DNA from: Candidatus Pacearchaeota archaeon
GTDB lineage: Archaea > Nanobdellota > Nanobdellia > Pacearchaeales > GW2011-AR1
Length of the DNA: 34,332 nucleotides
Assembly (NCBI GenBank): GCA_017609745.1
Contig: JAFCDK010000003.1
Span: 1 to 34,332 of the forward strand
Direction of reading: 5' to 3'
The position numbers and the translations under genes were made by a program. Below the pieces are notes generated by a model. It did not search any database, had not been told where the DNA came from, and saw nothing but the letters and a program-made list of their open reading frames with translations. This document shows positions 1-34,332 of this stretch, in pieces; position 1 is the stretch's first letter, and each line of letters opens with the position of its first letter.

Positions 1-1
1 A

Positions 2-940
2 ATTGGAACAAATACCTGGGGTGGAAAATATTCAAATTATTTTAATGGTTCAATAGATGAATTAAGAATTTATAATAAGGCTTTGAGTGAAGAGGAAATT
101 AAGGAGATTTATGAAGAGGAGGCTGGTATTGCAATTTGTGAGGATAGTGATGGTAATTTAAGTTTGGAAGAGAGTTATTATGTAAGGGGATATATTGATC
201 AAACATATAGTCCTTCAGGAAGACATAATGATGCTTGCAATGGGGATGAGTTAACAGAATGGTCTTGTGTTCCTGGAACTTTTAGATATGATATATATAA
301 TTGCCCAAATGGTTGCAAAGACGGGGCTTGTTTGCCTGTAACAGATTTTGAGTTTTATACTGTTGGATCTTCTTCTGTATATGTTAAAGTTCCAATCGAA
401 AGTGGGATAGCATCAATTCCTTTACTTTATGGGGATGGAACTTTTTATTATATGGTCGGATATGACAATGATGATATATTAGTAGTAGAGGAAAGTAATG
501 TATTGTTTTATAATTATTCTAATAATGATAGACAATTTGTTGCTTCATGGAATTCTACAGCAGGTGCAGAATCTTATTTATTATCTTTAAAGAGGTGGAC
601 TGAGAGGGATGGAGGTAATTACACAGATGTATATGATGAAGTTACAGGAAAAGTGCTTTATTCTGATCGAACATCAGGTGATATATGTACTCTTGGAAGT
701 CTTGAACTAACTTTTGCAAAAGTAAATGGGAAAGATAAATCTTGTGAAGTAAAACTTAATGCTGGTGGAAGGTTTGATAGAATATATGATTCAAATGGAA
801 ATTATATTATTTTGCCTTATTCTTGGCAAGTTCCTACCATAGAGCATATTTTTAATGTTTATGATTTATCTGCAGATATAATTGAACAATGGAATGTTTA
901 TTGGGAAAATGGGTTTGCGCAAGTAGAAAAAATATCCTAA
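2..940 (+). CDS. C-terminal part of a LamG/concanavalin-like domain surface protein, truncated by window start
   Basis: The frame of ORF 83..940 is open back to base 2 and reads IGTNTWGGKYSNYFNGSIDELRIYNKALSEEEIKEIYEEE, a typical LamG C-terminal signature (GxIDElRIYNrALSeeEI). The remainder is a hypothetical secreted region. Confidence 0.75.
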   Translation: MGTNTWGGKYSNYFNGSIDELRIYNKALSEEEIKEIYEEEAGIAICEDSDGNLSLEESYYVRGYIDQTYSPSGRHNDACNGDELTEWSCVPGTFRYDIYNCPNGCKDGACLPVTDFEFYTVGSSSVYVKVPIESGIASIPLLYGDGTFYYMVGYDNDDILVVEESNVLFYNYSNNDRQFVASWNSTAGAESYLLSLKRWTERDGGNYTDVYDEVTGKVLYSDRTSGDICTLGSLELTFAKVNGKDKSCEVKLNAGGRFDRIYDSNGNYIILPYSWQVPTIEHIFNVYDLSADIIEQWNVYWENGFAQVEKIS

Positions 941-980
941 AAACATAATTTTATATAATCTCTTTCTTTTTGTTTTTTCT

Positions 981-2030
981 ATGCTAACTTCTAATCAAAT
1001 CAAAGAAATCCGCGAACATCTGAGCAGGGCTCAAAATCCTCTTTTCTTTTTTGATAATGATGTTGATGGACTTTGTTCTTACTTATTACTTCGTCGGTTT
1101 ATTGGAAGAGGCAAAGGAATTGCAATAAAAAGTTATCCTGGATTAAATATAGGTTATGCAAGACGAATAACTGAACTAAATGCAGATTATGTTTTTGTTT
1201 TAGATAAACCTGAAATTGACGAAGAGTTTATGAAAAAAGTTCAGGAAATTGGAGTGCCTTTTGTTTGGATTGACCACCACGATATGGATGTTACTGGCAT
1301 TGTTAAAAAATATGGAATTTATTATTTTAATCCTATGAATAATAAAGATAAGAAAAATGAGCCGGTTTGTTATCTTTGTTATAAAATTGCTAAAGAAAAA
1401 AAACAAGATATGTGGATAGCTATGATTGGTTGTATTGGTGATGCTTATATGCCTGAGTTTGTTCCAGAGTTTAAGAAACAATATCCTGAATTATGGGGAG
1501 ATGTAAATACTACTTTGCAGGCTGTTTATTCTACTGATATAGGTAAGGTTGTTAGAATCTTAAATTTTGCTTTAAAAGACAGAACAAGCAGTGTTGTAAG
1601 AATGTTGAAAACATTAGTTAAGACAAGAACCCCTCATGAAATTCTTGCTGAAGATAAGAAAAACCAAATATATCAAAGATTTAAACAGATTGATAAACGA
1701 TATCAAAAATATATTAAAAATGCAGAAACTATAGGTAAAAAGTCTGACAAATCATTATTTTTTATTTATGCTGGGCAGTTTAGTTTAAGTGCGGATATTG
1801 CAAATGAACTTTTTTTTAAATTTCCTGATAAATTAATTGTTGTTTGTTATAGAAATAATGAAAAAATTAATGTTTCTATGAGGTGGAAAAAAGATGTTCG
1901 GAAATTGACATTAAAAGTTGTCAAGCAGATTGAGGGGGCGCGGGGTGGGGGACACAAACATGCTACAGGTGCTACAATTCCTTCAGAAGATTTAGAAAAA
2001 TTTAAGAGATTAGTTCAGAAGGAAGTTTAA
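981..2030 (+). CDS. DHH/DHHA1 family phosphoesterase (RecJ-like)
   Basis: FFDNDVDGLCSYLLLRR, WIDHHDMD and C-terminal GARGGGHKHATGATIP motifs. Confidence 0.88.
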   Translation: MLTSNQIKEIREHLSRAQNPLFFFDNDVDGLCSYLLLRRFIGRGKGIAIKSYPGLNIGYARRITELNADYVFVLDKPEIDEEFMKKVQEIGVPFVWIDHHDMDVTGIVKKYGIYYFNPMNNKDKKNEPVCYLCYKIAKEKKQDMWIAMIGCIGDAYMPEFVPEFKKQYPELWGDVNTTLQAVYSTDIGKVVRILNFALKDRTSSVVRMLKTLVKTRTPHEILAEDKKNQIYQRFKQIDKRYQKYIKNAETIGKKSDKSLFFIYAGQFSLSADIANELFFKFPDKLIVVCYRNNEKINVSMRWKKDVRKLTLKVVKQIEGARGGGHKHATGATIPSEDLEKFKRLVQKEV

Positions 2031-2134
2031 ATTGCTTCTATAATTGCTTTAATTATTATATATCCAATTATTGCTATGATTGCTATTTTTATTAAATTGA
2101 GCATGTCTTTATCTGAAAATCCTCTTTTATTCAT
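2027..2134 (-). CDS. Small single-TM peptide (35 aa), not in the ORF track
   Basis: Hand translation MNKRGFSDKDMLNLIKIAIIAIIGYIIIKAIIEAI; purine-rich GAGAGGT upstream; directly downstream of ORF 2162-2401 on the same strand. Confidence 0.45.
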   Translation of the reverse strand: MNKRGFSDKDMLNLIKIAIIAIIGYIIIKAIIEAI

Positions 2135-2161
2135 TTTTTAAATACCTCTCTTTTTAATTCT

Positions 2162-2401
2162 CTAATATCTATCATTTAAGTCTTCTATAGTTTTAAATCT
2201 TTTGTCTAAATCCTCTAACTCTCTATTTTGTTTTTCTAATTTAGTAGTATATCTTGATAAAATTGTTACTAAGAAGCCAAAGATAACTGCACTTATTATA
2301 AATAATCTATACTCATCTTTAATAGGTAAAGGAATTAAAAGTGTCATTAATAATCCTGTAAAAAACAATAGATAACTAATAATATCTTCTGAGTTACTCA
2401 T
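2162..2401 (-). CDS. Small membrane protein with two TM segments and a coiled-coil tail
   Basis: Hydrophobic segments followed by KLEKQNRELEDLDKRFKTIEDL; no competing ORF. Confidence 0.55.
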   Translation of the reverse strand: MSNSEDIISYLLFFTGLLMTLLIPLPIKDEYRLFIISAVIFGFLVTILSRYTTKLEKQNRELEDLDKRFKTIEDLNDRY

Positions 2402-2461
2402 TTATTTATTAATTATTCTCTTTTAATAAACATTTATGTAATTTAATACAGAGAATAAAAA

Positions 2462-3940
2462 TTAATAACTCTTAGCAATATAAACAATGTGTTTTGCTTT
2501 TTTATTGCAGATTATACATTTTCCTTTTGGTTTTTCTTTTTTGTTTGCAAGAATTCCGCGGACTTCTGCGCCGATATTTTTTTCAACAATTTCTGCACAT
2601 TTTTCACCTGATTTATCTATTGAACAAAAATTGCATCTTGCAATTTTTTTGTCATTGATTACTTTTTTAATTTGTTCTTTTGTTTTACAATCAATAATTT
2701 TTCCTTTTATTAATTTATCTGCTTTTTGCTTTAATCTTTTGTCAAATTGATTGCCTATTGAGATTAATTTTGATAATTGACTGATAGAAATAATCTGGCG
2801 TTTTTTTGTATCTCTAATAAAAAGAACTGCTTTTTTTGATTTAATTTCTTTTTCACCTATTTCTAATCTTAAAGGAACTCCTTTTAATTCCCATTCATAA
2901 TATTTTTCTCCTGGTCTTTTATCACTAAAATCTATATCTGCTCTGAGATTTAGTTGTTTTATTTTTTTGAGTATTTTTTTTGATTCATTTATTATTTTCT
3001 TTTTGTTTTTACTTGTATATATGGGCACAATTATTATTTGAATTGGAGAAATGCAAAAAGGCATTATTAATCCACTGTTGTCTCCATGTATTGCAATTAC
3101 AGAAGCTAAAATTCTTGACATTGCCGGACCATAACAAGTTTGCCAAACATATTGTTCTCTTTCTTTTTCATCTTTAAATTTTACATTAAAAACTTTTGCA
3201 AAATTCTGTCCAAGCATGTGGGTTGATGGTTGCTGAATTACTTTCCCATCTGGCATTAATACATCGGAACCTATTGTATAAATAGCTCCTGCAAACTTAT
3301 CCCATTCAGGTCTTTTTAATGCTAAAAAAGGAATTCCAAGTTTTTGATACATTATTTTTTCTGTTATTTTAATATCTTCTTGAACTTGTTTTTCTGCTTG
3401 GTTTTTTGTTTCAAAACTATTATGGGTTTCTATCCAGTAAAATTCTCTTGCTCTTATTAATGGGCGCGTTGCTTTAGTTTCATATCTAAATATATTTGCT
3501 CTTTGATATAATTTAAGAGGAAGGTCTCTATGCCCTCTAATCCATAAACTATACATTTGAAAAAAAGCTGTTTCACTTGTTGGTCTAAGAGCGAGTTTTC
3601 CTTCACCTTTTATTTTTTCCAGCCAAAAAACTTGTGGAGAAAATCCTTTAATATGAGAAGCTTCTTTTTTAAAATTTTTTTCAGGAATTACAGTTGGAAA
3701 AAAACAAGGCTTGTGCCCAAGTTTTTGAAGTTCTTTTTCATATAAATCATATATATTTTCTATAGCAATTGCCCCCCACGGACGAACAACAACAAATCCT
3801 TTAACAGCATATCTTAAATCAGTAACTTCTGCTTTTTCAATAATCTGGCTATACCATTCAGAAAAATTCTCTTTTTTAACACTTAATCCACCACCTTTTT
3901 TATTTTTTGCTTTTTTTTGCTTTTTTATTTTGTTCTTCAT
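2462..3940 (-). CDS. proS: Prolyl-tRNA synthetase (archaeal/eukaryotic type)
   Basis: FSEWYSQIIEKAEVTDLRYAVKGFVVVRPWGAIAIENIYD, LRPTSETAFF, FYWIETHNSFET; C-terminal Cys-rich zinc-binding region. Confidence 0.95.
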   Translation of the reverse strand: MKNKIKKQKKAKNKKGGGLSVKKENFSEWYSQIIEKAEVTDLRYAVKGFVVVRPWGAIAIENIYDLYEKELQKLGHKPCFFPTVIPEKNFKKEASHIKGFSPQVFWLEKIKGEGKLALRPTSETAFFQMYSLWIRGHRDLPLKLYQRANIFRYETKATRPLIRAREFYWIETHNSFETKNQAEKQVQEDIKITEKIMYQKLGIPFLALKRPEWDKFAGAIYTIGSDVLMPDGKVIQQPSTHMLGQNFAKVFNVKFKDEKEREQYVWQTCYGPAMSRILASVIAIHGDNSGLIMPFCISPIQIIIVPIYTSKNKKKIINESKKILKKIKQLNLRADIDFSDKRPGEKYYEWELKGVPLRLEIGEKEIKSKKAVLFIRDTKKRQIISISQLSKLISIGNQFDKRLKQKADKLIKGKIIDCKTKEQIKKVINDKKIARCNFCSIDKSGEKCAEIVEKNIGAEVRGILANKKEKPKGKCIICNKKAKHIVYIAKSY

Positions 3941-3942
3941 TT

Positions 3943-4761
3943 TTAATTGCTGTTTATTATTTCATTTATTTTTGCTTTTATATAATTTGATTCAAGTGCA
4001 AACCCTAAATTTTCAGAACCTTTTATTTTTAAACTATTTATACCAATAACTTTTCCTTGTGTATCTATTAAAGGTCCTCCAGAATTCCCGGGATTTAATG
4101 GCGTATCTGTTTGTATATAACCTTCTAAACCCTGAGGTCCGACTCTATGCACCCCACTTATAATTCCTTCTGTGACTGAAAAAGAAAGTCCTAAAGGGTT
4201 TCCAATTGCAATTACTTTTTCTCCTAAATTTACTTCATTTGAATCAGCAAATTCTAAAAAATCAAATTCTCCACTTATTTTTAGAACAGCCAAATCTAAA
4301 GTGTCATCATAACCTATTAATTCTGCATCATATATTTTATTATTATATGTAATTACTTTTACATATTTCCCCATATTTAAGATATGAACATTTGTTGCTA
4401 TATACCCATTTTCTGTTATAATAAATCCAGAGCCTTGAGCTAAGTCTGTTCTGATTGTAACAACTGATTTTGCTACATTTGAAACAATTCCCGAGAAATC
4501 TGCACTTGTTTCTGCCTTTAATATACTAAATTGCTGATTTAAACTTTTTTCTGTTTCTGCTAATGTTTCTGATAATTCTTTTATTTGAGATTGTGATTCT
4601 ATTTTATATAAACTGATTGTATTTGTTATTTCTTGTTTTGTTTGATTTAATTCATATCTCAGTAAGCCAATTTCCTGACTTAAAAATATAACTGAAGTTA
4701 TAACAACTATCTGAATTATTAAGATTGTAACTACAAGACTAACTTTATGAACTGTTCTCAT
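3943..4761 (-). CDS. Membrane-anchored trypsin-like (HtrA/DegP-type) serine protease lacking a PDZ domain
   Basis: N-terminal TM plus coiled coil; GSGFIITENGYIATNVHI, DLAVLKI and NPGNSGGPLID catalytic motifs; protein ends just after the protease domain. Confidence 0.88.
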   Translation of the reverse strand: MRTVHKVSLVVTILIIQIVVITSVIFLSQEIGLLRYELNQTKQEITNTISLYKIESQSQIKELSETLAETEKSLNQQFSILKAETSADFSGIVSNVAKSVVTIRTDLAQGSGFIITENGYIATNVHILNMGKYVKVITYNNKIYDAELIGYDDTLDLAVLKISGEFDFLEFADSNEVNLGEKVIAIGNPLGLSFSVTEGIISGVHRVGPQGLEGYIQTDTPLNPGNSGGPLIDTQGKVIGINSLKIKGSENLGFALESNYIKAKINEIINSN

Positions 4762-4803
4762 TTTTTGTATTAAGTTAATGGGTTTATTAAATGTTTTGCT
4801 AAA

Positions 4804-5529
4804 TTATTTTATTAACGTGAATTCTTTAATTATTATTTCTTTATTTAATTTATTTAATATATCTATAGTCCTTTTTTCATCTTTTTTATTAAAGTTCTTT
4901 GAACGATTTTTAAGTTTTTTATTGAGATTTAATAAAAATTTTCTTTCTTCTTTGTTTAAAATATCTTTATTTAATTGAATATTTTTTCCTATTTTCCATA
5001 TTAATTTATGTTTTCTTATATAAGTTAATAATTGCAATCTTTTTCTAATTGAAGGTAATGCCCATTTTACTGCTTTAAATCCTTTACGTTTTTTTAACTC
5101 CTTTCTTTCATACTGATATTTATATTCTATCCCAGCAATATCAATTAATTCTTCAAAAAGATTTTTTTTCTTTAATTTTTTTAAGAATTTTTTAAATCCC
5201 TTTGTTGTATATAAAATTCTTCCACCCTTTAATAGTGTTATATAGCTTGTCCAATGTCCAAAATGTGTGTTGTTAAGTAATTCTTCAGTTGTCATAAAAT
5301 ATTGGATTGCAATCTTTGGAAATTTTCTTTTTATTTCTGCTTTTCCTCTTGGCACTTTGTCTTTGAAAATAATAAAGAGATCATAATCGCTTCTTCTTTT
5401 ATTAAAATATCCCAAAGAATATGAACCATAAATTACAATTGCAGTAAGATTTTTTCCAAATTTATTTTTACAATATTTAATAAATTTTTTTAAATAAGGG
5501 TCTAAGCGGATTTTTCTTGTAAATAACAT
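4804..5529 (-). CDS. Nucleotidyltransferase-domain protein (MNT/pol-beta superfamily)
   Basis: AIVIYGSYSLGYFNKRRSDYDLFIIF matches GSxxxGxxxxxSDxDL. Confidence 0.75.
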   Translation of the reverse strand: MLFTRKIRLDPYLKKFIKYCKNKFGKNLTAIVIYGSYSLGYFNKRRSDYDLFIIFKDKVPRGKAEIKRKFPKIAIQYFMTTEELLNNTHFGHWTSYITLLKGGRILYTTKGFKKFLKKLKKKNLFEELIDIAGIEYKYQYERKELKKRKGFKAVKWALPSIRKRLQLLTYIRKHKLIWKIGKNIQLNKDILNKEERKFLLNLNKKLKNRSKNFNKKDEKRTIDILNKLNKEIIIKEFTLIK

Positions 5530-5575
5530 TATCTATAATTCCTCTTTATTTATAAAACTTCTTTAAGTTTAAAAT

Positions 5576-5646
5576 AGGCTTGGAGGGATTCGAACCCCCA
5601 TTTTTCGGGCCGAAACCGAAGAGTCTATCCATTAACTTACAAGCCT
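5576..5646 (-). tRNA. tRNA-Arg (UCG)
   Basis: Reverse complement AGGCTTG-TA-AGTT..GACT-C-TTCGG-TTTCGGC-CCGAA-AAAT-GGGGG-TTCGAAT-CCCTC-CAAGCCT; full cloverleaf, anticodon TCG. Confidence 0.92.
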
Positions 5647-5718
5647 ATATAATTTCCTTAAGAACTTAATATTTAAATATGTTCTTTTTTTAATTTAATA
5701 TAATAAGAAGAGGTTTAA

Positions 5719-6828
5719 ATGGACAAAAAATTATTTGCAGCAATTGCGACTTTAACAGGAACAATTATGGGTGCAGGGTTTCTCGGCATTCCATATGTTG
5801 TGAGTAAGTCTGGATTTGCTATAGGTGCTGGGTATATACTTATTATTGGAATATTAATGTTATTTGTAAGACTTTATTTTGGAGAAGTTATATTAAGAAC
5901 AAAAGGAATACATCATCTTACAGGCTATGCCAAAATGTATCTTGGAAAAACTTGGCAGTGGCTAATGTTTTTTTCAATGTTTTTTGGTATTTATTCTGCT
6001 TTACTTGCTTATTTAATTGGTGAGGGTCAGAGTCTGAGTTTTTTATTTTTTGGACATATTAATTATACTCTTTTATTTGGTATTTTATTTTGGCTGTCTT
6101 TAGCTTTTTTAACATATGAAGGATTAAGAGCTTTAAGAAAATGTGAATCTATTGCTCTTATTATTATAATTTTTTTAGTATTGCTAATTTCTGTTATTTA
6201 TGGACCTAATGTAAGTTTAGAAAATTTAAATTATATTAATTATCAGAACTTTTTTGTTCCTTTTGGTGTTATTCTTTTTTCTTTATTAGGATTATCTGTT
6301 ATTACTGAAATGAAGAGAGAAATGAAAGGAGATATAAGAAAATTCAAAAAAGCTATTTTTTATGGAAGTATTATTCCTGTTGTTTTTTATTTAATTTTTG
6401 TATTTGTTGTTTTAGGTAGTTTTACCAAGGTTCCTGAAATTGCAACATTAGCTTTAGGAAAAATCTTTGTTTTATTAGGTGTGCTTACAATGTTTACTGC
6501 GTTTTTTGCTTTATCAATTGTTATAAGAGATATGTATCGGTTTGATTTTGGGCTGAGCAAAAGAAAGAGCTGGTTTTTATCTTCTTTTATTCCTTTAATA
6601 TTGTTTTTAGTTATTCAATATTTTAATTTAGCAACCTTTACTCAGATTTTGGGGGCTGCAGGAATTATTGGGGGTGGAATTGCAATTTTAGGTATTTTGA
6701 TTATGTTTGAAAAAGCCAAAATTCTTGGCAAAAGACAGCCAGAATATTCCATGCCACAATCTTGGCTAATTATTGTTCTGATAATTTTAATGTATTTTAT
6801 TGGAGCAATAAGTAGTTTTTTGTTTTGA
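5719..6828 (+). CDS. Amino acid permease (Trp/Tyr permease-like, APC superfamily)
   Basis: GTIMGAGFLGIPYVVSKSGFAIGAGYIL N-terminus; multiple TM helices. Confidence 0.8.
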   Translation: MDKKLFAAIATLTGTIMGAGFLGIPYVVSKSGFAIGAGYILIIGILMLFVRLYFGEVILRTKGIHHLTGYAKMYLGKTWQWLMFFSMFFGIYSALLAYLIGEGQSLSFLFFGHINYTLLFGILFWLSLAFLTYEGLRALRKCESIALIIIIFLVLLISVIYGPNVSLENLNYINYQNFFVPFGVILFSLLGLSVITEMKREMKGDIRKFKKAIFYGSIIPVVFYLIFVFVVLGSFTKVPEIATLALGKIFVLLGVLTMFTAFFALSIVIRDMYRFDFGLSKRKSWFLSSFIPLILFLVIQYFNLATFTQILGAAGIIGGGIAILGILIMFEKAKILGKRQPEYSMPQSWLIIVLIILMYFIGAISSFLF

Positions 6829-6879
6829 AAACAGAAAATTTCAGAGGAAAAGTTTTATATATATTTTCTATGTAATTAT

Positions 6880-7566
6880 ATGAAAAGAATAAGTTTAGTA
6901 TTGGGATTGATTATGTTGATTGGATTAGTGGTTTTTGTGAGTGCTTCTATGACTAAAATGGATACTGGGCAGTATATGGTTGAAATGCCTATTGAAAAAG
7001 GATGGAATATTCTTCCTTGTTTCTTCCCACAATATGAAGATCTTGAAATAAGTGAAATAAAAAAAGAAGATATTAAAGTAGTTTGGATATACCCTCCCCA
7101 AATAAAAGAGTATGTACAAGTTTTCCCAAAAAATAATCTTGATAATGTTCCTGAAAATGTTGGGAGATTTTTAGATGATGAACAGATGTTATCAGTAACT
7201 TCTTGTTGGGTTTATTCAAGTAAAATAGGAACTATAAGATATTCAACACCAGAAAATGTCCCTAATTTAAATGATAGAAAATTATTTAGTGGTTGGAATT
7301 TTATTGTAATTACTCCAAACATGATTAATCCGGGAGATGTTCTTCCTAAAGATGTTATTAAAATAGAAGATTTTTCTAGTGATTGTAATATCTTAAAATC
7401 TTATATTTGGGATTCTGAACATCAAGGATGGCAAGATATTTCAAATCAAGGTCAATTTTATAGTCGATCAGAGGGTATGGGTTGGGTAATTAAAGTCTCA
7501 GATGATTGTACTTTAGGTTCATCAGAAGAGGTAGGAGATGAAACCACCCCACCAACATTACCTTAA
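6880..7566 (+). CDS. Secreted 'GWN' protein A1, C-terminus TTPPTLP
   Basis: Signal peptide MKRISLVLGLIMLIGLVVFVSAS; shares GWN(I/L)L, GWNF(I/V), (D/N)CN and IKVSD(D/N)C(T/H)LGS with ORF 18694-19911. Confidence 0.75.
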   Translation: MKRISLVLGLIMLIGLVVFVSASMTKMDTGQYMVEMPIEKGWNILPCFFPQYEDLEISEIKKEDIKVVWIYPPQIKEYVQVFPKNNLDNVPENVGRFLDDEQMLSVTSCWVYSSKIGTIRYSTPENVPNLNDRKLFSGWNFIVITPNMINPGDVLPKDVIKIEDFSSDCNILKSYIWDSEHQGWQDISNQGQFYSRSEGMGWVIKVSDDCTLGSSEEVGDETTPPTLP

Positions 7567-7598
7567 TTAAATTAAAAAATAAAAAAGAGGAAAACAAA

Positions 7599-7742
7599 AT
7601 GAAAACATGGATATGGATTATAATAATTCTAATTATGATAGCAATTGCAATAGGAATTTATTTTTGGTTAAGTGGAAGTGGTGGTGGAATTCTTGGAGGG
7701 GGAAGTTCAATTCCAACACCACCTGCTTTACCTTCTGGATAA
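7599..7742 (+). CDS. Tiny single-TM protein S1 (47 aa) with C-terminal PPALP motif; not in the ORF track
   Basis: Hand translation MKTWIWIIIILIMIAIAIGIYFWLSGSGGGILGGGSSIPTPPALPSG; GAGG upstream; C-terminus matches the ORF at 19926. Confidence 0.75.
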   Translation: MKTWIWIIIILIMIAIAIGIYFWLSGSGGGILGGGSSIPTPPALPSG

Positions 7743-7782
7743 AATATAAATTCTTTTGAAATTATTTTTTTAATTTCTTGTC

Positions 7783-8076
7783 TTATTCTATCTCTTTTAG
7801 ATATTTTTCTAAATCTTTATAATCTTTTTTTCTGTCAAGAAAGCAGATAAGGATTATACTTGGCTCAATAACCACATAAATAAGACGTGTTTCTTTTGAA
7901 TGAATATTTAACCTAACTCTAAAAACTTTGGAATAGGATTTTGAGTAAATCCTTTTATATCTATAAGGATTTTGTTTTATTAGTTGGATTTTTTCATAAA
8001 TAATTCTTTTTGATTTTTCATCGAATTCTGAAAGTTGTTTATTAAAGTTATTTAAAGGGATTATTTTAAATTTCAT
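7783..8076 (-). CDS. RelE/ParE-superfamily type II toxin
   Basis: Small basic protein FNKQLSEFDEKSKRIIYEKIQLIKQNPYRYKR...FRVRLNIHSKETRLIYVVIEPSIILICFLDRKKDY; overlaps the upstream antitoxin-like ORF by 4 nt. Confidence 0.8.
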   Translation of the reverse strand: MKFKIIPLNNFNKQLSEFDEKSKRIIYEKIQLIKQNPYRYKRIYSKSYSKVFRVRLNIHSKETRLIYVVIEPSIILICFLDRKKDYKDLEKYLKEIE

Positions 8077-8330
8077 CCTAATAGAATTTTGTTCATCTCT
8101 TCTTCTGTAGAAAATTCTTTGTTTTTAATACTATGAGTTATTAAAGCGTCAATTAACTCAATTTCTTTCTCATTAAATGTTTCATCAAACTCACTTTCAT
8201 TAAATATTTTTTCTCTCATACACTCTGCTGCTAATTCTTGGATATTTCTGTAGCCATAATTCTTTGCAAACCTTGTTGCAGCTTCAGCTAATTCTTTGGA
8301 TATTTTAAGATTAATTTGTTGATTGCTCAT
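8073..8330 (-). CDS. Antitoxin with RHH-like N-terminus
   Basis: INLKISKELAEAATRFAKNYGYRNIQELAAECMREKIF; coupled to the RelE-like gene. Confidence 0.72.
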   Translation of the reverse strand: MSNQQINLKISKELAEAATRFAKNYGYRNIQELAAECMREKIFNESEFDETFNEKEIELIDALITHSIKNKEFSTEEEMNKILLG

Positions 8331-8332
8331 AG

Positions 8333-8356
8333 TATCTATAGATATTTATAGATATT
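8333..8356. promoter_or_regulatory. Candidate TA operator: palindrome TATCTATAGATA plus tandem TATAGATATT repeat
   Basis: Perfect 12-bp palindrome at 8333-8344 and direct repeat 8337-8346/8347-8356, immediately upstream of the antitoxin start codon (minus strand). Confidence 0.5.
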
Positions 8357-8389
8357 TAAACTTTTCTATTGTTAATATAATATTTAATT

Positions 8390-9748
8390 TCACTTCCCCA
8401 ACTCCCCCAAAATAATTTCTCTGGTTGTCTTGTAATCTGCTCTTCTGTTGCTTTCTCTCATAACTTGGCCGATTAAGAAGTTTAGTGCAGATTGTTTTCC
8501 CTCTAAATAATCTGCAACAGCTTTTTTGTTTTTCTTTAGCACTTTATCAACGATGTTTTGTATTTCAGCTGTTGCTTTAATTGTTTCCTGGCCATTTGCT
8601 GTTGGTTTAAATGATTTCGGTATAAATTTATTGAGGATTTGTTTTGCTTTTAATTCTGTTATTTTTTTTGTTTGGACAAGTTTAATGAGCTCAATAAAAT
8701 GTTCTGGCTTGATATCAACTTGGTCTAAAGTTGTCTTGTTATAGTTGAGAATTCTTAGAAGTTCAACTAAAACCCATTTACTGGCTATTTTAGCATCAAC
8801 TTTTTCGCATATTTTTTCAAAAAACTCTGCAATTTCTAAATTACTAATTAATATCTTTGCTTGTCTTTCTTTTATTTTATGTTTTTTGATTATTTTTATT
8901 AATTTTTCTTGGGGTGTTTCTGGAAGATGAGATTTTAATTTATTTGCTAATTTATTCTGTACTTTTATAACAGGCAAGTCTGGGTCTGGTATAAATCTAT
9001 AATCTGCTGCCTGTTCTTTTTCTCGCATTGGCTGGGTTTTTTGTTTTCGAGAATCATATCTTCTGGTTTCTCTTTTAATTATTTTTTCTTTATTCTGCCT
9101 TTTTATCTCATATTCTATTGCCTGTTTGATGTTTGCAAGAGAATTCATATTTTTTATCTCAACCCTTTCCCCGTGTGTAGAAACATTAACATCAACTTTA
9201 ATGCCTGCTGCTTTTTTTACTGCTTTAATATAAGATAAAGCAAGAAGCAGTTGTTTTATCCAGTTGATAACCTGCTCGCTGCTAGTGAATTCTGGTTCTG
9301 TAACTATTTCAATTAGGGGGTGTCCTGAACGATTATAATCTATTGTTCCGGTTTCTGGATTCCAGGCAGCAGGGTCTTCTTCTAAATGCATTTCTGTTAT
9401 TTCAATACCTAAAAATTCTCCTTGCTCAGCAACTGGAATAGAATAACTGCCAGACATAGTATCTTGGTATCCTTTTGGCAAATCAGGCCAATTATAATGT
9501 TTTCTTTGCCAAATCAATTTTTTGTTATTTTGTAAGGTGTTTATTTTGGAATTTAACATAGCTGCTACTTGAAGAGTTTTTTTGAGTGCCTCTTTATTAG
9601 GTAGCATTGGTTTTGCTCCTGGAAGCCCAAGACAAACTGGACAAATATTTATATTTGGCCTGGTATTTTCACTGCTTGCTTTACATCTGCAGAATAATTT
9701 TTCTTTAGTTTTTAGATATCCGTGCACCTCTAAACCTATTTTTACCAT
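8390..9748 (-). CDS. gatB: Asp-tRNA(Asn)/Glu-tRNA(Gln) amidotransferase subunit B
   Basis: VKIGLEVHGYLKTKEKLFCRC, NICPVCLGLPGAKPMLN-like start, DYNRSGHPLIEIVTEP, C-terminal GatB/Yqey-like domain. Confidence 0.95.
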   Translation of the reverse strand: MVKIGLEVHGYLKTKEKLFCRCKASSENTRPNINICPVCLGLPGAKPMLPNKEALKKTLQVAAMLNSKINTLQNNKKLIWQRKHYNWPDLPKGYQDTMSGSYSIPVAEQGEFLGIEITEMHLEEDPAAWNPETGTIDYNRSGHPLIEIVTEPEFTSSEQVINWIKQLLLALSYIKAVKKAAGIKVDVNVSTHGERVEIKNMNSLANIKQAIEYEIKRQNKEKIIKRETRRYDSRKQKTQPMREKEQAADYRFIPDPDLPVIKVQNKLANKLKSHLPETPQEKLIKIIKKHKIKERQAKILISNLEIAEFFEKICEKVDAKIASKWVLVELLRILNYNKTTLDQVDIKPEHFIELIKLVQTKKITELKAKQILNKFIPKSFKPTANGQETIKATAEIQNIVDKVLKKNKKAVADYLEGKQSALNFLIGQVMRESNRRADYKTTREIILGELGK

Positions 9749-9837
9749 AAATAAAGGTGGTTTTGAAAATATTTAAAGGTATTGAAAAAATCAATAATTT
9801 ATAGAACAAAGTTTTGAGAAATTAGATAAATATAATT

Positions 9838-9870
9838 AAAGAGCGAGTGAAACGAGCGAGTTGTCTCTTT
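9838..9870. repeat. Short intergenic repeat/hairpin: GAGCGAG-TGAAAC-GAGCGAG within AAAGAG...CTCTTT
   Basis: Direct repeat 9841-9847/9854-9860 flanked by the inverted pair AAAGAG (9838-9843)/CTCTTT (9865-9870). Confidence 0.45.
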
Positions 9871-9952
9871 CTGTTTTCTATAGTAGTCAGAAACATATAT
9901 ATACTTGTTTGACTTTAGAAATTTCAGCGAATTTAGAAAGTGAGATGTAAAA

Positions 9953-10393
9953 ATGGAGGATATAATAAAAGAAAAAACTAGTGCAGATCATTTGCTTTAT
10001 GTTAGCTTGAAGTATACTAAAACCTGTGATGTTATTATTAATTTGCTCTTGCGCTGGGCAAATCTAATTTCTCTTTCTATTGATAAATTACTCCAATATT
10101 CTAAAAAAAAGAAAAAAATCAAATCTATACCAACCACCCCCCTTCAAAAAGAAGAAGCAATTCGTAAGCTTTATAAAAAAAATGAGATTATATTAGAAAC
10201 TTTAGATGTTTATGATATGTTTAAAAAAATTGACCATCTTTCTAAAACTCGTGAAGGTGAATTTAGAAAAAATGTTGCTTTAAGAGTAGAATATAAAGGA
10301 AAAGAAATAGTAATTAATATGGACCAGTTAAAAGAATATTCTCAACTTATGGATAAATTTGTTGAAGAAGTTAGGCAGGTTATTAGTGTTTGA
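9953..10393 (+). CDS. Hypothetical protein (146 aa)
   Basis: Open reading frame with no overlapping competitor; charged, helix-rich. Confidence 0.6.
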   Translation: MEDIIKEKTSADHLLYVSLKYTKTCDVIINLLLRWANLISLSIDKLLQYSKKKKKIKSIPTTPLQKEEAIRKLYKKNEIILETLDVYDMFKKIDHLSKTREGEFRKNVALRVEYKGKEIVINMDQLKEYSQLMDKFVEEVRQVISV

Positions 10394-10400
10394 GGAGTAA

Positions 10401-10748
10401 TTAGCAAATCTTACACCCCAATTCAATATCTTTTTCTGGAGAAATTAAGACAACTTTTTCTTCTTTGCCGTCTTTTTCAACGACTGCTGCAAGTAACATG
10501 CCCTGACTTTCAACCCCCCGCATTGTTCTTGGCTTAAGATTTACAAAGAGGATAATTAGTTTGTCTTGAAGTTCATCTTTAGTATAAAATTCTTTAATTC
10601 CTGCGCAGATTGTTTGTGTTTTATCTCCAATATCTACTGTTATTTTATAGAGTTGGTCTGCTCCTTCAATATCTTCAGCTTTAATTATTTTTCCAACTCG
10701 TAAGTCAAGTTTCTGCCAATCTTTGAATTCTATTATTCCTTCAGCCAT
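10401..10748 (-). CDS. Stand-alone tRNA-binding (OB-fold) domain, MetRS beta-subunit-like
   Basis: KLDLRVGKIIKAEDIEGADQLYKITVDIGD...ICAGIKEFY...LIILFVNLKPRTMRGVESQGMLLAA. Confidence 0.9.
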   Translation of the reverse strand: MAEGIIEFKDWQKLDLRVGKIIKAEDIEGADQLYKITVDIGDKTQTICAGIKEFYTKDELQDKLIILFVNLKPRTMRGVESQGMLLAAVVEKDGKEEKVVLISPEKDIELGCKIC

Positions 10749-10754
10749 TTTTAG

Positions 10755-10955
10755 TTATCTATATAATTTATTATGCATTATTTGTTTCATAAATCTAATT
10801 CCTTCTTTATATCCTTCTAAATAACCATCCCCAATTGGTTCTGGCATTCCTTTAACTAGTAGTTTTCTTTTTTGAAAATCTTCTTCTATTCTTTTTTTAG
10901 CTTCTGAGTATAATCCTTCTTGGTCTAATTTATTTCTTAAATTTTCGTGAGTCAT
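10755..10955 (-). CDS. Hypothetical 66-aa protein between the two MetRS subunit genes
   Basis: ATGA overlap with the metG stop codon; in-operon position. Confidence 0.65.
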   Translation of the reverse strand: MTHENLRNKLDQEGLYSEAKKRIEEDFQKRKLLVKGMPEPIGDGYLEGYKEGIRFMKQIMHNKLYR

Positions 10956-12400
10956 TTTATTTTCTTAAATAATATTTCACTTTTCTTGATATTTTTTATT
11001 ATTAAGGGTTTTTTAATATTATTGTAATTTATTGTAATGTTTAGGATTTTTGCGATTTTCTCGGATGTTGTTGGAATAAATGGGTAAAGAAGAATTGCAA
11101 TTGCTTTGATTGAGTCTGCGAGTTCATAGAGAACTTTTTTGTCTTTTGTTTTCCAAGGCTTGTTTTTTTGAATATATTCATTGCATTTGTCAATAAAAGC
11201 AAAGATTTGATGAAGAGATTTATCTAATTCATAGTTATTAAGATGGTTTTTTATTTGTTTTAATTCTAATTTTTTTAGAAGTTTGTTTGGTGTTTTTTGT
11301 ATTCCATGTTTTTCTGCTAAAGCAGTTGTTCTGCTTACCAAGTTTCCAAGTTTATTTGCAAGTTCGTTGTTGTGCCTTTCTATTAAATTTTTTTCACTAA
11401 AATCTCCATCATCTCCAAAAGGGATATTTCTTATTAAGAAATATCTGAGAGAGTCTGCAGAATATTTTTCTAATAATTCTAAAGGGTCAATTGCATTACC
11501 TAAAGATTTTGACATTTTTTTGCCATCAATTGTAAAATAACCATGTATAAATAGTGTTTTAGGCAATTTATAATTTAATGCTAATAAAATAGCTGGCCAA
11601 ATTGTTGCATGCACTCTAAAAATATCTTTTGCCATTAATTGAACATTTGCAGGCCAAAATTCTTTGAATTGATTTTTTATTTGTAACCCCGTAATATAAT
11701 TCCAAAATGCATCTACCCAAACAAAACAAGTATGTTTTTTGTCAAATGGCAATTCAATCCCCCAAGATACTTTTTGTTTTAATCTTGAAAAAGAAATATC
11801 TTGAAGGCCAGAATCTATAAAAGTTAAAATTTCTTTTCTTCTTTTTTTAGGGAGAATTTTATATTTTCCTGTTTTGATTAAAGTTGAAAGTTTTTTTTGA
11901 AATTTTGAAAGTCTGAAAAGATAAGCTTCTTCTTTTCTTAATTCTGGTTTTCTATTATGCAATGGGCATTTACCATCTACTAAATCGCTTTTTGTTAAAT
12001 ATTGCTCGCAACCTACACAATAATATGCTTCATAACTTCCTTTATATATTAATTTTTTATCATAAAGTTCTTGCAGAATTCTTTTTACTTCTTTTTCATG
12101 TTTGGGATTTGTGGTCCTAAGAAAAAAATCATTAGAAATATTTAATAATTTAAAGAGCTCTTTGTATTTATCTGCTATATTATCTACAAATTTCTGAGGT
12201 TTAATGCCTTTTTTTTCAGCAATTTCTTGTATTTTTTGACCATGTTCATCTGTTCCTGTTAAAAAAAATGTTTTATTTCCTTGAAGCTTATTCCATCTCG
12301 CTAAAACATCGGCTGCTATTGTTGTATATGCACTGCCAAGATGAGGTTCTGCATTTGCATAATATATTGGAGTAGTTATGTAAAATTTATTTTTTACCAT
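10952..12400 (-). CDS. metG: Methionyl-tRNA synthetase (catalytic subunit)
   Basis: FYITTPIYYANAEPHLGSAYTTIAADVLARW, GTDEHGQKIQEIAEK, KMSKSLGNAIDP; four-Cys zinc knuckle replaced by C..C....C region (CVGCEQY..KCPLHN). Confidence 0.96.
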   Translation of the reverse strand: MVKNKFYITTPIYYANAEPHLGSAYTTIAADVLARWNKLQGNKTFFLTGTDEHGQKIQEIAEKKGIKPQKFVDNIADKYKELFKLLNISNDFFLRTTNPKHEKEVKRILQELYDKKLIYKGSYEAYYCVGCEQYLTKSDLVDGKCPLHNRKPELRKEEAYLFRLSKFQKKLSTLIKTGKYKILPKKRRKEILTFIDSGLQDISFSRLKQKVSWGIELPFDKKHTCFVWVDAFWNYITGLQIKNQFKEFWPANVQLMAKDIFRVHATIWPAILLALNYKLPKTLFIHGYFTIDGKKMSKSLGNAIDPLELLEKYSADSLRYFLIRNIPFGDDGDFSEKNLIERHNNELANKLGNLVSRTTALAEKHGIQKTPNKLLKKLELKQIKNHLNNYELDKSLHQIFAFIDKCNEYIQKNKPWKTKDKKVLYELADSIKAIAILLYPFIPTTSEKIAKILNITINYNNIKKPLIIKNIKKSEILFKKIK

Positions 12401-12430
12401 ATGGAAAATAGAAAAAACGATTATAAAAAA

Positions 12431-12763
12431 CTAACTAAAGTTTGCTCTTATATAATTTTCTAAGCCATCAGGATCCTGTCTTTCATATAAGTCTCTATCT
12501 CTGTATATTTTTTTGCTTCTATATATTTTTCTTTTTTTTATTTTAATTTTTGGAGAATCAAATGAAATTAATTTAAATTTTAATCCATCTATTCTTACAC
12601 CTTTAATTTGTTTTCTTTCATTTATAATTTGTTCTAATTCCCGATATATTTTATTTTCAATTCTTGCTATTTCTCTTGACTCGTTTATTATTAAGAAAAA
12701 CCAAGTCAACATATCTGGGTTATCTTTGGATCTTTGCCAATTATATCTTATTTGTCTTTGCAT
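12431..12763 (-). CDS. Hypothetical basic protein (110 aa)
   Basis: Open frame upstream of metG on the same strand; no recognised domain. Confidence 0.5.
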   Translation of the reverse strand: MQRQIRYNWQRSKDNPDMLTWFFLIINESREIARIENKIYRELEQIINERKQIKGVRIDGLKFKLISFDSPKIKIKKRKIYRSKKIYRDRDLYERQDPDGLENYIRANFS

Positions 12764-12825
12764 TTTTCTACTTATTGAATATATTATATAAGAATTTATT
12801 AAGTTTAATATCTATTTTAAATTAT

Positions 12826-12896
12826 GCAGCTTTGGTTTAGTGGTAGAATACAAGCTTCCCAAGCTTGTGATGCGGGTTCAATTCCCGCAAGCTGCA
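12826..12896 (+). tRNA. tRNA-Gly (CCC)
   Basis: GCAGCTT...CAAGC-TTCCCAA-GCTTG...GCGGGTTCAATTCCCGC-AAGCTGC-A; anticodon CCC. Confidence 0.92.
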
Positions 12897-13373
12897 TTAA
12901 ACCAAATTAAAAAATCCTAAAGTTCCTATAAGTATTGCAATTCCTGCAATACAAACTCCTGTAGCAACAGCAGGAATTGCTTTTTTTCTGTCTAAATCAA
13001 GAAGCCATATAATTATTGAACCTGTCCAAGCGCCGGTTCCTGGAAGAGGAACTCCGACAAAAAGTGCAAGAGAAAGATAGCCCCAAGAACCCATTTGATG
13101 TTCTACTTTATCTGCTTTTTTTTGAGCATGTTCTAAGTATTTTCCTATTGTTTTTTTATAAGGTTTGAAATTCATTAAATTTTCATGAAAAAAATCAAGA
13201 AAGAAAAGTATTGGAAAAATTACAAGAATATTTAGTGCAAGAATAATCAAGAAAATTGGAAAAATAGAATAATTATTACTTAAAGCATATTGTATTGCGA
13301 TTGGCAATCCTCCACGAAGTTCAAATACTGGCGCGATGGTCAGAAAGATTGCGATAATTAATTGGGTGTCCAT
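12897..13373 (-). CDS. Putative small multidrug export protein family (COG2426-like) membrane protein
   Basis: MDTQLIIAIFLTIAPVFELRGGLPIAIQYAL and GVPLPGTGAWTGSIIIWLL; start trimmed to the conserved Met from ORF 12897-13433. Confidence 0.8.
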   Translation of the reverse strand: MDTQLIIAIFLTIAPVFELRGGLPIAIQYALSNNYSIFPIFLIILALNILVIFPILFFLDFFHENLMNFKPYKKTIGKYLEHAQKKADKVEHQMGSWGYLSLALFVGVPLPGTGAWTGSIIIWLLDLDRKKAIPAVATGVCIAGIAILIGTLGFFNLV

Positions 13374-13449
13374 AAATCTTGAGAGGAAATTTGAGGTTAT
13401 AAATATTAGCAAAGACAAGCTTTTTATACTCAAACTTCTTTAATAAGTT

Positions 13450-13776
13450 ATGGTTGAAAAGAAGAAAGCAAAATCTAAAACAAAGAAAAAACCAAAAAAG
13501 GCTAAGGTAAAAGTTGAAAAAGAAGAAGTTAAAGGCAAAGAAGTTGGAAAAATCTTTAGTTACTTTACCCATATAAGTGTAGCAGCAATAGAAGTTACTG
13601 CACCATTAAAAGTAGGAGACAAAATCAGAATTAAAGGAGCCACAACTGATTTTGAACAAAAAGTAGACAGTATGCAAATAGAAGGAAAAGACGTAAAAGC
13701 AGCGAAAAAAGGCGATAGTATTGGAATTAAGGTTAAAGATAGAGTAAGACCTCATGATACTGTTTATGTGATATAG
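13450..13776 (+). CDS. EF-Tu domain-2-like (translation elongation factor-like) protein with Lys-rich N-tail
   Basis: VGKIFSYFTHISVAAIEVTAPLKVGDKIRIKGATTDFEQKVDSMQIEGKDVKAAKKGDSIGIKVKDRVRPHDTVY. Confidence 0.8.
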   Translation: MVEKKKAKSKTKKKPKKAKVKVEKEEVKGKEVGKIFSYFTHISVAAIEVTAPLKVGDKIRIKGATTDFEQKVDSMQIEGKDVKAAKKGDSIGIKVKDRVRPHDTVYVI

Positions 13777-13879
13777 TTCTAATTGACTAATGGCAATTAT
13801 GGATAGGTTTTTAAATAATTTTAATTAGGTTTCTTTATAGGTTGTTTATCACTCTTGAAACAATTTTAAGGGAAAGTTT

Positions 13880-13952
13880 GCCCCTGTAGTCTAGGAGCCA
13901 AGGACGCAGCCCTCTCGCGGCTGAAACTCGGGTGCGAATCCCGGCAGGGGCA
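13880..13952 (+). tRNA. tRNA-Glu (CUC)
   Basis: GCCCCTG...CAGCC-CTCTCGC-GGCTG...CGGGTGCGAATCCCG-GCAGGGGC-A; anticodon CTC. Confidence 0.88.
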
Positions 13953-14006
13953 TTTTCTTTTCTTTTTGATATAAAGTTTTTTATAATATAATTCTCATTT
14001 TATTTT

Positions 14007-15413
14007 ATGAAAAAGAGGAGTATGAAAAAAAAGAATGTGGGAAGTTCTGCAACTTTTGTAAAATCCAGAAATTTAAGTGTTAAAGAAGGAGCTGCAGCTG
14101 CTGTTATGGATGGAGCAGGACATTCTTATATAACTCCTTTTGCAATTGCTCTTAATGCTAATAATCTTCAGATAGGTTTTCTTTCTTCTTTTATTGGTTT
14201 AATGGGCCCATTATCACAACTCTACGGTTCAAAATTAATGGAAAAATACGATAGAAAAACAATAGTTGTAAAAAGTGTTTTTATTCAATCTCTATTATGG
14301 TTGCCAGTAATAATCTTAGCATTTCTTTATTATTTTAATATTTGGCGAGGCTTGATTCCAATTTTACTTATAATTATTTATTCAATTGTAAAAATTGCCG
14401 GCGGGTTTCCATTTCCCGCGTGGTTTTCTTGGATGGGAGATTTAGTTCCACAGAATATAAGGGGCAAATTTTTCAGCAAAAGAAACAGAATTAAAGGAAT
14501 TGTAACTTTAATTGCATTTTTATCTGGAGCTTTGTTGCTTGATTTTTTTAAAACTAAAGGATTTGTATTATTAGGTTTTGCGATTTTGTTTTTTGTTGCC
14601 ATGATTGCAAGATTAATTTCTGCAAAACTTCTTGCAAAAAAACATTCTATTAAATTAAAATTAAAAAAAGGATATTATTTTTCTATCTGGCAGTTTATGA
14701 AAATCATGCCAAAAAATAATTTCGGAAGATTTGTGATTTTTGTTAGTTTAATTAATTTTGCTGTCGCTATTGCAGGACCATTTTTTGCTGTTTATATTTT
14801 GAGATATTTGGGATTTAGTTATTTATGGTTTATGTTAATTAATGCTAGTTCCACTGTTTTTGCTTTTTTTATTTTGCCTTTTTGGGGAAAGTTTTCTGAT
14901 AAATATGGAAATTTAAAAACCTTAAGAATTTCTAGTTTTTTAATTCCCTTTGTGCCCATTTTATGGATTTTTTCTGCATCTAAAATTTACTTGCTTTTGG
15001 TTCCTGGATTATTGGGTGGAATTGCCTGGTCTGCTTTTCAGCTTGCTTCAAGAAATTTTATTTATGATGCTGTAAGCAAACAGCGACGGGCGCTTTGTAT
15101 AACTTATTATGATATCTTTATTGGAATAGGGATTTTTGTTGGAGCAGCATTAGGGGGATTAATTGCAACTTTTGCTAAAATAAGTTTTATGAATATTTAC
15201 TTATTTATATTTTTGATTTCAGGATTATTGAGATTTGTTTTTTTACTTTATATTCTTCCTACTATTAAGGAAGTGAGAAAAACAAAATCTCCTGATATTT
15301 TATTTAAGGGATTTGGATTTATGGAAAATTTAGAAGACCAGGTAGTTTGGTATAAAGATGCTTACTGGAAAAATAATCCAAAAAATATTTATTACAATCT
15401 TCCTAAAAAATAG
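14007..15413 (+). CDS. Major facilitator superfamily transporter
   Basis: About 12 hydrophobic segments; GPLSQLYGSKLMEKYDRK and FWGKFSDKYGNLKTL MFS loop motifs. Confidence 0.82.
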   Translation: MKKRSMKKKNVGSSATFVKSRNLSVKEGAAAAVMDGAGHSYITPFAIALNANNLQIGFLSSFIGLMGPLSQLYGSKLMEKYDRKTIVVKSVFIQSLLWLPVIILAFLYYFNIWRGLIPILLIIIYSIVKIAGGFPFPAWFSWMGDLVPQNIRGKFFSKRNRIKGIVTLIAFLSGALLLDFFKTKGFVLLGFAILFFVAMIARLISAKLLAKKHSIKLKLKKGYYFSIWQFMKIMPKNNFGRFVIFVSLINFAVAIAGPFFAVYILRYLGFSYLWFMLINASSTVFAFFILPFWGKFSDKYGNLKTLRISSFLIPFVPILWIFSASKIYLLLVPGLLGGIAWSAFQLASRNFIYDAVSKQRRALCITYYDIFIGIGIFVGAALGGLIATFAKISFMNIYLFIFLISGLLRFVFLLYILPTIKEVRKTKSPDILFKGFGFMENLEDQVVWYKDAYWKNNPKNIYYNLPKK

Positions 15414-15448
15414 AAGCTTTTTTAAATTAAGTTTTATACAATATAACT

Positions 15449-16135
15449 ATGTTAAGAAAAAAATGTCCAAAATGTGGAAAGCGGATTAAGAAGGATTTTT
15501 CTTTTTGTCCTAATTGTGGTTTTAATTTTAGAGAAGAATTTGATGAAAGGGATTATGGTTTGCTTGGTAAAAATGATGATTTTGAGGATTTAGGTATTAA
15601 ACTGCCGATGGGATTTAATATGCTTTTTAAAAATCTTGTTAAAGGATTAGACAAACAATTTAGAGAACTTGATAAAATGTCAAAACAAGATATAGGAGAT
15701 ATACGAGATTTAAATGAATTTGGAAAGTTTAAACCTATTAGAAAAGGATTTAGTATTAGTATTAATTCTAGTGGAGAAAAACCATTTATCAAAATTAATG
15801 AAATAGGAAAAGAAGCCAAAGTTAAAGAAATTAGAGAAGAAATTTCAAAAGCAAATATAAAAAAGAGGCAGAAAAGTATTAAAAAAATGGCTGGCCTTCC
15901 GCGTGAAGAAGCAGAGACAAAAGTCAGGAGATTGAGCAATAAAATTGTTTATGAAATAGAACTCCCAGGAGTTAAATCTATTAATGATATTATAATAAAC
16001 AAGCTTGAAAATAGTATAGAAATTAAAGCTCTTGCAAAAAACAAAGTTCTTGTAAAATTACTTCCAGTTAATTTTCCGATAATTGGTTATAATCTTGATA
16101 AAGAACTACTTGTTCTTGAGTTGAAGAATCGGTGA
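15449..16135 (+). CDS. Zinc-ribbon protein with C-terminal Hsp20/CS-like beta domain
   Basis: N-term KCPKCGKRIKKDFSFCPNCG; C-term NKIVYEIELPGVKSINDIIINKLENSIEIKALAKNKVLVKLLPV. Confidence 0.65.
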   Translation: MLRKKCPKCGKRIKKDFSFCPNCGFNFREEFDERDYGLLGKNDDFEDLGIKLPMGFNMLFKNLVKGLDKQFRELDKMSKQDIGDIRDLNEFGKFKPIRKGFSISINSSGEKPFIKINEIGKEAKVKEIREEISKANIKKRQKSIKKMAGLPREEAETKVRRLSNKIVYEIELPGVKSINDIIINKLENSIEIKALAKNKVLVKLLPVNFPIIGYNLDKELLVLELKNR

Positions 16136-16185
16136 ATTAATGGATAAAAAGCTTTAAATAACTTCTATTTGTTTAATTTTTGAAT

Positions 16186-16296
16186 GAGCCTGTAGCTCAG
16201 CCAGGTTAGAGCACTACGTTCTGTTCTAAGATAAAACTTAGACAGAAGGTGATTCTGATAAGGTAGGGGTCCGCGGTTCAAATCCGCGCAGGCTCA
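16186..16296 (+). tRNA. tRNA-Ile (GAU) with a 36-nt non-canonical intron (16218-16253)
   Basis: GAGCCTG-TA-GCTC..GAGC-A-CTAC[intron]T-CTGATAA-GGTAG-GGGTC-CGCGG-TTCAAAT-CCGCG-CAGGCTC-A; CTGATAA is the standard tRNA-Ile(GAU) anticodon loop. The cloverleaf closes only after removing the insert. Confidence 0.88.
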
Positions 16297-16309
16297 TTTT
16301 TTAATGAAA

Positions 16310-16882
16310 ATGGCAAAAGGATTATCACATTATCTTCGTAAGGCTTGGAAAAAACCTGACAAAAGATTACTTAGGGAAAGAATGATTGATTGGCGGAAAG
16401 GTAATACGATTGTTAAAGTTGATAAACCTTTAAGGCTTGATAGAGCTCGGGCTTTGGGATATAGGGCTAAAAAAGGATTTGTTGTTGTTAGAGTTAGAAT
16501 CTTGCGTGGTGGCAGGAAAAGATCAAGACCACGCAAAGGTAGAAGAAGCAAAAGAATGACTGTTCGTAAAACTCTTAAAATGAATTATAAGTGGGTAGCT
16601 GAACAAAGAGTTGCTAGAAAATTTAGAAATCTTGAAGTGCTTAATAGTTATCAATTAGGTAAAGATGGAAAACATTATTTTTTTGAAGTGATTTTAGTTG
16701 ATGTTTCCCGTCCTGAAATTAAAAATGATAAAAAAATAAACTGGATTTGCAAACCCGCAAATCGCGGCAGAGTTTTTAGAGGTTTGACAAGTGCAGGAAA
16801 AAAAAGTAGAGGATTGAGAAAAAAGACACGGGAAATGAAAGTTCGCCCATCAATTAGGGCAAGAGGAAGATTAGGGAAGTAA
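16310..16882 (+). CDS. rpl15e: Ribosomal protein L15e (in-frame ATG also at 16304)
   Basis: MAKGLSHYLRKAWKKPDKRLLRERMIDWRKGNTIVKVDKPLRLDRARALGYRAKKGFVVVRVRILRGGRKRSRP. Confidence 0.96.
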   Translation: MAKGLSHYLRKAWKKPDKRLLRERMIDWRKGNTIVKVDKPLRLDRARALGYRAKKGFVVVRVRILRGGRKRSRPRKGRRSKRMTVRKTLKMNYKWVAEQRVARKFRNLEVLNSYQLGKDGKHYFFEVILVDVSRPEIKNDKKINWICKPANRGRVFRGLTSAGKKSRGLRKKTREMKVRPSIRARGRLGK

Positions 16883-16925
16883 AGAAATTAACAAGATTTT
16901 TATAATGTTTTTTCTTATTTAATTT

Positions 16926-18641
16926 ATGCAATATAAAAAATTCTGTGATGTTTACGAAAGATTGGGAGCTACAACTAAAAGACTTGAGAAAACAAAGATT
17001 TTAGCTGATTTTTTACAAAAATTAAGTAATGAAGATAAAAAAGTCCTTTATTTATTGCAGGGAAGAGTATTTCCTGATTATGAAGAAAAAGTTATGGGTA
17101 TAAGTCATCAGCTTGCTATTAAATCGCTTGCAAGAGCAACTGGCAATAATGAGAATGAGATTACAAATCAATGGAGAAAAATTGGGGATTTAGGAAAAGT
17201 TGCTGAGGCTTTAACAAAAACTAAAAAACAATCTACTTTGTTTTCCCATAAATTAACAACTAAAAAAGTTTTTGATAATTTGAGAAGACTCAGTGAATTA
17301 CAAGGTGCAGGAACTGTTTCAAAAAAAATTTCTTTAATTTCTGAACTGCTTACTTCTGCTTCTGGTGTTGAAGCTAAATATATAATAAGAACTTTAATTG
17401 GAGATTTACGTATTGGTGTTAAGTCAAGTACTATTAGAGATGCACTTAGTCTCGCATTTTTTAGTGAATCTGAAAGAAAAGAAGCTGTTAGTGAAATTCA
17501 ACATGCTTATGATATGTCTTCTGATTTAGCCCAGATTTTTGAACTTGCTAAAAAAGGAAGAAAATCACTTTCTAAAATTAGTCTTGAGGCAGGTAAACCT
17601 ATTAAAGTCATGCTCGCTCAAAAAGCAAAGTCTATTCAGGAAGCTTTTGAAAAATGTGGCAAGCCTCTTGCAGCAGAATATAAATATGATGGATTTAGGA
17701 TGATGATAAATAAAAAAGGAAAAAATATTATTCTTTATACTCGAAGACTAGATAATGTTACAAAGCAATTTCCAGATATTGTAAAATCTGTTAAAAAATA
17801 TATTAAAGGTCAGGAGTTTATTGTTGATTCTGAGATTATAGGTTATAATCCAAAAACAAAAAAATATGTTCCATTCCAGCAGATTTCTCAAAGAATTAGG
17901 CGAAAATATGAAATTGAAAGAATGATGAAAGAACTGCCTGTTGAAGTTAAAGCATTTGATATTATTTATTATAATGGCAGGAATTTAATTAAAGAGCCAT
18001 TTGCGAAAAGGACAAAATTACTTAAAAAGATAATTAAAAATAAAAAGTATAAGATAACAACAGCTGATCAGAAAATAATAGATAATGAAAAAGAGGTTCA
18101 GGATTTTTATAATCAGGCTATTAAAGATAATCAGGAAGGGTTGATGCTGAAAAATTTAAAAGCTCCATATAAACCAGGCAGTAGAGTTGGTTATATACTG
18201 AAACTTAAAAAAGAACTTAGAGATTTAGATTTAACTATTGTCGGGGCAGAATATGGGAAAGGAAAACGGGTGGGGTGGCTTTCAAGTTTTATACTTGCAT
18301 GTAAAGGAAAAAAAGGTGAATATTTAACTATTGGAAAAATGGGTACTGGTATTAAAGAAAAAAAAGAAAGTGTAGATGCAAAAGAACCTGGAATTTCTTT
18401 TAATCAACTGACAAAACTCCTTAAAAAAAATATAATAGAAGAAAAAGGCAGGGGCGTGAAAATAAAACCCCAAATTGTTGTTTCTGTGACATTCCAAGAA
18501 ATTCAGAAATCTCCTACATATAGTTCAGGTTATGCTTTAAGATTTCCAAGATTTACAGCTTTGAGGTCAGATAGAAAAGTAAGTGATATAGCAACACTGA
18601 GAGAAGTTGAAAAAGATTATGAAGCACAAGGAGAAAAATGA
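16926..18641 (+). CDS. lig: ATP-dependent DNA ligase
   Basis: Adenylation motif AAEYKYDGFRMMI, DSEIIGYN, EGLMLKNLKAPYKPGSR, LDLTIVGAEYGKGKR. Confidence 0.95.
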   Translation: MQYKKFCDVYERLGATTKRLEKTKILADFLQKLSNEDKKVLYLLQGRVFPDYEEKVMGISHQLAIKSLARATGNNENEITNQWRKIGDLGKVAEALTKTKKQSTLFSHKLTTKKVFDNLRRLSELQGAGTVSKKISLISELLTSASGVEAKYIIRTLIGDLRIGVKSSTIRDALSLAFFSESERKEAVSEIQHAYDMSSDLAQIFELAKKGRKSLSKISLEAGKPIKVMLAQKAKSIQEAFEKCGKPLAAEYKYDGFRMMINKKGKNIILYTRRLDNVTKQFPDIVKSVKKYIKGQEFIVDSEIIGYNPKTKKYVPFQQISQRIRRKYEIERMMKELPVEVKAFDIIYYNGRNLIKEPFAKRTKLLKKIIKNKKYKITTADQKIIDNEKEVQDFYNQAIKDNQEGLMLKNLKAPYKPGSRVGYILKLKKELRDLDLTIVGAEYGKGKRVGWLSSFILACKGKKGEYLTIGKMGTGIKEKKESVDAKEPGISFNQLTKLLKKNIIEEKGRGVKIKPQIVVSVTFQEIQKSPTYSSGYALRFPRFTALRSDRKVSDIATLREVEKDYEAQGEK

Positions 18642-18693
18642 ATTCTTCGAGAAGAACCAATAGCTTTATAAAAAAGATTTGTTTGTATGAGTT

Positions 18694-19911
18694 ATGAAAA
18701 AGAGTTTAATTATTGGAGGGGTTGTTTTGGTAACTATTATTTTGGTTATGTTAGTGGGGGTTGTGTTGGCTAGTATGATTGAACTTGGTTCTGGAAGATA
18801 TAAAGTGGAAGTTAAGGTAAGAGAAGGGTGGAACCTACTTCAAGGATTTCATCCAGATTTAATTTCTACTGAAAGTCCAATTACTACTTCAAATATAAAA
18901 GCCGTTTTTATGTATTCCCCAGATTTAAATAAATATATTGAAATGTATCCTAGTTTTAAATTGCCTAGTGCTGGATTAGATCAAAATGATGAGTATTATG
19001 ATGATGCTTCCAGTGCTTATGCTTATTGGGTTTATATTGAAGATGTTGGAAATTTAAATAAATTAATTTATACAATAAAATTTGGAGAAGGGGATATTCA
19101 AATGAAAAAAGGATGGAATTTTGTTGGAATAAATTCTTTTATGACTATTGATGTAAATACTGCGAGTCCAGAAGAAGAGGAAAAATATACTTTAAACAAT
19201 TTTAAAGGAAATTGTAATTTTGAAAAAGTGTATCACTTTGAATCTGTTATTCAAGAATGGTCTCCTAATTTAGTAAATGATCATTTTATGAATGAAGAGT
19301 TAGATAATGCTGTTGCAGGGTTAGGAATATTGATCAAAGTCTCAGATAATTGTCATTTAGGTTCTGGTGGTTCTGGAGATATTGGGCCACCTGGGTTGCC
19401 TGGGGGGGATAATTTTGATACATATATAGGGGATTATATAATTCAGAAAGATTTTGGAGAGTTTAAGCATCTTGAGAGCAGGTTAAATTCTAATATCGCA
19501 GATGTAAGATATTATTTTCCAGATTATAAAGGGGGGGAACAATCAGGATATGAACTTAAAGGAACTTATGATGGACAATGGTATGCTATAGACCCAATTG
19601 TAGAGGTAGTAGTAGTAGAGTATGAGGATGATATAAGTTATGCTGCCTTTAATGATTGGATAACTCAATTACGCCCAGAATTAATTCCTTCTTATGAAGA
19701 TTCCTCAAATTTAGTGGAAGGAAGTAAATTAAGTCTAGTAACAACTAGTGAAGATGGAGATAGGATTTCTTATTTATGGGCAAGTAATGGAAAATTGATT
19801 TCAGTTGGTACTGATAGGTATGATTTAATTAGTGATCTTGATCTTGAAGATGATTTTTCCTCTTTACATGAGGCATATTTAAAAGTATACCCTTCCACAT
19901 TAGTTAAATAA
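18694..19911 (+). CDS. Secreted 'GWN' protein A2 with a PPGLPGG linker and extra C-terminal domain
   Basis: Signal peptide ending VVLAS; REGWNLL, KKGWNFVG and GLGILIKVSDNCHLGS match ORF 6880-7566. Confidence 0.78.
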   Translation: MKKSLIIGGVVLVTIILVMLVGVVLASMIELGSGRYKVEVKVREGWNLLQGFHPDLISTESPITTSNIKAVFMYSPDLNKYIEMYPSFKLPSAGLDQNDEYYDDASSAYAYWVYIEDVGNLNKLIYTIKFGEGDIQMKKGWNFVGINSFMTIDVNTASPEEEEKYTLNNFKGNCNFEKVYHFESVIQEWSPNLVNDHFMNEELDNAVAGLGILIKVSDNCHLGSGGSGDIGPPGLPGGDNFDTYIGDYIIQKDFGEFKHLESRLNSNIADVRYYFPDYKGGEQSGYELKGTYDGQWYAIDPIVEVVVVEYEDDISYAAFNDWITQLRPELIPSYEDSSNLVEGSKLSLVTTSEDGDRISYLWASNGKLISVGTDRYDLISDLDLEDDFSSLHEAYLKVYPSTLVK

Positions 19912-19925
19912 GTTAATATTAAAAA

Positions 19926-20105
19926 ATGGAACAACAAATACAACAAACAACAGGAAAAAAATCAAAGTGGTGGCTGTGGTTGATAATTTTAATTATTATT
20001 CTGATTGTCCTTGGTGTTGTGCTTTATTTTGTTTTAACTGGTGATGGAAGTGGGTTTTCTTTTGGTGGGAGTTCTATTCCTAAGCCTCCTGCACTTCCTG
20101 AATAA
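19926..20105 (+). CDS. Tiny single-TM protein S2 (59 aa) with C-terminal PPALP motif; not in the ORF track
   Basis: Hand translation MEQQIQQTTGKKSKWWLWLIILIIILIVLGVVLYFVLTGDGSGFSFGGSSIPKPPALPE. Confidence 0.8.
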   Translation: MEQQIQQTTGKKSKWWLWLIILIIILIVLGVVLYFVLTGDGSGFSFGGSSIPKPPALPE

Positions 20106-20106
20106 A

Positions 20107-21231
20107 ATGAAGACAAAAATAATCTTAACAATAATTGGGCTTTTAATTTTAGTAGTTTTAGTGTGCTCCTTTGTATTTTTTAATGCAGATAAAACTGGCA
20201 AAGAAAATTTCTCTTCTTTACAAAATCAGCAAATAATTTTTGCAGATGAAAATCATATTTATAGATCTAGTTTTGATGGAGAAAATAGGGAAAGCGAAGA
20301 GTTAATAATTGATAGTGTTGATGGATTTAAACCAATAATTTCTCCAAATGGGAATTATGTCGCTTATTTTGAAAACACTAGTACTGACTTCTGTTTACAA
20401 TTGTGTCTTGAAAGTCTCAAAGATGAAGAGTATAAAGTATGTTTTTTTAGGGAGAGGGGAGATTGCTTCAATTATGAGTATGTTCCAGATATTCAATGGT
20501 CTCCAACTGGGAGATATCTTAGTTGGAGCAAGTTTTATGATGAGAGATTAGCCCCAACATATCTTATTGATGTTACTAAGGAAAATTCTCCAATATATAA
20601 ATTTGAAGATTGTTTGCATTATTCTTGGTTGACTAATTCTGATATAATAACATGTACGGGATTGAGTAAAAATACTGTTATTGATATAGAAAAATATATT
20701 CAAAGTGGAGGATTAGAAGGAGTAGATAATTTATTTAAATCAACGACTAAAAATCTTAAGTCAGTAAATGACAGAATTATAAGATTGCCCCCGCCAGATA
20801 GAGCTATTATTTCAGAGGAGGGTAAGAAATTATTATATCAAACCTATAGTCCTGGTGGTTCTGATGAATTTACTATAATAGATTATGATAAAGGGGAATA
20901 TCTAACTATTGAGTGGGTTTATTTTTTTGATTTTCGATTGTCTCCTGACGGTAATTTTCTTATTTTTGAATCTTCTAGGGATATTCTTAATAATGAATAT
21001 GATGAATTTGGTGGAAAATTAAAGAATGTTAAAGACTTTACTGAATCAGATGAAATCCCAAATGTTTTAGATATCACAAATATTAATAAAGTGAAAGCAT
21101 ATAGATTGCATTACTTCGATGATTTAAATGAAAATTATATTTTCCCTAATTCTTGGATACCTCAACTATATAATAAAAATGACCTTGAGTTTAATTTGAT
21201 GGAAGTTGGAGAAGTCGTTATTTTAGAGTAA
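20107..21231 (+). CDS. Membrane-anchored TolB/WD40-like beta-propeller protein
   Basis: N-terminal TM; repeats FKPIISPNGNYVAYF, IQWSPTGRYLSWSK, FDFRLSPDGNFLIFESS. Start moved from 20041 to 20107 because S2 occupies 19926-20105. Confidence 0.72.
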   Translation: MKTKIILTIIGLLILVVLVCSFVFFNADKTGKENFSSLQNQQIIFADENHIYRSSFDGENRESEELIIDSVDGFKPIISPNGNYVAYFENTSTDFCLQLCLESLKDEEYKVCFFRERGDCFNYEYVPDIQWSPTGRYLSWSKFYDERLAPTYLIDVTKENSPIYKFEDCLHYSWLTNSDIITCTGLSKNTVIDIEKYIQSGGLEGVDNLFKSTTKNLKSVNDRIIRLPPPDRAIISEEGKKLLYQTYSPGGSDEFTIIDYDKGEYLTIEWVYFFDFRLSPDGNFLIFESSRDILNNEYDEFGGKLKNVKDFTESDEIPNVLDITNINKVKAYRLHYFDDLNENYIFPNSWIPQLYNKNDLEFNLMEVGEVVILE

Positions 21232-21308
21232 TTTTTGCTTATTTTTCACCACTCTCCCCACACACTTATCGTCGAAACCTTTATAAAGAGAACGACTTTA
21301 TAAAATTT

Positions 21309-21899
21309 ATGGCTAAAGGGAAGAGTGAAGGAAAAAATAAGAAATCCAAAAACAAGGCTAATTTAAAAATACAAAATATTGTAGCTACAACTTCTTTGGG
21401 GAAGCCGGTTTCTTTGACAAAATTAGCAAAAACTAATTCAAATACAGAATATAATCCAGAGCAATTTCCTGGGTTGGTGTTAAGAATAAAGAAGCCAAAA
21501 TCAGCTGTTTTAGTGTTTTCTTCTGGAAATCTTGTTTGTACAGGAACAAAATCAATTGTGCAGGTTAAAGAAGTTATAAATTCTGTTATAAAACAGCTTA
21601 AAAAAATAAATGTTAGAATAACAGATGTTCCTAAAATAACTGTTCAAAATATAGTTGCTTCTGGTAGTATTGATATGAAGCTTAATTTGAATTTTTTAGC
21701 TCTTGAATTAATAAATACTGAATATGAGCCAGAGCAGTTTCCAGGTTTAGTTTATAAGTTAATTGAGCCAAATGCTACTTTTTTATTGTTCAGCAACGGC
21801 AAGCTGGTTTGCACAGGAACAAAAAACAGAAAACAGCTTGATGATAGTATGCGCCAGTTGATTAAGAATATTAAAGAAACAATTAAGAAAGCTGGTTGA
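21309..21899 (+). CDS. tbp: TATA-box-binding protein
   Basis: Two TBP repeats: IQNIVATTSLGKPVSLTKLA...YNPEQFPGLVLRI and VQNIVASGSIDMKLNL...YEPEQFPGLVYKL. Confidence 0.96.
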   Translation: MAKGKSEGKNKKSKNKANLKIQNIVATTSLGKPVSLTKLAKTNSNTEYNPEQFPGLVLRIKKPKSAVLVFSSGNLVCTGTKSIVQVKEVINSVIKQLKKINVRITDVPKITVQNIVASGSIDMKLNLNFLALELINTEYEPEQFPGLVYKLIEPNATFLLFSNGKLVCTGTKNRKQLDDSMRQLIKNIKETIKKAG

Positions 21900-21937
21900 T
21901 TGAAAACATTTTTAAACTATTTTTTCTAAGTTATACT

Positions 21938-22120
21938 ATGGCACAACAAATGGCACAACCAACAATGCAACAAAAAGCAACACAGCAACCCGGACAATTG
22001 CCAGGACAGGCACCTAATGCTGTTCCAAAGAAAAAGTCAAAATGGTGGTTATGGCTGATTATTGTTTTAGTAGTAATTGCTGCAGGTGTTGGAGTTTATT
22101 TTTGGAGATTTGCAGGATAA
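21938..22120 (+). CDS. Tiny single-TM protein S3 (60 aa), Gln-rich N-terminus
   Basis: MAQQMAQPTMQQKATQQPGQLPGQAPNAVPKKKSKWWLWLIIVLVVIAAGVGVYFWRFAG; the KKSKWWLWLII block is shared with S2. Start trimmed from 21896. Confidence 0.75.
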   Translation: MAQQMAQPTMQQKATQQPGQLPGQAPNAVPKKKSKWWLWLIIVLVVIAAGVGVYFWRFAG

Positions 22121-22231
22121 AAAAGAGTTGATATACTCCTTTAAAGTAATTTCTTGGATTGGGATATATATTTCTTTAAACAGAAATAAATAAAAAAGCA
22201 AGAGAGTTTTTTTCTTGGTGGAAAAATTAAG

Positions 22232-24247
22232 ATGGCTGAGAAATTAAAGACAGAGGATTTAATTGCTGAAGCAAAGAATTTTTTTAATTATTATAAAAAA
22301 GAGATTGGGAAATCTATTAGAAAAGGAAGCAATATTATTTCTGTTGATTTTAATGATTTAAATTCTTTTTCGCCTAATATTGCTAATTATCTTCTTGAAA
22401 ATCCTGAAGATATTTTGAGGATATTAGAATTGGCTGTTTCTGAATTAGAGTTAGTTAATAATCCTCGTTTAAGATTTATAACTCTGCCTGAAACTATTTT
22501 TTCGAGAATAAGAAATATTAGAGCCAAGCATTTGAATAAATTTATTTGGATTGAAGGAATTATAAGACAGGCTTCAGAAGTAAGACCGCAGGTTGTTAAT
22601 GCAAAATTTGAATGCCCATCATGTGGCACCATAATTTCTGTTTTGCAAGTTGAGAAAAAGTTTAGAGAGCCGACAAGATGTTCTTGTGGAAGAAAAGGAC
22701 ATTTTAAATTAATCAGCAAGGAAATGGTAGATGCTCAGAGGATTGTAATAGAAGAAAGTCCTGAGAGTTTGATTGGTGGTGAACAGCCAAGGAGAATGAA
22801 TATTTTTTTAAAAGAAGATTTAGTTGAGCCAAAAATGGAAGAAAAAACAACTCCTGGCAGTAGAGTGAAAATTTTTGGCACATTAAAAGAGATTTCAATT
22901 TCTTTACAGAGTGGTTCTTTATCTACTCGATTTGATTTAGCTATTGAAGCAAATAATATTATTCCTTTAACAGAAACTTATGAAGAATTAGAAATTAGTG
23001 AAGAAGATGAAAGGCAGATTAAAGAATTGTCTGTTGACTCGCAACTTTTTGAAAAAATGGCTCAGAGTATTGCACCAAGTATTTATGGTTATGATGAAAT
23101 AAAACAAGCTCTTGTTTTGCAGTTGTTTGGGGGGATTAGAAAAAAGAGATCTGATGGAACTTTTGGAAGAGGAGATATTCATATGTTATTAGTAGGAGAT
23201 CCGGGGGTTGCAAAAAGTGTGTTATTAAAGTTTATCTCTACAATTGCTCCTCAAGGAAGATATGTTGTTGGTAAGAGTGCAACAGGTGCTGGACTTACAG
23301 CGACTGTTGTTAGAGATGAGTTTTTAAAAGGATGGAGTTTAGAGGCAGGTGCTATTGTTTTGTCAAATAAAGGAATATTATGTATTGATGAACTTGAAAA
23401 AATGGACCCAACCGATAGAAGTGCAATGCACGAGGCACTTGAGCAGCAGACTGTTACAATTTCAAAAGCCAATGTGCAAGCAAGTCTTCGTGCTGAGACA
23501 ACTGTTTTAGCTGCAGCAAATCCAAAATTCGGAAGATTTGATCCATATCAACCAATTGCACAGCAGATAGATATAACCCCAACCCTATTGTCAAGATTTG
23601 ATATAATTTTTATGATGAAAGACCTTCCGGACAGAGCTAAGGATGAAGCGATTGCTACTCATGTTTTACTTGAGCATAAAGAAAGCAGTTCAGTATATCC
23701 TATAGAACCAATTTTATTTAAAAAATATATTGCATATTCAAGGCAAAACATAATTCCTGAATTAACAGATGAATCTATTGCAGAAATTAAGAAATTTTAT
23801 GTTGATTTAAGAAATACTGGGACTACTACAGAATCTGTGGTCAAACCGATTCCTATTACTGCAAGACAATTAGAGGCTCTTATAAGACTGAGCACTGCAG
23901 CAGCAAAAGTAAGATTAAGTAATAAAATTCAGAAACAAGATGCAAAAATAGCAATAGATCTTATGAAGTTTTATTTAATGCAGGCAGGTTATGATTATGA
24001 AGCAAAAACTTTTGATATTGATAAGATTGTTACAGGTGTTTCAACTTCAAAAAGAAGCCAGATAATAATTGTTAGAGAATGTATTTCAAGATTAGAATCA
24101 AGACTTGGAAAACTTATTCCAATTGAAGAAATAAAAAAAGAACTTGAAGGAAAATTAAATGAATCTGCAGTAGATGATGCTTTAGATAAACTAACAATTT
24201 CAGGAGATGTTTTTCATCCGAGGAAAAATTATGTTCAGAGGATGTGA
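22232..24247 (+). CDS. mcm: MCM replicative helicase (no intein seen)
   Basis: Walker A GDPGVAKSVLLKF, Walker B GILCIDELEKM, LLSRFDIIF arginine finger; zinc ribbon CPSCGT..CSCGRKG. Confidence 0.97.
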   Translation: MAEKLKTEDLIAEAKNFFNYYKKEIGKSIRKGSNIISVDFNDLNSFSPNIANYLLENPEDILRILELAVSELELVNNPRLRFITLPETIFSRIRNIRAKHLNKFIWIEGIIRQASEVRPQVVNAKFECPSCGTIISVLQVEKKFREPTRCSCGRKGHFKLISKEMVDAQRIVIEESPESLIGGEQPRRMNIFLKEDLVEPKMEEKTTPGSRVKIFGTLKEISISLQSGSLSTRFDLAIEANNIIPLTETYEELEISEEDERQIKELSVDSQLFEKMAQSIAPSIYGYDEIKQALVLQLFGGIRKKRSDGTFGRGDIHMLLVGDPGVAKSVLLKFISTIAPQGRYVVGKSATGAGLTATVVRDEFLKGWSLEAGAIVLSNKGILCIDELEKMDPTDRSAMHEALEQQTVTISKANVQASLRAETTVLAAANPKFGRFDPYQPIAQQIDITPTLLSRFDIIFMMKDLPDRAKDEAIATHVLLEHKESSSVYPIEPILFKKYIAYSRQNIIPELTDESIAEIKKFYVDLRNTGTTTESVVKPIPITARQLEALIRLSTAAAKVRLSNKIQKQDAKIAIDLMKFYLMQAGYDYEAKTFDIDKIVTGVSTSKRSQIIIVRECISRLESRLGKLIPIEEIKKELEGKLNESAVDDALDKLTISGDVFHPRKNYVQRM

Positions 24248-24275
24248 TATCCTCTGTGATTGAAATAAAAAGAAA

Positions 24276-24440
24276 AATGGAAGTTAAAGAATTAAAAGAA
24301 ACAGCAAATATGAGTTATTTGATATTGATAACTTAAAAAAATAAGTTAGAGAGGTTATGATATTAGTTATGAGATTAGCACGGATATATGATATTAATTT
24401 TGAGCAAGTTATTAAAGCAAAGATTAATAAAATAAAATAA
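24276..24440 (+). pseudogene. Possible decayed MazG-like nucleotide pyrophosphohydrolase remnant
   Basis: MEVKELKETANMSYLILIT* followed in another frame by REVMILVMRLARIYDINFEQVIKAKINKIK*, which resembles the MazG C-terminal helix (ADvliyLlrLAdilgIDleeAvleKi). Confidence 0.35.
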
Positions 24441-24454
24441 GAATATAATTTAAA

Positions 24455-25078
24455 ATGCCAGAAACAACTGAACAAATAAAACGAAATATAGCATATAAAC
24501 TAAGAGTCGGAGATATTCTTAATGGTAAAGTTATTATGGATGGCGAGAGGTTTTCATTTTTAGAATTAGGTGATAAAAGAATAATTAGAGTTAATGTTGT
24601 AGCGAATATTATTGATAAGTTTTCATCTGATAAATCTAAATATATTAGTTTTACAATAGATGATGCTTCTGGGCAGATTAGAATCAAGGTTTTTGGAGAT
24701 GATATTGATAGGTTTTCAAATATTGAACTTGGAAATACTGTGATGATTATTGGATTACTCAGAGTTTTTAATGAAGAACTTTATATTTCTCCAGAAATAA
24801 TTGTAAGTAAAGACCCAAGATATTTGCTTGTTAGAAAACTTGAGATTGAAAAACAAATGCCAAAACCTGCTGAAACAAATAAAGAACAAATTATAGCTTT
24901 AAAAGATAAAATAAGTGAAATGATAAAATCAAATGAAGATAGTGGGGGAATTGAAGCTGATAAATTAATTATGGAATTAAAAGAGCATCCTGATTTGATT
25001 AATCAAGAAATAAAAAAACTTCTTGAAGGGGGGATAATTTACGAGCCACGTCCTGGGATTTTTAGATGGCTGGGTTGA
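24455..25078 (+). CDS. RPA-like OB-fold single-stranded DNA-binding protein
   Basis: KYISFTIDDASGQIRIKVFGDD...LGNTVMIIGLLRVFNEELYISPEII OB-fold; C-terminal winged-helix-like segment; next to mcm. Confidence 0.72.
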   Translation: MPETTEQIKRNIAYKLRVGDILNGKVIMDGERFSFLELGDKRIIRVNVVANIIDKFSSDKSKYISFTIDDASGQIRIKVFGDDIDRFSNIELGNTVMIIGLLRVFNEELYISPEIIVSKDPRYLLVRKLEIEKQMPKPAETNKEQIIALKDKISEMIKSNEDSGGIEADKLIMELKEHPDLINQEIKKLLEGGIIYEPRPGIFRWLG

Positions 25079-25307
25079 ATACAATAATCTTTGAATAAGT
25101 TGAATTATTTTATATAATGTGGGAAAAGAGCATGATAATCGGAATAATATGAAAGAAAGACTATAACTGAAGATGATATTGCTAAGGTAGCTGAAAAAGG
25201 ACTTGGAAAAATATTAGATATTAATATTGTTAGACTTTATGGTCCTCATAATTATATTGGAATTTATTATGTGTCTGTAGGGGCTTTTTAGATTCTGAGA
25301 TAGTGAT

Positions 25308-25844
25308 TTACTTTTTCCTTTTATTAAACCAATAACCTAAGAAAATAACTGCAATTAATCCTATTATTGAGATTATAAATCTAAACGCGTTTCCAGAATA
25401 TCTCCAATATTGTCCTGAGCCGTATATTAATGTTACGACTCCTCCGCCCATTATGCCTGCTCCAATTGCATCAAGGTCAAATAATAAAGCACCTAATATT
25501 ACTAAAATAACTCCGATTATTGTAGCAATGATGAAAAAATTTCTTGCATAAGGTTCTCTTACTTCATCATATCGCGTTTGACACCCACTTGGTGGCTGAC
25601 ACTGGTTTTCTTTAATAACAGGACGAGCTTCCCCCTCTTCATCAATAAATTCTGTTTGTCCTTCTTCTAACCACACTCCACCAGCTTCTATACATTCTGC
25701 TTCATTATCTAAATTCCATAGATTTTTTCCACAATAATCTTCATATTTTGGTTTTGGGTAAAATGTTAATATGCCATAAACTACAACAAATGCTGTAAGA
25801 ATTACAATTGCGATTCCAATAAGAAGATTTTTTATGCTGAACAT
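25308..25844 (-). CDS. Hypothetical multi-TM protein with Cys-containing extracytoplasmic loop
   Basis: TM segments flank CGKNLWNLDNEAECIEAGGVW...CQPPSGC. Confidence 0.65.
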   Translation of the reverse strand: MFSIKNLLIGIAIVILTAFVVVYGILTFYPKPKYEDYCGKNLWNLDNEAECIEAGGVWLEEGQTEFIDEEGEARPVIKENQCQPPSGCQTRYDEVREPYARNFFIIATIIGVILVILGALLFDLDAIGAGIMGGGVVTLIYGSGQYWRYSGNAFRFIISIIGLIAVIFLGYWFNKRKK

Positions 25845-25904
25845 AAAAAATTAAGGGAATTTTGATTTATAAAGGTTTTTAAAGGTTCTATTCTGTTTGA
25901 AATT

Positions 25905-26312
25905 ATGGAACCTTATAACAAACTATTAGATGAAGCTTATAGCAAGATTAAAATTGTTGAACATAACGAAAGATTTGAAATTCCTAAAGTTGAAGGTCAT
26001 GTTCAGGGAAATAAGACTATAATTTCTAATTTTACTCAGGTTTGTTCAACTTTGAGACGGGATTGTGAACATGTTGCAAAGTTTTTATTTAAAGAACTTG
26101 CAACTCCTGGTAAACTTAAAGACCAGAGATTGATACTTAATCGAAAAGTTCCTACTTGGAAAGTAAATGATAAAATTGCATTATATGTTAAGGAATTTGT
26201 TTTATGCAAAGAATGTGGCAAACCAGATACAGAAATTCTCAAACAAGACCATTTTCATTTTCTTCATTGCTTGGCTTGTGGTGCTAAGCGGTCATTAAGT
26301 AAGAGAATATGA
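25905..26312 (+). CDS. Translation initiation factor aIF2 beta subunit
   Basis: VEGHVQGNKTIISNFTQVCSTLRRDCEHVAKFLFKELATPG; C-terminal zinc ribbon CKECGKPDTEI...CLACGA. Confidence 0.94.
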   Translation: MEPYNKLLDEAYSKIKIVEHNERFEIPKVEGHVQGNKTIISNFTQVCSTLRRDCEHVAKFLFKELATPGKLKDQRLILNRKVPTWKVNDKIALYVKEFVLCKECGKPDTEILKQDHFHFLHCLACGAKRSLSKRI

Positions 26313-26511
26313 AAATTCTAATAATAATTAATAATTGAATCTATTAGGTTAAGATTATGCTCTTTAGATGTTCTTTACATTGCGGGTTTAATATAATCAA
26401 TATTGAGCTAATTTATTATTGATTGTTCTTTTCTGTTGATTTGCACACATAATCCCTTGTAGATATATTTAAAAACTGAGTATTCTATGTAAAATTGGAG
26501 GTAATTATAAC

Positions 26512-26676
26512 ATGGTTGAAGGAAGATGTATGAGGTGTAAAACACAAAGAGAAATGAAAGATGTTAAAGTTGTGAGAACTAAAAGAGGCGGATATATGGC
26601 AAAAGGGAAATGTGTTAAATGCGGAACAAATATGTGTAAAATTCTCTCAAAAGAACAAGCTGAAAAACTAAAATAA
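26512..26676 (+). CDS. DUF5679-like small zinc-binding protein; not in the ORF track
   Basis: Hand translation MVEGRCMRCKTQREMKDVKVVRTKRGGYMAKGKCVKCGTNMCKILSKEQAEKLK; GGAGGT Shine-Dalgarno at about 26498. Confidence 0.8.
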   Translation: MVEGRCMRCKTQREMKDVKVVRTKRGGYMAKGKCVKCGTNMCKILSKEQAEKLK

Positions 26677-26688
26677 ATTATTGAATAA

Positions 26689-26985
26689 ATGTTAGTAAAA
26701 ATACATAATTCTTATAGGGATGTTGTTGCAGTTTGTGATTCTAATTTAATTGGTAAAAGATTAGAAGAGGGAAAGTTTCAGTTAAATATTAAAGAAGATT
26801 TCTATAAAGGGGATGAAAAGACTATTGATGAGGTAAAAGATATAATAATTAATTTTCAAGAAAAAGACGCAACTTTTAATATAGTTGGCAAAAATTCTGT
26901 TGCTTTGGCTATTGAAGCGGGCTTGATTTCTAAAGAAAGTGTGAAAGAAATTGGAGGCGTGCCATTTGTGATTGTGTTGTTGTAA
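26689..26985 (+). CDS. DUF424-family archaeal protein
   Basis: MLVKIHNSYRDVVAVCDSNLIGKRLEEGKFQLNI...FNIVGKNSVALAIEAGLI. Confidence 0.82.
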   Translation: MLVKIHNSYRDVVAVCDSNLIGKRLEEGKFQLNIKEDFYKGDEKTIDEVKDIIINFQEKDATFNIVGKNSVALAIEAGLISKESVKEIGGVPFVIVLL

Positions 26986-27108
26986 AGCCCGCCTAATTAA
27001 ATTATTAGTTGATAATATTCAATTTGATAATTTTATAGATATTTTTTATATTATTGGTAGGATATTAAAATAAAGTTTTATAAACTCCCTCTTCTCTTTT
27101 TTATTATA

Positions 27109-27468
27109 ATGAAACCAAAGAAAAAACCTCGGAAGAATTTTAAAAAAAAGAGGAAATTTGGTGCTCCAGAAGAAGAGAGAATTATAACGCGAGTTAGATT
27201 ACCCCGTGGGCGCGAAGTTATTGGTGTGCTTGATCAAAGACTTGGGGCAAGCAGACTGCTTATTAGGTGTTTAGATGGAGTTTCTAGAAATTGCAAGGTT
27301 CCTGGCAGGCTGAGAAGAAGATTATGGCTTAGAGAAGGGAATATTGTTATTGTAGAGCCTTGGGAATTTGATAACACAAAAGCAAGTGTTTTGTTTAAAT
27401 ATTCACCAGCAGAAGTTCAGTTTTTAAAAAGAAAAGGTTTTTTAAAGGAGATTGAGAAGGAGTTTTGA
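27109..27468 (+). CDS. Translation initiation factor aIF1A
   Basis: ITRVRLPRGREVIGVLDQRLGASRLLIRCLDGVSRNCKVPGRLRRRLWLREGNIVIVEPW. Confidence 0.96.
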   Translation: MKPKKKPRKNFKKKRKFGAPEEERIITRVRLPRGREVIGVLDQRLGASRLLIRCLDGVSRNCKVPGRLRRRLWLREGNIVIVEPWEFDNTKASVLFKYSPAEVQFLKRKGFLKEIEKEF

Positions 27469-27604
27469 ATTGAAGAGACTATATTTTAACTAATAACTAT
27501 ATCTGAACTTAGGAGGATTTATTCTATAATATTATTTATGTTATTGTATTACTAATTTTTTATATCATCAAAAACCTTTTAACTCTTGGTTCCTTCTTAT
27601 TTTT

Positions 27605-28135
27605 ATGAAAATCCTATGTCTAGAAAATCCAAAAAAAGTTTTGAAACATAAAAAAGTTCTTGAGAATAAACTAAGTGTTAAACTTGAATTAGATAAAACA
27701 AATAAAGAGAATATTAAGATAATTGGCGATGAAGTAAATATTTATGATGCAGAAGGAGTTGTGCAGGCCCTTGATTTTGGTTTTTCTCTTGATGTTGCTC
27801 TTTTTTTAAAAAGTGAGGATTTTATGTTTGAAGTTTTAGATTTAAAAGATTATACAAGAAGAAAAAATCTTGAAGAAGTTAGAAGTAGGGTTATTGGCAA
27901 AAAAGGCAAAGCAATTAATACACTTATGAAACTTACAGGCGCTGAATTAATGTTAAAAGGAAATAATATAGGAGTTATTGCAAGAGTAGAAGATATGGAA
28001 AAAACAACAACTGCTATTTGTAATTTGATTAAAGGAAGTAAGCATAGTAATGTTTATTCTTTTTTAGAGAGAGGAAATAGGAATAAAAAGAAAATTGTAC
28101 TTAAAGAAGGAGATGATTTGGGGTTGAGGAAATAG
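27605..28135 (+). CDS. KH-domain RNA-processing protein (Dim2/Pno1/Krr1-like)
   Basis: ARRK-like RRKNLEEVRSRVIGKKGKAINTLMKLTGAELMLKGNNIGVIA; downstream of aIF1A as in many archaea. Confidence 0.85.
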   Translation: MKILCLENPKKVLKHKKVLENKLSVKLELDKTNKENIKIIGDEVNIYDAEGVVQALDFGFSLDVALFLKSEDFMFEVLDLKDYTRRKNLEEVRSRVIGKKGKAINTLMKLTGAELMLKGNNIGVIARVEDMEKTTTAICNLIKGSKHSNVYSFLERGNRNKKKIVLKEGDDLGLRK

Positions 28136-28173
28136 TATATAAATTTTTATAAATGGGGTGTTTTATTTTTAAT

Positions 28174-28543
28174 ATGAAATTAATGAAGTCTCCTGCTTTA
28201 CCTGAAGTTAATAGTATAAAAGCAGAAATTTATTTCGATAAATGTAAAGAAGCAGAAGTTGCAGTAAAGTATTTGGGAGATGATGATTAAGGAAATCGTA
28301 GAGGTATGATAAGAATTTTAGGTTGTGAGGGTATTAAATATGTTGCAGGAACTGTGCGAAACCCATTTAATTTATCAGATATTGAAACTGATGGTATTTT
28401 AGTTAGATTAGTGGAAGATTGTTATAGGACTTTTTCGTGATAATAATCTTAGTCCCCATGTTGAAGAAAATTATATAAGAAATGCTGTTCTTGATGTAGT
28501 TAAGCCATATGGTTTTGGTTCTAAAGTTTTAGATAGAAAGTAA
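28174..28543 (+). pseudogene. Decayed gene with in-frame stop and frameshift
   Basis: MKLMKSPALPEVNSIKAEIYFDKCKEAEVAVKYLGDDD*GNRRGMIRILGCEGIKYVAGTVRNPFNLSDIETDGILVRLVEDCYR then a frame change near 28430 to FRDNNLSPHVEENYIRNAVLDVVKPYGFGSKVLDRK*. Confidence 0.6.
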
Positions 28544-28576
28544 CCTTTAAATATGATATATTAGTTTTCTAATTAA

Positions 28577-28649
28577 GCTCCTGTAGCTCAGCAGGTAGAG
28601 CGCATGGCTGTTAACCATGAAGTCAGAGGTTCGAGTCCTCTCGGGAGCG
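28577..28649 (+). tRNA. tRNA-Asn (GUU)
   Basis: GCTCCTG...CATGG-CTGTTAA-CCATG...AGAGGTTCGAGTCCTCT-CGGGAGC-G; anticodon GTT. Confidence 0.95.
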
Positions 28650-28691
28650 TATTTTCAATAATTTTAAATATCCTTAATTCTTCTTCTTTTC

Positions 28692-29249
28692 ATGCAATTA
28701 GATAGAGTAATTAATAAGCGGAAAAGTGTCAGAAAGTTTTCTCTGCGAAAACCTAATTGGCGGAAGATTATTGAGGCTGTTGATGTTGCTAATGAAATTC
28801 CCCTTGCAGGCAATATTCATACAATTAAATTTATTCTTGTTGATGATGAAGAAAAAATAAACGAATTGGCACGAGCTGCTCAACAGCAATTTATTAAACA
28901 AGTGCATTATGTTGTGGCTGTTTGTTCTGATTATACTCAATTAAAAAGAAGTTATGATGAAAGGGGAGAAAGATATGGCAAACAGCAGGCAGGAGCTGCA
29001 ATTGAGAATTTCTTATTAAAAATAACAGATTTAGGCATGGCAAGCTGTTGGGTCGGAGCATTTTCAGATGAAACAGTCAACAGAATTTTAAAAATTCCAG
29101 AAGGAATGAAAGTAGAAGCTCTGTTGCCTATTGGCTATGGGACAGGAAAATTAAAAAAGAAAAAAAAGCCAAGCACAGATGCTGTTCTTTATTTTAATGA
29201 ATATGGGAATAAGTTTATGAAAGAATTAAGGAAGCCTGAGGGGGTTTGA
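28692..29249 (+). CDS. Nitroreductase-family protein
   Basis: INKRKSVRKFS, AAIENFLLKITDLGMASCWVGAF, ALLPIGYG. Confidence 0.9.
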   Translation: MQLDRVINKRKSVRKFSLRKPNWRKIIEAVDVANEIPLAGNIHTIKFILVDDEEKINELARAAQQQFIKQVHYVVAVCSDYTQLKRSYDERGERYGKQQAGAAIENFLLKITDLGMASCWVGAFSDETVNRILKIPEGMKVEALLPIGYGTGKLKKKKKPSTDAVLYFNEYGNKFMKELRKPEGV

Positions 29250-29401
29250 ATTTCCTCTTTTGATAATATCTGCCTTTTTTCTAGATAAGTATTTAACATT
29301 AATTTTTCTTCCTATTTTTTCTTCTATAATATTAATACCTGTATATGAATCTATTAAAAATTTATTTTAATCCCACTAAAATTCTTCTTCTGTATATATT
29401 A

Positions 29402-29425
29402 AGTCAGCCAGCCCGAAGGCTGACT
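29402..29425. repeat. Perfect 8-bp hairpin AGTCAGCC-AGCCCGAA-GGCTGACT in a convergent intergenic region
   Basis: Inverted repeat 29402-29409/29418-29425 between the nitroreductase (+) and ftsZ (-); possible bidirectional terminator. Confidence 0.55.
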
Positions 29426-29521
29426 GAGAATTAAAAGACTAAGGGAAAAAATATGAATTGTCTTTTGCTTTAACCCAATTAATTTTTGATTTGTTTTTAT
29501 TTTGCATTTTTACTCTTCTCT

Positions 29522-30598
29522 CTATTTGTAGACCTCTATTCCTAATTCAGAGATTTCTGGTGCTGGAACTGCTGTTTCATATGGCGCTTTTCCTAAAACA
29601 TAAGGACTTTTGACTCCTGTCATAATTGTTATAACTCTTACTTTTCCAGCAAAATCTTTATTGATTCTTGCTCCAATAATTACTTGTGCTTCTGGATTTA
29701 GGTTTTCAGTAATTAATTCCCCCACATTACTGAATTCTTCAAGTTTCATGTCAGGTCCACAAATTATATGAATCAGTGCTCCTGTAGCTCCTTTATAATC
29801 TACATCTAATAGTGGATGTGTTAAAGCTTGTTTTACTGCTTCTTGTACACGATCAGTTGTGTCAGACTCACCAATTCCAATAACAGCGACATCTCCGTTT
29901 TTCATAATTGCAGAAACATCAGCATAGTCAAGGTTAATCAATGAAGGCAAGGTAATAGTTTCCACTATTCCTTTAATCATTGTACTGACTAACTCATTTG
30001 CTACAGCAAATGCCTGTTCAATTGGCAACTGACCTGCAATATCAACTAATCTATTATTGTCAAGAACAATACAAGTATCTGTTACTTCTCTTAATTCTTG
30101 CAATCCAAATTCTGCTTTATCAATTCTGGCTTTTTCACATTCAAAAGGCATTGTTGTTACTGCTATTACAACTGCTCCTGCTTCTTTAGCAAGCTGAGCA
30201 ATTATTGGTGTAGCACCTGTTCCTGTTCCTCCACCTTGTCCTGTAATTACAAAAACCATGTCTGCTCCTGAAATTGCTTTTTTTAAATCAGTTATTGTTT
30301 CTTTTGCAGCTTCTCTTCCTTTTGCAGGATATCCTCCACATCCAAGACCTTTTGTTAATTCTTTTCCAATTAGTATTTTTTCATCTGCTTTTGTAATACT
30401 AAGATGTAAAGCATCTGTGTTTGCTGCATAAATTCCTGCTCCATTAATTCCTTTATTGAAGAGCCATGTTATAGCATTACTTCCCATTCCACCAACACCA
30501 AAAACTTTAATATTTGCTTTACCAGCTCGTAGTTCATCAAAATTTATACTGTGACTTGATGCATTATCTATTGCTTCTTTTGCAAAATCTAATACCAT
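29522..30598 (-). CDS. ftsZ: Cell division GTPase FtsZ
   Basis: VFGVGGMGSNAITWLF, AANTDALHL, TGQGGGTGTGATPIIAQLAKE, VLDNNRLVDIA. Confidence 0.97.
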   Translation of the reverse strand: MVLDFAKEAIDNASSHSINFDELRAGKANIKVFGVGGMGSNAITWLFNKGINGAGIYAANTDALHLSITKADEKILIGKELTKGLGCGGYPAKGREAAKETITDLKKAISGADMVFVITGQGGGTGTGATPIIAQLAKEAGAVVIAVTTMPFECEKARIDKAEFGLQELREVTDTCIVLDNNRLVDIAGQLPIEQAFAVANELVSTMIKGIVETITLPSLINLDYADVSAIMKNGDVAVIGIGESDTTDRVQEAVKQALTHPLLDVDYKGATGALIHIICGPDMKLEEFSNVGELITENLNPEAQVIIGARINKDFAGKVRVITIMTGVKSPYVLGKAPYETAVPAPEISELGIEVYK

Positions 30599-30638
30599 TT
30601 GTCTCTTTTTTTAAATTCCCTCCTTTCAATGTTTTTTT

Positions 30639-30670
30639 GCAGAACAATAAAATTTAAATACTAGTTCTGC
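30639..30670 (-). promoter_or_regulatory. ftsZ promoter region: TATA-like element inside inverted repeat GCAGAAC-N18-GTTCTGC
   Basis: GCAGAAC 30639-30645 and GTTCTGC 30664-30670 flank AATTTAAATA. A GGAGGG Shine-Dalgarno-like element lies downstream near 30620 on the minus strand. Confidence 0.5.
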
Positions 30671-30889
30671 TTTTATTTTTTAAGAAAAAAGAGTGTTTGA
30701 CAAATTTTTCAATATAGAATAAGTCTTTCACCTCGAAAATTTAAACAAAATTAATTTAAGCCCCGAAAACTTAATTAATTAATATATAGTTATAGCTTTA
30801 CTTCTTTAAAAATGTTGTTATACTTTTAATATATATGTTGGAATGTATATGATAAAGGCTATAGGAGGAAATAAAGGAAAAATAAAAAA

Positions 30890-31177
30890 TTAATTGGAAT
30901 TTTCTAAAGCTAAATGATATTCATCAATAACTTCTTCAAAATCTCTAATTACATCTTCAGAAACATAATTTGGAATTTTTGAACTTTCTTGATTTACAGG
31001 TTTACTATTGTAAGTCAAAGCACTTGCACTAACAATACATGCAAGACCTATTGCACAAACTAAACTTTTTCTTTTGCTTAAAGGTTCATCAGGATTTCTA
31101 TATATTTGAGCGTCAGCTATTCTTTGAGATTTTCCTATTACTTTGCTTTCTCTTTGTGTATATTTTTGAAATGTCAT
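30890..31177 (-). CDS. Hypothetical single-TM protein (95 aa)
   Basis: One TM (SLVCAIGLACIVSASALTY) in an open frame. Confidence 0.5.
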   Translation of the reverse strand: MTFQKYTQRESKVIGKSQRIADAQIYRNPDEPLSKRKSLVCAIGLACIVSASALTYNSKPVNQESSKIPNYVSEDVIRDFEEVIDEYHLALENSN

Positions 31178-31197
31178 TTTTATTTTTTGATTTTTAT

Positions 31198-31410
31198 TTA
31201 TCTTTTTCTTTTTGAAGGTGATCTTCTAAATGGTGGTAAGTCTATTGGCTGGCTGTAAATAGATGCAAATCTTTCAAGTGTTTCAAGTTCAGATCTTCCA
31301 CCTATTTCTTCTCCACCTAAATTTGTTCTGTAGGTTATTTCTTTATAACTTTCTGTTTTCTTTCTCGTTCTTTCTCTCCAATTATCTGATTTATTCCTTA
31401 TTATTCCCAT
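31198..31410 (-). CDS. Hypothetical basic protein (70 aa)
   Basis: Open frame; charged; ends SPSKRKR. Confidence 0.4.
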   Translation of the reverse strand: MGIIRNKSDNWRERTRKKTESYKEITYRTNLGGEEIGGRSELETLERFASIYSQPIDLPPFRRSPSKRKR

Positions 31411-31416
31411 ATTTTT

Positions 31417-32115
31417 TTAATACACTCTCCCTTTATAAAGTTTTCTATGTGTTATGACTAAAAAGGGGTGGTGTTTTATAGTATTTTGTTGACACAAATT
31501 CACAAATTCTTGGGCATCTTCTTGGTCTCCGATTATAGAACCATAATGTATTGGAATTGCGAGAGTCGGCTTTATTATTAAAGCTGCTTCAGCAGCTTCT
31601 TCTGCGTCCATTGTATATTTGCCACCTATTGGAAGAAGAGCTATAAAATTTTCTTTTTTACTATGGCCCGTTAGATTCTGCATTTCAGGTATTTTATCTG
31701 TATCTCCTGCATGGTAAATTATAGTCTCATTTATTTTAATAATATAACCGCACCATTCTTCTTGTTTTGGGTGAAATGGTTTATCTAAATTATAAGCAGG
31801 CACAACATCAATTTTAATTGAATTTATATTTGCACTGTCACCTGGATGAATTATATTTAATTCAATCTGCTGTTCTGTTAATTTTGTTATTTTACTTTGG
31901 CAATCAGCAGGACAAATTATAATTGTTCCTGGCTTTGTGATTTTTTGTATATCTTCTATACTGCAATGGTCATAATGGTTGTGTGTTATAAGAATAGCGT
32001 CTGCTTTTTCTATATTTTCAGAAATTTGATAGGGGTCTATAATAATTATTTTAGAATTTTTAATTAAAATTCCAGAATGCCCAAGCCATTTAATTTCTGT
32101 TTCACCAATTTTCAT
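31417..32115 (-). CDS. MBL-fold metallo-hydrolase (UPF0173-like)
   Basis: IKWLGHSGILIK, ITHNHYDHCS, IIYHAGDTDKIPEM, IPIHYGS. Confidence 0.92.
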   Translation of the reverse strand: MKIGETEIKWLGHSGILIKNSKIIIIDPYQISENIEKADAILITHNHYDHCSIEDIQKITKPGTIIICPADCQSKITKLTEQQIELNIIHPGDSANINSIKIDVVPAYNLDKPFHPKQEEWCGYIIKINETIIYHAGDTDKIPEMQNLTGHSKKENFIALLPIGGKYTMDAEEAAEAALIIKPTLAIPIHYGSIIGDQEDAQEFVNLCQQNTIKHHPFLVITHRKLYKGRVY

Positions 32116-32180
32116 CTTGTTAGAAAATAGGAGTGGTTTATAAATTTAATTATATTTTTACATTATCAAATCTTTCAAAA

Positions 32181-33491
32181 TTAAGCTCCTTCAAACTCCT
32201 TCGCAATTGACAACATCTTGCTTTCAGCAAGATGAGGACACATAATCTGCATTCCTACTGGAATATTATTTATTTTTCCTGCGGGAATTGAGATTGCGCA
32301 AATCTCTGCGAGATTTGCTGGAACAGTTAAGCTATCATAAGAATACATTTCTTGAATAGAAATTTTGTTTTTAATTTTGTGTGGAAGACGAGGAACTGTT
32401 GGCAAGATAATACAATCAATTTTTTTAAATGCTTTTTCAAATTCTTGTTTAATTAATTGTTTAACTTTTAATGCTGTTCTATAATATCTTCCTTTATATT
32501 CTGCTTTTGATATTTCACTGCCTCCGAGAATTCTTCTTATAACTTCTGGTCCTGCTACATCTTCAATTTTTTTACCATATCTCCTTCCATCAAATCTACG
32601 AGTTCCTGAAAAAAATTCTGTATAAACAATTGGATAATATGTTTTAATAGCAAGGTCTATATGCTTGATATCAATTTCAGTAATTTTCCAGCCCAATTTT
32701 TTACATATTTGCTCTACTTTATTATTAATAAGATTTTGAATTTGTTTATTATTTATTTTTATTTTAGGTATCCCAATTTTAATTTTTTTAGGTTTGGTGA
32801 GCTCTATTTTTTTAGATTCAAAAGTAGTTGGGTCATTTTCATCTTTTCCAGATATTGTGTTAAGTAAAAGAACTGCATCATTTATGTTTTTTGTTATAGT
32901 GCCTATTTGATCTAAACTCATTGAAAGATCTATGAGACCATATCTAGAAACTAATCCATAGCTTGGTTTTATTCCTATTACCCCGCAATGACTTGCAGGA
33001 TTTCTTATTGAGCCGCCAGTATCACTTCCGAGCGCCATGTCGCAAAAATCTGCTGCAACAGCTGCTGCACTGCCACTTGATGAACCACCTGGAATTAAGT
33101 CAAGAGCAACAGGGTTTTTTGTAGGTTCAAATGCAGAAGTTTCGCCACTCGAGCCGCATGCAAATTCATCACAATTTGTCATGCCGATTATAACTGCATC
33201 TTGTTCTTTAAGTTTTTTTATAACAGTAGCGTCATAAGGAGAAATGTAGTTTTTTAAAGTCAAACTTGCACAGCTGGTATTTAGCCCTTTAACATTTATA
33301 TTACTTTTTACAGCAATAACATAACCAGCAAGTTTTCCTGCTTTTCTTGATTTTATTTTATTATCAATATTTTTGGCTTCTTCTAATGCATTTGGATTAA
33401 TTTGAATAAATGCATTTATCTTTTTACCTTTTTGGTCATTTTTCTTAATTTCTTCAAGATATTGTTTTGTTTTTTGGAGAGTTGAATTCAT
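32181..33491 (-). CDS. gatA: Asp-tRNA(Asn)/Glu-tRNA(Gln) amidotransferase subunit A
   Basis: Amidase signature GGSSSGSAAAVAADFCDMALGSDTGGSIRNPASHCGVIGIKPSYGLVSRYGL. Confidence 0.95.
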   Translation of the reverse strand: MNSTLQKTKQYLEEIKKNDQKGKKINAFIQINPNALEEAKNIDNKIKSRKAGKLAGYVIAVKSNINVKGLNTSCASLTLKNYISPYDATVIKKLKEQDAVIIGMTNCDEFACGSSGETSAFEPTKNPVALDLIPGGSSSGSAAAVAADFCDMALGSDTGGSIRNPASHCGVIGIKPSYGLVSRYGLIDLSMSLDQIGTITKNINDAVLLLNTISGKDENDPTTFESKKIELTKPKKIKIGIPKIKINNKQIQNLINNKVEQICKKLGWKITEIDIKHIDLAIKTYYPIVYTEFFSGTRRFDGRRYGKKIEDVAGPEVIRRILGGSEISKAEYKGRYYRTALKVKQLIKQEFEKAFKKIDCIILPTVPRLPHKIKNKISIQEMYSYDSLTVPANLAEICAISIPAGKINNIPVGMQIMCPHLAESKMLSIAKEFEGA

Positions 33492-34332
33492 TTCACTACC
33501 TCTTTCAACAATTCATTTACATAATTCATTGAATCATCATTTAATATTACAATATCATAAGCTTGTTTAAAGTGTTCTAGACTTGCTTTAACATCATAAT
33601 TAAGAAATCCAATACTAATCAAATTAATATAATCAAAACCCTTTATCATGTCAGTATCAGATAAAGAATCTCCTAATAATATTACATTTTTTCTTTTTTT
33701 AAGTTTATTATATATTGGTAAACCTTTAACAGAAGTTTCATCTTTATTCATATTATGTATTATTGGCTTTTTAACACCAATCGCATTGCCATCTTTATCC
33801 CATTTAAAAGAATTTGAAATTATATGAATATTATTATATAATTTTCCTTGTTTTTCTAGAAACATTGAAATAGAATCTCCTCCTAATCCAACAGATGACA
33901 TAATTATTAAGGGAATATTATTTTTATTTAAAAAATCTAATAATTCTGAAGTTCCTTGGCGTAGCTGAATTTTACCAGATTCAACAACTTTTTTTATATC
34001 TTTTTTATTTAACCCGGATTTAATTAATAAATCAAAATGAATTGTCCACCATTTTTTCATTTTTTTGGTTTTTTCTAGTTTTGAAATATTTGGGTTGATT
34101 TCTATTGGATGATATGTATTAAATAATTCATGAGCTTTTTTTGCATAATCTTTTGTTAGATAATTCCCATCCCTTAAGACTGATATAATAGAAGGTATTT
34201 TTTCATTATTAACAAAAGCTTTGGTTAAGGTTCTATCAAAATCAGCTAAAATATGAAGTTTTTGTTTGCCTGCTTCTAAAATTTGTTTTTTTGTTTTTTC
34301 TAATTCTTTGGAATTTGAAATTATTATATTTT
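33488..34332 (-). CDS. UMPH-1 / cytosolic 5'-nucleotidase III-like HAD hydrolase; N-terminus beyond window end
   Basis: The minus-strand frame stays open to the window edge, giving KLHILADFDRTLTKAFVNNEKIPSIISVLRDGNYLTKDYAKKAHELFNTYHPIEINPNISKLEKTKK-MKKWWTIHFDLLIKSGL...; then RQGTSELLDFL, IIMSSVGLG, ILLGDSLSDTDMIKG. Confidence 0.85.
   Translation of the reverse strand, partial: NIIISNSKELEKTKKQILEAGKQKLHILADFDRTLTKAFVNNEKIPSIISVLRDGNYLTKDYAKKAHELFNTYHPIEINPNISKLEKTKKMKKWWTIHFDLLIKSGLNKKDIKKVVESGKIQLRQGTSELLDFLNKNNIPLIIMSSVGLGGDSISMFLEKQGKLYNNIHIISNSFKWDKDGNAIGVKKPIIHNMNKDETSVKGLPIYNKLKKRKNVILLGDSLSDTDMIKGFDYINLISIGFLNYDVKASLEHFKQAYDIVILNDDSMNYVNELLKEVVK

Follow-up and report, generated by a model that had tools for sequence, protein, structure and literature searches.

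The DNA window analysed here, a 34,332-nt stretch from a Candidatus Pacearchaeota archaeon, carries a cassette of two adjacent genes, A1 and S1. Its features are listed below, with genes and motifs taken from translation and the promoter-like and Shine-Dalgarno-like elements from reading of the sequence.

6852–6867 (+): TATA-box-like element, putative promoter of the A1–S1 operon, about 27 nt 5′ of the A1 ATG
6880–7566 (+): A1, secreted; its features are two GWN half-repeats, Cys169/Cys210 and a terminal TTPPTLP (also from conservation over 30 homologues and AlphaFold)
7549–7563 (+): PPTLP tail of A1; P225 and P228 hardly vary among 30 homologues
7587–7590 (+): Shine-Dalgarno-like GAGG of S1, 8 nt before the S1 ATG
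7599–7742 (+): S1, 47-aa single-transmembrane (TM) anchor protein with a predicted extracytoplasmic tail (also from homologues and dN/dS)
7719–7733 (+): PPALP motif, 2 residues short of the S1 C-terminus; all 16 S proteins compared keep its P, P, L and P

The initial annotation had described A1 as a signal-peptide protein with two GWN motifs and a TTPPTLP end, and S1 as essentially one TM helix plus a tail, and translation agrees with both descriptions. A1 is 228 aa long, starts with an N-terminal signal peptide and has GWN at residues 41–43 and 138–140, and S1 (MKTWIWIIIILIMIAIAIGIYFWLSGSGGGILGGGSSIPTPPALPSG) is composed of a single TM helix followed by the tail GGSSIPTPPALPSG. Since S1 has the GAGG site and the 32-nt gap behind A1 shows no apparent separate promoter, the two genes look like one operon. 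Directly 3′ of S1 there are two small overlapping genes on the opposite strand (7783–8330, −), which may be a RelE/ParE-type toxin-antitoxin pair, judged by size, overlap and sequence.

A second copy of the cassette is found at 18694–20105:

18664–18675 (+): putative TATA-box-like element 5′ of A2
18694–19911 (+): A2, 405-aa GWN protein extended by a C-terminal domain at about 19402–19908
19387–19401 (+): internal PPGLP of A2, immediately 3′ of the GWN module
19926–20105 (+): S2, 59-aa single-TM protein ending in GGSSIPKPPALPE
20085–20099 (+): PPALP motif of S2

The recurrence noticed in the initial annotation thus holds for the pair and for its gene order, with a gap of 14 nt between A2 and S2, but not for the position of the A2 motif (PPGLPGG), which is internal rather than terminal, about 169 residues coming after PPGLP. 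The same genome has a third A–S pair (L003), located at an edge of its contig C24. The three A proteins share 29–36% pairwise identity and their S proteins 45–72%.

Further 3′ in the window, a 60-aa protein (21938–22120, +) ending in KKKSKWWLWLIIVLVVIAAGVGVYFWRFAG has a TM helix as in S2 and a Gln/Pro-rich N-terminus, and lacks the PPALP tail; it is a predicted tail-less relative of the S anchor. The extra domain of A2 has DYIIQKDFG at its start and HPSTLV/YPSTLV at its end, and by eye an apparent A2-type domain is also fused to the GWN module of the L013 A protein, at the opposite, N-terminal side, an arrangement that looks like shuffling of an undescribed domain.

Occurrence of the A–S pair

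A partner of A was strictly defined as an ORF of 30–170 aa with a hydrophobic 18-residue stretch and an end in PPx[LIMVFT]P plus at most 3 residues. So defined, it adjoins A at 29 of 34 loci, compared with none at 46 control loci selected for PPxLP-coding DNA or S-like helices (Fisher p = 5e-17). The 34 A loci partly shaped the definition; the 10 A loci examined later did not, and the partner is present at 6 of them, or at 5 of 9 without L166, which was first reached via its S. Furthermore, 400 kb from A-bearing genomes, with 649 small TM ORFs, contain not a single ORF, whatever its kind, that has the tail motif at its end. These counts rule out a chance or low-complexity tail and support the membrane-anchored partner that the initial annotation had considered. 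The tail, on whose presence in homologues the idea of a pairing depended, is indeed found in them. That A and S form a conserved cassette is, in our judgement, virtually certain.

As for the misses, the neighbours at L190 and L191 are lipoproteins with degenerate tails (IPPPPSLN and APPSFG, respectively), the neighbouring lipoprotein at L128 is cut by the contig end, and a PPVLP-bearing neighbour at L196 is cut by the locus end. No S was found near A at L185, L127, L132 and L115, and one genome (G359, 86% complete) has S with no A detected. The mirror-tree correlation between A and S was weak and not significant (r = 0.17, p = 0.09). S lies upstream of A in some lineages and downstream in others, so the pairing is not explained by a leader or by readthrough.

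The DNA pattern for GSSIPxPPALP gave 46 matches in 85,462 genomes, and all those that are in frame in a small TM ORF and no more than 2 residues away from its C-terminus belong to DPANN archaea, namely Pacearchaeota, Nanoarchaeota and related archaea, ruling out a tail widespread in bacteria. The upstream gene, where in view, usually encodes a GWN protein. In effect, this was the search suggested in the initial annotation. By profile search, 56 of the 382 class genomes sampled (about 14%) have A, as do 54 of 380 genomes of a phylum-level draw, where all the matches listed fall within the class. The same kind of search with S alone returned mostly tail-less TM helices, below about 40 bits. At L194, in a genome from another family of the class (G527), S is nearly identical to the S of the window's family, reflecting either recent transfer or bin contamination.

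The S tail and the GWN module

A comparison of 16 TM-type S proteins shows that, of the exposed parts, the tail is under the strongest constraint, with P, P, L and P invariant and GSSIP nearly so. The linker that joins it to the helix differs in both length and sequence, and 1–2 residues follow the motif. S is under purifying selection, the opposite of which would have spoken against the small ORF, with dN of about 0.1 vs dS of 0.4–0.9 in close pairs and dN/dS of about 0.1–0.3 in the closest comparisons; together with the synonymous codon variation inside the motif, these values show that selection acts on the tail peptide itself. The anchor is a TM helix in 22 loci and a lipoprotein in 13, where inspection identified a lipobox with cysteine at +1 (VSGC in L118 and L015, LTGC in L119, LSGC in L122 and L193, ITAC and similar). 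As both types share one tail, it is the exposed peptide that is kept and not the anchor. With a lipid anchor, the tail is unambiguously on the outer side of the membrane, and most TM-type S proteins have an N-terminal Lys/Arg cluster, from which topology rules predict the same orientation; on these rules, the S tail very probably lies outside the cell.

The initial annotation had also mentioned a processing signal. This is not favoured by the position of the motif after the anchor at the extreme C-terminus, by its retention with a lipid anchor, and by its repetition within single S proteins, where copies are split by linkers (two in L118, about five in L124 and three in L193). Such repeats fit a ligand unit, and we regard the tail as probably a ligand rather than a processing signal. 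An assembly tag, the other use of the motif put forward there, is possible, A bearing the same tail.

In the lipoprotein S of six loci (L121, L125, L131, L189, L190 and L191), we noted by eye a second, DDVF-like element, [IL][DE][DE][VIL]F, 8–12 residues before the tail; it occurs alongside large A proteins. About half of the TM-type S proteins have KRG or KKG before the helix, as in a pilin-type class III signal peptide. A type IV pilin-like identity of S was rejected, as this [KR]-G processing site is missing from S1, S2, L009, L014, L062 and L126, and lipoprotein S cannot have it. The weak Pfam matches obtained with S, poxvirus and SNARE families among others, reflect nothing more specific than a TM helix, and the 'PPALP' of the literature, the TM4 motif of P5B ATPases, is unrelated.

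Over 30 homologues, the near-invariant positions of A are G41, W42, N43, Y78, W110, Y112, G138, W139, N140, C169, W184, K205, C210, P225 and P228. Proline-rich peptides are usually bound via Trp/Tyr; the conserved Trp/Tyr of A could also be core residues instead of binding residues. A PPxLP-type motif follows the GWN module and in some proteins also precedes it. The module occurs alone or fused, as in an M64 peptidase (L091), with CARDB/PEGA repeats (L127), and in dockerin-containing and Cys-rich proteins, and this variety fits a shared adaptor with the PPxLP peptide as its ligand. Between the GWN-M64 peptidase gene and its S gene (L091:3473–3925, a locus also numbered L117) there is a protein with an S-type TM helix and a DSDGG Cys-rich domain in place of the tail.

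The initial annotation knew of no named family that explains the pairing, and our searches concur: A has no match by sequence in Pfam, NCBIfam or PDB, the module has none above the Pfam cut-off in the 30 homologues, and neither S1 nor S2 has one above that cut-off. No description of the A or S families was found in the open-licence papers searched. The AlphaFold model of A1, built with the 30 homologues, has 102 residues at a pLDDT of at least 90 and a pTM of 0.77, the tail being flexible at about 53. Foldseek returned no fold match for its core (best E 0.42 in PDB and 0.048 in BFVD, with a probability of at most about 0.2). A and S are thus candidates for two new protein families, and the modelled A core is a candidate new fold.

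Proposed function and known systems

We propose that A and S could be a two-component surface-anchoring system, in which the GWN module of A binds a docking peptide displayed at the membrane by S, a reading to which we give even odds. S would sit in the membrane through its N-terminal TM helix, or through a lipidated cysteine in other lineages, and would expose outside the cell a flexible linker with one or more PPx[hydrophobic]P peptides at its end. Secreted A would bind such a peptide through its double-GWN module, and would thereby be kept on the cell surface together with any fused domain. That the module acts as the receptor is, taken by itself, an equally balanced call. At L118, a natural in-frame A–S pair modelled with AlphaFold after reading the stop codons as Gly for this purpose only, the last 8 residues, including the terminal PPTLP, reach a mean pLDDT of 70 vs 43–54 for the preceding linker. 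Around the first S motif (280–284) most values are below 50, and the own tail of A has values of 62–71, similar to the last S motif. The rise at the S tail may be a weak sign of docking; pLDDT alone is not proof of contact.

As A and S bear the same kind of tail, and that of A is as conserved as that of S (P225 and P228), both could instead be recognised by a third, unlinked partner, such as an S-layer component, a peptidase or a ligase, and be co-displayed or co-processed rather than mutually bound. We consider this unlikely: the inspected cassettes have no third gene in common, S is already membrane-bound and needs no further anchoring, and in the 400 kb searched a recogniser would have only A and S to serve.

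The two-component system could also be extended, with the PPxLP-type tail of one A filling the module of a neighbouring A and S remaining as the basal anchor, although we hold such head-to-tail chaining to be rather doubtful. Taken further, A would polymerise into a fibre via its own C-terminal tails, with S just nucleating or capping the filament at the membrane. In many stand-alone A proteins the last cysteine is indeed soon followed by PPxLP or PPxIPN as the exact C-terminus, S tails mimic that of A, and a multi-motif S could seed several chains; however, the motif is internal in large A proteins and in A2, and the A tail is low in AlphaFold confidence, which leaves the fibre improbable. 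Least of all do we expect S, small, TM and co-operonic with A, to assist secretion or folding, or to inhibit A at the membrane, instead of being a structural anchor, since most A proteins have no recognised enzyme domain, notwithstanding one peptidase fusion, and one type of anchor can replace the other whereas the exposed tail does not change.

DPANN archaea are mostly uncultivated and mostly presumed to be host-attached, and how their surfaces are built and decorated is poorly known. A hitherto undescribed, DPANN-wide display system is conceivable, somewhat short of even odds, in which the double-GWN new fold would be a proline-peptide receptor, and interchangeable TM or lipid mini-proteins with one to five PPxLP peptides would clip or chain peptidases, adhesins and structural proteins to the surface of host-living archaea. 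The pair offers two candidate new families, a candidate new fold and a directly testable peptide–receptor interaction, involving a peptide of about 14 residues and one secreted protein. The tail also provides a searchable marker for surface proteins missed by annotation, S being often shorter than 60 aa.

Among known systems, LPXTG sortase and PGF-CTERM archaeosortase substrates likewise have a short conserved motif near the C-terminus of surface proteins. Their signals consist of motif, TM helix and basic tail and are then cleaved, whereas S has an N-terminal TM and the motif as its exposed end; a C-terminal sorting signal is ruled out by this topology, as the motif comes after the helix in every S protein, with 0–3 residues behind it. 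Cohesin–dockerin systems resemble the A–S pair in holding modular secreted proteins on the surface by a shared docking module and in their multivalent scaffolds, but the S ligand is a peptide of 5–10 residues and not a folded dockerin. A has no cohesin match in Pfam, and one A homologue has a dockerin elsewhere in the protein.

In the csc clusters of Gram-positive bacteria, CscA, the WxL proteins CscB/CscC and the mini-LPxTG protein CscD are proposed to form a surface complex (PMC1534035). The likeness lies in an operon that encodes secreted proteins together with a surface-anchored peptide protein of unusually small size; CscD, however, is sortase-attached and has no conserved exposed peptide, which in S is the conserved part, and neither A nor S matches a WxL or LPxTG family in Pfam or NCBIfam. 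In animals, secreted acetylcholinesterase is held by a proline-rich anchor, PRiMA ('proline-rich membrane anchor') or ColQ (PMC12322807, PMC10382678). As in PRiMA, a small single-TM protein with an exposed proline motif would here tether a secreted protein, the binding being inferred. The S tail differs in being terminal, short and sometimes repeated, and its anchor may be a lipid. No sequence relation is expected, and searches of A and S against PDB, Pfam and NCBIfam showed no homology to PRiMA, ColQ or cholinesterase. By the features tested, the A–S pair is a member of neither group; by analogy, it would work most like PRiMA/ColQ with acetylcholinesterase, while being organised like the csc clusters.
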